Below, one piece after another: positions 1-64,000 of a stretch of 64,000 nt of DNA. The stretch's first letter is position 1; every line of letters begins with the position of its first letter. Source of the stretch: Actinomycetes bacterium (GTDB lineage: Bacteria > Actinomycetota > Thermoleophilia > RBG-16-64-13); the NCBI GenBank assembly GCA_024637095.1, contig JAGXFV010000034.1, positions 124,001 through 188,000 of the forward strand. Reading direction: 5' to 3'. Position numbers and translations under genes: made by a program. The notes under the pieces were generated by a model that was given only the letters and a program-made list of their open reading frames with translations, searched no databases and was not told where the DNA came from.

Positions 1-486
1 TCGGCTTTTGGCCGCTTCGGCAAGCGAGGAGTGGGCTACAGCATCGGCTCGCTGATCGGCGAGATCCAGGAGATCCTTCACAGCGAGGGCCCCTATCGCA
101 TCGCCGTGGTGGGGGCGGGCAAACTGGGGGGCGCTATCGCCACCTCATCGATCTTCCAGGATCACGGCTTTGGCATTGCCGCAGTCTTCGATAACGATCC
201 CCACAAGATCGGCGGCCACCTAGGCGGTTTGGAAGTACTGCCCACCGAGCGGGCGCCGGAATTTTGCCGCACACAGGGGATAGTGATCGGGGTGATCGCC
301 GTGCCCCCCGAAGGAGCTCAACAGGCCGCGGACGCGCTGGTCGCCGGAGAGGTGCGAATAATCTTCAACTACACGGAGACGCTGCTCACGGTGCCCGACT
401 GGGTCACGGTCCATACGGTGAATCCCGCCGAAGAGATGCTCTACGCGCTCTACTTCTCGATGCCCGATGAGCTCGAGGCCCAGTAG
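1..486 (+). CDS. rex: Redox-sensing transcriptional repressor Rex, 3' part only
   Basis: The frame is open from base 1, so the 5' end lies outside the window. The first residues (FGRFGKRGVGY) match the end of the Rex winged-helix domain. A Rossmann NAD(H)-binding domain follows, with the dinucleotide motif VGAGKLGGA and later the VIAVPPEGAQ and NYTETLL segments typical of Rex. Rex family members repress fermentation and respiration genes and leave DNA when the NADH/NAD ratio rises. About 160 residues are visible of the usual 210 or so, so most of the DNA-binding domain is missing. The GTG at 31 is internal, not the true start. The next gene downstream is convergent. Confidence 0.9.
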   Translation, partial: SAFGRFGKRGVGYSIGSLIGEIQEILHSEGPYRIAVVGAGKLGGAIATSSIFQDHGFGIAAVFDNDPHKIGGHLGGLEVLPTERAPEFCRTQGIVIGVIAVPPEGAQQAADALVAGEVRIIFNYTETLLTVPDWVTVHTVNPAEEMLYALYFSMPDELEAQ

Positions 487-521
487 GGCCGGTTGTCCGC
501 CCGTTCGGCTTTCCGCGAGTC

Positions 522-1535
522 CTAGCCGGTTAGGGCCACGACCAGCACGGTATCTTCCGGAGCTGCTCCATCCTCCGCAAACGGTTGAGTCGCGAAACCC
601 TCCCCGCCGGCTCGTGGCCGGAGCAGGAGGGTGGCGTCAACGGCCCGGGACAGGGCGGCGGGGAGGTCCGCCGATGAGGTGACGGTGGTCGCCACGTCGA
701 GTCCTGCCTCGCTCAGGGACTCGATCAGCAAGGGGATGTCTTCAGGCAGCATTCGGGCCAGATAGGCGCCGCCCGCCACCGTCGGCGAGGGCATTGCCCG
801 CAGGGTGGTGATGCTCTCGAAGATTTGCGCGGCCTCCTCCGGAGACGTCCCCGTCGACAGGCGCACGTTCAGCACCTCACCCGGTGCCGCCCTCGGTGAC
901 TGTTCGGCGGCGTCCAGGGCGCGCGCCTCTTCAGGGGCTCCCGTGTTGGCACCGTCGCGACCCTGCTCGGCCGCCGCGCTGCCGGCCTCCGCCTCATCCT
1001 CGGCCGCTGAGCCCTCGGCCGCTTCGTCTCCAGCCGAGCTTTTGCTGGAGTCTTGGGCCGTTGCCGCGGCCTCCTGGTCGGTCGACTCCTGCTGATCCGC
1101 CGGGGAATTTGCCTGGAAGGAACGCAGGTCATCCGCCTGGTCACTCTGGGTGAACCAGACCAGTCCGACGCCCACGAAGATCAGGAGCGCCGCTGCGGGT
1201 AGCAGGGTGGAGGGGCGAAGCCAGGCGGGCAGGCGGCTAAGAACCGAGATCCTTCTGCGCCCGGTGTCCCGCACCCGGGCCGGGAGTTCGATTTGCCCGA
1301 GCATTCGGTGTTCGAGCCTCCCGAGCACCTGCTGCTCGAGTTCCAGCGGAGGTTCTGCGCTCTGCACGGCGGCGAGCAAGGCCATGGCCTTGCGCTGCTC
1401 AGCTATGGCCTCACGGCAACGGGCGCAGCCAGAAAGGTGCCGTGCGAATTCCCGCGAGTGCTCGTCCGTGAGGGTGCCATCCAGGTAGTCCAGGACGGCT
1501 TCTCTACGCCCGTCGATGTGCTCTTGTTCGCGCAT
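522..1535 (-). CDS. Membrane anti-sigma factor with zinc-binding ZAS motif
   Basis: A 337-residue protein whose N-terminus carries H33-x3-C37-x2-C40, the zinc-associated anti-sigma (zf-HC2/RsrA-type) signature. One membrane segment lies at about residues 110-128. A long Ala/Glu/Asp/Ser-rich low-complexity linker (about 130-210) leads to a folded-looking C-terminal domain of about 120 residues, probably outside the cell. It starts 6 nt after the stop of the ECF sigma gene on the same strand, the usual arrangement for a sigma/anti-sigma operon. It probably binds that sigma factor at the membrane until a signal arrives. Both the signal and the role of the C-terminal domain are unknown. Confidence 0.85.
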   Translation of the reverse strand: MREQEHIDGRREAVLDYLDGTLTDEHSREFARHLSGCARCREAIAEQRKAMALLAAVQSAEPPLELEQQVLGRLEHRMLGQIELPARVRDTGRRRISVLSRLPAWLRPSTLLPAAALLIFVGVGLVWFTQSDQADDLRSFQANSPADQQESTDQEAAATAQDSSKSSAGDEAAEGSAAEDEAEAGSAAAEQGRDGANTGAPEEARALDAAEQSPRAAPGEVLNVRLSTGTSPEEAAQIFESITTLRAMPSPTVAGGAYLARMLPEDIPLLIESLSEAGLDVATTVTSSADLPAALSRAVDATLLLRPRAGGEGFATQPFAEDGAAPEDTVLVVALTG

Positions 1536-1541
1536 CTCTCC

Positions 1542-2273
1542 CTATTCTTCGCCTGATTCTCTGACGACTCCCGGTAGCCCAGGGTTCCCCCGCTGTCGAT
1601 TGGCCAGGTTCGCCTGCGGTCCCGTCCCATCCTGACCCCTTGCCCCCGCCGGGTGCCCTCCGGGAGCCTCTACCCCCGCAGGGGCCGCGCCGCCCGGGGA
1701 CGGGGCGAGAGAGCGCGCCAGCAGCGCACGCGCCCGGAAGAGGCGGGATTTCACCGTCCCCTCGGCAATTTCAAGGATTTCCGCGGCTTCTGCATAGCTG
1801 TAATCGAGCAGATCGCAGAGCACCACGGTGAGCCGGAAGTCTTCGGGAAGGGCCGTTAGGGCGGCCATGACCTCATCCGACAGGCGGTCCTCGGCAGGGG
1901 CGCGTGATGCGCGGGGCGTATCGGCCTCTTCGACCAAGCGCTCGAGCGAGACCTCGTCCGTGGGTTGCGGCCTGCTTTTGCGAAAATGATCCCGCACGGT
2001 GTTGACCGCTATGCGGTGGAGCCAGGTGCCGAAGCCGGAATCCCCTCGAAAACTCCCTATCGCGCCGAAGGCTTTGAGGAAAGCGTCCTGGGTTAGGTCG
2101 GCGGCTTCCGCGGGGTCGCCCGTCATCCGTAGCGTCAGGTTGTAGACCCGCCGGCTGTGGAGGCGGTAGAGCTCCCCTAGAGCCTCCCTGTCTCCCGCGC
2201 GGGCGTCTTTGAGGAGCGCTCTTTCGTGGTTGGCGCTCACGCTCGTCCGCTCGCCCGGCAACGGCCGGGCCAC
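1542..2273 (-). CDS. ECF-type RNA polymerase sigma factor
   Basis: A 243-residue group IV sigma-70 protein. Region 2 (about residues 30-100) includes DLTQDAFLKAF and the promoter-melting stretch FGTWLHRIAVNTVRDHF. Region 4 (about 135-185) includes a helix-turn-helix with YAEAAEILEIAEGTVKSRL. A Pro/Gly-rich tail of roughly 50 residues follows region 4 and is longer than usual. GTG at 2273 was taken as start; a second GTG 11 codons further in (the S-V-S-A segment) is possible. It lies directly upstream of its presumed anti-sigma factor. Target genes cannot be read from this window. Confidence 0.88.
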   Translation of the reverse strand: MARPLPGERTSVSANHERALLKDARAGDREALGELYRLHSRRVYNLTLRMTGDPAEAADLTQDAFLKAFGAIGSFRGDSGFGTWLHRIAVNTVRDHFRKSRPQPTDEVSLERLVEEADTPRASRAPAEDRLSDEVMAALTALPEDFRLTVVLCDLLDYSYAEAAEILEIAEGTVKSRLFRARALLARSLAPSPGGAAPAGVEAPGGHPAGARGQDGTGPQANLANRQRGNPGLPGVVRESGEE

Positions 2274-2330
2274 GGGAAATCACCCTGAGCAAGAGGAGGA
2301 TCGGTTTGGCGGAGGGCGGTCGGCATGATT

Positions 2331-2339
2331 TGTTAGACT
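2331..2339 (+). promoter_or_regulatory. Extended -10 element in the divergent gap
   Basis: TGTTAGACT fits an extended -10 (TGnTAnnnT). It sits in the 190-bp gap between the minus-strand sigma gene and the plus-strand YbdK gene and would give a leader of about 115 nt. No good -35 hexamer is visible. The motif recurs in front of the Rrf2 gene and murE. Confidence 0.35.
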
Positions 2340-2462
2340 CTTCGCTCGTTTCTCGAGGGTTTCAGGGATTGTAGCAGGGAGATCTGGGCAAACTCCCCTG
2401 AACCTCATCGCCGCTTGCAAGGCGGTGACGACGGGGGCGAACGGCGGGGCGATCGGTGGGCG

Positions 2463-3650
2463 ATGGCGGGAGATCGAGTGGAAGTGCGAGAAGAGATAGG
2501 CGCCATTTTCGAGAACGGCCGCGATCTGACCGTCGGGCTGGAAGAGGAGTTCCAAATCCTCGACGCCGACACGCTCAGTCTTACCAACCGTTACCAAGAG
2601 CTCAAGGAACACGCCGACAAGGTCTTCGGCGGTCCCCTCGTATCCGGCGAGTTGATCCAGTCCGAAGCCGAGATCAACAGTGTCGCCGGTAAGACCTTCG
2701 CCGAGTCACGCGAAGACCTGCGTTCCAAGCGGGCCGCCCTGACTCGTGCGGCCGCTGACCTGGGCCTGGCGCTTGGCTCGACCGGAGTTCATCCTTTCAG
2801 CCATTGGCGCGATCAGCGGTTCATCGATTCGGAGCACTATAGGCGCGTAATCGACGAACTCGAATACGTGGCCTGGACCAACAACACGTTCGGCCTTCAT
2901 GTCCACGTCGGCATCCGGGGGGCCGACCGAGCCGTCGCCGTCCACGACGCCTACCGTTCTTACGTCCCGGAGTTGCTCGCGCTCTCGGCGAGTTCGCCCT
3001 TCTATCACGGGGGTGAGACGAAGCTTCACTCCACCCGTGCGCAGGTGTTCGTCGAAGCGTTTCCCCGTTGTGGAGATCCGGATCCCTATGGCGATTGGGC
3101 GACGTATGCCGACTACGCCGACTTTCTTTTTGGCACCAACTCCATAACCGAGTCGACCATGATCTGGTGGACGCTTCGTCTGCACCATCTATTCGGCACC
3201 CTCGAAGTCCGCGCGATGGATGCCCAGCCGGTTTTTGAGGATTCCATGGCGATGGCGGGGCTGAGCCTGGGTTTGGTGGCGGCCCTCCTGGAGCGCTACG
3301 ACCGGGGAGAGAACCTCGCCGTTCACCCTCGCCGGTTCATCGAGGAAAACCGCTGGAGGGCCCGGCGTTACGGCCTCGACGGCAAGTTGATCGATCTGGA
3401 GACCCGCACCGAAATCGGCGCTGTAGAGGCGCTCAAGCGTCGATTGGGGCAGGTCGAGCCTCTGGCCGAAGAGCTGGGCTTGGAGGCCGAACTCGCTCGG
3501 GTTGAATACATGCTCGTCGAGGGCAATTCCGCCCAGCGGCAGCTCGCGCGCTTCCGGGGCGGTGAGGAGATCTTCGAGATATTTTCCGACATGGTGCGCT
3601 TAACCATGACCTCGCACCAGGCGGAAGCGGCCGCAGCATCCGAAGCCTAG
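2463..3650 (+). CDS. YbdK-type carboxylate-amine ligase (glutamate-cysteine ligase family 2)
   Basis: About 395 residues. The protein shows the family's N-terminal signature TVGLEEEFQILDADTL, GVHPFSHW, the FGLHVHVGI histidine motif and TLEVRAMDAQP. The family joins glutamate-like acids to amines or cysteine in an ATP-dependent way; members called YbdK have weak gamma-glutamylcysteine synthetase activity, so the real substrate is uncertain. ATG 2463 was chosen because family similarity starts about 19 residues later; an in-frame TTG at 2415 would add 16 unconserved residues. The stop overlaps the stop of the convergent membrane protein gene by 4 nt through a shared CTAG. Confidence 0.85.
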   Translation: MAGDRVEVREEIGAIFENGRDLTVGLEEEFQILDADTLSLTNRYQELKEHADKVFGGPLVSGELIQSEAEINSVAGKTFAESREDLRSKRAALTRAAADLGLALGSTGVHPFSHWRDQRFIDSEHYRRVIDELEYVAWTNNTFGLHVHVGIRGADRAVAVHDAYRSYVPELLALSASSPFYHGGETKLHSTRAQVFVEAFPRCGDPDPYGDWATYADYADFLFGTNSITESTMIWWTLRLHHLFGTLEVRAMDAQPVFEDSMAMAGLSLGLVAALLERYDRGENLAVHPRRFIEENRWRARRYGLDGKLIDLETRTEIGAVEALKRRLGQVEPLAEELGLEAELARVEYMLVEGNSAQRQLARFRGGEEIFEIFSDMVRLTMTSHQAEAAAASEA

Positions 3651-4567
3651 GAAGACTCCGCTGGACCCTCCTGCAGCTTGCGGTAGGCGATCGTCCAGTA
3701 GGTGCTGAAGAAAGTGGTCAGCACCGCCTTCAGAAGCAAAGCGACTGCGCCCAGCACCAGGCCGCCCAAGACCACCAGCGGAATCAGCCAGGCGCCTTGA
3801 TCTTCCCCGAAGCCGATCGCCAAAATCAGGGGAATAGCGAGGGCGATCGCGGGAATGGCGAGGATCAGTCCGACGGCGATGCTCAGTCCCAGGTTGAGGG
3901 CCCAGACGAGCAGGCTGCTCCCCGTTCGCGCGCGAAACAGCCGCCAACCCCTTCCCAGTGAGGCGAAGACTCCCGTGCCGTCCAGGATGAGGCTGCGCGC
4001 CGACCAGCTGACCACGATCTGCAAAACCACCAGGAAGGGAATCAGGGCGAGGGCGAGCAGGACGCCCAGACCGACAAGGGCAACTACGGCAGAGCCCGAG
4101 ACATCAAAGCTCTGGAGGAAGACGAAAACGGCCACCGCTGCCATGAGCCCGAAGACCAGCAAAGCCAGGAGTCCGGCCATCATCAGGAGTAGCAGCAGTC
4201 CCAGCAGGGGCCAGAACCTCTCCAGGCCGCGGCGCCAACTGCGGCGCGCCCCTGTCCCTTCGACCCCGCGGTACGCTTCGTCCGCGCCGGCCACGAGGCC
4301 CGCGGTCATGACCACCGAGAGCGCGAACAGCAGAAAGCCCAGCACGAAGAGCACCAGGCCGAGCGCCAGCAGCCACCCCCAATTGCCGGCAAGGAAATCA
4401 ATGCCTCCGGCGAAGGAGTCGGTCCCACCGCCGTCGCCGGAGAACTGATAGCTCGATGAACTCGGGTTGCAGCCGTCCAGCGAGAGAGCGAAAAGGCCGA
4501 AGAGCCAGAGGTACTTGGCGCGCCAACTGATGCGGAAGGTGGCGGAGAGTAGCTCCCCGTAGTCCAT
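3647..4567 (-). CDS. Polytopic membrane protein of unknown function
   Basis: About 306 residues with roughly six hydrophobic spans: one near residues 20-35, and long paired stretches around 50-85, 105-140, 145-175, 185-225 and 235-270. A Ser/Gly/Asp-rich loop follows the first segment. It resembles actinobacterial membrane proteins loosely related to the glycerophosphodiester phosphodiesterase membrane domain, but no catalytic motif is visible and I do not assign a function. ATG 4567 was chosen over GTG 4573 because AAGGAG lies 5 nt upstream of it. The gene is convergent with the ligase gene. Confidence 0.75.
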   Translation of the reverse strand: MDYGELLSATFRISWRAKYLWLFGLFALSLDGCNPSSSSYQFSGDGGGTDSFAGGIDFLAGNWGWLLALGLVLFVLGFLLFALSVVMTAGLVAGADEAYRGVEGTGARRSWRRGLERFWPLLGLLLLLMMAGLLALLVFGLMAAVAVFVFLQSFDVSGSAVVALVGLGVLLALALIPFLVVLQIVVSWSARSLILDGTGVFASLGRGWRLFRARTGSSLLVWALNLGLSIAVGLILAIPAIALAIPLILAIGFGEDQGAWLIPLVVLGGLVLGAVALLLKAVLTTFFSTYWTIAYRKLQEGPAESS

Positions 4568-4615
4568 TCCCACTCCTTCCCGTCCGCATTTTCCGGCGTG
4601 CCGCCCGGCACGTGG

Positions 4616-4643
4616 TTGACCACTGCTCGTCTTTGAGGATACT
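4616..4643 (+). promoter_or_regulatory. Sigma-70-type promoter before the DUF1844 gene
   Basis: TTGACC at 4616-4621 and GATACT at 4638-4643 are 16 bp apart, matching 5 and 4 of 6 consensus positions. It lies in the gap upstream of the DUF1844/mtnP pair on the plus strand. Confidence 0.5.
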
Positions 4644-4708
4644 ACTATCGGGAACCCGGGCCGGGATACCCCTTGGGCGACAAGCGATGGCGATATCTAG
4701 GAGAGGAC

Positions 4709-5194
4709 ATGGCAGACTCAACGAACAGTTCGGGTGAGGATCGACAGAGGATAGAGCAGGAGTTCCTCGAGCGGATGCAGCAGGAGCTACTGCGCCTCTC
4801 GGTTCAGGACCATCTGTCCGGAGTGCTGCGCTCCCTTCCGAGCATCGCCTTTCAACGGATGGGCCTTTCGGAGCAAACGCGCGCAGACCGAGACCTCGAG
4901 CAAACCCGCATCGCAATAGACGCCTTCCGCGCGCTGGTGGATGTGCTCGCGGGGTCGCTGCCCCGGGACGAGGTGGCGATGTACCGGAGCACGCTTGCCC
5001 AAATGCAGATGGCCTTCGTGGGAGCCATTGATCAGCAGAAAGAAGAAGCGGCGGGGGAGCAGGCCGTCCCCGAGGCCGCGTATGAACCTCATCCGTCCGG
5101 TGAGGCGCCCGGCGCTGTCTCATCCGACGAGACCGAGACCGAGACCGAGGCCGAGGCCGAGGGCAAGACCGGAAGCGAGTCCGAGCCAGAGTAA
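4709..5194 (+). CDS. DUF1844-type small protein with acidic tail
   Basis: A 161-residue soluble protein. The central part (about residues 10-105) is helical and resembles the DUF1844 family, whose function is unknown. The last 40 residues are an acidic Glu/Thr/Ala tail encoded by near-perfect hexanucleotide repeats (GAGACC/GAGGCC, about 5130-5166). ATG 4709 has AGGAGAGG at a good distance; an in-frame start at 4673 would add 12 residues without family support. The gene ends just before mtnP, so the two are probably co-transcribed. Confidence 0.75.
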   Translation: MADSTNSSGEDRQRIEQEFLERMQQELLRLSVQDHLSGVLRSLPSIAFQRMGLSEQTRADRDLEQTRIAIDAFRALVDVLAGSLPRDEVAMYRSTLAQMQMAFVGAIDQQKEEAAGEQAVPEAAYEPHPSGEAPGAVSSDETETETEAEAEGKTGSESEPE

Positions 5195-5218
5195 TTGGGC
5201 CAATTGAGGAGATGCGCA

Positions 5219-6046
5219 GTGGGTAACCAGCAACAGGTAGACGAATTTGGCTCCCGAGCGGAGATCGGGGTTTTTGGCGGGTCCGGTTTCTACTCCTTCC
5301 TCGAGGACGTGGAGGAGGTCGCCGTCGACACCCCCTACGGCCCTCCCAGCGACAGCTACTTCATCGGCGAGATCGGTGGCAAGCGCGTGGCGTTCTTGCC
5401 CCGGCACGGGCGCCGGCACCAATTTCCCCCGCACATGATCAATTACCGGGCCAATGTCTGGGGGATGAAGGCACTCGGCGTGAAGAAGATATTCGGGCCC
5501 TGCGCCTCAGGCAGTCTGCAGAAGGAGGTGGGGCTGGGACACTTCGTGGTGGCCGATCAGTTCGTCGACCGCACCAGCGCCCGCAAAGACACCTTCTACG
5601 ACGGTCCCGTCTCGACTCACGTCTCGTCCGCCGATCCCTACTGTCCTCACATCCGTGAGGCCCTGATCGAAAAATCCAGGGAGCTCGACATCACAGTCCA
5701 CCAAACCGGGACGGTGGTCGTGATTCAGGGCCCGCGCTTCTCCACCCGGGCCGAGAGCAAATGGTTCAACCGCAACGGCTGGGAGGTGATCAACATGACC
5801 GCCTATCCCGAGGGCTACCTCGCGCGCGAGCTCGAGCTCTGCTACGCGAACATCTCTCTGATCACCGACTACGACATCGGCGTGGCGGACGATCCCTCGA
5901 TACCCCCGGTCAGTCATCACGACGTGGTCAAGGTATTCGAGGAGAACAATGAGAAGCTGCGGCGCCTCTTGTTCGAGGTCATACCGCAGCTGGACTATGA
6001 GAGGGATTGTCCCTGTGCCCACGCTTTGGAAGGCGCGCGCCGATAA
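5219..6046 (+). CDS. mtnP: S-methyl-5'-thioadenosine phosphorylase
   Basis: About 275 residues of the trimeric PNP/MTAP family. GVFGGSGFY opens the phosphate-binding region, RHGRRHQFPPHMINYRAN forms the substrate-phosphate core, and NMTAYPEGYLARELELCYA is the nucleoside-binding signature. SLITDYDIG carries the two aspartates that normally favour 6-aminopurine (adenosine-type) substrates over guanosine or inosine. The enzyme splits methylthioadenosine to adenine and methylthioribose-1-phosphate for methionine salvage. GTG 5219 was chosen because GAGGAG (5206-5211) lies 7 nt upstream; a TTG at 5195 is the alternative. Methylthioinosine specificity cannot be excluded. Confidence 0.88.
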   Translation: MGNQQQVDEFGSRAEIGVFGGSGFYSFLEDVEEVAVDTPYGPPSDSYFIGEIGGKRVAFLPRHGRRHQFPPHMINYRANVWGMKALGVKKIFGPCASGSLQKEVGLGHFVVADQFVDRTSARKDTFYDGPVSTHVSSADPYCPHIREALIEKSRELDITVHQTGTVVVIQGPRFSTRAESKWFNRNGWEVINMTAYPEGYLARELELCYANISLITDYDIGVADDPSIPPVSHHDVVKVFEENNEKLRRLLFEVIPQLDYERDCPCAHALEGARR

Positions 6047-6053
6047 CGGGGTT

Positions 6054-6094
6054 GGTCAGGGCGGGAATCAAGGTGGTCAGGGCGGGAATCAAGG
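6054..6094 (+). repeat. 21-bp tandem repeat, two copies
   Basis: GGTCAGGGCGGGAATCAAG starts at 6054 and again at 6075, with a 21-bp period. It lies between the convergent ends of mtnP and the small minus-strand gene. No transposon feature flanks it. Confidence 0.8.
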
Positions 6095-6123
6095 GCGGGC
6101 CGTCGCGCCGCCGGGCCCCGGAG

Positions 6124-6447
6124 CTACTGCTGGGGATAGTCGACGACGAGCTCCCCGTCGACGCGGCGGATATTCGCGTTTCTGACGTGGTCGAGCAGGG
6201 CCCGGCGGCGGAGTTCGTCGGGCTCGCCGGCGTTTTTCCGATCGACTTCGAGCACGCTCTCGTACATCTCTTCCACGAGCTTGGTCGATTCGTCCGGGGT
6301 CAGACCCAAAGGCTTGAGCAATCCGGCGACCTTACCCAGGATGCCTTTCAAAGCAGTAAGCGACTCGCGCTCGACCTCGTTGATATCGTCCCGGCCGCGC
6401 CCCGAGTCTCTTTCCGGGGGATTGTCTCTGCGGTCTCTCTTGGCCAT
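6124..6447 (-). CDS. Small charged hypothetical protein
   Basis: A 107-residue protein I do not recognise. The first 25 residues are Arg/Asp-rich and probably disordered. The middle looks like two or three amphipathic helices (LTALKGILGKVAGLLK, then STKLVEEMYESVLEV), and the C-terminus ends in a short beta-like stretch. An AGGAG box 6 nt upstream of the ATG, read on the minus strand, supports real translation. No membrane segment, signal peptide or metal motif is present. It is convergent with mtnP and divergent from the tRNA cluster. Confidence 0.6.
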   Translation of the reverse strand: MAKRDRRDNPPERDSGRGRDDINEVERESLTALKGILGKVAGLLKPLGLTPDESTKLVEEMYESVLEVDRKNAGEPDELRRRALLDHVRNANIRRVDGELVVDYPQQ

Positions 6448-6556
6448 CTAAGCTCCTGTTCGCACGTTGCGGCGTTCTCCATTGTAGCCGACGGAGCCGC
6501 CCGAGACAGGGATGAAACCATGGGGTATACTGGGTCGCCGACCGGTTTCGTCGTTC

Positions 6557-6630
6557 CGGGACGTGGCGCAGCCTGGTAGCGCACCTGCTTTGGGAGCAGG
6601 GGGTCGCCGGTTCAAATCCGGCCGTCCCGA
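6557..6630 (+). tRNA. tRNA-Pro (TGG anticodon)
   Basis: The cloverleaf has acceptor CGGGACG pairing with CGTCCCG, anticodon stem CCTGC/GCAGG around TTTGGGA with anticodon TGG at 6591-6593, and a T-arm with GGTTCAAATCC. The discriminator is A6630. CCA is not encoded. Confidence 0.95.
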
Positions 6631-6650
6631 CTGTACGGAGAGCTTGACGG

Positions 6651-6723
6651 GCGGGTGTAGCTCAGCTGGTAGAGCAACGGCCTTCCAAGCCGTTGGTCGC
6701 GGGTTCGAATCCCGTCGCCCGCT
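6651..6723 (+). tRNA. tRNA-Gly (TCC anticodon)
   Basis: Acceptor GCGGGTG pairs with CGCCCGC. The anticodon stem ACGGC/GCCGT encloses CTTCCAA with anticodon TCC at 6684-6686. The T-loop is GGGTTCGAATCCC. CCA is not encoded; the next bases are CCT. Confidence 0.95.
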
Positions 6724-6751
6724 CCTCGGCCGCTTGCGCGGAACGGTAGAG

Positions 6752-6787
6752 GCGCCTGTAGCTCAGTTGGCGCCTGTAGCTCAGTTG
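6752..6787 (+). repeat. 18-bp tandem duplication of the tRNA-Arg 5' end
   Basis: GCGCCTGTAGCTCAGTTG occurs at 6752-6769 and directly again at 6770-6787. The second copy is the real 5' end of tRNA-Arg (acceptor strand, D-stem and start of the D-loop). The first copy is an extra half-arm just upstream. Confidence 0.9.
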
Positions 6788-6843
6788 GATAGAGCAGCGG
6801 ACTTCTAATCCGCGGGCCGGGGGTTCGAATCCTCCCAGGCGCG
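6770..6843 (+). tRNA. tRNA-Arg (TCT anticodon)
   Basis: Acceptor GCGCCTG pairs with CAGGCGC (6836-6842). Anticodon stem GCGGA/TCCGC encloses CTTCTAA with anticodon TCT at 6804-6806. The T-arm contains GGGTTCGAATCC. It reads the rare AGA/AGG codons. CCA is not encoded. A duplicate of its first 18 bases sits immediately upstream and could compete for pairing with the 3' acceptor strand in the precursor. Confidence 0.93.
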
Positions 6844-6878
6844 CCTCAGGCCGCAGAAGCAAGCGCTGTGGCCGACGT

Positions 6879-6953
6879 GGTGAACGTAGCTCAGTTTGGT
6901 AGAGCTCCGGGTTGTGGTCCCGGTGGTCGCGGGTTCGAGTCCCGTCGTTCACC
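6879..6953 (+). tRNA. tRNA-His (GTG anticodon)
   Basis: Acceptor GTGAACG pairs with CGTTCAC. The extra 5' base G6879 (G-1) faces discriminator C6953, the identity pair of tRNA-His. Anticodon GTG is at 6914-6916 inside stem CCGGG/CCCGG. CCA is not encoded. Confidence 0.95.
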
Positions 6954-6968
6954 CCTCAAAGGGTTAGG

Positions 6969-7003
6969 CCCTTCGTGACGTCCGAGTGGGACGGGACGAA
7001 GGG
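6969..7003 (+). terminator. Strong stem-loop between tRNA-His and tRNA-Leu
   Basis: CCCTTCGT (6969-6976) pairs with ACGAAGGG (6996-7003). After a 2-nt internal loop, CGTCC (6979-6983) pairs with GGACG (6989-6993) around a 5-nt loop. A T-rich but interrupted tail (TCATTTCATTTT) follows. It could be a partial intrinsic terminator or a processing element within the tRNA transcript. Confidence 0.5.
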
Positions 7004-7022
7004 TCATTTCATTTTGCGACGC

Positions 7023-7104
7023 GCGGGTGTGGCGGAACTGGCAGACGCGCCAGGTTTAGGTCCTGGTGCCGCGAGGCGTGGAGGTTCGAGTCCTCTCACC
7101 CGCA
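7023..7104 (+). tRNA. tRNA-Leu (TAG anticodon)
   Basis: Acceptor GCGGGTG pairs with CACCCGC. Anticodon TAG at 7057-7059 lies inside CCAGG/CCTGG. A long variable arm follows the anticodon stem, as in class II tRNAs. CCA is not encoded. It ends 52 nt before the trigger factor gene. Confidence 0.95.
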
Positions 7105-7156
7105 TAAAGCAGCCGGCCGTAAAGGCGGGCAATCGAGCTGAGGAGGAGCGGTCAAC

Positions 7157-8496
7157 GTGAAGACCACTGTCACCGAAATCGAGGGCAGCAAGGTGCGCCT
7201 CGATGTAGAGGTTCCGGCTGAGGAGGTGGGTGCCGGGTTGGAGCGTACCCTGCACCGCCTGTCGCAGGAAATCAAGCTTCCCGGCTTCCGCAAGGGCAAG
7301 GTGCCCACCGACCTGGTGCTTCAGCGTTTTGGCATGGAAGCTGTGGTGCGGGAAATGCTCGAGGAAGAGCTGCCGAAGTGGTACACGGAAGCCCTACAGG
7401 AATCCGGGATCGTGCCCGTCGGCCGCCCCGAGGTGGACTTCGAGCAGGCCCCGAGCGAGCACGAGGCTTTCACGTTCCAGGCGGAGGTCCCGGTCATGCC
7501 CACCCCCAAACTGGGTGAGTTCAAGGGCCTCGAGGTGCCGAAAGAAGAACCCACGGTCGAAGACGACGAGGTCAACCGCCAGGTCGAGCGCCTGCGGGAC
7601 GAGTTCGCCGAACTGCGCCCGGTGGAGGGCCGCCCCGCTCAGGAGGGCGACTTCGTGACCATCGACTTCCAGGGGCGCTTGGACGGCGAAGAGGTGGACC
7701 AGACTTCAGCGGAAGACTATGTGTTGCAGATCGGCTCCAATCAACTGCTGCCCGACCTCGAGCAGGGCGTGGTGGGAATGGAACCGGACCAGGAGAGGGT
7801 CATCCCCGTCGCCTTCCCTGAGGAGTACCCCGCGGAGGACATCGCCGGCAAGACCCTAGACTTCACCGTAAAGCTCAAAGAGGTCAAGGAAAAGTCCCTG
7901 CCCGAGATGAACGACGAATTTGCCAAGGATGTCAGCGAGTTCGAGACGCTGCTCGAATTGAGGCTCGACATCCGAAAGAAGCTTCAGTCGTCCTTGGATC
8001 AGGCGGCCGGTCGCCGTTACCGGGATGCGGCGGTCAAGCAGGCGGCCGGCAACGCGCAGCTGGAACTGCCCGACGCAGTCATCGACGAGCAGGCGAGTGA
8101 CATGGTGCACGACTTCGCCCACTCGTTGACCCATCAGGGTACCTCTCTCGAGCACTACCTGGAGCTGAGCGGCTCGACCATGGAGGCGTTACTCGCGGAG
8201 GTTCGTCCCCAGGCGGAGGACTCCGTCAGGACCACACTGGTGCTCGACTCCGTGGCCGAAGCCGAGGGTCTAGTGGTCACCGACGGGGACCTCGACAAGC
8301 GGTTGGAGGAGATGGCCCAGGCGGCCCGGATGGAGCCCGAGGAGTTTCGTTCGCGCCTGGAGGACTCTGGTAGAATCTCCACGGTTCGGCAGCAGCTCCT
8401 GCGAGAAATGGCGGCGGACCTCATCGTGGACAACGCCGTGCCCGTCACGCCGGAGCCTGAGCCCGAACCAAGCGATGACGACGAAAGGACTTCAGA

Positions 8497-8500
<4 letters not shown>
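7157..8500 (+). CDS. tig: Trigger factor, ribosome-bound chaperone
   Basis: A 447-residue protein of typical length. The N-terminal ribosome-docking domain holds the signature GFRKGKVP at residues 43-50. An FKBP-type prolyl isomerase domain (about 155-245, with [10 protein letters not shown]) follows, then the helical C-terminal substrate cradle. The tail is acidic ([11 protein letters not shown]). It binds nascent chains at the ribosome exit tunnel. GTG 7157 follows an AGGAGGAG box. Its stop overlaps the clpP start by 4 nt (GTGA), so it heads a tig-clpP-clpX transcript, the classic co-location of chaperone and protease. Confidence 0.95.
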
Positions 8501-9081
<581 letters not shown>

Positions 9082-9098
9082 TTGAGGGGGACCGAGTA

Positions 9099-10370
<1,272 letters not shown>

Positions 10371-10376
10371 GCGGGA

Positions 10377-12866
10377 GTGACCGTGGCCGACAACGAGCGG
10401 TCGCTGCCGCTCCTCGCGGCACGCGATCTCATCCTCTTCCCCAAAATGCTCATTCCCATCTTTGTGGGACGGGAGAAGTCCGTGCGCGCCCTGGAACGGG
10501 CGCATCAGGCCGGGTCCTCGCTGATCCTCGCCACTCAGTTGACCTCGGTCGAGGAGCCGGGGGAGGCGGACATCGCGTCGGTCGGCACTTTGGCCAAGGT
10601 GGTGCAGTTCTTCCGGCTGACGGACGGCACGGTGAAGGCACTGCTCGAAGGACAGGGCCGAGTGGCCATCGAGGGCCTCTCGATGAGCGAACCCCATCTG
10701 GAGGCCAACTACCGGCCTCTCGAGATGCGCCGCGCCGGCAACTGGTCGCGGGTGCGCGCTCTGATGGAAGCGGTCAGCCGCGAATTCCACGTCTACGTCA
10801 CCCAGTCGCCGGAACTGCCGGAAGAGGCCGAGACCATCCTCGAAGACGTCTCTGACCCCGGCGATCTGGTGGACATCGTCGCCGCCAACCTCCTGATTGC
10901 CGCGGACCGCAAGCAGTCTCTGCTGGAGGGTGAGGACCCCGAGCAGCGGTTGATGACCTCCCTCGAGGTGCTGATGCAGGAGAACGAACTCCTCGCCATC
11001 GAGCACGACATCGCCGACCGAGTCCACGACAACCTGGAGCGTCACCAGCGCAAGCTCTTTCTACGCGAGCGCATCCGGCTCATGCAGGAAGAACTGGGCG
11101 AGGAAGAGGGCGAGGAAGGGGAGCAGGGGCGCTATCTGAAGCAGCTCGAGCAGAAGCCCAATCTATCCACCGGCGCGCGCGCCGCGCTCGAGAAGGAGAT
11201 TCGCCGGCTGGAGGATATGCCTCCCTTTTCGGCGGAGATCGGCGTGGCCCAGACCTACCTGGACAACGTCTTCGCGCTTCCCTGGGGGGAGATGTCGGGG
11301 GCGGAGGCCCCCAACGTGGCTCACGTGGCCAAGGTGCTGGACGACACCCACTATGGGCTTTCCGACGTCAAGGACCGGATCGTGGAGTATTTGGCGGTGG
11401 CGCAGCTTCGCCAGGGCGTGCCGCCCAAGACGGTGCTCTGCTTCGTGGGTCCGCCCGGTGTGGGGAAAACCTCGATCTCTCTGGCCATTGCCGAAGGCCT
11501 GCGGCGGCCGCTCCAGCGCATCAGCCTGGGCGGGGTGCGGGACGAGGCCGAGATTCGCGGCCACAGGAGGACTTACGTCGGGGCCATGCCCGGCCGCATC
11601 CTGGACGCCCTGAAGCGGGCCGCCGTCGACGATCCCATCATCCTGCTGGACGAGCTCGACAAGATGGAGTCCGACTGGCGAGGGAACCCTGCTGCCGCCC
11701 TAATGGAGGTGCTGGACCCCGTCCAGAACCACGCCTTCCGCGACACTTATCTGGATCTCGAGTACGACCTCTCGCACGTGCTCTTCCTGGCCACGGCCAA
11801 CTATGAAGAGGACATTCCCGAGACGCTGCACGACCGCCTGGAGATCATCCGCATCTCGGGCTACACCTCCCGAGAAAAGGAGCAGATCGCCCGGCGGCAC
11901 CTGGTGCCCAAGACCGCCGAAGAGAGCGGCATGGCGGAGGTGGGAGATGTGTTCACCCGTCAGGCCCTGCGCGATCTGATCGAGGATTACACCCGCGAGC
12001 CGGGGGTGCGCGAGCTCAACCGGCTGGCGGGCAAGGTCTACCGCAAGCTGGCGCGGGACCGCGTGGAAGGCAAGAACCGGGCGCACACCCGCATAGGCCC
12101 GGGGGACCTGGAACGCTACCTGGGCGCACCGCCCTATCTGCGGGCCCGCCTGGCCGAGGAGTTGGGGTGGGGAGTGAGCACCGGCCTGGCCTACACCGGC
12201 GCAGGCGGGGACATCCTCAGGATCGAGACGGCGATCACGCCCGGTAAGGGCGACTTTCACATCACCGGTCAGCTGGGCGAGGTCATGCAGGAGAGCGTCA
12301 CCGCGGCGTGGGGCTATCTCAAGACGGCGATCGGCCGGGATGAAACCCTGACCGGTATTTGGCGGAGGTCGCCCGGACGGGCCCGCCTGCTCGAGCAGTA
12401 CTTGTCCGAGCAGCCCGGCGGCTCTGCCGGTGAGGAGACCGGGAGCGATGACGGCAGCGGGACCGCCGAGCCGACGTGTGTGCCGCCGGTCCCCCCGGAT
12501 TACGAGCTGCTCGCGGCGCTCGAGATTCGGCTGCACCTGCCCGAGGGAGCGGTGCCCAAGGAGGGTCCCTCGGCCGGTATCGCCGTGGCGGCATCGCTGC
12601 TCTCGGCGCTCACCGAGACTCCGCTGCTGCCGAGGGTGGCGCTCTCGGGCGAGATCACGCTGACCGGCCACGTGCTCGCCGTGGGGGGACTCAAGGAGAA
12701 GCTGCTGGCCGCGCGCCGGGAAGGCGTGCGCAAGGTGATTCTGCCGGAAGACGTCAAAGGGCAGGTCAGAGAACTGCCCGCGGAGATCAGGAAAGGGCTC
12801 GAGATCGTGTACGTCCGGAGCTTCATCGAAGTGCTCCCGCAGATCTTCCCGGAAGAGAGGAGCTGA
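10377..12866 (+). CDS. lon: ATP-dependent Lon protease
   Basis: 829 residues. The N-terminal substrate-binding (LAN) domain spans about 1-210, followed by a coiled coil. The AAA+ domain has Walker A GPPGVGKT at 358-365. The C-terminal S16 protease domain has catalytic Ser732 in EGPSAG and Lys775 in GLKEKLLAA, spaced 43 residues apart as in the family. A Gly/Ser/Glu-rich insert of about 25 residues (around 680-705) separates the small domain from the protease core. It degrades damaged and regulatory proteins. GTG 10377 is the first start; GTG 10383 is equally possible. Confidence 0.95.
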   Translation: MTVADNERSLPLLAARDLILFPKMLIPIFVGREKSVRALERAHQAGSSLILATQLTSVEEPGEADIASVGTLAKVVQFFRLTDGTVKALLEGQGRVAIEGLSMSEPHLEANYRPLEMRRAGNWSRVRALMEAVSREFHVYVTQSPELPEEAETILEDVSDPGDLVDIVAANLLIAADRKQSLLEGEDPEQRLMTSLEVLMQENELLAIEHDIADRVHDNLERHQRKLFLRERIRLMQEELGEEEGEEGEQGRYLKQLEQKPNLSTGARAALEKEIRRLEDMPPFSAEIGVAQTYLDNVFALPWGEMSGAEAPNVAHVAKVLDDTHYGLSDVKDRIVEYLAVAQLRQGVPPKTVLCFVGPPGVGKTSISLAIAEGLRRPLQRISLGGVRDEAEIRGHRRTYVGAMPGRILDALKRAAVDDPIILLDELDKMESDWRGNPAAALMEVLDPVQNHAFRDTYLDLEYDLSHVLFLATANYEEDIPETLHDRLEIIRISGYTSREKEQIARRHLVPKTAEESGMAEVGDVFTRQALRDLIEDYTREPGVRELNRLAGKVYRKLARDRVEGKNRAHTRIGPGDLERYLGAPPYLRARLAEELGWGVSTGLAYTGAGGDILRIETAITPGKGDFHITGQLGEVMQESVTAAWGYLKTAIGRDETLTGIWRRSPGRARLLEQYLSEQPGGSAGEETGSDDGSGTAEPTCVPPVPPDYELLAALEIRLHLPEGAVPKEGPSAGIAVAASLLSALTETPLLPRVALSGEITLTGHVLAVGGLKEKLLAARREGVRKVILPEDVKGQVRELPAEIRKGLEIVYVRSFIEVLPQIFPEERS

Positions 12867-12871
12867 GGGTT

Positions 12872-15538
12872 TTGAGCAAGACCAACTTGGAGGCCCGCTA
12901 CGATCCTCATGAGGTCGAGGAGCGGCTGATGGGGGAGTGGCTGGAGAAATCCGCCTTCCACGCCGAGGTCGACTCCTCGCGCCCCGCCTATTCCATGGTG
13001 ATCCCTCCGCCGAATGTGACCGGGTCGCTCCACATGGGTCACGCCCTGAACGGCACCATTCAGGACATCCTCATCCGCTACCACCGTCTCAAGGGCGAGA
13101 ACTCGGAGTGGCTGGTGGGCACCGACCACGCCGGTATCGCCACTCAGGCTAAGGTGGAAGGGCAGTTGCGCGAAGAGGGCCTGCGCAAGGACGACGTGGG
13201 CCGGGAGGGATTCATCGAGCGGGTCTGGGACTGGAGGGAGAAGTACGGCTCCACCATCATTCATCAGCTGAAGAGCCTGGGCTGCTCCTGCGACTATGAG
13301 CGCGAGCGCTTCACGATGGATCCGGGGTACCACGACGCTGTGCTCGAGGTGTTCGTCGATCTCTACACGAAGGGCGACATCTACCGCGACCTCTACCTGG
13401 TCAACTGGTGTCCGCGCTGCGGCTCGGCCATCTCGGATCTGGAGGTGGAGCACGTTGAGCGCACCACCCAGCTGGCCTACATCCGCTATCCCATCGAGGG
13501 CACCGAGGACCACCTTACGGTGGCCACTACCCGGCCGGAGACCATGCTGGCCGACACCGCGGTGGCGGTGAATTCCCGGGACCCGCGTTACGGCAAGTAC
13601 GTCGGGGGAACCGCGATCGTTCCTCTGGTCGAGCGGCCCGTGCCCATCATCGCCGATGAGCACGTGGACCCGGAGTTCGGCACGGGCGCTCTGAAGATCA
13701 CCCCGGGCCATGATCCCAAAGATTGGGAGATCGCTCAGCGCCACCAGTTGCCCGCAATGTCGGTGATCGGCTTCGACGGACTGATGAACGAGGACGCGGG
13801 TGAATTCGCCGGCCTGTCCGCCGGCGACGCACGGGAGAAAGTGGTGGCGGCGCTCGAGGAGCGCGGTCTGTTCGATCATTCCGAGGATTACAGGCACTCA
13901 GTGGGTACCTGCTACCGCTGCGGCAGCGTGATCGAGCCGCTCCTTAGCCTGCAGTGGTTCATGAGGATGGACCGGCTCGCCAAGCCGGCGATCGAGGCGG
14001 TGGAGTCAGGCCGGGTGCGCTTCGTACCCGAACGGTGGGGAGACGTCTACCTGGAGTGGATGCGCAACATCCGGCCCTGGTGCGTGAGCCGGCAGCTCTG
14101 GTGGGGACACCGACTACCCGTTTATTATTGCGATGACTGCGACGAGGTGGTGGTCAGCAAGCAAGGGCCGGCGGTCTGTCCCAGCTGCGGGGGAGCCGTG
14201 AGGCAGGATCCGGACGTGCTGGACACCTGGTTCAGCTCGGCGCTCTGGCCCTTTGCTCCCTTTGGCTGGCCCGAGAAGAGCCCCGAGCTCGAGTACTTCT
14301 ATCCCACCGATGTGCTGTCCACCGCGCGTGACATCATCTACCTCTGGGTGGCCCGGATGATCATGATGGGCCTCGAGTACATGGGGGAGGTGCCCTTCCG
14401 CGACGTCATCATCCACCCCACTATCCTGGCGGCGGACGGGCGGCGGATGAGCAAGAGCCTGGGCACGGGCATCGATCCTCTCGAGCTGATCGAGCAGTAC
14501 GGCGCAGATGCCACCCGGTACGGCCTTATCTACATGAGTTCTGTGCAGGACGTCCGCTTCAGCCCGGAACGGATCGAGATGGGGCGGAACTTTGCCAACA
14601 AGATCTGGAACGCTTCCCGTTTGGTGCTGCAGAACGCGGACCCCGAGGCCGCCGCCGAGGTCACGCTGGCGACGCCAGCCGACCGCTGGATCTTCAGCCG
14701 GCTGGCGGCGGTGGCGGGCCAAGCCGCCGCGCTCTACGAGGCCTACGACTTTGCCGAGGTGGCGCGGCTCTTCTACCGCTTCCTCTGGAGCGAGGTCTTC
14801 GACTGGTACCTGGAGATCGCCAAGGCACGGCTATACGGGGATGACGACCGGGAGCGCCTCGAGGTGAGCGGCAACCTGCTGATGCTGCTCGAGTCGTTCA
14901 CCGGGCTGCTCCATCCGGTGATGCCCTTCCTGACTCAAGAGATCTGGCAGAATCTGCCTCAGACGCGGTCGGGGAAGCGGCCAAAGGACATCCTCGAGTC
15001 GAGCTGGCCCGAGACAAGGCCGGAGTGGCATGACGCCGAGGCGGAGCGAGGGATGGAAGCCTTCGTGCAGCTGGTGGGCGGGCTGCGCTCTGCGCGCGAC
15101 GAACTGGGTGTCGGCCGCGAGGTGACCGGTCGGGTCGTGCTGGCTGGAGCGGATAAGGTTGCGCTCGAAGCAATCCGTGCAAATGAAGCTTCGTTCAAGC
15201 AGCTCAGTGGTTGCGAGCTCGAGGGCAGCGTGGCCTCCATGGAGCAGGCCCCCGCGGGCCGCTACGCCAGCGTCGAAGCCGGCCCGCTGGTCGGGCTGAT
15301 GCACCTCGAAGGCATGGTGGACGTTGAGCGCGAGCGCGAGCGTCTTTTGACCAAGGCCCGCAAGGCGAAGGCCGAGGCCGATAAGGCCGGCAAGAAGCTG
15401 TCCAACCAGGGGTTTGTGGCCAAAGCGCCCGCCGAGGTCATCGCGACCGAACGTGAGCGCTTGGCCCAGGCCGAAGACATACTTAGCACGGTGCGGCGGC
15501 AATACCGCGAGCGCGTAGGAGAGGAATTCGAGCTGTGA
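12872..15538 (+). CDS. valS: Valyl-tRNA synthetase
   Basis: 888 residues of the class I synthetase family. The HIGH-type motif HMGH is at 54-57 and the KMSKS-type motif RMSKS at 525-529. Between them lies the CP1 editing domain, which removes mischarged threonine. An anticodon-binding helical domain and the valine-specific C-terminal coiled coil (about 805-875) follow. A zinc-ribbon-like CPRCGS and a second set (CDDC, CPSCGG) are present. TTG 12872 was chosen: it is 5 nt after the lon stop, with AGAGGAG upstream and family similarity beginning at once. Confidence 0.95.
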   Translation: MSKTNLEARYDPHEVEERLMGEWLEKSAFHAEVDSSRPAYSMVIPPPNVTGSLHMGHALNGTIQDILIRYHRLKGENSEWLVGTDHAGIATQAKVEGQLREEGLRKDDVGREGFIERVWDWREKYGSTIIHQLKSLGCSCDYERERFTMDPGYHDAVLEVFVDLYTKGDIYRDLYLVNWCPRCGSAISDLEVEHVERTTQLAYIRYPIEGTEDHLTVATTRPETMLADTAVAVNSRDPRYGKYVGGTAIVPLVERPVPIIADEHVDPEFGTGALKITPGHDPKDWEIAQRHQLPAMSVIGFDGLMNEDAGEFAGLSAGDAREKVVAALEERGLFDHSEDYRHSVGTCYRCGSVIEPLLSLQWFMRMDRLAKPAIEAVESGRVRFVPERWGDVYLEWMRNIRPWCVSRQLWWGHRLPVYYCDDCDEVVVSKQGPAVCPSCGGAVRQDPDVLDTWFSSALWPFAPFGWPEKSPELEYFYPTDVLSTARDIIYLWVARMIMMGLEYMGEVPFRDVIIHPTILAADGRRMSKSLGTGIDPLELIEQYGADATRYGLIYMSSVQDVRFSPERIEMGRNFANKIWNASRLVLQNADPEAAAEVTLATPADRWIFSRLAAVAGQAAALYEAYDFAEVARLFYRFLWSEVFDWYLEIAKARLYGDDDRERLEVSGNLLMLLESFTGLLHPVMPFLTQEIWQNLPQTRSGKRPKDILESSWPETRPEWHDAEAERGMEAFVQLVGGLRSARDELGVGREVTGRVVLAGADKVALEAIRANEASFKQLSGCELEGSVASMEQAPAGRYASVEAGPLVGLMHLEGMVDVERERERLLTKARKAKAEADKAGKKLSNQGFVAKAPAEVIATERERLAQAEDILSTVRRQYRERVGEEFEL

Positions 15539-16857
15539 GTGCCAAGAAAGCGCTTCCCACCCCGGAGAAGGCCCGGGACTACGTCAAGAGCCTGGAGATG
15601 TTCGGGATGCGGCTGGGCCTCGACCGCGTGCGCCTGCTCGCCAAGGAGCTGCGCAATCCGCAAGACACCTACCGCACGATCCACGTGGTGGGCACCAACG
15701 GCAAGTCCTCGACCACGCGGTTTGCCTCGGCCATCCTGCAGGAGTATGGCCTAACCGTTGGCGCCTACGTGAGTCCCCACCTGCTCAGCCTGGCCGAACG
15801 TCAGTTGATTAACGGCAAGGCCTGTGCCGAGGACGAGTTCTACGAGTTGGTCGCCGAAGTCATGCCCGCGGCGGAGAAAGTCAACAAGAAACTGCCCGAG
15901 GGCGAGGTTCTCACGCAATTCGAGGTGCTGACCGTGGTGGCCTTCCTCTTCTTCCAGCGGCACGAGGTCGAGGTGGCCGTCATCGAGGCCGGCCTTGGCG
16001 GGCGCTGGGACGCCACCAGCATCATCAAGTCCGAGGTACAGGTGGTTACTACTATCGGCCGAGAGCACGCCGAGGTGCTGGGAGAGACACCGCTCGCCAT
16101 CCTCGAGGAGAAGGCGGCGGTCATACCCGAGGGTGGCAAGGTCATGGCCGGGCGCCTCGACCCCCAGGTGCGCCGCAGGCTCGCGGAGATCTGCGAGGAG
16201 CGCAAAGCCGAGTGCCGTTTTCTCGACCGCCAGGTCTCTCTGTTGTTGGACGCCCGGCAGGACAGCTTCGACATCTTCGGGGCTCAGGAACTCTACTCGG
16301 GGATCCAACTGTCCGCGCTCGGCGATTATCAGAAGACCAACGCCGCCGTGGCGGTCGGCGCGGTCGAGCTCTTCCTGGACGAGCCCCTCGACGAGGAAAA
16401 GGTGCGGCGCGCCCTGAAGCGCACGACAATTCCCGGAAGGCTCGAGGTTATCAGCGAGCACCCGCTCTGCATTCTCGACGGCGCCCACAACCCCGACGGA
16501 ATGAACGAGCTGATGCGCTCCTTGGATCGGCTGCTTGAGCGCCGCCGACTGCTCGGCGTGGTTTCCATCCTCAAAGACAAGGGCGCGTTGGAGATGCTCA
16601 AGGACCTTGCTCCCCGCTGCGACATCCTCTTCGTTACCGAAAACTCAAATCCCCGTTCATATAAGGCGCAGGAGCTTGCGAAGATCATGGAGGAACTCGA
16701 GGACGCTCCCGAGGTCTTCGTCGACACCGTGCCGGCGGCGGCCTTCAAAAGCGCCTACGACCTGGCCACCTCCAACCAGGTGGTGTTGGTCACGGGTTCG
16801 CTCTACCTGGTCGCCGATCTGAAGGCTGCCCTGGGGCAGGGGATCCGAGGAGCGTAG
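15535..16857 (+). CDS. folC: Folylpolyglutamate synthase / dihydrofolate synthase
   Basis: 440 residues of the Mur-ligase superfamily. The ATP-binding loop GTNGKSST is at 53-60. VIEAGLGGRWDATS, typical of FolC, and the C-terminal LDGAHNPDGM motif are present. It adds glutamate to dihydropteroate and/or folates; whether it does both reactions cannot be told from sequence alone. The GTG start overlaps the valS stop by 4 nt, a valS-folC pair seen in many Gram-positive bacteria. Confidence 0.93.
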   Translation: MSAKKALPTPEKARDYVKSLEMFGMRLGLDRVRLLAKELRNPQDTYRTIHVVGTNGKSSTTRFASAILQEYGLTVGAYVSPHLLSLAERQLINGKACAEDEFYELVAEVMPAAEKVNKKLPEGEVLTQFEVLTVVAFLFFQRHEVEVAVIEAGLGGRWDATSIIKSEVQVVTTIGREHAEVLGETPLAILEEKAAVIPEGGKVMAGRLDPQVRRRLAEICEERKAECRFLDRQVSLLLDARQDSFDIFGAQELYSGIQLSALGDYQKTNAAVAVGAVELFLDEPLDEEKVRRALKRTTIPGRLEVISEHPLCILDGAHNPDGMNELMRSLDRLLERRRLLGVVSILKDKGALEMLKDLAPRCDILFVTENSNPRSYKAQELAKIMEELEDAPEVFVDTVPAAAFKSAYDLATSNQVVLVTGSLYLVADLKAALGQGIRGA

Positions 16858-16862
16858 CGAAC

Positions 16863-16982
16863 GTGTCCGGGAGGAGGAGCGGCGGCGGTCGGGACGTGGT
16901 GCTTTTCACGCTCGCGGTTTTGCTCATAATCGTCGTGATATTCTTCCTCGCTGGATACCTACTTGGCAGGATGATCCTGTAG
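16863..16982 (+). CDS. 39-residue single-span membrane microprotein
   Basis: GTG 16863 to TAG 16980-16982 encodes 39 residues: a basic Arg/Gly/Ser-rich N-terminus of 11 residues, then one strongly hydrophobic segment (about 12-35, ending LLGRMIL). GAGGAG lies about 9 nt upstream of the start. The stop codon runs straight into the AGGAG box of the next gene, which argues that both are translated from one transcript. The positive-inside rule puts the N-terminus in the cytoplasm. No homologue is recognised; the next gene encodes a zinc-ribbon membrane protein that might be its partner. Confidence 0.5.
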   Translation: MSGRRSGGGRDVVLFTLAVLLIIVVIFFLAGYLLGRMIL

Positions 16983-16991
16983 GAGCCGGAT

Positions 16992-17528
16992 TTGGATAAT
17001 TTGTTCGAATCTATCAGCGATATCTTGCAGTCTCCGCTTCTGCGGCTTGCCTGGTATCTGCTGTTGTTCTCGGTCGCGGTTCTGTGGCTGGCCCTGGTCT
17101 TCTGGACCCTGAAGGACGCCCGCCGGCGAATCGACGATGCCCTGATTATCGTGGTCGCGGTGCTGACCTCGGCGGTGTTTCCCTTCATCGGGACTCTGGT
17201 TTACACCATCCTGCGTCCCGCGGAATACCTGGACGACATCCGAGAGCGTGAGCTCGAGATGCGGGCCATGGAGCAGGAGTTGATGTCCACTCAACTCTGC
17301 CCCAACTGCCGGACGCTCGTGCGTGACGACTACATTGTCTGTCCCCGCTGCCGTAAGCAACTGCGCTCCACCTGTATCTCCTGCGAGAGGCCTCTGGAGC
17401 GCAGCTGGCGGGTGTGTCCCTACTGCGGCGAGGAAACCGATCAGCAAGTCGTACGGCCGGAACGGCCGGGCTCAGAAGAAACCACCGAGCCCCTTCCGCG
17501 GGAAGCTCTGGGCCGGTCGCGGGCTTAG
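16992..17528 (+). CDS. Membrane protein with double zinc ribbon
   Basis: 178 residues. Two membrane segments lie at about 18-39 and 50-73, then a charged helical linker. Four CxxC knuckles follow (C103/C106, C117/C120, C128/C131, C142/C145), forming two zinc ribbons of the DZANK type on the same side as the N-terminus. The tail is Pro/Glu-rich. The function is unknown; such ribbons usually mediate protein or nucleic acid contacts rather than catalysis. TTG 16992 follows AGGAG by 6 nt. A terminator-like hairpin ends the transcript before ndk. Confidence 0.75.
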   Translation: MDNLFESISDILQSPLLRLAWYLLLFSVAVLWLALVFWTLKDARRRIDDALIIVVAVLTSAVFPFIGTLVYTILRPAEYLDDIRERELEMRAMEQELMSTQLCPNCRTLVRDDYIVCPRCRKQLRSTCISCERPLERSWRVCPYCGEETDQQVVRPERPGSEETTEPLPREALGRSRA

Positions 17529-17556
17529 ATCTCGTAGAGCGGAATCGAGCTTTGGC

Positions 17557-17582
17557 GGCGGCCCTGGAGCCGCCGTCTTTTT
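17557..17582 (+). terminator. Intrinsic terminator before ndk
   Basis: GGCGGC (17557-17562) pairs with GCCGCC (17569-17574) around a 6-nt loop. The stem can slip by three bases because the left arm is GGCGGCGGC. GTC and five T follow. It would end the clp-lon-valS-folC transcript. Confidence 0.55.
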
Positions 17583-17633
17583 GTGGTCGATAGACCTTGT
17601 GGTCGGTACACCCCTGTAACGGAGGAATCAAGA

Positions 17634-18053
17634 ATGGCACAGGAACGCACGCTAGTTTTCGTGAAGCCCAACGGAGTGGAACGCGGACTAATCGGCGAGA
17701 TCGTGGCGCGCTTCGAACGACGCGGCCTCAAACTGCGCGCGGCCAAGCTCAAGCAGGTGAGCCGGGAATTGGCCGAGGAGCACTACGCCGAGCACAGGGG
17801 CAAGGGCTTCTTCGGCGGACTGGTTGACTTCATCACCTCGGGTCCCATCTTTCTCATGGTGTTGGAAGGCCCCTCGGTCGTGAAAGTCGCTCGGGACATG
17901 ATGGGGGCCACCAACCCTCTGGAAGCGGGACCGGGGACCATGCGCGGGGATTTTGCCCTCGAGATCGGCGAGAATGTGGTGCATGGCTCGGACAGCGTGG
18001 AGAGCGCGGAGCGCGAGATCGGCCTCTATTTCGACGAGTCGGAGCTGGTCTAG
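17634..18053 (+). CDS. ndk: Nucleoside-diphosphate kinase
   Basis: 139 residues, the normal length. It opens [18 protein letters not shown], and the phosphorylated histidine is His117 in NVVHGSDS. It moves the gamma phosphate between nucleoside triphosphates and diphosphates. ATG 17634 has GGAGG 8 nt upstream; in-frame codons further upstream have no family support. Maf follows in a different frame and probably overlaps. Confidence 0.96.
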
Positions 18054-18783
18054 GATTTCGGTCCGAGAGTTTCCCCTGTTTCCCGAGGATTTCCGCCTGT
18101 TCCTCGCCTCGCAGTCTCCGCGGAGGCGCGAGTTGCTGCGCGCCGCCGGGATTCCCTTCGCAGTGGTCACGGCCGAGGCCGAGGAACTCGTCGAGGGGAT
18201 GGCTCCCGGGGAGCTCGCCTTGGAGAACGCAAGGCGTAAGTGCGGCGCCGCCCACCTTCCGCCGGTTCAGTGCCCGAGCTTCATTCTGGCCGCCGACACA
18301 GTCGTGGTCGTGGGGGAAGAGGTCCTTGGTAAGCCGGCCGACGCCACTGAGGCGGCGGCCATGCTGCGCCGCCTGTCAGGCCGCGAGCACGAGGTGATCT
18401 CCGGAGTGGCGCTGTCACGGCGGGGAGAAGCGCGGGCAGGCGCTGCGGGCGCCGCCGACGCCGAGGAGCCGCGCGGCGCGGCGCGCGCTGATGCCGCCTC
18501 CGCCTCGGTCTCCGCACCTGTCAGCGTGGCCGAGGCCGCCCGCACCCGGGTGACCTTTACCCGCCTGAGCGAACCCTGGATCGAAGCCTACCTGGACTCC
18601 GGCGAGTGGCAGGGCAAAGCGGGCGCCTACGCGATCCAAGGGAGGGCCGGCCTCTTCGTGGAGGGGATCGCAGGCGAGTACAGCAACGTGGTCGGGCTGC
18701 CCCTGCGCCTGCTCGCCAAACTCTTTGCGGATTTGGGCTTTGACGTCACGGCCCGCCGATGGATTCTGTCGTCCGAGGTTTAG
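17983..18783 (+). CDS. maf: Maf-family nucleotide pyrophosphatase, start uncertain
   Basis: The core has the Maf signatures [16 protein letters not shown] and [16 protein letters not shown], and [26 protein letters not shown] near the end. Maf proteins hydrolyse non-canonical or modified nucleoside triphosphates and affect septation. Between the two core halves is a 35-residue Ala-rich low-complexity insert (about 18424-18540). Family similarity starts near 18085, but no ATG, GTG or TTG exists in frame between ATG 17983 (inside ndk, no clear ribosome-binding site) and that point. The entry uses 17983; a non-standard start such as ATT 18055, just after the ndk stop, is a real alternative. Confidence 0.85.
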
Positions 18784-18820
18784 AACTTCCGGTCGAGCAA
18801 CACGGATCGCGTCCCGCGAC

Positions 18821-18848
18821 TGGTCATCGCTATGCAACGGGGTATAAT
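18821..18848 (+). promoter_or_regulatory. Promoter of the mreB operon
   Basis: A perfect -10 TATAAT (18843-18848) with a weak -35 TGGTCA (18821-18826) 16 bp upstream. The transcript would start about 75 nt before the mreB coding region. Confidence 0.65.
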
Positions 18849-18932
18849 CGGGCTTCGACCGAGGGTCCGCGGGCGCGTGGCCTGTCGCGCCGACTTCTTT
18901 ATTGAGATCACTCTACTCGGAGGACGACACAT

Positions 18933-19976
18933 ATCGGCTTTCTGAGCTTCATAACCGGTTTCGCCGGAAGGGACATGGCCGTTGACCTGGGCACGGCCAA
19001 CACTTTGGTCTACGTGCGGGGCCGGGGCATCGTGCTCTCCGAGCCCTCCGTGGTGGCCATCGATTCTCGTTCGGGTGACGTTCATGCCGTCGGTGCCGAG
19101 GCCAAGCGCATGCTGGGCCGCACCCCGGGCACCATCACCGCCATCCGTCCCCTAAAAGACGGGGTCATCGCCGATTTCGACGTGACCGAGCAGATGCTGC
19201 GTCACTTCATCCAGAAGGTTCACCAGAACCGTTGGGCCCACCCGCGGGTGGTCGTGTGTGTTCCCTCCGGGGTTACCGGAGTGGAGCGGCGCGCCGTGGA
19301 AGAGGCGACCATCACCGCCGGGGCGCGGGCCGCCTATTTGATCGAGGAGCCCATGGCGGCCGCGATCGGCGCCGGCCTTCCGGTCAGCGAACCGACCGGG
19401 AGTATGATCGTGGACATCGGCGGGGGCACGAGCGAGGTGGCCGTCATCTCTCTGGGGGGCATTGTCACCGCTCAGTCGGTGCGTATCGGCGGGGATGAAC
19501 TCGACGAGGCGATCATCGCCTTCGTCAAGAAAGAGTACAAACTGATGATCGGCTCGCAGACCGCCGAAGAGCTTAAGCTGGAGATCGGTTCCGCCTACGT
19601 ACTCGAAGAGGAGGCGCAGGCCGAAATTCGGGGCCGCGACCTGGTCACAGGGCTTCCCAAGACCGTGGTGATTTCCTCGGAGGAAGTGCGCGACGCCATC
19701 GCCGAGCCGGTGGCCTCGATCATCGACGCGATCAAGGCGACTCTGGACAAGACTCCACCCGAACTTGCTTCGGACGTCATGGACCGCGGGATCATGCTTG
19801 CCGGAGGAGGCTCGCTCCTCCAGGGAATGACCGAGCGGATCAGGCAAGAAACGCAGATGCCCGTGCACCTGGCCGAATCCCCGCTCACCTGTGTGGCGGT
19901 GGGGTCGGGCAGGTCTCTCGAGGAGTTTGAGGCGCTGCACCGGTCGTCGCAGCGGTCACGCAAACGCCGGTACTGA
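18933..19976 (+). CDS. mreB: Rod shape-determining actin homologue MreB
   Basis: About 347 residues. MreB is the bacterial actin that guides sidewall synthesis. The phosphate-1 motif DLGTANTLVYVRG, the phosphate-2 motif MIVDIGGGTSEVAVISL and the adenosine motif LAGGGSLLQGM are all present. Homology extends 14 residues upstream of the only canonical start (ATG 18975), through GFLSFITGFAGRD, which is standard MreB N-terminus and part of its membrane contact. That segment begins at ATC 18933, 9 nt after a GGAGG box (18919-18923). No ATG, GTG or TTG lies between the in-frame stop at 18903 and 18975. The entry assumes ATC initiation; if wrong, use 18975. mreC follows after 16 nt. Confidence 0.9.
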   Translation: MGFLSFITGFAGRDMAVDLGTANTLVYVRGRGIVLSEPSVVAIDSRSGDVHAVGAEAKRMLGRTPGTITAIRPLKDGVIADFDVTEQMLRHFIQKVHQNRWAHPRVVVCVPSGVTGVERRAVEEATITAGARAAYLIEEPMAAAIGAGLPVSEPTGSMIVDIGGGTSEVAVISLGGIVTAQSVRIGGDELDEAIIAFVKKEYKLMIGSQTAEELKLEIGSAYVLEEEAQAEIRGRDLVTGLPKTVVISSEEVRDAIAEPVASIIDAIKATLDKTPPELASDVMDRGIMLAGGGSLLQGMTERIRQETQMPVHLAESPLTCVAVGSGRSLEEFEALHRSSQRSRKRRY

Positions 19977-19992
19977 TGGGCGGAGGTGTGGT

Positions 19993-20922
19993 TTGCTGCG
20001 AGACCCTGATGTGCGCCGGCGTCTTCTATTCGGCGCACTCATCGTCATATCTCTAGTTCTGCTGACGGCCTTCTTCCGGGAACCGGCCACCGGAGCACTT
20101 CACGGTCTGCAGCGCGGCACCCTGGGCTATCTCACTCCGCTGCAGAGCACGGCCACTCGGGCCATCGAGCCGTTCCAGGACGGCTATCGCTGGGCGGGTG
20201 ACCTGCTCGAAGCCCACAGCCGCAACGAGGGCCTCCAGACGGAACTCGAGGGCCTGCGCGGGCGCGTGGTCCAACTGGAGGAGGCCGATCAAGAGAATCG
20301 GCGTCTCAAAGAGCTTCTCGATTTCCGTGAGACGGCGATCTTCCCTGCCGGCTCCGAGTTCGTGGTTGCCCGGGTGATCGGGCGCTCTCCCACCAGATGG
20401 CAGGAGTGGGTTCACATAGACAAGGGAAGCGCGGATGGACTCAGGCTCAATCAGCCCGTGGTCGGCGCGACCAACGCGACCGGGGACTCGCTCTCCGGTA
20501 AGGGCCTCGTGGGAAAGGTCGTGGGGTTGAGCGAGAATGCCGCCCAGATTCAGCTGATTACCGACCCTGAATCCAGCGTGGCTGCGCTCATCCAGCAATC
20601 CCGGGCGCGAGGCATCGTGGTGGTGCCCGAAGCCGGCCGGTTGGTGATGGACTATGTGGAGAGAGATCAGCGGGTCGAGGCCAAGCAAATCGTGGAGACC
20701 TCCGGATTTGGAGAGGTGTATCCCAAAGGCATCCCCGTCGGCGTCGTGCAGACGGTGGGCGAAGAGGATGTCAATGTCTACAAGCAAATCGAGATTCGGA
20801 CCTTCGTAGACTTCGGCGTGCTCGAGGAAGTCATGGTCGTGATCTCACCGGCGGTGCTGAACGTGGATGAGTCGAAGATGGAAACCCTCAGCCCTACCGA
20901 CGAGACCGTGGCCACCCCATGA
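19993..20922 (+). CDS. mreC: Rod shape-determining protein MreC
   Basis: 309 residues. A single membrane segment lies near residues 11-27, then a coiled coil (about 65-110, rich in E/L/R/Q) and the periplasmic-type beta domain with VVGATNATGD, SLSGKGLVGKVVG and TSGFGEVYPKGIPVG. It links MreB to the cell-wall enzymes. TTG 19993 with GGAGG 6 nt upstream was chosen; the frame stays open into mreB, but those residues are not MreC-like. The last codons overlap mreD. Confidence 0.92.
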   Translation: MLRDPDVRRRLLFGALIVISLVLLTAFFREPATGALHGLQRGTLGYLTPLQSTATRAIEPFQDGYRWAGDLLEAHSRNEGLQTELEGLRGRVVQLEEADQENRRLKELLDFRETAIFPAGSEFVVARVIGRSPTRWQEWVHIDKGSADGLRLNQPVVGATNATGDSLSGKGLVGKVVGLSENAAQIQLITDPESSVAALIQQSRARGIVVVPEAGRLVMDYVERDQRVEAKQIVETSGFGEVYPKGIPVGVVQTVGEEDVNVYKQIEIRTFVDFGVLEEVMVVISPAVLNVDESKMETLSPTDETVATP

Positions 20923-21449
20923 CCTCTGCCGTGAGACTCCCGGATGGCGTGAGACTGGGCGGTATGCTGCTGGTCGCCGTGGCCGTTCAGGCCGTCGTGA
21001 CCTCCCGTGTACTGGTGCTTGGCGTCAGCGCCGATCTCTTCCTGGTGCTCGCGGTGCTGGTGGCTCTGGGGCGCGGCTCGACCAAAGGAGCGCTGTTTGG
21101 TTTCGGCGCGGGCCTGTTGGCGGACATCATCTATCTGGAGCCGGTGGGCTTGCGCACCTTCATCTACCTCATGCTGGGCTACGGGGTGGGGCGCTATTCG
21201 GAGATTCTGGGCGTTGGCAGCGCGTGGACCGTCGTCTTGCTGGCCGCGGTCTCGGCCTTCTCGGCGGAACTCGTTTACGCTCTCTTCCAACTGCTCGCCG
21301 GGCAGCCCGGTTCGTTCTGGGCGATGCTGCAACGGCAGGTCCTGCCGGCTGCGCTGCTGGATGCCCTGGTAGCGGCACCCCTATATCTTGGTCTGGTTCG
21401 CCTGGGAATGCTCGACCCGCCCGGCGGAGCCGGACCTTCGTTCAAGTAA
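20919..21449 (+). CDS. mreD: Rod shape-determining protein MreD
   Basis: 176 residues, mostly hydrophobic, with five or so membrane spans. This fits MreD, the small integral membrane member of the MreBCD complex. Sequence motifs are weak, as usual for MreD, so the call rests on its place directly after mreC (ATGA overlap), its length and its hydropathy. Confidence 0.85.
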   Translation: MTSAVRLPDGVRLGGMLLVAVAVQAVVTSRVLVLGVSADLFLVLAVLVALGRGSTKGALFGFGAGLLADIIYLEPVGLRTFIYLMLGYGVGRYSEILGVGSAWTVVLLAAVSAFSAELVYALFQLLAGQPGSFWAMLQRQVLPAALLDALVAAPLYLGLVRLGMLDPPGGAGPSFK

Positions 21450-21503
21450 CTCACCGACTCCGCCCTTCAGGGCACGGAGAACCGGAGAAACGGTAGCAGA
21501 CAA

Positions 21504-23435
21504 TTGTATCTCGAACCCACAAGAAAGCAGCGCTCCCCTTCAGACGATCCCTCCTTGGGCATGCGCCTGGGGATCCTCGCTGTGGTCGTGCTGCTCGCCT
21601 TTAGCGTCCTGGGATTCCGGCTGTGGTTTCTGCAGATGATCTCGGGCGACCAATACACCGTGATGGCGGATAACAACCGGCTGCGCACGGTCACCATAGA
21701 GGCTCCGCGCGGGGTCGTCTACGATCGGGGAGGTCCCGACGAGGGCAGCGCGCTGGTCGAGAACCGCGCCGGCCTCAGCGTGGGCATCCTTCCCATGGAC
21801 CTCCGCAACGAGGAGCAGGTGGTGCCTCGGCTGGCTTCGATCTTGGAAGTGCCGGAGGATGAGCTGTGGCAGAAGATCGAGACCGCGAAAGAAGACCCAT
21901 ACGTGGTCACGGTACTCAAAGAGGACGTCTCGGAAGACGACGTGGTCGCCTATCTGGAGGAGCACCGGGTGGAGTTTCCCGGAGTGCGGATCGAGAAGGC
22001 CTACCTGCGGGATTATCCACGGGACGCATTCGGCACTCACCTGTTGGGCTACGTAGGGGAGATCTCCGAAGAGGAGCTGCAGGGCGAAAAGTTCCGCCCG
22101 CTGAAGGCGGGGGCCAAGGTGGGCAAGGATGGGATCGAACACACCTACGACAACTTCCTGCGCGGAGTCGACGGCACCAGCACGGTGGAAGTCGACTCCG
22201 CGGGGCGGCCGAAGCGCGAGGTATCGATGAGCCCCCCTCTGCCGGGAAAGAATCTGTGGCTAACCATAGACTCCAGTCTTCAGGACGCCGCCGAGCGCGG
22301 CATCGCTGAGGGGATCGAGCTCGCCCAGAGCCAGGGCTTTGCGGGCGCGGACGCCGGCGTCGTCGTCGCGCTGGATCCGCGCAGCGGCGAGGTGCTGGCC
22401 ATGGCCTCCTATCCAGACTATCCGCTCTCGCTCTGGGTTGGTGGCATGGGCGACCAGGAGTACGCGACGCTGACCGCAGAGGACTCCAACAATCCGCTGT
22501 TCGACCGGGCGCTCAAAGGCCTCTATCCCGCGGCGTCGACCTTCAAGCCCTTCGTGGCCCTTGCCGCTCTGGAGAACGATGTCATCACGCCGGATACGGT
22601 TTTCACCGACCCCGGCTTCTATCAGATTGGCCAGCAGCGTTGGAAATGCTGGGAAGAGGACGGTCACGGCGAAGTGAACCTGGTCGAAGCGATCATGGAG
22701 TCCTGCGACACCTACTTCTACAATGTGGGCCACAAGTTCTATAAGAGGGAAGGCCCGGTCATGCAGGATTTCGTGCGCCAGTTCGGCTTTGGCAGCCCCA
22801 CCGGCATCGACCTGCCCGACGAGTACTTCGGCCGCGTGCCCGACAAGGATTGGAAGAAGGAGAAGGGCAAGACGGCGGAGGATAAGGCCTGGAAGCCCGG
22901 AGACGATGTAAACCTGTCCATCGGCCAGGGTGACCTGTTGACCACCCCGCTGCAGCTGGCCACCGGTTTCGCCGCAATCGCCAACGCCTCTACCGAGGAC
23001 GCCAACGGCCGAGTGAAGCTCAACCTGCTCGTGCCGAGGCTGGCGCTCAAGGTCACGGACAACGCGGGCAACGTGGAGCATGAGGTGGAAACCGAGAAGC
23101 GCGCCGAAATCGAGGTCGATGCCGACGACCTCCGCGCGGTCAAGCGCGGGTTGGAGTTGGTCACCTCGGAGGTGGGGGGAACTGCCAGGGCGGCCTTTGA
23201 GGGCTTTCCCGTGGCGGTGGCCGGCAAGACCGGCACCGCGGAGAAGAAGCCGGAAGACGATTACGCCTGGTTCATGGGCTACGCGCCCGCAGACCAGCCT
23301 GAGATCTTGGTGGTCGCCCTCATTGAAGAGGGCGGTCACGGCAGTTCGGTGGCGGCTCCGGTCGTGCGCCGGGTGCTGGAGCGGTACTTCCAGCAGGAGC
23401 CGAGCGTGCTTAAGCAGCTCGAGGTGAGCGAGTGA
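21504..23435 (+). CDS. mrdA: Penicillin-binding protein 2, elongation transpeptidase
   Basis: 643 residues. An N-terminal membrane anchor (about 25-45), the PBP dimerisation domain with APRGVVYDRGG, and a transpeptidase domain are visible. The active-site motifs are S345TFK, S400CD and K575TG. It cross-links sidewall peptidoglycan in partnership with RodA, whose gene follows with a 4-nt GTGA overlap. The TTG start at 21504 has only a weak, distant CGGAGAA box. Confidence 0.93.
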   Translation: MYLEPTRKQRSPSDDPSLGMRLGILAVVVLLAFSVLGFRLWFLQMISGDQYTVMADNNRLRTVTIEAPRGVVYDRGGPDEGSALVENRAGLSVGILPMDLRNEEQVVPRLASILEVPEDELWQKIETAKEDPYVVTVLKEDVSEDDVVAYLEEHRVEFPGVRIEKAYLRDYPRDAFGTHLLGYVGEISEEELQGEKFRPLKAGAKVGKDGIEHTYDNFLRGVDGTSTVEVDSAGRPKREVSMSPPLPGKNLWLTIDSSLQDAAERGIAEGIELAQSQGFAGADAGVVVALDPRSGEVLAMASYPDYPLSLWVGGMGDQEYATLTAEDSNNPLFDRALKGLYPAASTFKPFVALAALENDVITPDTVFTDPGFYQIGQQRWKCWEEDGHGEVNLVEAIMESCDTYFYNVGHKFYKREGPVMQDFVRQFGFGSPTGIDLPDEYFGRVPDKDWKKEKGKTAEDKAWKPGDDVNLSIGQGDLLTTPLQLATGFAAIANASTEDANGRVKLNLLVPRLALKVTDNAGNVEHEVETEKRAEIEVDADDLRAVKRGLELVTSEVGGTARAAFEGFPVAVAGKTGTAEKKPEDDYAWFMGYAPADQPEILVVALIEEGGHGSSVAAPVVRRVLERYFQQEPSVLKQLEVSE

Positions 23436-24649
23436 GCGTGCTGCAGAGGTCTTCGGAACGCCCCTTTGGCGGCTTTCACCTGGGCGCCTACCTCAAGAAC
23501 GTGGATTGGCTGCTTTTCTTCGTGACCATGGCCCTGGCCGGGTTTGGCCTCGCGATGATCTACTCGGCGAGCTACCAGGATTCCAACATAGCCCGGCCTA
23601 CTGCCTACGTCGACGCCCAGCTGGTCGGCCTGGTTCTGGGGTTCTTGGGGATGGTGGTGCTCAGTCTCTTCGACTTCGCCTGGCTGACGAGCTGGCGGCG
23701 CTACCTCTACGGTTTCACGATCGCGCTGCTGCTGGTCACCTTGGTGATCGGCGAGGAGCGCATGGGCGCCCGCCGCTGGATCGCGCTGTCCTTCATAGAC
23801 CTGCAGTCCTCGGAACTGGCCAAACTGCTCATCATCGCTTCCTTCGGGGCCTTCCTGGCCGAGGGCGTCGAGTTGCGCGGTCGTTTTCGTTTCGTACTCC
23901 AGGCGACGGCCTATGTGGGCGTGCCCGCGGCACTGGTGTTCGTGCAGCCGGATCTGGGCACCTCGCTCGTGTTCCTGGTGATCTACTTCACCATGCTTCT
24001 AGTTTGGGGGGCGCGCTGGAGCCATCTCGCCGTGGTGGTGGGTACCCTGCTCGCGGCGGTCGTTGCGGTGCTGCGGGTGCTCCCGGCCACGTTCGACGTG
24101 CACCTGCTCAAGCCGTACCAGATCGAGCGGCTGATGGTCTTCGTCGATCCGCAGCTGGACGCCGGCGACGCGGGTTATCAGCTCGCTCAGAGCAAGATCG
24201 CCGTGGCCAGCGGAATGGTCACCGGAAAGGGCTTCATGGAGGGTACCCAGACGCACCTCAATTTCCTGCCCGCCCACCACACCGACTTCATCTTCTCGGT
24301 AGTTGGGGAGGAGTTGGGGTTCGTTGGTGCCGCTCTCTTGCTCGGTCTCTATTTGCTGCTACTCTGGCGGGCATTCCGAATTGCCGCCGAGTCCAAGAAC
24401 CTCTACGGTTCTCTGTTGGCTGCCGGGGTCATCGGCGTGTTGCTGTTCCAGGTTTTCGTCAACGTGGGTATGACGATCGGCATCATGCCCATCACCGGTC
24501 TCCCCCTGCCTTTCATCAGCTTCGGCAGCAGTTCCCTGGTGACGTTCCTCCTTGCTTCGGGGCTGCTGCAGAGCGTGCACATCCACTCTCGCGTCGCCCT
24601 TTACGGTGGCCGCGTAAAAGGAGAGCCATATGGCCAGCTTGCCACTTAG
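23432..24649 (+). CDS. rodA: RodA peptidoglycan glycosyltransferase (SEDS family)
   Basis: 405 residues with about ten membrane spans. SEDS hallmarks are visible: LQSSELAKLLIIASFGAFLA, FVQPDLGTSLVFLV, HHTDFIFSVVGEELGFVG and ITGLPLPFISFGSSSLV. It polymerises lipid II during elongation. It is the second SEDS gene of the window (ftsW lies in the division cluster), and its place after PBP2 identifies it as RodA. The 3' end overlaps the next gene by 20 nt. Confidence 0.93.
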   Translation: MSVLQRSSERPFGGFHLGAYLKNVDWLLFFVTMALAGFGLAMIYSASYQDSNIARPTAYVDAQLVGLVLGFLGMVVLSLFDFAWLTSWRRYLYGFTIALLLVTLVIGEERMGARRWIALSFIDLQSSELAKLLIIASFGAFLAEGVELRGRFRFVLQATAYVGVPAALVFVQPDLGTSLVFLVIYFTMLLVWGARWSHLAVVVGTLLAAVVAVLRVLPATFDVHLLKPYQIERLMVFVDPQLDAGDAGYQLAQSKIAVASGMVTGKGFMEGTQTHLNFLPAHHTDFIFSVVGEELGFVGAALLLGLYLLLLWRAFRIAAESKNLYGSLLAAGVIGVLLFQVFVNVGMTIGIMPITGLPLPFISFGSSSLVTFLLASGLLQSVHIHSRVALYGGRVKGEPYGQLAT

Positions 24650-25595
24650 CCCCAGCAAGATCTGGGATGCGTGGAAGGACGTAACCGCCGCGACCGATGC
24701 CCAGGCCGAGCTCATTCTGACCGGGGATGTGGAACTCGTCGAACGAGCACGAGTGGAGTTGGCACCCGCGGGGGGAGCCGGAGCGCCGGGCGGTCACAGC
24801 CGCATATGGAACGGCAGTGCGGAGGGGCTGGCCCAACTGAGCCTCGACGAGGGCGATACCCTGCTGGTGTTCGCGCAACCGGGGGACGAGGATGCCTGGG
24901 CCAGAGCGCTCAAGAAGCGTAAGCCCCCGGCTGCGGTGGTCGCGGTGGACGACGGCCCTGCGGCCGGCCACGACGTCACTTGGTACCGCAAGAACGTTTA
25001 CCGCGTTTCCTTCGCCGACAATCCACGAGGGTGGGAGAAGTTGGCCGAGGCCATCGTGGACGCGAACGGAGAGCGTTTCATCTCCCTGGCCCGTCGCTAC
25101 CCACGGCTGCGCAAAGTCGCCGCCCACCGGGTGATCGAAGACACCTCTCGCCAGAACGGCGTGGTGGGCGTCGCCTTCTTCGTGCCGGGCACAGATATGC
25201 CGGTGATGATGCTCAACCAGATCAAGATGGTGCTCTCTCTGGCGGTGATGCACGGGGAGGAGCTCACTCGCGACCGGGCCGTCGAGATTCTGGGGGTCGT
25301 TGGTGCCGGGCTGGGGTTGCGCACCGTCGCTCGAGAGGCTCTCGGTTTCATACCCGGCCCCGGTTGGGTGCTGAAGGGAGCCTTGGGCTACACCGGGACT
25401 CGGGCCATGGGCGAGGCGGCGCTGCGTTACTTCCGCGAAGACGACGACCGCTCGCCCGGCCGTTTCGCCAAGTTGCTGGAGAAGGCCCGTGAGAGCGCAC
25501 CGGGCGTGACCGAGACTGCCGGCGAGGCCGTGGCGTCCTTCGGCGAAACGGCGACGGAAAAGGTCTTCGGCCTGATCAAACGCTTCCGCTCGTGA
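24630..25595 (+). CDS. DUF697-type protein of unknown function
   Basis: 321 residues. The N-terminal 150 residues look like a degenerate P-loop or Rossmann-like domain without a Walker A motif. The C-terminal half (about 160-285) resembles DUF697, with RVIEDTSRQNGVVGVAFFVPG, a hydrophobic helix pair around MLNQIKMVLSLAVMHG, and a Gly/Ala-rich helix hairpin near 210-265. DUF697 is often joined to GTPase domains; here the GTPase part is absent or has decayed. ATG 24630 follows AAAGGAGA. It overlaps rodA by 20 nt and the radical SAM gene by 4 nt, so the three are translationally linked. The role is unknown. Confidence 0.75.
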   Translation: MASLPLSPSKIWDAWKDVTAATDAQAELILTGDVELVERARVELAPAGGAGAPGGHSRIWNGSAEGLAQLSLDEGDTLLVFAQPGDEDAWARALKKRKPPAAVVAVDDGPAAGHDVTWYRKNVYRVSFADNPRGWEKLAEAIVDANGERFISLARRYPRLRKVAAHRVIEDTSRQNGVVGVAFFVPGTDMPVMMLNQIKMVLSLAVMHGEELTRDRAVEILGVVGAGLGLRTVAREALGFIPGPGWVLKGALGYTGTRAMGEAALRYFREDDDRSPGRFAKLLEKARESAPGVTETAGEAVASFGETATEKVFGLIKRFRS

Positions 25596-28213
25596 ATACG
25601 GGCGGGGAGCGGCACGCCGCCGAGCTCCGCCGCCGATACGAGCAGTTGGTGGGGCGGGTCGCGAATCCGGCACGGCTGACCGGCGGAGAGATCGGCGCGG
25701 GCAGTGGGTTCTCCGGCGACGAGACCGAGCTGCGTGTGGCGCTTGGCTTTCCCGATACCTACGAGATAGGCATCGCCAATCAGGCCATGCAGATTCTCTA
25801 TCACGAGGCGGGCAGAACGCCCGGGGTCACGGTTGAGCGGGTCTATCTGCCCTGGGTAGACGTCATCGCCGAGCTGCGCGCCGAGGGTCTGCCGCTGGTT
25901 ACCCTGGAGAGCTGGACGCCGGTCCGCCAGGCGCACCTGCTGGGTCTCACCCTGCAGCACGAACTCAACTTCAGCAACGTGCTCGAGCTTCTCGATCTTG
26001 CGGAGGTCCCCCTGCGGGCGGCCGAACGAGGCGAGGGCGATCCCCTGGTGCTCGGGGGAGGGCCGGCGATGGCCAACTTCCTCCCGCTGACCGCCTTCTT
26101 CGACGCCTTCGTGGTGGGCGACGGGGAGCTCATCTTCCCCGACGTGCTGGCCGCGGAGCGCGAGGCGCGCTCGCGCGGGGCGAGCCGCCGGGACAGGCGC
26201 GACTCCCTTGCCCGTATTCCCGGGGTTTACGTTCCCGGCATCTCTCGTAAGGTGATCCGCCGGGTGGTGTCCGACCTCGCCCTTGCCGACTACCCGGAGC
26301 AGTGTCTGGTGCCTTTGACTGCGGGGGTGCACGACCGTGCCTGGGTCGAGGTGATGCGCGGCTGCACCCGGGGTTGCCGCTATTGCCAAGCGGGGATGTG
26401 GTATCGCCCGGTCAGAGAGCGTCCTGCCCCCATGGTGATCAGTATGGCCGCGGGCGCCGCCCGGGCCACCGGCCATGAGGAGGTGAGCCTCGCCTCACTT
26501 TCGACCACCGACTACAGCGCCCTCGCTCCGGTCATCGCCGCGCTCGAAAAGGAAGAACCCGACCTACGGGTGAATCTGCCTTCCCTCCGGGTCGATTCGG
26601 CGGCGGTGCGCCTCGCTCACGTCACCTCGGAGAGAGGCTCCTCGGTCACCCTGGCCCCGGAGGCGGGCAGCCAGCGCATGCGCGACGTCATCAACAAGAA
26701 CGTCAGCGAGGCGGATATCGTCGACGCGGTCGGGCAGGCCTTTTCGCTGGGTTACACCACCATCAAGCTGTATTTCATGATCGGCCTGCCCGAGGAGCGG
26801 GACGAGGACGTCGAGGCAATCGTGGATCTGGTCCGGCGGCTGCAGGCTCTCGGTCGCGAGCACCTGGGCCCGCGGGTGGGACGGCTGCAGGTACATGTCA
26901 GCGTCACCAATTTCATACCCAAGCCCTTCACCCCGTTTCAATGGGCGGGGATGGCTGCGCCCGAGGTGCTGAAGCAGCGGCAGGAGTTGCTGCGACGCGG
27001 TCTGCGCGGAAAGGGACTCAAGCTGTCCCTGCACGACATCCCTGGGAGCTATCTGGAGGCCGCCCTGGCGCGGGGGGGCGAGGAGATCGCCGGCGTGATC
27101 GAGGGCGCCTGGCGTCGGGGCGCCCGCTTCGACTCCTGGACTGAGCAGTTCGATATGCGCGCGTGGGAGGACGCTTTCACCGCCGCACCGGAGGCTCACG
27201 TCGCCGCCGCGAAACCGGCGTCTCGCTCAGGGTGGGGCGAAGCCGGCTCATCCTCTGCCGCCCGGGAAGCAAGCGCGCAGGCCCGGGCCACCCGCGCCCT
27301 GGAGCGGAACGAGACCCTGCCCTGGGATCTGATCGAAGGCGCGGTGGACCGCGGTTTTCTCTGGGCGGAGTGGCAGCGGGCGTTGCGGGCCGAGACCACC
27401 GCCGATTGCCGCGGGGGGGAGTGCGGCGCCTGCGGCGCCTGCGGCGCGGGAGTGGAGATGGTGGTGGGGACAAGGGCGATGGCGCCCGCGGCGGCCACCG
27501 AGGTGCCGACACCTCAGTCGGCGGCGCCGGCTGCCTCACGGGACGGCACCCTCGCTACTTGGTACAGTCTTTCGTTCGCTGTGGACGGCCGCGCGCGCTT
27601 TCTGGGCCACCTGGATTCCGCGGAAGTCCTCCGCCGGGCGGTGCGCCGGGCGGGCGGACGTTTGGCGCTCTCGGCAGGCCTTCGGCCCAAGCCCTTGTTG
27701 GGGCTGGCGCTTCCCCGGGCCGTGGGGGTCTCCAGCCGGGGAGACCTTGCTGAGTTCGCGCTGGCGGAACAGCCAGGCAGCGACTTCACAGACCGCCTGA
27801 GCGCCGCTTTACCCGAGGGTTTTCGCCTGCTGGAACTCACCCGGGCGGGTGAACGTCCCCGGCTGGCCGCGAGGGTCGAAGGAGCGGATTACCTCGTCGG
27901 CCTGGCACAGCTGACGGACCCCGAGGCAGCGCGACTTAGAGAGGCGGCCGAAAGGTATAGTACGATGGAGTCCATTCCCATCGAACGGATTCGAGAGAAG
28001 GGCAAACGGCAGGTCGATGTGCGCGAGTATGCCGATCAGCCGGTGGTTCAGGAACATGAAGACCGCCGGCTGCTCTCCTTTTCCGTACGAGTGACGCCGT
28101 GGGGCACCGCCCGGCCCGAGGAGGTCGTGCGGGCGCTGCAGGAACTGGCGGGACTTCAATTGGAGATCAGTTTTATGGAACGAGTGCGAATTCAGCTACG
28201 AGAGGATTCCTGA
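25592..28213 (+). CDS. B12-binding-like radical SAM protein fused to DUF2344
   Basis: 873 residues. An N-terminal cobalamin-binding-like region (about 1-230) precedes a radical SAM barrel whose Fe-S motif is C258xxxC262xxC265 (CTRGCRYC). A low-complexity Ala/Pro/Ser linker (about 530-645) contains a cysteine cluster C606/C611/C614/C617, suggesting a second metal site. The C-terminal part from about 650 is the DUF2344 (TIGR03936) domain. The first part resembles TIGR03960. This fused pair commonly sits next to RNase E/G and L21/L27 genes, as here, and may modify RNA or a ribosomal factor, but its substrate is not established. The GTG start overlaps the DUF697 gene. Confidence 0.85.
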   Translation: MNTGGERHAAELRRRYEQLVGRVANPARLTGGEIGAGSGFSGDETELRVALGFPDTYEIGIANQAMQILYHEAGRTPGVTVERVYLPWVDVIAELRAEGLPLVTLESWTPVRQAHLLGLTLQHELNFSNVLELLDLAEVPLRAAERGEGDPLVLGGGPAMANFLPLTAFFDAFVVGDGELIFPDVLAAEREARSRGASRRDRRDSLARIPGVYVPGISRKVIRRVVSDLALADYPEQCLVPLTAGVHDRAWVEVMRGCTRGCRYCQAGMWYRPVRERPAPMVISMAAGAARATGHEEVSLASLSTTDYSALAPVIAALEKEEPDLRVNLPSLRVDSAAVRLAHVTSERGSSVTLAPEAGSQRMRDVINKNVSEADIVDAVGQAFSLGYTTIKLYFMIGLPEERDEDVEAIVDLVRRLQALGREHLGPRVGRLQVHVSVTNFIPKPFTPFQWAGMAAPEVLKQRQELLRRGLRGKGLKLSLHDIPGSYLEAALARGGEEIAGVIEGAWRRGARFDSWTEQFDMRAWEDAFTAAPEAHVAAAKPASRSGWGEAGSSSAAREASAQARATRALERNETLPWDLIEGAVDRGFLWAEWQRALRAETTADCRGGECGACGACGAGVEMVVGTRAMAPAAATEVPTPQSAAPAASRDGTLATWYSLSFAVDGRARFLGHLDSAEVLRRAVRRAGGRLALSAGLRPKPLLGLALPRAVGVSSRGDLAEFALAEQPGSDFTDRLSAALPEGFRLLELTRAGERPRLAARVEGADYLVGLAQLTDPEAARLREAAERYSTMESIPIERIREKGKRQVDVREYADQPVVQEHEDRRLLSFSVRVTPWGTARPEEVVRALQELAGLQLEISFMERVRIQLREDS

Positions 28214-28220
28214 GCCAACC

Positions 28221-29894
28221 GTGAAGCAACTCATCATTACTACGGATCCGCGGGAAACCCGCGTTGCCCTCATGGAGGACGGAAGGCTCGCCGAGCTCTA
28301 CGGCGAGCGCACCGGGGAAGGTTCCCTGGTGGGAAACGTGTACAAAGGCCGTGTGGAGAACGTCCTTGCGGGGATGGATGCCGCCTTCGTGGACATCGGC
28401 CTGGAGAGAAACGGGTTCCTCTACGTCGACGAGGTCCAGACGCCCGGCGACGAGGACGACCGCCCCCGGAAGATCACGCAACTGCTCAAGTCGGGGCAGG
28501 AGATCGTGGTGCAGGTCACCAAGGACCCCATGGGGACCAAAGGACCGCGGCTCACCACGCAAACGAGTATCGCCGGGCGATATCTGGTGTACGTGCCCGA
28601 TGGCACCCTATGCGGGGTTTCGCGCCGCCTGCCCGACGACGAGCGGCAGCGTCTGCGCAAGCTCTGCCACGAGATCAAACCCGCGGATGCGGGGGTCATC
28701 ATCCGCACCGTGGCCGAAGGCGTGAGCGAAAAGGCCATCACCGGGGACCTTCGCTATCTGGAGAAGGTCTGGGGAAGCGTGAAGCGGCGCCTGGAATCGC
28801 AGGGCGCGCCCTCGCTGGTCTACACGGAAGCCGACCTGCCGCTGCGCATAGTGCGCGACGTGTTCGACGAGGAGTTCACGCAGGTACTGGTGGACGAGGA
28901 GTCCGTGCAAAAGCGGATCGTGGGCTTTCTGCAGAACACCAATCCTGAGTTGATCGAGAGGGTGGAGCTCTACCAGGGATCCAAGGTGCTCTTCGAGACC
29001 TACGGCATCGACGAGGAAATCCGGAAGGCGATTCATCGCCGGGCCGATTTGCCGTCCGGAGGCTATCTGGTCTTCGACTACGCCGAGGCCATGACCGTGG
29101 TGGACGTCAACACCGGGCGTTACGTTGGCCGCAAGCAGCTCGAAGACACCATCACCAAGACCAACCTGGAGGCCTGCCGCGAGGTCGTCCGGCAGTTGCG
29201 GGTGCGGGACATCGGCGGGATCATCATCATCGACTTCATCGACATGGGGCGCCGGCAGAACCGCGAGCAGGTTTTGGAAACCCTCGAAGCCGAACTTGCC
29301 AAGGATCGCACCAAGACCTACGTGGTTGAGTTGTCACCGCTGGGACTGGTGGAGATGACCAGGCAGAACATCACCGACGGCTTGCGGGGCTTTCTCACCG
29401 AAACGTGCCCCACCTGTGATGGCGAGGGCGTGGTCTTGTCCGTGGACAGCTTGGCCATCGACGCCGAGCGCAAGCTGCGCGAGTTGGTCACCTCCTCCAC
29501 GGCGGAGGCCTTCCTAGTCGAGGTGAACGCCGAGGTGGCGCTGGTCCTCGAAGAGGACGGCAGGCTCGGGGCGCTCGAGGCGGACACCGGGAAGCACGTG
29601 GTGGCCGAGGGCGTCTCCTACTTGGAGCCGGGGGAGGTCCGTATGGCCGCCGAGGGCTCGCGGCAGGTTATCGACCGCGCGGCACTGCCGGTGGCTGAGG
29701 GTCAGGAGCTGACGCTGACCATTGAAGAGATCCACGTTTACAACAGGAGGGACGGTGTGGGGCGCGTCGACGGCTATCCCATTTGCGTTGCCGGAGCCGC
29801 AGATAGCGTGGGCAAGCGCGTCGAGGTCGTGGTGGAGCGGGCCGGCCGCAACTATGCCGACGCGAGACTTTCCGGGGTGGGCAGCCGCCGGTAG
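28221..29894 (+). CDS. rng: Ribonuclease E/G family endoribonuclease
   Basis: 557 residues. An S1 RNA-binding domain (about 35-115, with GNVYKGRVENVLAGMDAAFV) precedes the catalytic core. The metal-binding aspartates are D295 in VVDVNTGRYVG and D338 in IIIDFIDM, and the zinc link is C396PTC399. The C-terminal 145 residues are an extra domain beyond the minimal RNase G; no long disordered scaffold as in E. coli RNase E is seen. It processes rRNA and starts mRNA decay. GTG 28221 follows the radical SAM gene by 7 nt; ribosomal protein genes come next. Confidence 0.92.
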   Translation: MKQLIITTDPRETRVALMEDGRLAELYGERTGEGSLVGNVYKGRVENVLAGMDAAFVDIGLERNGFLYVDEVQTPGDEDDRPRKITQLLKSGQEIVVQVTKDPMGTKGPRLTTQTSIAGRYLVYVPDGTLCGVSRRLPDDERQRLRKLCHEIKPADAGVIIRTVAEGVSEKAITGDLRYLEKVWGSVKRRLESQGAPSLVYTEADLPLRIVRDVFDEEFTQVLVDEESVQKRIVGFLQNTNPELIERVELYQGSKVLFETYGIDEEIRKAIHRRADLPSGGYLVFDYAEAMTVVDVNTGRYVGRKQLEDTITKTNLEACREVVRQLRVRDIGGIIIIDFIDMGRRQNREQVLETLEAELAKDRTKTYVVELSPLGLVEMTRQNITDGLRGFLTETCPTCDGEGVVLSVDSLAIDAERKLRELVTSSTAEAFLVEVNAEVALVLEEDGRLGALEADTGKHVVAEGVSYLEPGEVRMAAEGSRQVIDRAALPVAEGQELTLTIEEIHVYNRRDGVGRVDGYPICVAGAADSVGKRVEVVVERAGRNYADARLSGVGSRR

Positions 29895-30042
29895 TCCGGG
29901 GCGCTGGTCCCTGGTATACTTCCGCGTTTGCGGGCTCCGTGTGGGTATCGCCTGGAATCCATCCGAGCGGTTCATGATGGTCACGTGCGAGGGCGTCCGG
30001 GCAATGGGCGCGGCTCGATTGCATTAGGAGAGAGAGGAACCG
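29895..30042 (+). promoter_or_regulatory. Promoter and leader of rplU-rpmA
   Basis: A 148-nt gap with a -10-like GGTATACT (TATACT at 29915-29920) and no clear -35. A GC-rich leader of about 115 nt follows, ending in AGGAGAGAGG before rplU. Such leaders before L21 genes can carry an autoregulatory fold, but I cannot establish one here. Confidence 0.45.
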
Positions 30043-30333
30043 ATGTTCGCCGTTGTCAAGGTAGGTGGAAAGCAGTATCCGGTCAGGTCGGGCGCGAATC
30101 TGGTGGTCGACCGCCTCGAGATCGAACCGGGCAGTGTGGTTGAACTTCCTACGCTGCTGGTGTCCGACGATGAAGGCACGCGCCACGACGACGGCACGGT
30201 GACGGCGACGGTGGTCGAGCACTTCCGAGGACCCAAGATCTACATCCAGAAGCACAAGCCCAAGCGGGGCTACAAGAAGAAGATCGGCTTTCGGAGCGCG
30301 CTCACCCGGCTCTCCGTCAATGAGATTTCCTAG
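30043..30333 (+). CDS. rplU: 50S ribosomal protein L21
   Basis: 96 residues, slightly shorter than the usual 100-105. It shows [14 protein letters not shown], the [16 protein letters not shown] strand pair, and the basic signature [15 protein letters not shown] that binds 23S rRNA. The start has AGGAGAGAGG upstream. It is the first gene of the rplU-rpmA-obgE cluster. Confidence 0.96.
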
Positions 30334-30347
30334 AAGGGACCAGCGAG

Positions 30348-30599
30348 ATGGCACATAAGAAAGGCGGCGGCAGTTCCCGCAACGGCCGCGACTCGAATGC
30401 TCAGCGGTTGGGTGTGAAGGCCTTCGGCGGCGAGGTCGTCACGGCCGGCTCCATTCTCGTGCGGCAGCGGGGCACCCGCTTCCGTCCCGGGCTCAATGTG
30501 GGCATTGGTTCCGATGACACGCTCTTCGCCAAGATCGACGGCAGCGTCGACTTCTCCTCCTCCAAGGGCCACCGTCTGATCAGCATCGTTCCCGAGTAA
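30348..30599 (+). CDS. rpmA: 50S ribosomal protein L27
   Basis: 83 residues. The N-terminus [20 protein letters not shown] is the conserved tail that reaches the peptidyl transferase centre. It has no N-terminal extension of the kind cleaved in Firmicutes. [15 protein letters not shown] is the family signature. It lies 14 nt after rplU and 24 nt before obgE. Confidence 0.97.
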
Positions 30600-30623
30600 A
30601 GCGCTCCGGCGCCGGCTGCCGCC

Positions 30624-32048
30624 ATGTTCTACGATCGTTCTCGGATCCATGTGGCGGCCGGGCGAGGGGGTAGCGGCTCGGTCTCTTTTCGCCGGGAAAA
30701 GCACGTCCCGCGCGGGGGGCCCGACGGGGGAGACGGCGGCAGCGGCGGAGACGTCTGGCTGGTTGCCGACGAGGGCCTCCGGGATCTCAGCCGCCTGCGC
30801 GGACGCAGCCACTACAAGGCCGACTCCGGTAGTCACGGCGAGGGTGCGCGCAAGCAAGGGGCCACCGGCGAAAGCGTCGAGATCGCCGTTCCCCTGGGCA
30901 CTCAAGTCCTGGGTGAGGACGATTCCCTGATCGCCGACATGATCGAACCCGATCAGCGCGTGCTGGTCGCGCGGGGCGGCGATGGGGGCCGGGGCAACAA
31001 CCGTTTCGTCAATCCAGTGCGGCAGGCTCCCAAGTTCGCCGAACTCGGCGAAGAGGGGGAGGCGCGCTGGATCGTCCTCAGCCTGAAGCTGATGGCTGAT
31101 GCCGGCCTGGCCGGTCTGCCCAACGCCGGCAAGTCCTCTCTGCTGCGGCGCCTTTCCAATGCGCGGCCGAAAGTGGCCGACTATCCCTTCACCACCATCG
31201 AGCCGCTGCTGGGCGTGGTCGAAGTCCCCGGCTCCGAGCTGATGTTCACCCTGGCCGACGTCCCCGGACTGCTCGAGGGAGCGAGTGAGGGAGTGGGCCT
31301 GGGTCACGAGTTCCTGGCCCACTTGGAGCGCTGTCTGCTCATCCTGCACGTGGTGGACGTCACCGGCTACTACGGTGCCGATCCGCTGGACAACTTCCGG
31401 GCCATCCTCGCCGAACTGCAGGCGCACGTGGCCGCCTTGGGCACACGTCCCCAACTGATCGTGCTGAACAAGGTCGATGCCATCGACGCCGACACCCGGG
31501 AGGAGCGACAGGCCGCCTTCGTGGCGGAGGTGCAGAGCCTGCGCCGGCAGGGTCATCCGGCTTTCTCCTGGACTCTGGACTATCAGGGCGAGGCGGAAGC
31601 ACCCCCTGCCGCGGAGCTGATCTGGCCGGTTTCTGCGGCGACGGGGGAGGGCTTGACCCGGTTGAGGCAAATGGTTGGTCGGGTGCTCGAAGCCCGCGGG
31701 GGGGACCTGCTGGCGGCGCAGCAAGGGGCTGTGGGCGTGTTGGCCGGGGATCGCCGCGAAACCGGCGGCGGCGGCTTGCCGAAGCCGCTGCCCTCGTCCG
31801 CCCACGTGGTCTACCGGCCGGCGGATACAGCGACCTCTTTCCATATCGGCCGTGACGACGAGGGCTTCTACGTCGAGGGAGAGGAAGTCGAACGACTCGT
31901 GCGGCGCTTCGACCTCGAGAACCAGGAGGCGGCGCGCTATCTGGGGGAGAAGCTCGACAAGCTCGGGGTGCGTGACCGCCTGCGGCGCGAGGGCGCGCAA
32001 GCGGGGGACGAGGTCCGCATCGGCAGTATCGTGTTCGAGTTCGAATAG
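30624..32048 (+). CDS. obgE: GTPase Obg, ribosome assembly factor
   Basis: 474 residues. The glycine-rich OBG domain (about 1-158) starts [20 protein letters not shown]. The GTPase domain has G1 GLPNAGKSS (164-172), G3 DVPGLLEGA and G4 NKVD. A C-terminal OCT domain (about 395-474, with [19 protein letters not shown]) is also present, as in Gram-positive Obg. It acts in 50S maturation and stress responses. Confidence 0.96.
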
Positions 32049-32071
32049 GTCGGAAGGGACGGGCGCACAGA

Positions 32072-33166
32072 GTGAGCCGGACGATCGTGGTAAAGGTTGG
32101 ATCGAGCACCCTGACGGACGAACAGGGGCGTTTCCGCCTGGGCCCCATGGCCGGGCGGGTGGGCGAAATCGCCGCACTTCAGCGGGCCGGCAACCGCATG
32201 CTTCTGGTTTCCTCGGGCGCGGTCAGCTCGGGCATGGGCGTGCTCAGATTGGAGAGCCGTCCCGAAGAGATAATCGACCTCCAAGCCGCCTCCGCCGTGG
32301 GGCAAGGCCGGCTCTACCACATGTACAGTCAGCTTTTCGGTTACGAGGACGTTGTGACCGCCCAGGTGCTTCTCACCGCCTTCGACATCAGCGCGCGGGC
32401 GCAGTATCTGAACGCCCGCAACACGCTGTCGAAACTGCTCGAGTGGGGGGTGGTACCGATCATCAACGAAAACGACACCACTTCCACCGAAGAACTCTGC
32501 TTTGGCGACAACGATGCGCTGGCTGCTCAGGTCGCTCTGCTGGTGAAGGCCGACCTCCTCATCCTGCTTACCGACACCGAAGGTCTTTTCACCGCCAATC
32601 CCCATCTGGACCCCGCAGCGAAGCGTGTCCCTTTGGTCGAGGATTTCGGGGCGATCTCGGATATTGACATCACCACGCAAGGCCCCCTTGGGCGAGGCGG
32701 GATGCGCAGCAAGGTCAATTCGGCCCGCATGGCGGTGAGCGGAGGGGTGGAGACCGTGATCGCTCGGGGTACGCTTCCCGGCGTGGTCGGTGCGGTGGCG
32801 GACGGCAAGGACGTCGGCACCCGCTTCTTGGGCCAGGATCAACGGCTGGGTGCCTTCAAGCTGTGGTTGCTCTACGGCAAGTCGGTCAAGGGCCGGGTTG
32901 TGGTCGACAAAGGAGCGGCCAAAGCCATTCGGGACCGGGGCAGCCTGCTGCCGGTGGGAATCACCAGGGTAGAGGGACACTTTGCCGCCGGGGACGGAGT
33001 GCTGGTGATCGACGAGAGTGGCCGGGAACTGGCCAAGGGCATCGCGAGCCATTCACACGATGAGCTCGACCAGGTCAAGGGCATGAGGAGCAGTTCGACC
33101 GCCCAGATGATGTCTGAATCCACGCCCGAGGCCATCCATCGAGATTATCTCGTCTTGATAGACTGA
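32072..33166 (+). CDS. proB: Glutamate 5-kinase
   Basis: 364 residues. An amino-acid kinase domain (KVGSSTLTDEQG, SSGAVSSGMGVL, INENDTTSTEE, FGDNDALAAQVA) is followed by a PUA domain (about 280-355). It phosphorylates glutamate as the first step of proline synthesis and is normally feedback-inhibited by proline. It starts with GTG, and proA follows after 33 nt. Confidence 0.96.
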   Translation: MSRTIVVKVGSSTLTDEQGRFRLGPMAGRVGEIAALQRAGNRMLLVSSGAVSSGMGVLRLESRPEEIIDLQAASAVGQGRLYHMYSQLFGYEDVVTAQVLLTAFDISARAQYLNARNTLSKLLEWGVVPIINENDTTSTEELCFGDNDALAAQVALLVKADLLILLTDTEGLFTANPHLDPAAKRVPLVEDFGAISDIDITTQGPLGRGGMRSKVNSARMAVSGGVETVIARGTLPGVVGAVADGKDVGTRFLGQDQRLGAFKLWLLYGKSVKGRVVVDKGAAKAIRDRGSLLPVGITRVEGHFAAGDGVLVIDESGRELAKGIASHSHDELDQVKGMRSSSTAQMMSESTPEAIHRDYLVLID

Positions 33167-33199
33167 GCGCGGGTTCATGGCGGTTTCTGTAAGCGCGGG

Positions 33200-34477
33200 A
33201 TGGAGGGGGACTTGAAGAACAGAGAGCTGGCGGAGCGCCTTGCACGGGAGGCCGCCCAGGCCTCGCGCAAGCTGGCCATCGCATCCTCCAAGCAGAAGGA
33301 CGAGGCGCTCATCGAGATGGCCGAAGCCCTCGAACGCCGCTCGAGCGAGATCCTCAAAGAGAACCAGGAAGACCTGGACGAGGGGCGCAAGAAGGGGCTA
33401 TCGAGCGCCCTGATCGACCGGCTGCTCCTCGATGAGGATCGCATCAAGGCAATCGCCGACAGTCTGCGTGACGTGGCGACTCTCCCTGATCCGATTGGAG
33501 AGGTCATCGGTGGCTGGAGGACTCCCGAGGGATTGGTCATCGAGAAGCGCCGGGTCCCCTTCGGCGTAGTGGCGGTCGTCTACGAGGCCCGGCCCAACGT
33601 CACCGTGGACGCCGCCGCCCTGTGCCTGAAGACGGGCAACGCAGTGATTCTGCGGGGGGGCAGCGACGCCTACCATTCCAACCGCATCCTCGCCGAAGTC
33701 ATCATGGGAGCTTTGCTGGAGGCGGGCATGCCGGCGGAGGCCGTCCAGTTCGTGCCCAGCCGGGATCGTCAGGTGCTGGTCGAGCTGTTGCAGCTCTCTG
33801 ATTACGTCGATCTGGTGATCCCCCGCGGGGGCGAGCAGTTGAAGAACTTCCTGGTCGAAAACTCCAAGGTCCCCGTGATCTACGCCGCCGGCGGCAATTG
33901 CCACGTGTACGTGGACGCTTCGGCCGATCTGACCGACGCTCGCGCGATCACTGTGAACGCGAAGGTCCAGCGTCCCGGGGTGTGCAACTCGGCCGAGACG
34001 CTCCTGGTGCACGAGTCCATCGCCGGGGAGTTCCTGCCCGCAGTGGTCGCCGACCTACTCGACCGCGGGGTGCAGCTATACGCGGATGAGCGCAGCCGCG
34101 CGGCCTTGGCGGATTTGGCCGAACGGGTTGAGCCGGCGACCGAAGCCCACTATGCCACCGAGTTTCTGGGCCTGGAGATGGCCATCCGGGTAGTGGACGG
34201 CGTTGCACAGGCGATCGAGCATATCGCCGAGTACGGGACGGGACACTCCGAGGCCATTGTGACCAGCGACCTAGAGGCTTCGCGGAGATTCACCGAAGAG
34301 GTGGACGCGGCGGCCGTCTACGTCAACGCTTCGACCCGCTTCACCGATGGCGCAGTGTTCGGCTTGGGGGCGGAAATCGGCATATCCACCCAGAAACTGC
34401 ATGCCCGCGGACCGCTTGGGCTCAAGGAGCTCACGTCGACCAAGTACGTCATCCTGGGTCGAGGCCACATCCGCTAG
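33200..34477 (+). CDS. proA: Gamma-glutamyl phosphate reductase
   Basis: 425 residues of the aldehyde dehydrogenase fold. The catalytic Cys262 lies in VQRPGVCNSAETLLVH, and EARPNVTVDAAALCLKTGNA is the family signature. It turns glutamyl phosphate into the semialdehyde that cyclises to pyrroline-5-carboxylate; proC for the last step lies at 60.4 kb. ATG 33200 or TTG 33212 could be the start. GGAGGGGG lies between them and is correctly placed only for the TTG. Confidence 0.95.
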   Translation: MEGDLKNRELAERLAREAAQASRKLAIASSKQKDEALIEMAEALERRSSEILKENQEDLDEGRKKGLSSALIDRLLLDEDRIKAIADSLRDVATLPDPIGEVIGGWRTPEGLVIEKRRVPFGVVAVVYEARPNVTVDAAALCLKTGNAVILRGGSDAYHSNRILAEVIMGALLEAGMPAEAVQFVPSRDRQVLVELLQLSDYVDLVIPRGGEQLKNFLVENSKVPVIYAAGGNCHVYVDASADLTDARAITVNAKVQRPGVCNSAETLLVHESIAGEFLPAVVADLLDRGVQLYADERSRAALADLAERVEPATEAHYATEFLGLEMAIRVVDGVAQAIEHIAEYGTGHSEAIVTSDLEASRRFTEEVDAAAVYVNASTRFTDGAVFGLGAEIGISTQKLHARGPLGLKELTSTKYVILGRGHIR

Positions 34478-34497
34478 CCCAACGGAGGGGATCCCAC

Positions 34498-35196
34498 GTG
34501 GAGGAGTCACCGTCTGTTGCCCCGCCGCCGGGGCAGGAAATGGCGCTGGAACCGCTGGATCACCTGCGCGGCGTCGCCGGTCTGCGCCTGGGAATCATGG
34601 GAGGCGCTTTCGACCCGATTCACATGGGTCATCTGCGCACCGCCGAGGAAGCCAGAGAGCAGTTCGCTCTGGACGAGGTCGTCTTCATCCCCACCGGTAA
34701 GCCGCCGCACAGAGACCGAGTTCTCTCGCCCGCAGAGGCCCGCTACCTCATGGTCACGTTGGCCACGGCATCCAACCCCAACTTCTGGGTCTCGCGTATC
34801 GAGATCGACCGGCCGGGGTTAGACTACACGGTCGATACCATGGTCCAGATCAGAGAGATGCTGCGCGCCGATGCGCACGTCTTCTTCGTTACAGGTGCTG
34901 ACGCCGTACTAGACATCCTCACCTGGAAGGAGCCGGAGCGCCTCTTGGAGATCTGCACCCTGATCGCGGCCACGCGCCCGGGCTACGGGCTGGATCGCCT
35001 GCGGCAGGTGCTGAACGGCCTGCCTTACGCCGAAAAGGTCTTGGTGATGGAGATTCCCGCCCTGGCCATCTCCTCCAGCCTGATCCGCCTGCGCGCGGCC
35101 GAGGGCCGCGGGATGCGGTACCTGGTACCGGACGGCGTCGCTGCGTTCGCCGAGAAGGCCGCGCTCTACCGGGAGGCGGATGCCTCTGATGAATGA
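34498..35196 (+). CDS. nadD: Nicotinate-nucleotide adenylyltransferase
   Basis: 232 residues with an N-terminal extension of about 35. GIMGGAFDPIHMGHL holds the nucleotidyltransferase HxGH-type motif, IPTGKPPHR follows, and ISSSLIRLR is the second ATP-binding motif. It makes deamido-NAD in NAD synthesis. GTG 34498 is the first start after the proA stop; an ATG in the MALEP segment is also possible. The 3' end overlaps the next gene by 17 nt. Confidence 0.94.
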   Translation: MEESPSVAPPPGQEMALEPLDHLRGVAGLRLGIMGGAFDPIHMGHLRTAEEAREQFALDEVVFIPTGKPPHRDRVLSPAEARYLMVTLATASNPNFWVSRIEIDRPGLDYTVDTMVQIREMLRADAHVFFVTGADAVLDILTWKEPERLLEICTLIAATRPGYGLDRLRQVLNGLPYAEKVLVMEIPALAISSSLIRLRAAEGRGMRYLVPDGVAAFAEKAALYREADASDE

Positions 35197-36304
35197 TCCC
35201 AGCGGCGACCGGAACGCAGCTTCGCCGGGGCAAGAGGGACGGCGGGGGTACCGACGGCGCCAGTTGGCGCTGGACCGCGCGCGTTGGCGGCGGCGCTTGG
35301 CCCGGTGGCTTTCGGTGCTTGGCGTGGTCCTGCTGGTCGCGGCGGGTGTGTTCGCAATGATGTCTTCGCTCGATGAGGAGCCGGAGGGAGGAGCATCCGA
35401 AGTCTTGGCGGCGAAACCCGGTCTCATCCTGCTCCTCCTCACGGAGCCGGGTGAAGGCGCTTCCGAACAGGTTCAGGCTGCCGTCCTGCTGGACGGCAGC
35501 ACGGAACCCACCATGCTTCTGGGAATGCCGGGAAACACGCTGCTGGAAGGACCCGAGGGCTTCGATCCTCTGGTCGAGTTGGTCCGCGACTACGGCCCCG
35601 AAGCCCTCGACTTTGGGGCCATGCTTCCCGGAAGTCCAAGCGGGACCGCCTCCCTGCCCTGGATGGACCTGCGCGAACTGTTGGTGACTGAGGAAGGCTC
35701 CAGCCAACTGCCTGAGTCCCTGGGTTCCGGTTCGGGAGCGGCCGAAGCGTCCGCGCAGGCCGTCGCCCGGTTGGTGGCCATGAGCGGGGGAGAGCGCTGG
35801 GAGCAGGTGGAGGACCTCCCCATCGAGGGCGATACCGCGGAGTTTCTGGATGCCCTGGCGACGCTCGCGCCGGCGCCCGCGGTGGTCGGGGGTTTGCCGG
35901 GCAGAGAAGTGGAAGGCGTGGGCTATGCCTACTACGAACCCGACCTCAACGGGATTCAGGTTCTGCTGGGCGGTGAGTCCCGGGAGGGCAAGGTGGAGGT
36001 CGAGGTGCAGAACGGCTCAGGCGTGGCGGGCATCGCCCAACGAGTGGCAAACGCGATCGCTCCCTTGAGCTACTCAATGCTGCCGCCGAAGAACGCCGAG
36101 GACTTCCCCAACGTCGAGGAAACCAAGATTGTGGCGGCACCCGGCGTTGTCCCGGATGCAGAGCGCATCCGTCAGGCTCTCGGCGCCGGCACCGTGGTTC
36201 CCCGCGAGAGCCTCCCCGCCAACCGGGTGGTGGTGATCGTGGGCAAGGACATGCCTGTGGAGGGTCTGCCGGGGGCCGGCGAAGAGGCTTCGGAGGCGGG
36301 TTGA
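35180..36304 (+). CDS. Membrane-anchored LytR_C-domain protein
   Basis: 374 residues. The basic N-terminus (Arg-rich, about 20-41) is followed by one membrane segment (42-61), a long acidic external region, and a C-terminal LytR_C domain (about 270-355) with VEVQNGSGVAGIAQRVANAI. No complete LytR-CpsA-Psr catalytic domain is recognisable; the middle (about 75-265) may be a diverged relative of it. Wall polymer attachment is a reasonable guess from the domain and from the nadD neighbourhood, not a demonstrated role. Starts at 35180 and 35189 are both possible. Confidence 0.75.
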   Translation: MPLMNDPSGDRNAASPGQEGRRGYRRRQLALDRARWRRRLARWLSVLGVVLLVAAGVFAMMSSLDEEPEGGASEVLAAKPGLILLLLTEPGEGASEQVQAAVLLDGSTEPTMLLGMPGNTLLEGPEGFDPLVELVRDYGPEALDFGAMLPGSPSGTASLPWMDLRELLVTEEGSSQLPESLGSGSGAAEASAQAVARLVAMSGGERWEQVEDLPIEGDTAEFLDALATLAPAPAVVGGLPGREVEGVGYAYYEPDLNGIQVLLGGESREGKVEVEVQNGSGVAGIAQRVANAIAPLSYSMLPPKNAEDFPNVEETKIVAAPGVVPDAERIRQALGAGTVVPRESLPANRVVVIVGKDMPVEGLPGAGEEASEAG

Positions 36305-37320
36305 TGGACCTGTCCCGGTACCGGCGGCAGATGCTCTATCCGGGATTGGGCGAGGCCGGTCAGGAGAAGCTGGCGCTGGCGCGCGTGGGGGTGATCGGCT
36401 GCGGCGCATTGGGCTCGTTTGTGGCGGCCGAATTGGTGCGGGGGGGCGTGGGCTTTATGCGCCTGGTCGACCGGGACTTCCCTGAGCTTTCCAACCTCCA
36501 CCGGCAGATTCTCTACGACGAGCAGGACGTCTCCGCGCGTACGCCCAAGGCCCTGGCCGCCGCGAGAAAGCTCAGGGCTGCCAACCACCAGGTCGAGATC
36601 GAACCGGTCGTGGAGGACCTGAACGCCTTCAGCATCGAGGAGTTCGCTCGGGGACTGGACGTGCTGGTGGACGCCACGGACAATTTTGCCACCCGTTTTG
36701 TGATCAACGATTATGCTGTCAGGCAGGGAATTCCCTGGGTTCATGGGGGAGTGCTGGGTGCTTCCGGGGTCAGCCTCACCGTGGTGCCCGGCGAAGGCCC
36801 CTGCTTCCGCTGTCTTTACCCCGAACCTCCGGCGCCGGGAAGCGTGGAAACCTGTGAGACTGCAGGGGTGCTGACTCCGGCGGTCGGAGTTATTGGCAGC
36901 ATCGAGGCGGCCGAGGTGATGAAGTTGCTGGCCGATCCCGGCTCCCGTAATCGGGGTCTGCTGACCGTCGACGTGTGGGAGACCCACTTCGAGGTTGTCG
37001 AGATCGAGCGCCTCTCGAATTGTCCGACCTGCGGTCGCCGAGAATTCACCTTCCTCGAGGCGGAGCGTGAGTTTCTGGTGGACCAGATCTGCGGCAGCGA
37101 CGCGATTCAGATAGTTCCCCCGGGCGCATCCTCGATCAGCCTCTCCGCGCTCGCCGAGCGGCTTGCGCCGGTGGCCCGGGTGAGTTTGCGGGAACTCTAC
37201 CTGGAAGCCGAGACCGAGGGTATCCACTTCACCATCTTCGGCGATGGGCGCACCTTGGTGACGGGAGCCGACAGCGCAGAAAGGGCCCGATCGGTCTACG
37301 ATCGTTTTATCGGCTCCTGA
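36304..37320 (+). CDS. ThiF/MoeB-family E1-like adenylyltransferase
   Basis: About 338 residues. The nucleotide-binding loop GCGALG is at 32-37, with LVDRDFPELSNLHRQ and the arginine that contacts ATP. Zinc cysteines are C167xxC170 and C240xxC243. Cys184 in ETCETAGVLTP is in the position of the conserved catalytic or persulfide cysteine. Instead of a rhodanese domain, the last 85 residues form another domain ending in RARSVYDRFIG. Such enzymes adenylate the C-terminus of a ThiS/MoaD-type sulfur carrier; no carrier gene is visible nearby. The ATG overlaps the previous stop (TGATG). Confidence 0.85.
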   Translation: MDLSRYRRQMLYPGLGEAGQEKLALARVGVIGCGALGSFVAAELVRGGVGFMRLVDRDFPELSNLHRQILYDEQDVSARTPKALAAARKLRAANHQVEIEPVVEDLNAFSIEEFARGLDVLVDATDNFATRFVINDYAVRQGIPWVHGGVLGASGVSLTVVPGEGPCFRCLYPEPPAPGSVETCETAGVLTPAVGVIGSIEAAEVMKLLADPGSRNRGLLTVDVWETHFEVVEIERLSNCPTCGRREFTFLEAEREFLVDQICGSDAIQIVPPGASSISLSALAERLAPVARVSLRELYLEAETEGIHFTIFGDGRTLVTGADSAERARSVYDRFIGS

Positions 37321-37337
37321 CATCCCCCCAACGCTCC

Positions 37338-37346
37338 TGCTAGAAT
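37338..37346 (+). promoter_or_regulatory. Extended -10 promoter of the Rrf2 gene
   Basis: TGCTAGAAT (TAGAAT at 37341-37346) in the 68-nt gap after the ThiF-like gene. It is identical to the element before murE. It would let the regulator and larE be transcribed separately from the upstream genes. No -35 is evident. Confidence 0.5.
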
Positions 37347-37388
37347 GAATCCAGACTCGTTCTCTCGGCTTTGTTGGGATTCCCCGCT

Positions 37389-37823
37389 TTGAACATCACC
37401 ACCAAGAGTAAATACGCGGTGCGCGCGCTCGTGGAGTTGGCCCAGCGGCCGACGAATCAGCCCGTGCCCCTGGTCACGATCGCCGAAGCGCGGGGGATCC
37501 CCGCCCAGTTCCTGGAGCAATTGTTTGCGGCCCTCCGCCGCGCCGGCGTCCTCCAGTCCTTTCGCGGGGTGCATGGAGGTTACACCTTCAACCGTCCGGC
37601 GGAATCGGTGACGGTGCTCGAGATCGTGGAGACTTTGGACGGCCCTATCGAGCCGGCCACCTGCACCGGGGTGGAGCCCTGCGAGCGGCGGCCGATCTGC
37701 TCGGTGGGCGACGTATGGCTCCAGGCGAAGCTGGCCGTCGAGGAGGTCCTCGAAGGGGTAACCATCGCCGAATTGGCCCAGCGGGAGCAATCTCCGGATC
37801 AGGCCGGCATGTACTACATCTAA
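37389..37823 (+). CDS. Rrf2-family regulator with IscR-type Fe-S cysteines
   Basis: 144 residues. An N-terminal winged helix (TTKSKYAVRALVELAQ, then FLEQLFAALRRAGVLQSFRGVHGGY) is followed by C92-x5-C98-x5-C104, the same numbering and spacing as the [2Fe-2S] ligands of IscR. It probably senses Fe-S status or sulfur supply and controls its neighbours; a CymR-like cysteine regulator would lack this triad. The Rrf2 signature starts at TTG 37389, so the TTG at 37371 is less likely; no strong ribosome-binding site is seen. Confidence 0.88.
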   Translation: MNITTKSKYAVRALVELAQRPTNQPVPLVTIAEARGIPAQFLEQLFAALRRAGVLQSFRGVHGGYTFNRPAESVTVLEIVETLDGPIEPATCTGVEPCERRPICSVGDVWLQAKLAVEEVLEGVTIAELAQREQSPDQAGMYYI

Positions 37824-37858
37824 TGCGCGTACGTCGCGCTCTGGGAGGTAATTCACAG

Positions 37859-38710
37859 GTGAGTGAAGAGCGGGTCGAAGCCGACCAGTTAGTTCGATCG
37901 TTGATCCACGGGTTGGGATCGACCGTCGTTGCCCTTTCCGGCGGGGTTGATTCCTCGCTCGTGACCGCGCTCGCGGTCCAGGAACTGGGACCGGAGCAGG
38001 TCCTGGCGGTGACGGCGACCAGCGAGACCTATATCGAGGAGGAACTGGAGCACGCACGCACCTTTGCGGAGTCGCTGGGGGTGCGGCACCAGGTCATCGA
38101 GACCAGCGAGCTGGAGCTCGAAGAGTTCGCGGAAAACCCTCCCGATCGGTGCTACCACTGCAAGAAGGAGCTCTTCGCCCAACTGTGGATGCTGGCCCGA
38201 GAAGGCGGCTTCGCCGCGGTGATCGACGGCGCCAACCGTGATGACTCGCGCGACTTCCGGCCCGGACTGAGCGCCTCGGACGAACTGGGAGTCCGGCATC
38301 CGCTGATGGAGGCGGGGTTGGGCAAAGAGGCTGTGCGCTCCCTGGCCCTGCGTCTGGGGCTGAACACCTGGTCCAAACCCGCAATGGCCTGCCTTTCCTC
38401 CCGCTTTCCGTACGGGGAGCGGATCACCCGGGAGAAGCTCGATATGGTGCGCGAAGCGGAGCGCTACCTCGCCGGTCATCGGTTCTCCCCACTGCGGGTG
38501 CGGCATCACGGCAAAACGGCGCGTATCGAGATCGATCAGGCGGATTTCTCCCGGCTGCTCGAGCCGGAACTACGCCAGAGAGTGCTCGGTCACCTCGAAC
38601 AACTGGGATACACCTATGTGACTATGGATTTGGCGGGATTTCGCAGCGGCAGCATGAATGAAGTCCTCTCCGCGGAGGAGCGTGGCAATGGTGGATCGAA
38701 TGTTGGCTAG
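37859..38710 (+). CDS. larE: LarE-like ATP-dependent sacrificial sulfur transferase
   Basis: 283 residues of the PP-loop ATPase family. SGGVDSS at 27-33 binds ATP. C98YHC101 (in [11 protein letters not shown]) and Cys178 in [14 protein letters not shown] are conserved in LarE, where the latter cysteine gives up its sulfur to the nickel-pincer cofactor precursor. No larB or larC is present in the window, so another acceptor is possible, and the gene name indicates family rather than proven pathway. GTG 37859 follows GGGAGGT by 9 nt. The 3' end overlaps the possible start of cysE. Confidence 0.82.
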
Positions 38711-39593
38711 AAGGCAGGCGTCCAACTCCTGCGTATCGGGTTCCGGTGTTTCGGGTTTCGGTGGTTCGGGCTCCTCGGGCGGCTTGGAAGGTTCGCGTTC
38801 GCTGATGGCCTTTGGTCTAGCCTTGGCCGCGGCCGTCGCTCTCTTCCTCACCGAAGGGGGCCGCAACGTGCGCAAGAGCCTGGGTGATGACATTGCGGCG
38901 ATCCGCGAGCGGGACCCGGCCGCCAACAGCCTCGCCGAGATCCTCTGCTGCTACTCGGGTTTTCACGCGCTGGTGTTTCACCGGCTGTCCCACGCGCTGT
39001 GGTTGCGGGACGTCCCTCTGCTGCCGCGCCTGGTCTCGCAGATCAGCCGGTTCCTCACGGGCATCGAGATCCACCCAGGCGCCGTGGTGGGGAACGGACT
39101 CTTCATCGACCACGGATCGGGAGTGGTCATCGGTGAGACCAGCGAGATCGGCAACAACGTGACTATTTACCAGGGAGTCACCCTTGGGGGAACCGGCAAA
39201 GAGACCGGCAAGCGCCACCCGACCATCGAGGACAACGTGGTGGTCGGTACCGGGGCCAAGGTGCTGGGAGCGATCACTATCGGCAAGAACGCGAAGATCG
39301 GTGCCGGCAGCGTGGTTGTGCAGAACGTGCCTGCCAACACCACTGTCGTGGGCAACCCCGGGAGGCCGGTGATGACCGACGGCACCCGCGTGGGTATCCC
39401 GGACATCGACTATCGCCATCTGCCCGACCCGGTTGCTGAAGCCATTCAATGTGTGGTTCGCCGGGTGGTCGAACTCGAGAACGAGCTCGAGGAGTACTGT
39501 CCGCCCAAGCAGCGGAGGATGGAGCGTGGCCGAGCCAAGCTGGACGAGCAGGTGGCCAACCTCACTGGGTTCAACCAAGGCTTGGGCATCTAA
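38688..39593 (+). CDS. cysE: Serine O-acetyltransferase, possibly membrane-anchored
   Basis: The catalytic part shows the left-handed beta-helix hexapeptides, with [38 protein letters not shown] and [14 protein letters not shown]. It makes O-acetylserine for cysteine synthesis. Two starts are plausible. ATG 38688 has a perfect CGGAGGAG box 7 nt upstream and gives 301 residues with a Gly/Ser-rich linker (12-36) and a hydrophobic stretch (39-54). GTG 38868 has GAAGGGGG 7 nt upstream and gives a standard soluble enzyme of 241 residues starting [11 protein letters not shown]. The longer version is listed. The island context (LarE, ThiF, Rrf2) fits a sulfur role. Confidence 0.87.
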
Positions 39594-39613
39594 GCTAAGC
39601 CCCTCCCGGCCGC

Positions 39614-41899
39614 ATGCGGTACCATGGCCGAGTGCCACTTCGCGACGAAACCCCCCACCTAGCCGAGGGACTGAACGAGCAGCAGGCCGCGGCCGTCTTC
39701 CATGAATCCGGGCCCTTGCTGGTGTTGGCCGGAGCCGGCTCGGGCAAGACCCGCGTACTCACCCACCGAATCGCCCATCTGATAGACACGGGCCGCTTCG
39801 ATCCGTACGAGATCCTGGCCATCACCTTCACGAATAAGGCCGCCGGAGAGATGAAGGAACGGCTGGCGGAGCTGGTCGGACCCATCGCGCGGCGGATGTG
39901 GGTCTCGACTTTTCACGCCGCCTGCTCCCGGCTCCTCCGGCAGGAAGCGGAGCGTCTGGGCTTTCGCTCCGGCTTCACCATCTACGACCCGGATGATCAG
40001 GTGCGGTTGGTCAAGCACTGCCTGGAGGATCTGGGCTACGACATCAAGCGCTTCCCTCCGCGGGGCATCCACGCCCGCATCTCGGAAGCTAAGAACAAGC
40101 TGATCGACGTCGATGAGTTCGTCCCCCCGGAACTGCCCGAGAACAATCCGAGTTCTCGCTACCTGGAAGTCGCCGGAGAGGTCTACCGCCTCTATCAGAA
40201 GCGCCTGTACGAGCTGAATGCGATGGATTTCGACGACCTGCTGATGCGAACGGTCGACGTGCTCCAGCTCTTTCCCGCCCGCCTCGAGCACTACCGGCAG
40301 ACGTTCCGCCATGTGCTGGTCGACGAGTACCAGGACACCAACCGGGCGCAGTACACCCTGGTGCGGCTTCTGGCGGAGGAGCACCGGCAGATAACCGTGG
40401 TGGGCGACGACGATCAGTCGGTCTACTCCTGGCGCGGGGCCGACCTGCGCAACATACTCGAGTTCGAGCGGGACTTTCCCGATGCGAGCGTGATCAAGCT
40501 GGAGCAGAACTACCGTTCCACCACCACCATCCTGGAAGCCGCCAACGCCGTGGTCGCGCACAACCGTGACCGCAAGCCCAAGCACCTTTGGACCGACCGG
40601 GGCCAAGGGGAACAGATCGTGCTGCTGGAGTGCCGCGACGAGCACGAGGAGGCGCGACTCGTGGCGGGGGAATTGCGGGCCCAACTGGACGCGGGACGGG
40701 CGGCGGACGAGATGGCCGCCTTCTACCGGGTGAACGCGCAGAGCCGGGTGTTGGAAGATATCCTGGTGCGCTACGGCATCCCTTATCAGGTGGTGGGGGG
40801 AACCAAATTCTATGAGCGCGCCGAGGTCAAGAACGTTCTGGGCTATCTGCGGGTCGTGATCAACGCCGCAGACGACATCTCTTTTCAACGAATCGTCAAC
40901 ACCCCCAAGCGTGGCCTGGGAACGGTGGCGGTGGGCCGACTCCAACAATTGGCTGCGGCCGAGGGGATCTCCCTGCGGCAGGCGCTGGACCTTCTGGACG
41001 CGGGGTCGGGACTCACCCCGGGAGCCCTTCGCTCTCTCAGGGATCTTGGCCGGGCCTTCGCGCGCTGGGAGGCTCTGGTGCAGCAGCCCCCCGGGCAGGA
41101 GGGAGAGGCGGCCGGTGATGATGGGCCTGTCTCTGAAGTTGTCGGCCTCGTGCTCGAGGAGAGCGGGCTTCTCGACGCGTATCGCAACGAGCGCACGATA
41201 GAAGCCGAGGGCCGCCTGGAAAACTTGCAGGAATTCCTGGGGGTCGCGCGCGAATTTGACCGGCACACCGGGGGAACGCTGACCGATTTCCTGGCCGAGA
41301 TCAGTCTCTTCACCGACCTCGACGCGCTGGCCGACGGCCGGCCTCAGGTCACCCTCATGACGCTGCACAACGCCAAGGGGTTGGAGTTCCCGGTCGTGTT
41401 CTTGGTCGGCATGGAGGAGGGCGTGTTTCCGCATTCACGCGCCCTGGACGAGCAGAACTTGGAAGAGGAGCGCCGCCTCTGCTATGTCGGCCTGACTCGG
41501 GCCATGGAGCGCCTCTTCGTCTCCTACGCCCGCGAGCGTACTCTCTACGGCACCTCCGGCTACAGCCTACCCAGCCGCTTCCTCGACGAGATACCCGCGG
41601 CTTTGGTCGAGCACCGGCGCAGCCGCGGGGCGATGAGCGCGCGAAGACCCGGGCTTGTTGGCGGCGTCGCCGGCAGCCGCTACGTGGGGAGTGGGGGCGC
41701 GAAATCTCGAGCCAAGCCGATGGCCCGGGAAGAGCGCGAGGTTTCCGGTTTCAGCGTGGGGGACCGGGTGCAGCACTCAAAGTTCGGTGAGGGCATGGTG
41801 CTGGGCGTCGAGCCCGGTGGAGTGGTCAAGGTCTTCTTCAGCTCTCTGGGGGAGCAGAAAAACCTGCTGCTCGACTACGCGCCGTTGAAGAAGCTCTAG
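39614..41899 (+). CDS. pcrA: PcrA/UvrD-type superfamily 1 DNA helicase
   Basis: About 761 residues. Walker A is GAGSGKT (40-46 counting from 39614). Walker B is VDEYQDTN, and motif III is VVGDDDQSVYSWRGAD. The later motifs QNYRS, LMTLHNAKGLEFPVVF and VGLTRAMERLF are all intact. The C-terminus has the Tudor-like domain (FSVGDRVQHSKFGEG) that contacts RNA polymerase in PcrA. It works in nucleotide excision repair and in clearing replication blocks. The start is ATG 39614 or GTG 39632; neither has a ribosome-binding site, so leaderless translation is possible. Confidence 0.94.
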   Translation: MRYHGRVPLRDETPHLAEGLNEQQAAAVFHESGPLLVLAGAGSGKTRVLTHRIAHLIDTGRFDPYEILAITFTNKAAGEMKERLAELVGPIARRMWVSTFHAACSRLLRQEAERLGFRSGFTIYDPDDQVRLVKHCLEDLGYDIKRFPPRGIHARISEAKNKLIDVDEFVPPELPENNPSSRYLEVAGEVYRLYQKRLYELNAMDFDDLLMRTVDVLQLFPARLEHYRQTFRHVLVDEYQDTNRAQYTLVRLLAEEHRQITVVGDDDQSVYSWRGADLRNILEFERDFPDASVIKLEQNYRSTTTILEAANAVVAHNRDRKPKHLWTDRGQGEQIVLLECRDEHEEARLVAGELRAQLDAGRAADEMAAFYRVNAQSRVLEDILVRYGIPYQVVGGTKFYERAEVKNVLGYLRVVINAADDISFQRIVNTPKRGLGTVAVGRLQQLAAAEGISLRQALDLLDAGSGLTPGALRSLRDLGRAFARWEALVQQPPGQEGEAAGDDGPVSEVVGLVLEESGLLDAYRNERTIEAEGRLENLQEFLGVAREFDRHTGGTLTDFLAEISLFTDLDALADGRPQVTLMTLHNAKGLEFPVVFLVGMEEGVFPHSRALDEQNLEEERRLCYVGLTRAMERLFVSYARERTLYGTSGYSLPSRFLDEIPAALVEHRRSRGAMSARRPGLVGGVAGSRYVGSGGAKSRAKPMAREEREVSGFSVGDRVQHSKFGEGMVLGVEPGGVVKVFFSSLGEQKNLLLDYAPLKKL

Positions 41900-41957
41900 A
41901 GGCACTCGCCGGCTCGGAATCACTCCCGGATCCGAATAGGCTCCCATCGCCCGCGCT

Positions 41958-42017
41958 GGTCTGACACGCGCCGCGCCGGTCCGACCCGCCCCGCCTTGGT
42001 CCGACCCGCCCCGCCTT
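41958..42017 (+). repeat. 20-bp tandem repeat, three copies
   Basis: GGTCCGACCCGCCCCGCCTT occurs exactly at 41978-41997 and 41998-42017. A diverged copy lies at 41958-41977. It is confined to the pcrA-mraZ gap. Confidence 0.85.
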
Positions 42018-42056
42018 CCTTCCCCCTCTCCTGTGTCTGCAACCCGTATTGCATTT

Positions 42057-42087
42057 CTACGTGCATGCTGACTATTCGTGCACGTAG
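42057..42087. repeat. Inverted repeat upstream of mraZ
   Basis: CTACGTGCA (42057-42065) and TGCACGTAG (42079-42087) are perfect inverted 9-mers separated by 13 nt. There is no T-run, so an operator or cruciform is likelier than a terminator. It lies about 110 bp upstream of mraZ. Confidence 0.6.
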
Positions 42088-42149
42088 TCATCACTCCGGT
42101 TGGGCCCGTGGGTGCCTGACGGCTGCAAAATCGGCTATTTGGCATCAAA

Positions 42150-42190
42150 GTGGGGCAAATGTGTTGCGAAATGGGGCGAAGTGGTAGTAG
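42150..42190 (+). promoter_or_regulatory. MraZ-type operator, decameric direct repeats
   Basis: GTGGGGCAAA (42150), GTGTTGCGAA (42161), ATGGGGCGAA (42171) and GTGGTAGTAG (42181) form direct repeats at a 10-11 bp spacing immediately before mraZ. MraZ is known to bind TGGG-like repeats with about one helical turn between them and to autoregulate the dcw cluster. These boxes fit that rule. Confidence 0.6.
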
Positions 42191-42199
42191 AGTGTGGCC

Positions 42200-42628
42200 A
42201 TGCAACAGGTCGTGCTAGCTGGAACTTTTGAACACACCATTGACGACAAGGGACGGGTCACCTTGCCGGCAAAGTACCGCGGCCACTTCGAAGAGCTTGC
42301 CATTCTGGCCAGGATGCCCGGAAAAGAGAGGGCAGTGAGGGTCTACACGCGGGAAGGCTGGGAGAGCTTCGAGGAGCGCAACATCGAGCGACTCGACGAG
42401 TTCAACAGCGCCGAGGACCGCCGACTGCAGCGGGCGATCTTCGCCAACCTGAGCCCGGTCACGCCCGACAAGCAAGGCCGGGTTCTGGTTCCGGCTTCGT
42501 TCGTGGAGGCTCTCGGCCTGACCGGCAAGGTCCTGATCGTGGGGAACCGCACGCACCTCGAGATCTGGGATCCGGAGAGCTACGAGCAAGACTCCGGTTG
42601 GAGCGGGGAGGGCGACGATGGGGCGTAG
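42200..42628 (+). CDS. mraZ: Transcriptional regulator MraZ
   Basis: About 142 residues with two SpoVT/AbrB-like domains. The first has HTIDDKGRVTLPAKYRG and the second has VTPDKQGRVLVPASFVEALGL. It binds repeats upstream of its own gene and tunes division-cluster expression; matching boxes lie at 42150-42190. ATG 42200 was taken as start, and GTG 42194 is equally possible. No ribosome-binding site is visible, which suggests leaderless translation. It opens the dcw cluster. Confidence 0.94.
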   Translation: MQQVVLAGTFEHTIDDKGRVTLPAKYRGHFEELAILARMPGKERAVRVYTREGWESFEERNIERLDEFNSAEDRRLQRAIFANLSPVTPDKQGRVLVPASFVEALGLTGKVLIVGNRTHLEIWDPESYEQDSGWSGEGDDGA

Positions 42629-42662
42629 TGCTGTACAGACTGCCTTCGAAGCGGAGATGGCC

Positions 42663-43589
42663 ATGGCTCACGTACCGGTGCTGACCCGCGAACTCGTAGA
42701 GGTTCTGGATCTCCGGCCGGACAGCCGGGTGGTCGATTGCACTTTCGGAGCGGGAGGCCACGCCCGGGCGATAGGCGGTCGCCTTGGTCCGGATGGCCTG
42801 TTGCTCGCCTGCGACCGCGACCCCTTGGCCAAGGAGTACTTCGAAGAGGTCCAGGCGGACATCGAGGCAGAGAGCCGCTTCTACCTGGGCAATTTTGCCG
42901 ACACCCTATACAACCTGTCCCGCACCCGGTTTCGGGCGACGCATATCTACTTCGATTTGGGTCTGAGCAGCATGCAGGTGGATACGCGTGAGCGCGGGTT
43001 TGCCTACAGCTACGACGCTCCCCTGGACATGCGGATGGACCCCAGTCTTCCAACGACGGCCGCAGACATCCTCAACGAGTGGCCGGAAGAGCGTCTTTCC
43101 CGGGTCTTTCGTGACTACGGGGAAGAGCGCTACGCCCGCCGCATCGCCCGCGCGGTGGTGCGGCATCGTTCCCGCAAGCCTTTCGAGCGCACCGCCGAAC
43201 TGGTAGATACAGTCAAGGGAGCCGTGCCCGCGCCCGCCAGGTTTGGCGCCCGCAACCCTGCCCGCCGCGTTTTTCAAGCTCTGCGAATCGCCGTGAACGA
43301 GGAGCTGGAGAGTCTCCGCCGAGCTCTGCCGGACGCTCTCTCGCTGCTGGAGCCGGGCGGTGTCATCGCGGTGATCAGTTTCCACAGTCTGGAAGACCGG
43401 ATCGTCAAGGAATTCTTCGCCGAGGAGGCGAAGGCCTGTGACTGTCCCCCCGACTTCCCGGTGTGCGTTTGCGGCCGGGAGCCCGTTCTGGAGATCCTGA
43501 CCTCGAAGCCTCTGGCCCCGAACGAGGAAGAGGTCGCCGCCAATCCGCGGGCCAGTTCGGCAAAGCTGCGCGCCGCGAGGAAGCTCTGA
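42663..43589 (+). CDS. rsmH: 16S rRNA (cytosine-1402-N4) methyltransferase RsmH
   Basis: About 308 residues. It opens HVPVLTRELVEVL; the SAM-binding region is VVDCTFGAGGHARAI, and YFDLGLSSMQVD and FQALRIAVNEELESL are family signatures. It methylates C1402 in the ribosomal P-site. ATG 42663 was chosen (GCGGAG 6 nt upstream). ATG 42657, or ATG 42618 overlapping mraZ, are alternatives. The stop overlaps the next start (TGATG). Confidence 0.95.
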   Translation: MAHVPVLTRELVEVLDLRPDSRVVDCTFGAGGHARAIGGRLGPDGLLLACDRDPLAKEYFEEVQADIEAESRFYLGNFADTLYNLSRTRFRATHIYFDLGLSSMQVDTRERGFAYSYDAPLDMRMDPSLPTTAADILNEWPEERLSRVFRDYGEERYARRIARAVVRHRSRKPFERTAELVDTVKGAVPAPARFGARNPARRVFQALRIAVNEELESLRRALPDALSLLEPGGVIAVISFHSLEDRIVKEFFAEEAKACDCPPDFPVCVCGREPVLEILTSKPLAPNEEEVAANPRASSAKLRAARKL

Positions 43590-44197
43590 TGGGGGCCGCG
43601 CCCGCGAGAGACACGGCCTACCTCGGACTGTGGCGTGAGGCCTGGAGCCTGGATGAACCCAGTAGTCCTCGTCATTCCGCAGCGCCCGCTCCGGCTGCTC
43701 CTCGCAGGCGCACTCAACCCAAATGGAGCAGGCGACAGGCCCCCGCTCCTTTGGCGGTGCCCTCCCGGCCGCGCGACCGCCGGCATGCCTCGAGCAAGCG
43801 CGACTGGGCCAACGATCGCAATCGCATGCGGTCGGAGGCCCGGCCCAGAGCAGTTGCCCGGCGGCGCGCTTCGCGGCCGGTCCGGCATCTGCTCCTGCCC
43901 GCGGTCTTCCTGGGAGCGTGGCTGGCGGTGATCCTTGTGGCTCCCCTGGCTCTCAACGTGATGGGCATGCAGGCCGAGTGGCGCCTCGCTCAACTCGAGC
44001 AGCAGCACGACGACCTGGGAGCCGAAAGGGCTCAGCTCAAGACCCAGGTGGCCGCGCTCTCCTCGGCTCCGCGTATTCGCGAGGAAGCCGACCGTCTGGG
44101 TCTGTCGTTGGCTCCCGAGGTGGACTATCTGATTCTGGCGGACAGTCCCGGAGGGGAAGTGGTCGCGTCGCTGGATCCCGGGAGTGAGCATGACTAG
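43589..44197 (+). CDS. ftsL: FtsL-like septum protein
   Basis: 202 residues. A long basic, Pro/Ala/Arg-rich cytoplasmic tail (1-100) precedes one membrane segment (about 101-122), a coiled coil (126-160) and a short end (RIREEADRLGLSLAPEVDYL) typical of FtsL/DivIC proteins. It likely forms the FtsQ-FtsL-FtsB bridge that activates FtsW-FtsI. The call rests on topology and on its place between rsmH and ftsI. The tail is longer than in most FtsL and may contact cytoplasmic division proteins. Confidence 0.82.
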   Translation: MGAAPARDTAYLGLWREAWSLDEPSSPRHSAAPAPAAPRRRTQPKWSRRQAPAPLAVPSRPRDRRHASSKRDWANDRNRMRSEARPRAVARRRASRPVRHLLLPAVFLGAWLAVILVAPLALNVMGMQAEWRLAQLEQQHDDLGAERAQLKTQVAALSSAPRIREEADRLGLSLAPEVDYLILADSPGGEVVASLDPGSEHD

Positions 44198-44230
44198 AAC
44201 GTTCTCCGTCATGGAGGCTCCGGGAAGAGC

Positions 44231-45904
44231 ATGAGCCGCCGTCGCATCAATCTGAGGCTTCTCAGCGCGACCGGTTTCTTCTTCATCGTCCTTCTCCTTC
44301 TTTTCGGGCGCGCGTTCGAACTGCAGGTGGTCAACGGCGAGGAGTACCGCACCCGCGCGGCTTCTCAGCACGTGCGCACCGTGGAAATCGCCCCTCGGCG
44401 GGGGGTCATCTACGACCGCAACGGCGCCGAGCTCGCTGTGTCGAAGCGGATGGCGACCGTTTACGCCACGCCCTACCTGGTCGAGGACGCGGCCGGCGCC
44501 GCGGCGGAACTGGCGCCGGTCCTGGGCCTATCGGTGGAGGAAGTGAAGTCGAGCCTCAGCCGCCGCTCAGGATTCTCCTACGTCGCGCGGAAGGTCGACG
44601 TCGACGTGGGCAAGCAGGTTGCGGAATTGGGCATCCGCGGAGTGGGCGTTTATCCCGAAGAAAAGCGCGTTTACCCCAGGGGCGCCCTGGCGCCGCAGGT
44701 ATTGGGCTATGTGGGCACCGATAACGTGGGGCTCGCCGGAGTGGAGCAGCACTACGATTCGGTGCTCGCCGGGGAAGGCGGACGCCGAGACGAAGTCCGG
44801 GATCCCTTCGGCAAGAGCCTCGAAGTGCTTTTCAATCAAGAGGGACTCGAAGGGGGCAGCCTGGTCCTCACCCTGGACGAGGACATGCAGAACGCGGTGG
44901 AGCAGGTCCTGGTGGACGTAGTCGAGGAGTTCGAGGCCAAGCGGGCCAGCGCGCTCGTACTCCAGCCGAAGTCGGGAGAGGTGTTGGCCATGGCCAACGT
45001 ACCCCTCTTCGACACCAACGACTTTGGCGAGGCGGACGCCGAGACGCGTCGCAACGCCACCGTCACCGATCAGTTCGAACCGGGGTCCACTTTCAAGACC
45101 ATCATCGTGGCGGCTGCTTTGGAGGAAGCTCTGGTGACACCGGACACCACCCTGGAAGTCGGGCCCTCGATCGAGGTCGCCGACCGCACGATACACGAGG
45201 CCCACGACGTGCCCGCCGTGCGCAATCTGACCGTGACCGAGATCCTGGCCGAGTCGTCGAATGTGGGGGCGGTCATGCTGGGCCAGCGTGTGGGCAAGGA
45301 GCGCCTCATCGAGATGATCCGACGTTTCGGCTTCGTAGCCCCTCTGGGCATCGACTACCCGGGTGAGGCCGCCGGCATGATGCTAAAAGAAGATGAGTGG
45401 TCGGGCTCCACCATCGGCAACGTCCCCATCGGGCACGGGGTCTCGGTTACCCCCCTGCAGCTGGCCACCGCCTACGCCACCATCGCCAACGACGGGGTGC
45501 AGATGCCGCCTCACCTGCTCAGGCAGGAGCAGCCCGCCGAGGGCCGCCGCGTGATAGCGACCGAGGTGGCGGATCAACTGCGGCGGATGCTCGAGGTCAC
45601 GGTCACCGACGGAACTGGGGGGGCCGCTCGAGTCGATGGTTACGTCGTGGCGGGAAAGACCGGAACCGCCCAGAAGGTGCGCGAGGATTCCCCAGGTTAC
45701 GTGGAGGGCTCCTACATCTCGTCCTTTGTCGGGATGGTCCCGGCGGAGGATCCGCAGTTGGTGATACTCGTCGTGGTCGACGACCCCACCACCGAGTACT
45801 ATGGCTCCGTCGTGGCCGCTCCGGCCTTCTCTAAAATTGCCGATTTTGCCCTAAAACACCTGGAGATCGCGCCCTTCTCCGAATCCGAAGCAGATCGGGG
45901 GTGA
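44231..45904 (+). CDS. ftsI: Division transpeptidase FtsI (PBP3)
   Basis: 557 residues. An N-terminal membrane anchor (about 11-28), the dimerisation domain with APRRGVIYDRNGAELAVS-like sequence, and the transpeptidase domain are visible. The active-site motifs are S286TFK, S342SN and K476TG. There is no C-terminal PASTA domain, unlike many Gram-positive relatives. It cross-links septal peptidoglycan with FtsW. It lies 33 nt after ftsL; an extended -10 element follows before murE. Confidence 0.94.
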   Translation: MSRRRINLRLLSATGFFFIVLLLLFGRAFELQVVNGEEYRTRAASQHVRTVEIAPRRGVIYDRNGAELAVSKRMATVYATPYLVEDAAGAAAELAPVLGLSVEEVKSSLSRRSGFSYVARKVDVDVGKQVAELGIRGVGVYPEEKRVYPRGALAPQVLGYVGTDNVGLAGVEQHYDSVLAGEGGRRDEVRDPFGKSLEVLFNQEGLEGGSLVLTLDEDMQNAVEQVLVDVVEEFEAKRASALVLQPKSGEVLAMANVPLFDTNDFGEADAETRRNATVTDQFEPGSTFKTIIVAAALEEALVTPDTTLEVGPSIEVADRTIHEAHDVPAVRNLTVTEILAESSNVGAVMLGQRVGKERLIEMIRRFGFVAPLGIDYPGEAAGMMLKEDEWSGSTIGNVPIGHGVSVTPLQLATAYATIANDGVQMPPHLLRQEQPAEGRRVIATEVADQLRRMLEVTVTDGTGGAARVDGYVVAGKTGTAQKVREDSPGYVEGSYISSFVGMVPAEDPQLVILVVVDDPTTEYYGSVVAAPAFSKIADFALKHLEIAPFSESEADRG

Positions 45905-45936
45905 AGGATTCTGCCGGCGGGAATACGGTCGCCCTG

Positions 45937-45945
45937 TGCTAGAAT
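45937..45945 (+). promoter_or_regulatory. Internal extended -10 promoter before murE
   Basis: TGCTAGAAT lies 8 nt before GTG 45954. That distance would put the transcription start at or next to the start codon, giving a leaderless murE message from within the dcw cluster. No Shine-Dalgarno box is visible. Confidence 0.5.
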
Positions 45946-45953
45946 CCGCTGCT

Positions 45954-47525
45954 GTGAAGCTCGCCGATCTATTCAGAGATGTGGGGGAGAACCGCATCAT
46001 CGGCGATCCCCAGGTCGAGGTCACCGCCCTCTCCTATAGGAGCGACCTCGCCGGGCCGGGGCACCTCTTCTTCTGCGTGCCCGGACTGGTGCACGACGGA
46101 CATGATTATGCCGAAGACGCCGTCTCGCGGGGGGCTTCGGCCATCTGCGTCGAACGTGAACTGCCCCTTGCCGTGCCTCAAGTGCTGGTTCCTTCGGTCC
46201 GCCGGGTGATGGGACCTGTGGCCTCGAGCCTCTACGAGCACCCCAGCGCCCGCCTCGCCACGGTGGGCATCACAGGCACCAACGGTAAGACCACCTCCAC
46301 CTACCTGACCGCCTTCCTGCTGACCGACGCCGGAAGGAGGGCGGGTATGCTGGGCACTGTCGAGCGCCGCATTGGCGGGATGAGCTTTCCCACCGAGCGC
46401 ACCACCCCGGAAGCGGTCGACGTGCAACAGGACCTGGCCATGATGGTCGACGTGGGGGACCAGGCCGCGGTGATGGAGGTCTCTTCGCACGCGCTGGATC
46501 TCGGCCGCGTACACGGCATCAGCTTCTCGGCGGTGGCATTCACCAACCTGACTCAAGACCACCTCGATTTCCACGGCGATCTGGAGAGCTATTTTGGGGC
46601 CAAGAGCCGGCTCTTTCTGGACCCTCGCTTCGCCCGCAACCGGCCGACCGCCGTCATCAACGTGGCGGATGCTTTCGGCCGAATTCTGGCGGAGAGATTG
46701 ACACCCGACCGGCTCCTGACCTTCTCCGCGCGGCGGCCCGGGTCGGGCGAAGAAGAGGCGGCAGGGGCCTGGGCCGGCCGGGTGGATCTGAGCGTGCGCG
46801 AACTCGCGATGACCGGCGAAGGCGCGCAGGGGACATTGGTGATTCGCGGCCGAGCCGCCGACATGGTTCGCCGCAATGAGGGAAGTCCCCTGATGCGGGG
46901 CGAGGTGATCGAAAGGCCGTTCTCCACCCTGCTGGTGGGAGATTTCAACGTCGCCAACATCCTCACCGCTCTGGGCCTAGGCATCTCGCTCGGACTGGAG
47001 CTCGAAGCCATGCTCGATTCGGTTACTCGTTTTGCCGGGGTGCCCGGGCGCATGGAGCGGGTGGAGGCGGGGCAGCCCTTCAGCGTCCTGGTCGACTACG
47101 CTCACACCCCCGATTCGGTCCTGAACGTGCTGGACGCGGCACGGGCGGTTTCCGGCGGACGCCTCATCGGCGTCCTGGGATGCGGCGGCGACCGGGACAA
47201 AACCAAGCGGCCTCATATGGGCCGAGCGCTCGAGGCGGGGTCTGACGTCGCCATAATCACCTCCGACAACCCGCGCTCTGAGGAGCCCGAGGACATCATC
47301 CGCGACGTGCTCCGCGGACTGCAGCGCCCCCAGGAGGCCATTGTCGAACCCGATCGGATGCTGGCCATCCGCCACGCCATCCGCGAAGCCGGGCGCGGCG
47401 ACATCGTGCTGATTCTGGGCAAGGGACATGAGGGCGGCCAGCAGTTCCGCGACGGGACCGTTCCTTTCGATGATCGCGACGTGGCCAGGGAGTGTTTGGC
47501 CGAGATGTATGGAGACGCGTCGTGA
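45954..47525 (+). CDS. murE: UDP-MurNAc-tripeptide synthetase MurE, meso-DAP type
   Basis: 523 residues with the three Mur-ligase domains. GTNGKTT at 108-114 binds ATP. The D438NPR441 motif marks enzymes that add meso-diaminopimelate rather than lysine, giving a prediction of the wall type. GTG 45954 was chosen because a -10 element sits just before it; the GTG at 45936 would lie inside or at that element. The stop overlaps murF by 4 nt. Confidence 0.95.
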   Translation: MKLADLFRDVGENRIIGDPQVEVTALSYRSDLAGPGHLFFCVPGLVHDGHDYAEDAVSRGASAICVERELPLAVPQVLVPSVRRVMGPVASSLYEHPSARLATVGITGTNGKTTSTYLTAFLLTDAGRRAGMLGTVERRIGGMSFPTERTTPEAVDVQQDLAMMVDVGDQAAVMEVSSHALDLGRVHGISFSAVAFTNLTQDHLDFHGDLESYFGAKSRLFLDPRFARNRPTAVINVADAFGRILAERLTPDRLLTFSARRPGSGEEEAAGAWAGRVDLSVRELAMTGEGAQGTLVIRGRAADMVRRNEGSPLMRGEVIERPFSTLLVGDFNVANILTALGLGISLGLELEAMLDSVTRFAGVPGRMERVEAGQPFSVLVDYAHTPDSVLNVLDAARAVSGGRLIGVLGCGGDRDKTKRPHMGRALEAGSDVAIITSDNPRSEEPEDIIRDVLRGLQRPQEAIVEPDRMLAIRHAIREAGRGDIVLILGKGHEGGQQFRDGTVPFDDRDVARECLAEMYGDAS

Positions 47526-48952
47526 TCGAACTGAGCGCCAAAGAAGCCGGCAGGGCCCTCGGCGCCCAGGAGCTCGCTGCTCCGGTTTCCCGGGTGACCA
47601 TCGACAGCCGCCAGGTGCGAGACGGGGACCTCTTCCTCGCTCTTGCCGGAGAGAACTTCGATGGCCACGACTTCTTGGAGGATGCCTTTCGCTCCGGAGC
47701 CGCAGGAGCTGTGGTTTCTTCTGCCAGATTCTCCGATCTCTCGGCGAGGGGGCTGGCTGCCGACCGGCTCTATCCGGTCGAGGATACCGTTCGCGCCCTG
47801 GGTGCCCTGGCCGGTGAGGTGCGAAGAAAGAGCGGCGCGCGGGTGATCGGCATTACCGGCAGCGTGGGAAAGACCACCACCAAGGACCTTATTGCCGGGA
47901 TGGCGGCGCGTCGAGGCGCGGTGGTGGCCACAAGTGGCAACTACAACAACGAGATAGGCGTTCCGCTCACCCTCTTCGAGCTGACCGATCAGACCCGGAC
48001 GCTGGTCGTGGAGATGGGCATGCGCGGCCTGGGGGAGATTGCCGAGTTATCCGAGGTCGTGCGTCCACACGTGGGGGTCGTCACCGGGGTGGCGCCCGTA
48101 CACCTCGAGATCTTGGGAAGCCTGGAGGCGGTTGCGCGGGCCAAAACAGAGTTGCTGCATTCACTTGCTCCAGGGGGGAAGGCTGTGGTGCCTCAAGGCT
48201 CGGCGCTCATAGAGGCGGCGCTCGAGGGTCTCGACCGTGAAGTGGTGCGCTTTGCCTTCGAGGAGGGCGCGCCGGGTCCCGCCGACGTCCGTGGACGTCT
48301 GCTTGAGGCGTCAGGCAGCAGGGCTAAACTCGAAGTCGAGTGGCCGAAAGGTAAGGCTACAGTTGAGGTTGAGTGGGCGACTCCGGCCCGCTTGCGAAAC
48401 GCGGTAGCCGCGGCCGCCGCAGTCTGGGCCGCCGGAATGCCCCTGGAAGAAGTTCTTGGAGGACTGGCCGAAGTCGGCTTCTCCGGATCGCGAGGTCAGG
48501 AGATCGAGGCCGGCGGCATCCTCGTTTTGGACGACTCCTATAACGCCAATCCCATTGCTGTGGAAGCCGCTCTCGAGCATCTCATCGCACGCGCGCGGGA
48601 GCTCGGGGGGAGGAGCGTCGCGGTTCTCGGGGACATGCTCGAGCTCGGCCCTTCGGCGCCGGACTATCACCGGATGACGGGGGAGGGCGCCGCTTCGCTA
48701 GGAGTGGAGCTTCTGGTCGCCGTCGGCCCCCTGGCCGAACACCTTCTTGCCGGCTACCGCAGAAAGGCTCCGGCAGGGGCGGGCGTCCACGTCCCCAATC
48801 CGACCGACGCGGCGGAGGAGGTTGCCCGGATCGTGCGGCCCGGCGACGTGGTTCTGGTCAAGGCTTCCCGCGGGCTGCGGCTGGAACGCGTGGTGGAACG
48901 GCTGATCGCCCGGAACGTGCAGACCCCAAACGGGGTCGCGACCCGTGGCTGA
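47522..48952 (+). CDS. murF: UDP-MurNAc-pentapeptide synthetase MurF
   Basis: 476 residues. The ATP loop is GSVGKTTTK, starting at residue 113. VTIDSRQVRDGDLFLAL marks the N-terminal UDP-binding domain, and LDDSYNANPIAVEAAL is a MurF signature. It adds D-Ala-D-Ala. The GTG start lies in the murE stop (GTGA), and the 3' end overlaps mraY by 8 nt. Confidence 0.95.
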   Translation: MIELSAKEAGRALGAQELAAPVSRVTIDSRQVRDGDLFLALAGENFDGHDFLEDAFRSGAAGAVVSSARFSDLSARGLAADRLYPVEDTVRALGALAGEVRRKSGARVIGITGSVGKTTTKDLIAGMAARRGAVVATSGNYNNEIGVPLTLFELTDQTRTLVVEMGMRGLGEIAELSEVVRPHVGVVTGVAPVHLEILGSLEAVARAKTELLHSLAPGGKAVVPQGSALIEAALEGLDREVVRFAFEEGAPGPADVRGRLLEASGSRAKLEVEWPKGKATVEVEWATPARLRNAVAAAAAVWAAGMPLEEVLGGLAEVGFSGSRGQEIEAGGILVLDDSYNANPIAVEAALEHLIARARELGGRSVAVLGDMLELGPSAPDYHRMTGEGAASLGVELLVAVGPLAEHLLAGYRRKAPAGAGVHVPNPTDAAEEVARIVRPGDVVLVKASRGLRLERVVERLIARNVQTPNGVATRG

Positions 48953-49919
48953 GATTCTCGCCGCGGGCATTCTCGCCATGCTGGTTTCGCTTCTGGCGGG
49001 TCCTTACTTCATCGAGTGGCTCCGGCGGCAGGGAATTGGCCAGAGTATCCGCGAGTTGGGGCCCGAAAGCCACAGCACCAAGGCGGGCACCCCCACCATG
49101 GGCGGCATGCTGATCCTGGTTGCGGCCGCGGTTCCCTATCTGCTGCTGGCCGAAAAGACGCCGCCAAGCGTGGTTGTGTTCGTCCTCACTTTCGGTTCGG
49201 GGGCTATAGGCTTCCTGGACGACTGGTCCAAGCTCAGCAACCGCAGGTCTTTGGGCCTGAACGGGCGCACGAAGATGCTGATGCAGTTGGTGCTGGTACT
49301 CCTGGTGGGCTGGGTCGCCATCCGCTTTGCCGGGGTGGAGAGCACTGTGCGCATGCCCCTGCTGGATATCTCCATCGCGTTTGGCGGGGTCTACTTCCTG
49401 GTGGTGTACTTCGTGATCGCGGGGACGGCGAACGCGGTCAATCTGACGGATGGCCTCGACGGCTTGGCCGCGGGCACGGTCGCCATCTGTCTGCTGGTCT
49501 ACACGGGCATCACCTTCCTACGCGGGGAGCCCGATCTGGCGATTCTCTCCGCCAGCCTGATGGGCGCCTGCGTGGGCTTTCTCTGGTACAACTCCTTCCC
49601 GGCCGATGTCTTCATGGGGGATACGGGTTCGTTGGCACTGGGCGCCGCCTTGGCCGGTCTCGCCGTCGTCACTGGAACCGAGTTCCTGCTCGTGTTGATC
49701 GGCGGCATCTTTGTGATCGAGGCCCTGAGCGTGATCATTCAGGTGATCAGCTTCCGCGTCTTCGGCAAGCGCGTCTTCCTGATGACGCCGATTCACCATC
49801 ATTTCGAGCTCAAGAACTGGTCCGAGACCAAGATCATCGTCCGCTTCTGGATAGTGACGGCCATCCTCGCGGGAACGGGCTTCACCGTTTTCTATATAGA
49901 CATCACGCAGGGTCTGTGA
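48945..49919 (+). CDS. mraY: Phospho-MurNAc-pentapeptide transferase MraY
   Basis: 324 residues with about ten membrane spans. GTPTMGGMLIL, GFLDDWSKL, NLTDGLDGLAAGT and the magnesium-binding loop MTPIHHHFEL are all conserved. It links phospho-MurNAc-pentapeptide to undecaprenyl phosphate, making lipid I. The GTG start overlaps the end of murF; murD follows after 16 nt. Confidence 0.96.
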   Translation: MAEILAAGILAMLVSLLAGPYFIEWLRRQGIGQSIRELGPESHSTKAGTPTMGGMLILVAAAVPYLLLAEKTPPSVVVFVLTFGSGAIGFLDDWSKLSNRRSLGLNGRTKMLMQLVLVLLVGWVAIRFAGVESTVRMPLLDISIAFGGVYFLVVYFVIAGTANAVNLTDGLDGLAAGTVAICLLVYTGITFLRGEPDLAILSASLMGACVGFLWYNSFPADVFMGDTGSLALGAALAGLAVVTGTEFLLVLIGGIFVIEALSVIIQVISFRVFGKRVFLMTPIHHHFELKNWSETKIIVRFWIVTAILAGTGFTVFYIDITQGL

Positions 49920-49935
49920 GCGGGGGAGGACGGGC

Positions 49936-51387
49936 ATGAAGGATGGCGCGGAAGCAGCCCGCCGATACAGGGTCGGACCCGAGACCTCTCACCGGATACT
50001 TCCTGTGGAGATCGAGCGCATTCTAGTTCTGGGGGCCGGCCGGTCCGGCGTGGGGGCCGCCGAAGCTCTGGTGCGCCGTGGGCGCTCCGTAGTGCTTTCC
50101 GACAGCAAGCCGCGGGATGCCCTGGGGGATCTGAGCGCGCTCGAAGCGTCCGGCGTTGAAGTCGTGACCGGCGTCCAGGGCGATCACCTGCTCGAGGGGA
50201 TTCAACTGGTGGTCAAGAGCCCCGGAGTCCCGGGAGAGGCACCGCTGGTGCGGAGGGCGCGCGAGACCCACATCCCCGTGTGGAGCGAGGTCGAACTGGC
50301 CTTCCGCCTGTTCCCCAATGTCTTTGTCGCGGTCACCGGCACCAACGGCAAGACCACCACCACCGCGATGCTGGGCCATCTGCTCGAACGGGATGGGCGG
50401 TCGATGAGGCTGGTGGGCAATATTGGCCAGGCGGTCACCTCGTTGGGCGCGGACCTGGATCCGGCCGAGGAGCTCGTGGTCGAGGTCTCGAGCTTCCAAC
50501 TCGAGGACGTGCACGCCTTTCGCCCGGCGGTCGCCGTCTTCTTGAACCTGACCCCCGACCATCTCGATCGCCACCACACCATGGAAGCCTATGTGGCCAC
50601 CAAGATGAAGCTCTTCGCCCGGCAGGGCCCGGGGGACGTGGCAGTGGTGAATGTGGGGGACCCTTACGGGGCCGCGCTCGTGGAGCAGTTGCGGGCGCAT
50701 CCTCAGGGGCCCAGGGTGCTCACTTTCTCGCTGGAACCTCAGGTCGAGGTGGACTCCTGGGTGCAGGATAACCGGCTGATGCTGCTGGGAATGCCGGGTC
50801 CCGCCGTCGACGAACTGATTCTGCGTGGGAGCCACAACCTGGAGAACGCGCTTGCAGCCGGGACCGCCGCTCTCGCCCGCCGTGCCGATTTCGACCTCGT
50901 CTGCGCGGGGCTCAGGAGCTTTCCCGGAGTGCCGCATCGCCTTGCGCAGGCAGGAACTGTCGGGGGCATCTCGTATGTGAATGACAGCAAAGCGACCAAC
51001 GTAGAGGCCACGCTCAAGGCGCTCGGCGCGTACCCCGAGGGAACTCACTTGATTCTGGGCGGCCGGGACAAGGGCTCGGACTACCGGCCGATCGCGCGAA
51101 ACTGCGGCGGTTGCGTGGGGGTCTACCTGCTGGGAGAGGCGGCTCCTCTCGTTCGGGATGCCTTTGCCGAGGTCGCGGCCGAGGCGGGCGAGGGACTCTC
51201 GATGTCGCCGCCGGTCGAGGACTGCGGCGATCTGGAATCCGCGGTCGCACGGGCGACGGAGCGTGCGCTTCCCGGCCAGGTGGTCTTGCTGGCCCCGGCG
51301 TGCGCCAGCTTCGACCAGTACGGGAGCTTCGAGGAACGCGGAGAGCATTTCATCCAATTGGTGCGCGATCTCGAGAAGAAGGCATGA
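49936..51387 (+). CDS. murD: UDP-MurNAc-alanine:D-glutamate ligase MurD
   Basis: 483 residues. The N-terminal dinucleotide-like fold has VLGAGRSGVGAAEAL, and the ATP loop GTNGKTTT starts at residue 135. YVNDSKATNVEATLKAL and LILGGRDKGSDY are family motifs. It adds D-glutamate. About 25 extra residues precede the usual start, but ATG 49936 has a good GGGGGAGGA box. Its stop overlaps ftsW (ATGA). Confidence 0.95.
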   Translation: MKDGAEAARRYRVGPETSHRILPVEIERILVLGAGRSGVGAAEALVRRGRSVVLSDSKPRDALGDLSALEASGVEVVTGVQGDHLLEGIQLVVKSPGVPGEAPLVRRARETHIPVWSEVELAFRLFPNVFVAVTGTNGKTTTTAMLGHLLERDGRSMRLVGNIGQAVTSLGADLDPAEELVVEVSSFQLEDVHAFRPAVAVFLNLTPDHLDRHHTMEAYVATKMKLFARQGPGDVAVVNVGDPYGAALVEQLRAHPQGPRVLTFSLEPQVEVDSWVQDNRLMLLGMPGPAVDELILRGSHNLENALAAGTAALARRADFDLVCAGLRSFPGVPHRLAQAGTVGGISYVNDSKATNVEATLKALGAYPEGTHLILGGRDKGSDYRPIARNCGGCVGVYLLGEAAPLVRDAFAEVAAEAGEGLSMSPPVEDCGDLESAVARATERALPGQVVLLAPACASFDQYGSFEERGEHFIQLVRDLEKKA

Positions 51388-52694
51388 GGCAGACTCGATT
51401 CAAAGGCGAGGCGGAAACCCGCGCGGCCGAACGGCAGGCGCAGGCCGTCGAGCGCGCAGAGCAGGCTGAGGTACAGGAACCGGTGTGGGCGTATCGGCTC
51501 ACCTGGGCCTCCGTGCTTCTGCTGCTGGCCTTCGGACTGCTGATGGTGTTCTCGGCCTCGTCCGTCGTCGGCCTGTTTCGAGAAAACGAGGATGGGTTCT
51601 ACTTCCTGCGACAGCAGGCGATCACTGCGGCGGCTGGGCTCATCCTGCTCTTCGGGATTTCCCGCTTGGACTACCGACGGCTGAGGCCGCTTTCGTTTCT
51701 CGGATTGGGATTTGCGGCCTTGCTGCTTATTCTGGTGCGCGTGCCCGGCGTGGGCAGCGAAGCCGGCGGGGCCACCCGTTGGCTGGAACTGGGTTTCATC
51801 TCCCTGCAGCCTTCGGAGTTCGCCAAGCTCGCCGTCGTCGTGTTTGGGGCCCACGTCCTCTCGAGCCGTCGGATCCTCAGGGGGGACCAGGGGGCCATGT
51901 TCCTCCGGCTGGTCCCGCCGGTCGGAGCACTCTGCCTTCTTATTCTGCTCCAGCCGGACCTGGGGACCACGGTGATGGTGGGGATGATCCTGCTGGGACT
52001 GCTGTGGGTGGCCGGGATGGGCAGGGTTCAATGGTTCGGGCTGAGCGGCACCGCTTTCGCTTTCGCCGCGCTGATGATCGCCACCGCGGATTACCGCCGC
52101 CAGCGTTTCCTGGCCTTTCTCGACCCCTTCGCCGACGCTCAGGATTCGGGATTCCAGATCGTCCAGGCTCTGATCGCCATCGGCAGCGGAGGCTTGTTCG
52201 GCGTGGGGCCGGGACAGAGCGTGCAGAAGTTCAGTTACCTGCCGGAGGCCCACACGGACATGATCTTCGCGATCGTCGGCGAGGAGTTCGGCCTGTTGGG
52301 CATAACCGCGGTGATCGCGCTCTTTGCGGCGCTGCTGCTTTCGGCCTGGAGGATCGCGCGTGGCTGCGCGGACCCCTTTGGCAAGTATCTGGTGGCTGGG
52401 ACCGTGTTCCTCATCGGGGGGCAGGCTTTGCTCAACATGGGCGGGGTAATGGCCGCACTCCCGCTGACGGGCGTACCGCTCCCCTTCATCAGCTTTGGGC
52501 GCACCAACCTCCTCGTTGTGCTTGCGGCTGTCGGGATAATCTTGTCCGTAGCCCGTCACTGCCCCCTGGAAGCGGCTTCCGGACCGGCCTCGGCCTCATC
52601 AAACCAACCGAAAGAAACGCTGGACAATGTCACGTATCTTGATCGCCGGAGGCGGAACGGCGGGACACGTCGTCCCCGCCCTAGCCATAGCTGA
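51384..52694 (+). CDS. ftsW: Septal peptidoglycan polymerase FtsW (SEDS family)
   Basis: 436 residues with ten membrane spans. LGFISLQPSEFAKLAVVVF, LLQPDLGTTVMVGMIL, HTDMIFAIVGEEFGLLGI and LTGVPLPFISFGRTNLLVV are SEDS motifs. It polymerises lipid II at the septum with FtsI. The cytoplasmic N-terminus (about 30 residues) and C-terminus are charged. The last 22 codons plus the stop overlap murG by 68 nt, so its final NVTYLDRRRR-type tail is encoded by the same DNA as the MurG UDP-binding loop. Confidence 0.94.
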   Translation: MRQTRFKGEAETRAAERQAQAVERAEQAEVQEPVWAYRLTWASVLLLLAFGLLMVFSASSVVGLFRENEDGFYFLRQQAITAAAGLILLFGISRLDYRRLRPLSFLGLGFAALLLILVRVPGVGSEAGGATRWLELGFISLQPSEFAKLAVVVFGAHVLSSRRILRGDQGAMFLRLVPPVGALCLLILLQPDLGTTVMVGMILLGLLWVAGMGRVQWFGLSGTAFAFAALMIATADYRRQRFLAFLDPFADAQDSGFQIVQALIAIGSGGLFGVGPGQSVQKFSYLPEAHTDMIFAIVGEEFGLLGITAVIALFAALLLSAWRIARGCADPFGKYLVAGTVFLIGGQALLNMGGVMAALPLTGVPLPFISFGRTNLLVVLAAVGIILSVARHCPLEAASGPASASSNQPKETLDNVTYLDRRRRNGGTRRPRPSHS

Positions 52695-53715
52695 TGTCCT
52701 TAAGGAAAAGGGCTTTGAGGTGCACTTCTGCGGTGGCCCTCAGGGCATGGAACGGGAACTCGTCCCCAAGGCCGGCTACCCCTTCCATCCCGTCCGCATC
52801 CGCGGCTTCGAGCGGCGCCTGGGACTGGGCACGCTACGCACGCTCCTCTCCTTGCCCGTGGCCGCCTGGGATGCCTGGCAGGCGCTGCGCCGAGTCCGCC
52901 CGGCGTGCGTCATAGGCGTCGGAGCCTACGCCTCCGGGCCGGTGGTGGCGGAGGCCGCAGTGCTGAGGCGCATTCCCAGCCTGGCAGTGGAGATGGATGC
53001 TCATCTGGGTTGGACCAACCGTATCCTTAGCCTGCTTGTGGACCGGGTGTGCCTGTCGTTTCCCGGAGCTCATGCCGAAGGGGGCAAGTTTGTCTTCACC
53101 GGGCGCCCGGTTCGCCCGGAGTTGCTGAGGGCCATCCCCGAAGAGGGCCGGGAACGGTTTGGGGTCGAGGAGGGGCTTCCCGTGGTCCTGGTGTTTGGGG
53201 GCAGTCTGGGAGCACCCACGGTCAACCGGGAGGCTTTTGCCGCCTTCAGCGCAGAGCCGACCCCGTACACGGTGCTTCACGTCACCGGCAGCCGCAACTT
53301 CGATGCGCTCGAGGAGCGGCACCGCCGGGATAACCACAACCCCCGCTACCGAATCTATCCCTACCTGGACGACTTCGCCTCGGCGCTGGCCGCCGCCGAC
53401 GTCGCGGTGGCCCGGGCCGGCGGCTCGGTTGCAGAACTCCTCGCCCGCGGGGTTCCCTCGGTGCTGGTGCCCTTCCCGCTCGCCACGGCAGATCACCAGA
53501 CCAAGAACGCGCGCATGCTCGAGAAAGAGGGCGCGGCAGTGATGATCCCGGACAGCGAGCTGACCTCAACGCGGCTGACCTCCGCCGTGGAGGAGCTCTT
53601 GGAGCCCGCGGTTCATCGGCGGATGTCGGACGCGGCCCTCGTTCTCGCCCGGCCGGACGCGGCTACCCGGATCGCCGAGCAGGTAGTACAATTGACCGGC
53701 ACCGCGGGTGCTTGA
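52627..53715 (+). CDS. murG: UDP-GlcNAc:lipid I transferase MurG
   Basis: 362 residues of the GT28 family. ILIAGGGTAGHVVPALAIA is the N-terminal glycine loop, and ARAGGSVAELLARGVPSVLVP is the UDP-GlcNAc site. It makes lipid II at the inner membrane face. ATG 52627 lies deep inside the end of ftsW; the glycine loop begins six residues later, so no later start is possible. Confidence 0.95.
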   Translation: MSRILIAGGGTAGHVVPALAIADVLKEKGFEVHFCGGPQGMERELVPKAGYPFHPVRIRGFERRLGLGTLRTLLSLPVAAWDAWQALRRVRPACVIGVGAYASGPVVAEAAVLRRIPSLAVEMDAHLGWTNRILSLLVDRVCLSFPGAHAEGGKFVFTGRPVRPELLRAIPEEGRERFGVEEGLPVVLVFGGSLGAPTVNREAFAAFSAEPTPYTVLHVTGSRNFDALEERHRRDNHNPRYRIYPYLDDFASALAAADVAVARAGGSVAELLARGVPSVLVPFPLATADHQTKNARMLEKEGAAVMIPDSELTSTRLTSAVEELLEPAVHRRMSDAALVLARPDAATRIAEQVVQLTGTAGA

Positions 53716-53716
53716 T

Positions 53717-55114
53717 ATGACTCAAACCACCATCCCACCCAACTCCTCGCTCGCCCGTTTTCCGCGCCTTCATTTCATTGGGATCGGTGGTGCGGGAATG
53801 AGCGGGATCGCCCTCGTGCTCAAAGGACGCGGCCACGAGATCGCCGGCTCCGACCTGAAGCCCTCCCGGTACGTCACCCTCCTCGAAGAGGCGGATATCA
53901 AGGTTTCCATCGGCCACCATCCACGGAACATCGATCATCCCGATGTCGTGGTGATTTCTTCGGCCATCCCCGAGCACAACGAGGAACTCAAGGAAGCCCA
54001 CCGGCTTGGTCTCCCCGTGGTAAAGCGTGCCCAGGCGCTGGGCTGGCTGATGGAGAGCGGACGCGGGATCGCTGTTTGCGGGACGCACGGCAAGACCACC
54101 ACCACTTCAATGATGAGCCGCGCGTTGGTCGACGCGGGAGAAGATCCCACCTTCCTGGTCGGGGGCGAACTCAACGACCTGGGCTCCAACGCCCGTCACG
54201 GCTGGGGCGAGTTCGTGGTCTGCGAAGCGGACGAGTCGGATGGCTCCCTGCTTCTGCTTCGCCCGGAAGTCGCGGTGATCACCAACTTGGAACTGGACCA
54301 TCACAGCCACTACCTGCACGTGGACGACGTCGAGGCGGTGTTTCGCGAGTTCCTCGTTACCCTTCCCCCTGACGGGATGCTGGTCTACTGGGGCGACGAT
54401 CCCCGCTTGGCCAATCTGGCCCAGGGCATCGACGTGGCCACCTGCTCTTATGGTTTGACCCCGGGGCGCGACTACGAAGCCCGCGAGTTGGTGCTGGACC
54501 ACGGCGGCAGCCGCTTTGAGGTATGGCGCCGGGGCCATCGGCTGGTCTCGGCTGAACTGGCGATTCCCGGCGAGCACAATGCGCTCAATGCCCTGGCGGC
54601 CTTTGCCACGCTGGTCGAGCTCGGGCTATCGCCTAACACTGTGGCCGAGTCACTGGCCGGTTTCAGCGGCGCGGTGCGACGCTTTCAATGGAAAGGCGAG
54701 CGTAACGGCGTCAGCGTGGTCGACGACTACGCCCACCACCCCACCGAGTTAAGAGCGACGCTCCGGGCGGCACGGACGGGTGACTGGGATCGGATCGTGG
54801 CGGTCTTCCAGCCTCATCTGTATTCGCGCACTCGTTATCTTCACCAGGAATTCGCCGACGCGCTGCTCGAGGCGGATCTACCCGTGGTCACCGACGTCTA
54901 CGGCGCCCGTGAGGAGCCGCAGCCCGGCGTCAGCGGCAAGCTGATCATCAACGACATCCTGGACGCGAACCCGCACGCGCCCGCGGTCTACCTGCCCCGA
55001 CTTTCCTCGATCGTCGAGTTCCTCGAGGCGCAGACGAGGCCGGGAGACCTGGTTCTGACCATGGGCGCCGGCGATGTTCACCGGGTCGGGGAGCGCTTCC
55101 TCGAATCCACCTAG
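53717..55114 (+). CDS. murC: UDP-MurNAc:L-alanine ligase MurC
   Basis: 465 residues. HFIGIGGAGMSGIALVL opens the UDP-binding fold, GTHGKTTT (from residue 122) binds ATP, and DDYAHHPTELRATLRAAR and FQPHLYSRTRYL are MurC signatures. It adds the first amino acid, L-alanine. ATG 53717 sits 1 nt after the murG stop; a GTG at 53708 overlapping murG is possible. Confidence 0.96.
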   Translation: MTQTTIPPNSSLARFPRLHFIGIGGAGMSGIALVLKGRGHEIAGSDLKPSRYVTLLEEADIKVSIGHHPRNIDHPDVVVISSAIPEHNEELKEAHRLGLPVVKRAQALGWLMESGRGIAVCGTHGKTTTTSMMSRALVDAGEDPTFLVGGELNDLGSNARHGWGEFVVCEADESDGSLLLLRPEVAVITNLELDHHSHYLHVDDVEAVFREFLVTLPPDGMLVYWGDDPRLANLAQGIDVATCSYGLTPGRDYEARELVLDHGGSRFEVWRRGHRLVSAELAIPGEHNALNALAAFATLVELGLSPNTVAESLAGFSGAVRRFQWKGERNGVSVVDDYAHHPTELRATLRAARTGDWDRIVAVFQPHLYSRTRYLHQEFADALLEADLPVVTDVYGAREEPQPGVSGKLIINDILDANPHAPAVYLPRLSSIVEFLEAQTRPGDLVLTMGAGDVHRVGERFLEST

Positions 55115-55121
55115 GCTTCGC

Positions 55122-56072
55122 GTGAATCCTCCTTCGGCCGAACTCCTGGCCCGCCTGCGCGCCGTTCCCGAGCTTCGGGTGTGGCCCGGGGCCCCGCTTG
55201 CGCCTTTCACTACTTTCGGCTCAGGAGGCCGGGCCAAAGTCTTGCTCACCCCGGAGGATCCGGAGTCGTTGGTCGAGGCTCTGGCCATCCTGCGCGACGC
55301 CGAGATGAGCTGGTCGGTGCTGGGCGCCGGTTCGAACGTGCTGGTGGCCGATCAGGGATATCCCGGGGCGGTGATCAGCCTCGGCCGCGAATTTGCATAT
55401 CTGCAAGAGGACCATCCCCATCCGGCTTTGGTGGTGGGGGCCGGGCTTTCTCTTCCCCGTCTCGCGGTGCAGGCCGCGGACCGGGGGCTGTGCGGACTCG
55501 AGTTTACCTGCGGCATTCCCGGGAGCGTGGGCGGAGCTGTGGCGATGAACGCCGGGGCGCACGGGGCCAACCTGGAACAGGTGGTGACCGATGTGCAGAT
55601 CGCCGACCCTGAGGGGCTTCACCGCGTAGACGGGCGCGACCTGGAGTGGCGCTACCGCCATTGTGGCCTTCCTCCGGACGCAGTAGTCACGGCCGTTCGC
55701 CTAGAACTCGGGGCAGCCGATAGGCAGGAAATCCTCATCCGGCACCGTACCTTCCAGCAGGCCCGCCGGCGCACTCAGCCGCGCGGGGTCCGCAATTTCG
55801 GCAGTGCTTTCAAGAACCCCGAGGGCGAAGCTGCGGGCCGGCTGCTCGAGTCTGCGGGGCTGAAGGGGATTAGGCGGGGAGGAGCGCAAATCAGCACCGT
55901 GCACGCCAATTTCGTCACCAATGTGGATGACGCTTCCACTCGGGACGCGCTCGACCTCATGACCATCATGCGCGAGTCGGTCTGGGCCAAGCACAGGATA
56001 GCCCTCGATCCGGAGGTCAGACTTCTGGGCGCCATATTTCCCTGGCAGCGGGCCGGGAACCAGGCCAGGTGA
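55122..56072 (+). CDS. murB: UDP-N-acetylenolpyruvoylglucosamine reductase MurB
   Basis: 316 residues. The FAD-binding part has LGAGSNVLVADQGYPG and the family motif GIPGSVGGAVAMNAGAHG. The catalytic serine is probably in NFGSAFKNPEG, and NFVTNVDDAST lies near the end. It reduces the enolpyruvyl group to make UDP-MurNAc. GTG 55122, 7 nt after the murC stop, was chosen; a frame-open extension back to 55074 would overlap murC without homology. It ends in the ftsQ start (GTGA). Confidence 0.94.
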   Translation: MNPPSAELLARLRAVPELRVWPGAPLAPFTTFGSGGRAKVLLTPEDPESLVEALAILRDAEMSWSVLGAGSNVLVADQGYPGAVISLGREFAYLQEDHPHPALVVGAGLSLPRLAVQAADRGLCGLEFTCGIPGSVGGAVAMNAGAHGANLEQVVTDVQIADPEGLHRVDGRDLEWRYRHCGLPPDAVVTAVRLELGAADRQEILIRHRTFQQARRRTQPRGVRNFGSAFKNPEGEAAGRLLESAGLKGIRRGGAQISTVHANFVTNVDDASTRDALDLMTIMRESVWAKHRIALDPEVRLLGAIFPWQRAGNQAR

Positions 56073-56905
56073 TTGGCACAACGACAAAGGCGGCCGATGG
56101 AGGCACGGCGGGACGGCCGACTACGGTCTCTTCTGGAAGCGCAGCGACTGTCGGCGGGCGGTTCAGGCGGCACATTCTTGGCTGGTGGAGCCTGATGGTG
56201 CTGTTGGTCGCCATCGCCGCCGTGTTGGGCTTTCTCTGGCTGCGCTCATCCGACGTGTTCGCCTTGGAGGAGCTGGCCCTGCCCGAACCCCGTTACGTCG
56301 CCCCGGAAGAAGTTAGCGAGGTGTTGGCCCCCTACGCCCACGAGAGCCTTCTGGCTTTGCCCCTGGAGGAGATCCGCTCCCGGCTCGAGGCGATACCCTA
56401 CGTGCGCACGGCTTCATTGCACCGCGGCCTGCCTCATTCACTGCGGGTTGAGCTTGAAGAACACGAGCCTTGGGCCCGCGTCAGGGGCAAGGAAGGGGAC
56501 TGGTTGGTGGCGGCGGACGGGACCATCCTGGAGAAACTCGGCGGGGAGAACGGTTCGTCGGCAGAAGAACCCAGTGCGATGCCTTTGCTGGTGCCTGCGG
56601 AGCCCACCCAGTTGCAGGTCGGGCGGCACGTGAGCGAGCTGGTGCTGAGTTCGCTCGAGGCAATTCGCGGTTTGGAGGCGAACTGGCCGGCGGACTACCC
56701 GGTGAAGAGGGTGACGGTCACGGCCGGGGGCGATCTCTCGGTGTGGTTGGAATCGGGCACCGAGTTGAGGCTGGGCGAACCCAGTGAGGTGGAGTCAAAG
56801 TTGACTGTCGCCCGGGAGATTATGAAGGTGTACTCGAGGGACGGAGGAACTCCGGCCTACATCGACGTGCAGTTGCCTTCACGCCCGGTGGCAAAGGCTA
56901 GATAA
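56069..56905 (+). CDS. ftsQ: Division protein FtsQ/DivIB
   Basis: 278 residues. A Ser/Thr/Gly-rich cytoplasmic tail precedes one membrane segment (about 38-58), a POTRA domain (about 61-130, with LLALPLEEIRSRLEAIPYV), and the FtsQ beta domain (EEHEPWARVRGKEGDWLVAADG). It recruits FtsL/FtsB and FtsW/FtsI to the septum. The GTG overlaps the murB stop. No ftsA follows; ftsZ is next after 151 bp. Confidence 0.92.
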   Translation: MIGTTTKAADGGTAGRPTTVSSGSAATVGGRFRRHILGWWSLMVLLVAIAAVLGFLWLRSSDVFALEELALPEPRYVAPEEVSEVLAPYAHESLLALPLEEIRSRLEAIPYVRTASLHRGLPHSLRVELEEHEPWARVRGKEGDWLVAADGTILEKLGGENGSSAEEPSAMPLLVPAEPTQLQVGRHVSELVLSSLEAIRGLEANWPADYPVKRVTVTAGGDLSVWLESGTELRLGEPSEVESKLTVAREIMKVYSRDGGTPAYIDVQLPSRPVAKAR

Positions 56906-57056
56906 AAGGTGATATCGTCGCGAGTAAGGCTCAACCCTGAGTTGGCTCTTTCCGACAAAGGCTAAAGCAAAGGTTTAAGGTTCGGAGTTTTGCGGTCGGG
57001 GATTGGCTCACGCAGCCGTCCACGGATGTAGACCTCGAGGGAGGTAGACGGACATC
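56906..57056 (+). promoter_or_regulatory. ftsZ upstream region
   Basis: A 151-bp gap, long for this compact cluster and AT-richer than its surroundings, so an ftsZ promoter probably lies here. TTGGCT (56942-56947) followed 15 bp later by TAAAGC (56963-56968) is the best candidate but is weak. GAGGGAGGTAG before ATG 57057 is a strong ribosome-binding site. Confidence 0.4.
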
Positions 57057-58130
57057 ATGAATGACACCGGCTCGAGTTACCTCGCCGTCATAAAGGTCGT
57101 CGGCGTGGGAGGTGGCGGCACCAACGCGGTCAACCGAATGGTCGACGCCGGCCTGAAAGGTGTCGAGTTCATCGCGGTGAACACCGACGCTCAGGCTCTG
57201 CTGATGTGCGACGCCGACGTAAAGATCCATATCGGGGGCAAAATCACCCGCGGTTTGGGTGCGGGCGCCAACCCTGAGGTGGGACGCGAAGCCGCGGAGG
57301 AAAACCGGGACGAATTACGCGAAGCGCTCAAGGGTGCGGACATGGTTTTCGTGACCGCGGGCAAGGGCGGTGGCACCGGCACAGGTGCGGCACCGGTCAT
57401 TGCCGAGATCGCCAGGGAGTTAGGCGCGCTGACCGTGGGCGTGGTCACCAAGCCCTTCACCTTCGAAGGCCGCAAGCGAGGCGCCCAAGCCGAGGGCGGC
57501 ATCGAGGCCCTCTCCCGCAAGGTCGACACTCTGATCATTATCCCGAACGACCGGCTGCTGCAGGTGGTCGAGCGCCGCACCTCGATCATAGAGGCTTTCA
57601 AGGTGGCGGACGACGTGCTGCGTCAGGGGGTCCAGGGGATCACCGACTTGATCACCGTGCCCGGACTGATCAATCTGGACTTCGCCGATGTGCGCACGAT
57701 CATGCGCAACGCCGGCTCGGCGCTGATGGGAATCGGCGTGGCGAGCGGCGAGAATCGAGGTACGGAAGCGGCCCGGGCGGCCATCTCCTCGCCGCTGCTG
57801 GAATCGTCCATCGAGGGGGCCACCGGCATCCTGCTCAACATCACCGGCGGCGACAGCATGGGCCTCTTCGAGGTCAACGAGGCGGCGGAGGTCATCTCGG
57901 GCGCTGCGGACGGCGAGGCCAACGTCATCTTCGGCGCGGTGATCGACCCCGACCTCAAGGACGAGATGCGCGTCACAGTGATCGCGACCGGTTTCGACCG
58001 CCGGCACGTGGAGCGCGAACCCGGGAGTGAAGAGTTGGAGACCGGAGCGCCCGCGCCGGCGGAGCCCGAGGCCTTTGAGATGAACGAGGACATCCTGGAG
58101 ATCCCCTCGTTCCTGCGCGACCGCGACTAA
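57057..58130 (+). CDS. ftsZ: Cell division GTPase FtsZ
   Basis: 357 residues. [16 protein letters not shown] opens the GTPase domain, and the tubulin signature GKGGGTGTG is at 102-110. [11 protein letters not shown] carries the T7-loop region. The C-terminal linker is short, and the conserved partner-binding peptide [12 protein letters not shown] ends the protein. It forms the Z-ring; with no ftsA here, SepF (59.8 kb) is the likely membrane anchor, as established in other actinobacteria. Confidence 0.97.
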
Positions 58131-58137
58131 CCAAACC

Positions 58138-59031
58138 GTGGATGGGCAGAGGCCCGGGATAAACCCGTCCGGTGGCACGCCGCCCGACGAGGCCACTGCC
58201 GGGAGCGTCTTGGCGGCATTGGACCGGTCCCTGAAGGATAGCTGCGGGGGGCGGCTGGTGCTGGAGATCTCTGCAGGAGTTCCCCTGCTTCTCGCGCGGC
58301 TCCCGGCAAAGCTACGCGTGGCTTTCACCACGCGACTTGGCGGGGTGAGCGACCCTCCCTACGCCGGCCTAGATCTCAGCGCCAAAACCGGTGACCAAGC
58401 TGGGGCGGTTGGGGAAAACCTGGCTCGCCTGCGCCGTGCGCTCGAGCGGGTTGACGACGAAGCCGAGCGCACCGCCATGCACTCCGCCATAACCCTGATC
58501 TCGCCAAGCCAGGTTCACGGCACGCGGGTGGTCGGCGCCGCCGAGCACCGGGTTGAGGGGGTCGAGGCCGACGGCCTGGTGCTCCATCCCGACCTGGACC
58601 GGGGTACGGCCGCTTTGCTGCTCTTCGCGGACTGCGTCCCCGTGGTCCTGGTGGGAGAGGTCGACGCAGCCGTTGTCCATGCGGGCTGGCGCGGGCTGCT
58701 CGAAGGCGTGATCCAACAGGGAGCGCGGGCCATGACCGGGCCGCCGGCCCTGGCCTTTGTCGGACCCAGCATCGGGCCCTGCTGCTATGAGGTGGGGGAG
58801 GAGCTGAGGCAGTTGTTTGCCAAGCGCTACGGCGGCGGAACCGTGAATGGCGACCGCCTCGACCTGTGGGGCGCCGCCGAAGCCGCGCTGGGCGAGATCG
58901 GGGTCCCGCGGGGCAACGTGGTCAACCCTCGCCTTTGCACCTCGTGCCAAACCGAGCTCTTCTACTCACACCGCCGCGAGGGCCCCCGGACCGGTCGCCA
59001 GGGGGCGCTGGCCTGGTGGAGCGGGACATGA
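58138..59031 (+). CDS. pgeF: PgeF/YfiH-type laccase-domain protein
   Basis: 297 residues. After a 55-residue N-terminal extension the family core has TTRLGGVSDPPYAGLDLS, SQVHGTRV, ADCVPVVL, HAGWRGLLEG and GPCCYEVG, containing the zinc-binding Cys and His residues. Members were called polyphenol oxidases but are now linked to purine nucleoside cleavage and to correcting peptidoglycan precursor errors. The place after ftsZ is common. GTG 58138 is 7 nt after the ftsZ stop. Its stop overlaps yggS. Confidence 0.88.
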   Translation: MDGQRPGINPSGGTPPDEATAGSVLAALDRSLKDSCGGRLVLEISAGVPLLLARLPAKLRVAFTTRLGGVSDPPYAGLDLSAKTGDQAGAVGENLARLRRALERVDDEAERTAMHSAITLISPSQVHGTRVVGAAEHRVEGVEADGLVLHPDLDRGTAALLLFADCVPVVLVGEVDAAVVHAGWRGLLEGVIQQGARAMTGPPALAFVGPSIGPCCYEVGEELRQLFAKRYGGGTVNGDRLDLWGAAEAALGEIGVPRGNVVNPRLCTSCQTELFYSHRREGPRTGRQGALAWWSGT

Positions 59032-59741
59032 CCCCTCCGCGGGAAGGACTTTCGAAGCTGTCCAGCGAAAAGGTACGGAACAACCTGTGCCGAGTGGAGG
59101 AACGCATCGCGGCGGCCTGCGCCCGGGCGGGTCGCCCGCCGGGCGAAGTCCGTCTGCTTGCGGCGACGAAGTACGTGGCCCCGGAGCAGATGGCCGTGCT
59201 AGTCGAGGCGGGCATCCGGCTGGTGGGCGAGAACCGGGCGGAGGACTTGGAGGAAAAGTGGACGGCTTATGGGGACGCCTTTGAGTGGCACTTCATCGGT
59301 CATCTGCAAAGACGTAAGGCGAAGCGGGTCGTGGAAAAGGTGAGGCTGATTCATTCCCTGGAGACGATCACACTAATGGAGGAGCTCGATAAGCGGTCGA
59401 AGGAGTCTGCGGTGGAGGCTCTGGTGGAGGTTAACGTGAGTGGGGAGCAAAGCAAATATGGTATGCTTCCGGCCGATGTAGAGGCCTTCCTGGAGCAGGC
59501 GTCAGGCTATGACCAGGTTCGCATCTCCGGCTTTATGACAATGGCCCCTCTGGTGCACGACCCGGAGCAGGCACGGCCGGTTTTTCGTGCCTTGCGCGAG
59601 CTGAAGGATCGGCTCGCCCCCGCATTCGCCTCCCGATTTTCCCTCACTGAGCTCTCCATGGGGATGAGTAACGACTACGAGGTGGCGGTCGAGGAGGGGG
59701 CAACCATCGTGCGGGTGGGAAGCGCTCTCTTCGCTGACTAA
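59028..59741 (+). CDS. YggS-type pyridoxal phosphate homeostasis protein
   Basis: 237 residues with the alanine racemase-like PLP barrel. LLAATKYVAPEQM contains the PLP lysine, and GENRAEDLEEKW, WHFIGHLQRRKAK, VNVSGEQSKYGM and SMGMSNDYEVAVEEGATIVRVG are family motifs. Members bind PLP without known catalysis and balance vitamin B6 and amino acid pools. ATG 59028 overlaps the pgeF stop (ATGA). The sepF gene follows after 10 nt. Confidence 0.92.
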   Translation: MTPPREGLSKLSSEKVRNNLCRVEERIAAACARAGRPPGEVRLLAATKYVAPEQMAVLVEAGIRLVGENRAEDLEEKWTAYGDAFEWHFIGHLQRRKAKRVVEKVRLIHSLETITLMEELDKRSKESAVEALVEVNVSGEQSKYGMLPADVEAFLEQASGYDQVRISGFMTMAPLVHDPEQARPVFRALRELKDRLAPAFASRFSLTELSMGMSNDYEVAVEEGATIVRVGSALFAD

Positions 59742-59751
59742 GGAGGATCGG

Positions 59752-60315
59752 ATGGCCCTGGGCGATATCTGGCACAAGACGTTGGTCTACTTCGGCATTG
59801 CCGAAGAGGACGACGAACTGTACGAAGAGGAGACTCTCGCCCCTCACGAAGAGCTGGAGCAATCGTACCGGGAGCGGCCGAACGTGAAGAAGGTCGAGCG
59901 GGAATCGCGCGCCAACCGTCGACGCAGCCGGATGACGGACGAGTTCGACGACATCTATTCCGGCGGTGGGGACGACAGCTTCCGCAACCAGCGTACGCAG
60001 ATGATCCGGCCGGTCCCCAAGCAGCGCGAGCCGGAGCCGGTCAAGGTGCATCTGGTCGTGCCCAAGAATTTCAATGACGCCCAACTCATCGCCGACAAGT
60101 TCAAGGCCGACGTTCCGGTGATCCTCAATTTGCAGGGAAGCGAGACGGAGCTGGCCAAGCGGCTGATCGACTTCGCCAGCGGGCTGACCTACGCCCTAAA
60201 CGGGGGAATGCAGCGGGTGGCCGACAAGGTCTTCTTGCTCACGCCGAAGAATGTCGAGGTATCGGCGGAAGAGCGGCAGCGGCTGGTGGAGAAGGGTTTC
60301 TTCAACCAGTTCTAA
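59752..60315 (+). CDS. sepF: Cell division protein SepF
   Basis: 187 residues. A short amphipathic N-terminal helix (MALGDIWHKTLVYFGI) suits membrane binding. A charged, probably disordered linker (about 20-95) and the SepF domain (about 98-185, with VVPKNFNDAQLIADKF and RLIDFASGLTYALNGGMQRV) follow. It anchors FtsZ at the membrane and curves it at the septum. AAGGAGG before the ATG is a strong ribosome-binding site. Confidence 0.94.
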   Translation: MALGDIWHKTLVYFGIAEEDDELYEEETLAPHEELEQSYRERPNVKKVERESRANRRRSRMTDEFDDIYSGGGDDSFRNQRTQMIRPVPKQREPEPVKVHLVVPKNFNDAQLIADKFKADVPVILNLQGSETELAKRLIDFASGLTYALNGGMQRVADKVFLLTPKNVEVSAEERQRLVEKGFFNQF

Positions 60316-60380
60316 CCCATGATTTGCCCCAGGGGCGCGGCCCGCGGTCCAATGGGTGAGACTAGGAGGCGGGCGCGCAG

Positions 60381-61184
60381 TTGACCACCACTGTGGGGAT
60401 CATAGGGGCGGGGAACATGGGTTTGGCCCTGGCCCGCGGCCTGCTTCTCACCAAGGAGGCGGAGCTGCGTCTCACGGTCTACGACAAGGTCGCCGAGCGG
60501 TCGGAGTCGCTTGCCCGCGCCGCCGACGGTCAGGTTGATGTGGCGTCTTCGGCCCCGGAACTCATCCGCGGCGCCGAGGTGATCATCCTCTCGGTCAAGC
60601 CTCAGGATCTGGAGGCCATGCTCGCCGAACTGCATCCTGAGCTCGGCCACGAGAAGACCCTGGTGTCGGTCGCGGCAGGTCTCCAACTCGAGCGCCTTCG
60701 CGCGGCCGCCGGTCCCGAGCCTGTCCTCTTTCGTCTGATGCCCAACCTGGCCGTGGCTTCGGGGTTGGGAGTCGTGGCTGTCGCTTACGAAGACGCTACG
60801 CCGTCCGAGGCGGTCGGCGGTCTTCTGACGCTTCTCGAGGGATTGGGCGCGGTTTCGGTGCTGCCGGAATCCCAGTTCGATGCGGTCACCGCGGTGGCCG
60901 CCAGTGGACCGGCCATGCTTGCGCTGGTTCTCGAGGGACTCGAGGACGGGGGGGTTGGCGTCGGGCTGCCCCGTTCGGTCGCCCGGCTGTTCGTTCAGCA
61001 GATGGCCCTCGGCACCGCTCGAACCCTGCTCGATAATTCGGAAGGCCCCGCAGCGCTCAAGGATCGGGTAACCTCTCCTGCCGGAACGACCATCGCCGGT
61101 CTGGCCGTACTCGAAGACCGGGGCGTACGGGGTGCCATGCTTCAGGCGGTGCGCGCCGCCGAGCGGCGGGCAGCCGAGCTCTAA
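60381..61184 (+). CDS. proC: Pyrroline-5-carboxylate reductase
   Basis: 267 residues. The Rossmann motif is GIIGAGNMGLALARGL. FRLMPNLAVASGLGV and the helical dimerisation domain with TSPAGTTIAGLAVLEDRGV are conserved. It makes proline and completes the route whose first genes, proB and proA, lie at 32-34 kb. TTG 60381 with an AGGAGG box about 10 nt upstream was chosen. Confidence 0.95.
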   Translation: MTTTVGIIGAGNMGLALARGLLLTKEAELRLTVYDKVAERSESLARAADGQVDVASSAPELIRGAEVIILSVKPQDLEAMLAELHPELGHEKTLVSVAAGLQLERLRAAAGPEPVLFRLMPNLAVASGLGVVAVAYEDATPSEAVGGLLTLLEGLGAVSVLPESQFDAVTAVAASGPAMLALVLEGLEDGGVGVGLPRSVARLFVQQMALGTARTLLDNSEGPAALKDRVTSPAGTTIAGLAVLEDRGVRGAMLQAVRAAERRAAEL

Positions 61185-61199
61185 GAGAGGACAGCAAGC

Positions 61200-61451
61200 T
61201 TGATTCAATTGATCTCGTCGATTATTTCGATCTACTACTGGCTGATCATCATCCGGGTGCTGCTATCGTGGTTCCCGTCCCCGAGCAACGACTTTGTGAT
61301 CTCGATCTACGAGTTCCTCTATCAGGCGACCGAGCCCTACCTGGGGCTGTTCCGCCGTTTCATTCCCACCATGGGAGCCGTTGATATTAGTCCGATAGTA
61401 GCCATATTGGTTCTGTTCATGATTAGGAACGCCCTGGTGGGCGCTTTCTAG
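61200..61451 (+). CDS. YggT-family small membrane protein
   Basis: 83 residues with two membrane segments (about 2-24 and 58-80) and the motif LLSWFPSP in the first part, plus YLGLFRRFIPTMGAVDISPIVAI before the second. YggT proteins flank sepF and divIVA in many Gram-positive genomes and are linked to division or osmotic stress. TTG 61200 follows a GAGAGGA box. Its stop codon lies in a short duplicated sequence that also carries the divIVA ribosome-binding site. Confidence 0.88.
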   Translation: MIQLISSIISIYYWLIIIRVLLSWFPSPSNDFVISIYEFLYQATEPYLGLFRRFIPTMGAVDISPIVAILVLFMIRNALVGAF

Positions 61452-61479
61452 AAACAAGAGCCTTCTAGAAACAGGAGGG
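61446..61479 (+). repeat. 17-bp imperfect tandem repeat at the divIVA start
   Basis: TTCTAGAAACAAGAGCC (61446-61462) and TTCTAGAAACAGGAGGG (61463-61479) are adjacent copies. Each includes the palindrome TTCTAGAA. The first holds the yggT stop; the second provides the AGGAGGG box of divIVA. Confidence 0.8.
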
Positions 61480-61482
61480 ATG

Positions 61483-62385
61483 ATGAAGTTGACTCCCCTG
61501 GACATCCGGCACAAGGAATTCCGCCGCGCCGTCAGGGGTTACTCGGACGAGGACGTGGACGTTTTCTTGGACGAGGTTGCCGATGAGTTCGAGCGGGTCT
61601 TTCAGCAGAATGTCGAACTACAGGACCGGCTCGAGCGCCTCGAGCAGCAGGTCCAGCAGTACGAGAGCCTGAGGGAGACGCTACAGAACACGTTGGTCTC
61701 TGCCCAGCAGCAGGCCGACGAAACCAAGGCCAACGCGCACAAGGAAGCCGAGCTGATCCTCAAGGATGCGGAGCTCAAGGGCCGCGACCTGGTCAACCAG
61801 TCCTACACCGATAAGCAAAAGGTGCAGCAGGCCTTGATCCAGCTTCGCCAGATCGAGGAGGACTTCCGCTTCAAGTTCCGCTCCCTGCTGGAAGCCCACC
61901 TGAATTTGCTGACCGAGGACGAGACCTCGGGCGAGCGGGGCGAGTTCCAGCGATTGGTTGCGCAGGTGGAGCGCGATGTGGGCGAGGGTGGAGTTTCCGC
62001 CCAAGCGAAGCGTCAGCCGTCACCGGCCGGGAATCGCGACGCGACGCCGTCCTTCCTTCGTGAGCGTGAATTCAGCGCCCTGGACTCTGACGCCGCCTCG
62101 CCCGTCCCGCCGGCCCCGACCGGCTCGAATCCGCCGTCCGAAGAGGAGGGCGAGGCCGTCTTGCCGTTACCGGAGGCCGGTCCGGAGGATTCAGCAGAGT
62201 CCGAGCCCCTGGAGCCCTTCGATCCGGAGAAGACCGCGGAGGGCCTCGCTGATGAGGAATCCGACGAGAACGGTACCGGTCGCCGCGAGTCCGGGGTGCG
62301 CCGTTTCTTATTCGGCAAGAAGGAACAGGATGAGGAGCCGGAGGACTTTTTCGCGCGCGAGGAGAGTCGCGAGTTCGAGTGGTAA
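61483..62385 (+). CDS. DivIVA-domain protein
   Basis: About 300 residues. The N-terminal DivIVA lipid-binding segment (LTPLDIRHKEFRRAVRGYSDEDVDVFLDEV, about 2-35, shown only in part here) is followed by a long coiled coil (about 35-130). The C-terminal half is acidic, Pro/Glu/Ser-rich and probably disordered. DivIVA marks curved membrane and organises septal or polar growth in actinobacteria (Wag31 type). ATG 61480 and 61483 are both possible; AGGAGGG suits either. It belongs to the sepF-proC-yggT-divIVA group. Confidence 0.9.
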   Translation: MKLTPLDIRHKEFRRAVRGYSDEDVDVFLDEVADEFERVFQQNVELQDRLERLEQQVQQYESLRETLQNTLVSAQQQADETKANAHKEAELILKDAELKGRDLVNQSYTDKQKVQQALIQLRQIEEDFRFKFRSLLEAHLNLLTEDETSGERGEFQRLVAQVERDVGEGGVSAQAKRQPSPAGNRDATPSFLREREFSALDSDAASPVPPAPTGSNPPSEEEGEAVLPLPEAGPEDSAESEPLEPFDPEKTAEGLADEESDENGTGRRESGVRRFLFGKKEQDEEPEDFFAREESREFEW

Positions 62386-62425
62386 CCCTCATGCTCGCCT
62401 CGGAGGCTTTGATCCAGGTGCGCCC

Positions 62426-62734
62426 ATGCACTCGTTGACCCTGAGGTCTTCCGGCGACGGGTTGCTTCTCGGGTTGCGGGTGTCGCCTGGAGCCAAGCAG
62501 ACCCGCATTCAGGGTTTCTACGGTGACCGGCTTAAGGTGAGGGTGGCGGCTCCGCCCGCCGACAACCGCGCCAACCAACTCCTGCTCGCAGCCCTGTCCG
62601 ACTGGCTCGAGTTGCCGCCGGATTACCTGGCCCTTCACTCCGGGCATAATTCCAGAGATAAGGTGGTGCTCGTCAGGGGATTGCCTGCCGACGAGCTTCA
62701 AAAAAGAATGGCGACCTTGGCCGGGAAGGCCTAG
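62426..62734 (+). CDS. DUF167 (YggU-type) small protein
   Basis: 102 residues. RVSPGAKQTRIQGFYGDRLKVRV and APPADNRANQLLLAALSDWL are the DUF167 signatures. The fold is known but the function is not; it commonly lies next to yggT. ATG 62426 was chosen; no clear ribosome-binding site precedes it, and the 41-nt gap after divIVA holds nothing else. Confidence 0.88.
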   Translation: MHSLTLRSSGDGLLLGLRVSPGAKQTRIQGFYGDRLKVRVAAPPADNRANQLLLAALSDWLELPPDYLALHSGHNSRDKVVLVRGLPADELQKRMATLAGKA

Positions 62735-62748
62735 AGGGAGCAAGCCAA

Positions 62749-63105
62749 ATGGACCGAGACAGGATTAAAGGGTCGTTGGAATCCGAGCGAGAGCGGCTCC
62801 AAAAGGAGATTCAGGAGTTCGAGGAGGAGTTCTCTCAGTCGATGGAAGAGGCGACCGAGGAGAACATGTACGACCAGCATATGGCGGACGCGGCCAACCC
62901 CATGCATAACCGCGAGGTGGACCTGTCCCTCGAGGACAACGCCAAACGTATGTTGGAAAAGATAGACCGGGCATTGGAAAAGTTCGAAGAGGACTCCTAC
63001 GGCTCCTGCGACAACTGCGGTCAAGAGATCACCGAAGGCCGTCTGGAAGCGGTTCCCTACGTCAATCTCTGCATCGACTGTGAGCGCAAGCTGGAGCGGG
63101 GGTGA
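62749..63105 (+). CDS. DksA/TraR-type zinc finger protein
   Basis: 118 residues. An N-terminal coiled coil (about 5-50) with acidic residues near its tip precedes a C4 zinc finger with C87DNC90 and C108IDC111. DksA-like proteins reach into the RNA polymerase secondary channel and alter promoter response; many actinobacterial versions (CarD-unrelated) are uncharacterised. The stop overlaps lspA by 4 nt, a common neighbour. Confidence 0.9.
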   Translation: MDRDRIKGSLESERERLQKEIQEFEEEFSQSMEEATEENMYDQHMADAANPMHNREVDLSLEDNAKRMLEKIDRALEKFEEDSYGSCDNCGQEITEGRLEAVPYVNLCIDCERKLERG

Positions 63106-63740
63106 GGGAGGTTGTCGACCGAAGGCCCGTCCTGATCTTGCGGGAGTCGAGCCGGCCTTCTCTCAAATGGATGCTGGCGGGTAGCACTCTCTTCGCGGTG
63201 CTCACCGCCGACCTCGCCTTGAAGGCTCTGGTGCGGGCCCGCCTGGACGTTGGCGTCTTTCACGAATTGCTTCCCGGCGTCGGCCTGCAGCACGTGAAGA
63301 ACACCGGTGTCGCGTTCGGTCTGTTCGCCGGGCAGAGCGTCCTGATCATCGCGGCGCCCTTGATCTCGGTCATCGTGATATTGGCTTACATCGCTCTCGA
63401 GACCCGGACCCGATTGGCGGGACTCGCCGGAGGTTTACTGTTGGGCGGCAGCCTGGGGAATCTGGTGGAGCGCGTTGGCTCGGGCGAAGTCACCGACTTC
63501 ATCCGCCTGCCCCACTGGCCCAACTTCAATTTGGCGGACATGTTCATCGTCGCGGGGGTGGCCCTGGTTGCGGCCGGCATCCTTTTTTCCCCGGCCCAGG
63601 GTGAGGGCGATAGCGAAGGCGGATCTGCGGCGGCGGGCGCCCCGTACGTGCCGCAGGGGCCGGACGGGCCCGCGGCGCCGGCTGACCCCGGGTCGAGCGC
63701 CGGCCCGGCTTCACCAAACAACCCCGATTCTCAAGACTGA
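63102..63740 (+). CDS. lspA: Lipoprotein signal peptidase (signal peptidase II)
   Basis: 212 residues with four membrane segments. The catalytic aspartates are D132 in VTDFIRLP and D146 in NLADMFIV; VKNTGVAFGLF and GGSLGNLVERV are conserved. It removes signal peptides from prolipoproteins. The last 45 residues form a Pro/Gly/Ala/Ser-rich acidic tail not needed by the family. The GTG overlaps the stop of the zinc finger gene. Confidence 0.94.
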   Translation: MREVVDRRPVLILRESSRPSLKWMLAGSTLFAVLTADLALKALVRARLDVGVFHELLPGVGLQHVKNTGVAFGLFAGQSVLIIAAPLISVIVILAYIALETRTRLAGLAGGLLLGGSLGNLVERVGSGEVTDFIRLPHWPNFNLADMFIVAGVALVAAGILFSPAQGEGDSEGGSAAAGAPYVPQGPDGPAAPADPGSSAGPASPNNPDSQD

Positions 63741-63751
63741 TCCGGATCGGA

Positions 63752-64000
63752 ATGCTGCTTGAAGTCGCTTCGGAGGAGGAAGGCGTGCGGCTGGACGTCT
63801 TCGTCGGCGGCCACGCAGCGGGCAGCCGCTCTCAGGCCGCCACTCTGATCGACGCCGGCAAAGTCACCGTGGATGGCATGGTTCGGGCCAAGAGCTTCCG
63901 CTTGCAGGCAGGGCAGGCGGTTCGGCTGGAGCGGGCCGACGAGGGGACGCCGGACCCGGACGCCACAGAACTTCTGGCGGAGGACATCCCCGTCTGCGTG
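63752..64000 (+). CDS. RluA-family 23S rRNA pseudouridine synthase, 5' part
   Basis: 83 codons are visible before the window ends. The N-terminus is an S4 RNA-binding domain (VRLDVFVGGHAAGSRSQAA, then IDAGKVTVDG and VRLE), as in RluD. The catalytic domain with its HRLD aspartate lies outside. The place directly after lspA is typical of RluD-type enzymes, which modify helix 69 of 23S rRNA. No intact catalytic residue can be checked here. Confidence 0.85.
   Translation, partial: MLLEVASEEEGVRLDVFVGGHAAGSRSQAATLIDAGKVTVDGMVRAKSFRLQAGQAVRLERADEGTPDPDATELLAEDIPVCV

Follow-up and report, generated by a model that had tools for sequence, protein, structure and literature searches.

A radical SAM-DUF2344 fusion protein with a predicted TruA/PUS10-like domain, encoded upstream of RNase E/G, as a candidate RNA-modifying enzyme

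The window (the whole stretch of 64,000 nucleotides that was analysed) contains, on the forward strand, a closely packed series of genes: rodA (23432..24649; TIGR02210, 376.8 bits against a cut-off of 336.7), a DUF697-like gene (24630..25595; PF05128, 26.8 bits, E 5e-6, slightly below the Pfam gathering cut-off of 27.7), a radical SAM-DUF2344 fusion gene (25592..28213; 873 amino acids), an RNase E/G gene (rng, 28221..29894; TIGR00757, 474.4 bits against a cut-off of 325.95) with a C-terminal TRAM domain (PF01938, 39.4 bits), and an rplU-like gene for ribosomal protein L21 (30043..30333), named from its sequence and position. The first two genes overlap by 20 nt, the DUF697-like gene overlaps the radical SAM gene by 4 nt (the GTG start codon of the latter lying within GTGA), and the RNase E/G gene starts with GTG at 28221, 7 nt past the end of the radical SAM gene, all as the preliminary description of this locus had reported. 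The wider surroundings hold mre, PBP2, rodA, rplU, rpmA, obgE and proB genes; the names of rodA, the RNase and obgE come from family models, and those of the other neighbours from reading. An Rfam search of the window at the gathering thresholds returned five tRNAs only and no riboswitch.

Judged by its profile matches, the fusion gene is a standard combination of TIGR03960 (568.6 bits against a curated cut-off of 462.3) and TIGR03936 (125.1 bits against 71.9; PF10105, DUF2344, 104.6 bits against 23.8), and thus a member of an already known family. It is a full-length member (PF19864-PF04055-PF10105) with no difference seen from the family at the sequence level. For comparison with individual loci, 588 confirmed loci were ranked by similarity to the query and the best 80 taken, which do not form a random sample; the two parts are fused in 40 of these 80, and the second part is either fused or adjacent in 77. 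In this neighbour count, locus L056 was entered as lacking DUF2344 though it is fused, L102 ends 255 bases past the gene, and L032 was entered as separate owing to a frame break; L089 (Thermotogaceae) has no DUF2344 adjoining. Record titles of the best 80 of 588 name Actinobacteria, Firmicutes, deltaproteobacterial groups, Chloroflexota, Nitrospirae and others. Among 41 genomes, matches to TIGR03960 (27, of which 25 exceed the cut-off) and to TIGR03936 (27, all exceeding it) fall in the same 27. Synechococcus elongatus and Thermotoga maritima are among the control genomes with matches to both models, and four Geobacteraceae MAGs (L037, L062, L073 and L106) have the two parts as a fusion.

The protein begins with a Radical_SAM_N2 domain (residues 66-215, 25787..26236; PF19864, 158.3 bits), a Rossmann part resembling a cobalamin domain; residues 48-502, which include it, match MgmA in fold. 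The CxxxCxxC motif of the radical SAM cluster (C258/C262/C265) is encoded at 26363..26386 and a second cysteine cluster (C606/C611/C614/C617; DCR-x3-C-x2-CG-x-C) at 27407..27442, followed by a flexible linker (residues 618-652, 27443..27547; pLDDT <50) and by DUF2344 (residues 656-869, 27557..28198). These cysteines, which the preliminary description had listed, were confirmed in the translation, and the only other cysteine of the whole protein is C238. The full-length model is moderately confident (mean pLDDT 77.6) and weak around the radical SAM cysteines, where successive blocks of residues 231-270 average 54, 52, 69 and 53.

In structure comparisons the radical SAM part matched MgmA best (Z 18.7, rmsd 3.5, 367 aligned), followed by CysS (16.7), MiaB (15.2) and TsrM (15.1). 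MgmA is also its best sequence match in the PDB (1.7e-12), and a GGP...GxGE stretch is common to both. The order of domains, a Rossmann domain preceding a radical SAM barrel with CxxxCxxC, is that of cobalamin-dependent radical SAM enzymes. These comparisons suggest that the front part of the protein is a cobalamin-type radical SAM enzyme with MgmA as its nearest fold, and that it may use cobalamin. The likeness to MgmA, CysS, TsrM and TokK lies in these two domains, the motif and the best fold matches, whereas the C-terminal cysteine cluster and the TruA-like domain (see below) are extra here, where a role for cobalamin is presumed. Their substrates are a protein for MgmA and small molecules for CysS, TsrM and TokK. 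RlmN and Cfr, which methylate carbons of RNA by radical SAM chemistry, differ from the protein in architecture and have no cobalamin-type domain. The B12-synthesis marker CbiF exceeded its cut-off in 11 of the 27 carrier genomes and in 3 of 14 non-carriers, a co-occurrence that backs B12 dependence in neither direction.

MiaB and RimO methylthiotransferases have three N-terminal cysteines for an auxiliary cluster and a C-terminal TRAM domain. The fusion protein shares their overall radical SAM fold, with MiaB, MtaB and RimO at Z 14-15 and with MiaB as the top Foldseek match of the full-length model (E 2.5e-8; lipoyl synthases match too), and the radical chemistry of these enzymes acts on tRNA (MiaB, MtaB) or on a ribosomal protein (RimO). 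It is therefore conceivable that the protein inserts sulfur into RNA or methylthiolates it, the conserved second cysteine cluster then being an auxiliary Fe-S cluster that donates sulfur, like those of lipoyl synthase and MiaB-type enzymes, and cobalamin binding having been lost from the Rossmann domain; the 16 of 27 carriers in which the B12-synthesis marker is missing would fit such chemistry. However, the protein has no cysteine before residue 238, and so no N-terminal triad, a family scan found no TRAM domain in it, and the match with the highest Z is the B12 enzyme MgmA. The first two features rule out a strict MiaB-type methylthiotransferase, and sulfur chemistry on RNA in the broader sense seems unlikely.

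The second cysteine cluster is, on the evidence of sequence conservation, a hallmark of the family. It is invariant in 12 of 12 aligned proteins, and its pattern (three cysteines with a fourth within 30 residues) was found in 79 of 81 in the set drawn from the best 80 of 588 loci, or 80 of 81 when L032, which has the cluster in another frame, is included; L071 has a variant. Loss of the cluster in close relatives had been set beforehand as a refuting test, and the cluster proved to be retained. Its placement in a disordered linker, as originally described, needs revision: where aligned relatives encode the radical SAM part in a gene of its own, the protein stops just past the cluster (7 alignment rows), so the cluster forms the last stretch of that part, upstream of the low-confidence linker. 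The model of the cluster region itself is weak, with mean pLDDT values of 64 (residues 601-610) and 48 (residues 611-620).

The DUF2344 part was modelled with much higher confidence (pLDDT 95.5), and the predicted structure has the two-part fold of pseudouridine synthases. Structure comparison with this model placed PUS10 (Z 14.9, rmsd 3.5, 205 aligned) and TruA (Z 14.4, rmsd 3.1, 194 aligned) in a tie. Foldseek ranks 1-25, with a best E of 9.3e-9 and TMq values of 0.53-0.67, comprised 21 entries titled as pseudouridine synthases and four chains from complexes of mitoribosome assembly (9hny, 6sga). From rank 26 onward, further pseudouridine synthases were mixed with ferredoxin-like folds of unrelated proteins (ACT, Cas6 and designed proteins), the latter at E 1e-5 to 1e-4 and TMq 0.2-0.28. 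Sequence homology is also detectable. A profile of 49 DUF2344 sequences (the window protein plus 48 taken from the 78 loci that have a DUF2344 match, after near-duplicates and rows that were short or misplaced had been removed by hand) gave eight matches up to E 10 among PDB sequences, every one of them TruA, Pus1 or Pus3, the best (E 2.4e-4) being the sole individually significant one and the others lying at 0.76 to 1.1. Alignment by hhalign with the TruA proteins of 17 genomes gave E 7.6e-6 and a probability of 84%, and a further run gave E 1.2e-4 and 55%, compared with 0.14 to 0.51 for eight reversed or unrelated controls. The public TIGR03936 model matched the TruA gene of one genome (G025) at E 7e-5, below its cut-off. 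Thus, according to the predicted model, DUF2344 has the TruA/PUS10 pseudouridine-synthase fold over about 195-205 residues.

The catalytic aspartate of TruA-type enzymes is carried by the RTDxGV loop. In the hhalign register its place is taken in the window protein by A710 (codon at 27719..27721), and the aligned column holds P in 28, A in 7, S in 6, G in 5 and R, N and T in one each of the 49 sequences, with D in none. This loss hinges on the alignment register, since an acidic residue stands eight positions further on, at 718, in 49 of 49 and another at 721 in 41 of 49, both placed by the same register in the strand after the loop. The DUF2344 sequences also share a conserved loop of the form G-F-N/H-P-H/R/K-P-K/R. 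A separate TruA gene is present elsewhere in the genome. An active pseudouridine synthase was therefore ruled out, as far as that register holds, and DUF2344, which differs from TruA, Pus1, Pus3 and PUS10 in the missing aspartate and in its fusion with, or position next to, a radical SAM enzyme, is probably a catalytically dead module that binds RNA. One sentence of PMC7955657 lists DUF2344 together with PseudoU_synth_1, so that a relation between the two is already in print in passing.

RNase E/G is a conserved neighbour of the family. The preliminary description had proposed a comparison of synteny with rng, and RNase E/G was found downstream on the same strand in all 27 carriers, within 1.6 kb as measured between profile matches, a measure by which five genomes (974 to 1528 bases) could have one more gene between. 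In 50 of 76 named loci (best 80 of 588) it is the next gene, at a distance of 400 bp or less; it also occurs in 13 of the 14 relatives that lack the enzyme. The proposal that rodA and the DUF697-like gene form part of the unit was not borne out: among the best 80 of 588 loci, DUF697 adjoins the enzyme on its upstream side in 4 of 74, each of them assigned to Actinobacteria from its record title or cluster, and the distance to rodA is at most 400 bp in 9 of 74 and at most 5 kb in 20 of 50. Such low adjacency rules both out as general functional partners: the DUF697-like gene is a lineage-specific neighbour, and rodA an upstream neighbour outside the conserved core. An RNA methylase of the SpoU type follows the enzyme in all three Chloroflexota loci scanned (L068, L078 and L099, which we take to be Chloroflexota); this link is not universal in Anaerolineae, since two other Anaerolineae loci have rplU (L075) or minus-strand open reading frames (L103) next.

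The location of the gene among mre, PBP2, rodA, rplU, rpmA, obgE and proB could mean that it merely sits in a housekeeping operon whose content is uninformative, the product being a small molecule or cofactor, as the small-molecule substrates of the fold matches CysS, TokK and OxsB might suggest. This is very improbable, considering that the TruA-like domain accompanies the radical SAM part in 77 of the best 80 of 588 loci and in 27 of 27 carriers, and that RNase E/G is near while rplU is not in 19 of 53 loci (best 80 of 588; neither is near in 12 of 53). The same 19 loci speak against modification of a ribosomal protein or of RNase E/G itself, with the TruA-like domain binding ribosomal particles or acting as a scaffold, as do the SpoU linkage in Chloroflexota and the RNA targets for which the pseudouridine-synthase fold is known. 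Modification of a protein would accord with the presence of rplU and rpmA nearby in 22 of 53 loci (best 80 of 588), with the mitoribosome-assembly chains that match DUF2344, with the inclusion of the ribosomal-protein enzyme RimO in the same fold group, and with the protein substrate of MgmA (PMC11796369), and yet appears improbable.

Most likely, then, the enzyme modifies RNA, by B12-dependent methylation of carbon or by sulfur chemistry. The earlier suggestion of RNA or ribosome modification, made from the neighbours alone, gains support from the predicted TruA-like fold of DUF2344 and the conserved RNase E/G linkage. The mechanism that we somewhat favour is one in which DUF2344, seemingly without its catalytic aspartate, would bind RNA and offer one nucleotide to a radical SAM site of the cobalamin type, which would generate a 5'-deoxyadenosyl radical and alter a nucleotide carbon, most likely with methylcobalamin as the methyl donor. 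The DCR-Cys4 cluster that closes the radical SAM part may bind an auxiliary metal, either as Fe-S or as zinc. Both cobalamin use and methylation are inferred. The target would be tRNA or rRNA; the action of TruA-type enzymes on tRNA tips the balance slightly towards the former. The full proposal, that this widespread bacterial family carries out B12-dependent carbon methylation of tRNA or rRNA with a catalytically dead TruA-like domain as its guide, is offered tentatively, as a possibility.

One potential product, N-330, an unidentified 16S rRNA nucleoside of Thermotoga and Haloferax, was set aside, as Haloferax volcanii has no match to TIGR03960 or TIGR03936 though TruA matches. We know of no described case of B12-dependent RNA carbon methylation, and none appeared among the literature matches listed. 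No literature mention of TIGR03960, TIGR03936, PF19864, PF10105 or the model names was found, and the family, which spans many bacterial groups, is without an assigned function. Once DUF2344 is recognised as a TruA-type domain that is probably inactive, the unknown substrate becomes a testable claim about RNA nucleosides, and if cobalamin does act on RNA here, there would be a new tie between vitamin B12 and translation. The term DUF2344 also occurs in a review of haematopoiesis (PMC3884629).

The 873-aa protein encoded at 25592..28213 (+ strand) is a full member of both families, TIGR03960 for the radical SAM part and TIGR03936 for the DUF2344 part (residues 656-869), exceeding the two curated cut-offs, and also matches PF19864, PF04055 and PF10105. 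The overlaps among rodA, the DUF697-like gene and this gene, the 7-nt gap before RNase E/G, the CxxxCxxC motif and the second cysteine cluster were all found where the preliminary description had placed them. The locus is an ordinary member of a known, uncharacterised family, and what is novel is the functional inference. The protein is best explained as an enzyme that modifies RNA, in which DUF2344 would be an inactive TruA-type clamp holding RNA and catalysis would be carried out by the cobalamin-type radical SAM part. RNA is the likely target.

A profile of 49 DUF2344 sequences found eight matches up to E 10 among all PDB sequences, every one of them TruA, Pus1 or Pus3, although 1vs3 (E 2.4e-4) alone was significant by itself. 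Compared profile to profile with TruA of 17 genomes, DUF2344 gave E 7.6e-6 (probability 84%), and a second hhalign run gave 1.2e-4 (probability 55%), where eight controls, reversed or unrelated, gave 0.14 to 0.51. The public TIGR03936 model alone matched the TruA gene of one relative (G025), below its cut-off. With the predicted domain structure (pLDDT 95.5, pTM 0.88), Foldseek ranks 1-25 comprised 21 pseudouridine synthases, judged by title, and four chains of mitoribosome assembly complexes (TMq 0.53-0.67), unrelated ferredoxin-like folds appearing from rank 26 onward (TMq 0.2-0.28). In VIA-align PUS10 (Z 14.9, 205 residues) and TruA (Z 14.4, 194 residues) were tied. One sentence of PMC7955657 names DUF2344 beside PseudoU_synth_1 in Pfam's clan; literature searches by family names found no functional conclusion drawn from this relation. 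The hhalign register aligns the Asp of the TruA RTDxGV motif to A710, a column occupied by P, A, S, G, R, N or T and by Asp in none of the 49 sequences. Position 718, eight residues further, is acidic in 49/49 and position 721 in 41/49, both falling, by that register, in the following strand. Because the aligned catalytic column lacks Asp, DUF2344 probably lacks pseudouridine synthase activity and is retained for binding.

The full-length model (pLDDT 77.6) was built on 12 sequences and is weak near the radical SAM cysteines. Fold comparison of the VIA-align type placed MgmA first (Z 18.7, 367 aligned), followed by CysS, MiaB, MtaB and TsrM, and Foldseek placed MiaB and TokK at the top. MgmA is described in PMC11796369 as a cobalamin-dependent methylase acting on a glutamine, and a GGP...GxGE stretch is common to it and the window protein. 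Having no Cys before residue 238 and no TRAM domain, the window protein is set apart from the MiaB group. B12-dependent carbon methylation, with putative cobalamin binding, is proposed tentatively, and sulfur chemistry is a less probable alternative. The B12 synthesis marker CbiF exceeded its cut-off in 11/27 genomes carrying the enzyme and 3/14 lacking it; since B12 can be imported, this distribution is neutral on cobalamin use.

The second cysteine cluster, previously assigned to a linker, belongs to the radical SAM part, as the protein stops shortly past the cluster in the seven aligned relatives whose radical SAM part is encoded separately. Its loss in relatives had been named as an argument against the earlier proposal, and none of C606, C611, C614 and C617 varies across the 12 aligned sequences. 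The pattern Cx2-5CxxC with a further Cys within 30 residues occurs in 79 of 81 sequences (the window protein and the best 80 of 588 loci by similarity to it), the fourth Cys lying at +3 in 57 of them and at other positions in 22. Three fixed cysteines and a movable fourth are compatible with a metal site. The two misses are a variant (L071) and L032, whose cluster is in another reading frame. In L032, a MAG and the closest relative among the best 80 of 588, the radical SAM end and DUF2344 are in different frames (11300-12200), either through a frame break or through assembly error.

TIGR03960 (25 over cut-off; in pieces in G015 and G039) and TIGR03936 (27 over cut-off) occur in the same 27 of 41 relatives' genomes. 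TIGR03960 has no match in the remaining 14, three of which have a sub-cut-off TIGR03936 match. Thirteen of these non-carriers (G018, G020, G021, G023, G025, G026, G028, G031, G033, G035, G036, G038 and G040) are at least 94% complete, and G014 is 64% complete. The 13 represent every sampled genome of families f2, f4, f5 and f7, which can therefore do without the pair.

Of the neighbours proposed earlier, RNase E/G held up, lying at most 1.6 kb downstream (profile match to match) and on the same strand in 27/27 carriers; it is also present in 13/14 relatives without the enzyme. By contrast, rodA and DUF697 are lineage-specific neighbours: among the best 80 of 588 loci, rodA lies within 400 bp in 9/74 and within 5 kb in 20/50, and a DUF697 neighbour, which in the window scores slightly below the Pfam threshold, in 4/74. 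Of the same best 80 of 588, 40 loci have DUF2344 as a fusion and 37 as an adjoining gene. RNase E/G is the next gene, no more than 400 bp away, in 50 of the 76 that extend far enough, and the 53 with 8 kb of room have RNase E/G and rplU (19), RNase E/G only (19), rplU only (3) or neither (12). A SpoU-family RNA methylase gene follows DUF2344 in three Chloroflexota loci (L068:12538-13239, L078:12448-13080, L099:12408-13076), which does not hold for L075 (rplU next) and L103 (minus-strand ORFs), two other loci from Anaerolineae. The other scanned neighbours of loci without RNase E/G (histidine kinase, flavin reductase, IspD, asparagine synthase, Mfd-like helicase, YidC) showed no RNA theme. In L089, a Thermotogaceae MAG, the radical SAM gene has no adjoining DUF2344 and is directly followed by an IspD gene (L089:11755-12432). 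TRAM, absent from the radical SAM protein, sits at the C-terminus of the neighbouring RNase E/G (profile match, window 29694-29870, residues 492-550); elsewhere the RNase E/G of L032, L044 and L084 has it and that of L036, L062 and L085 does not (3/6 tested). Five tRNA genes are clustered on the + strand at 6557-7104 of the window.
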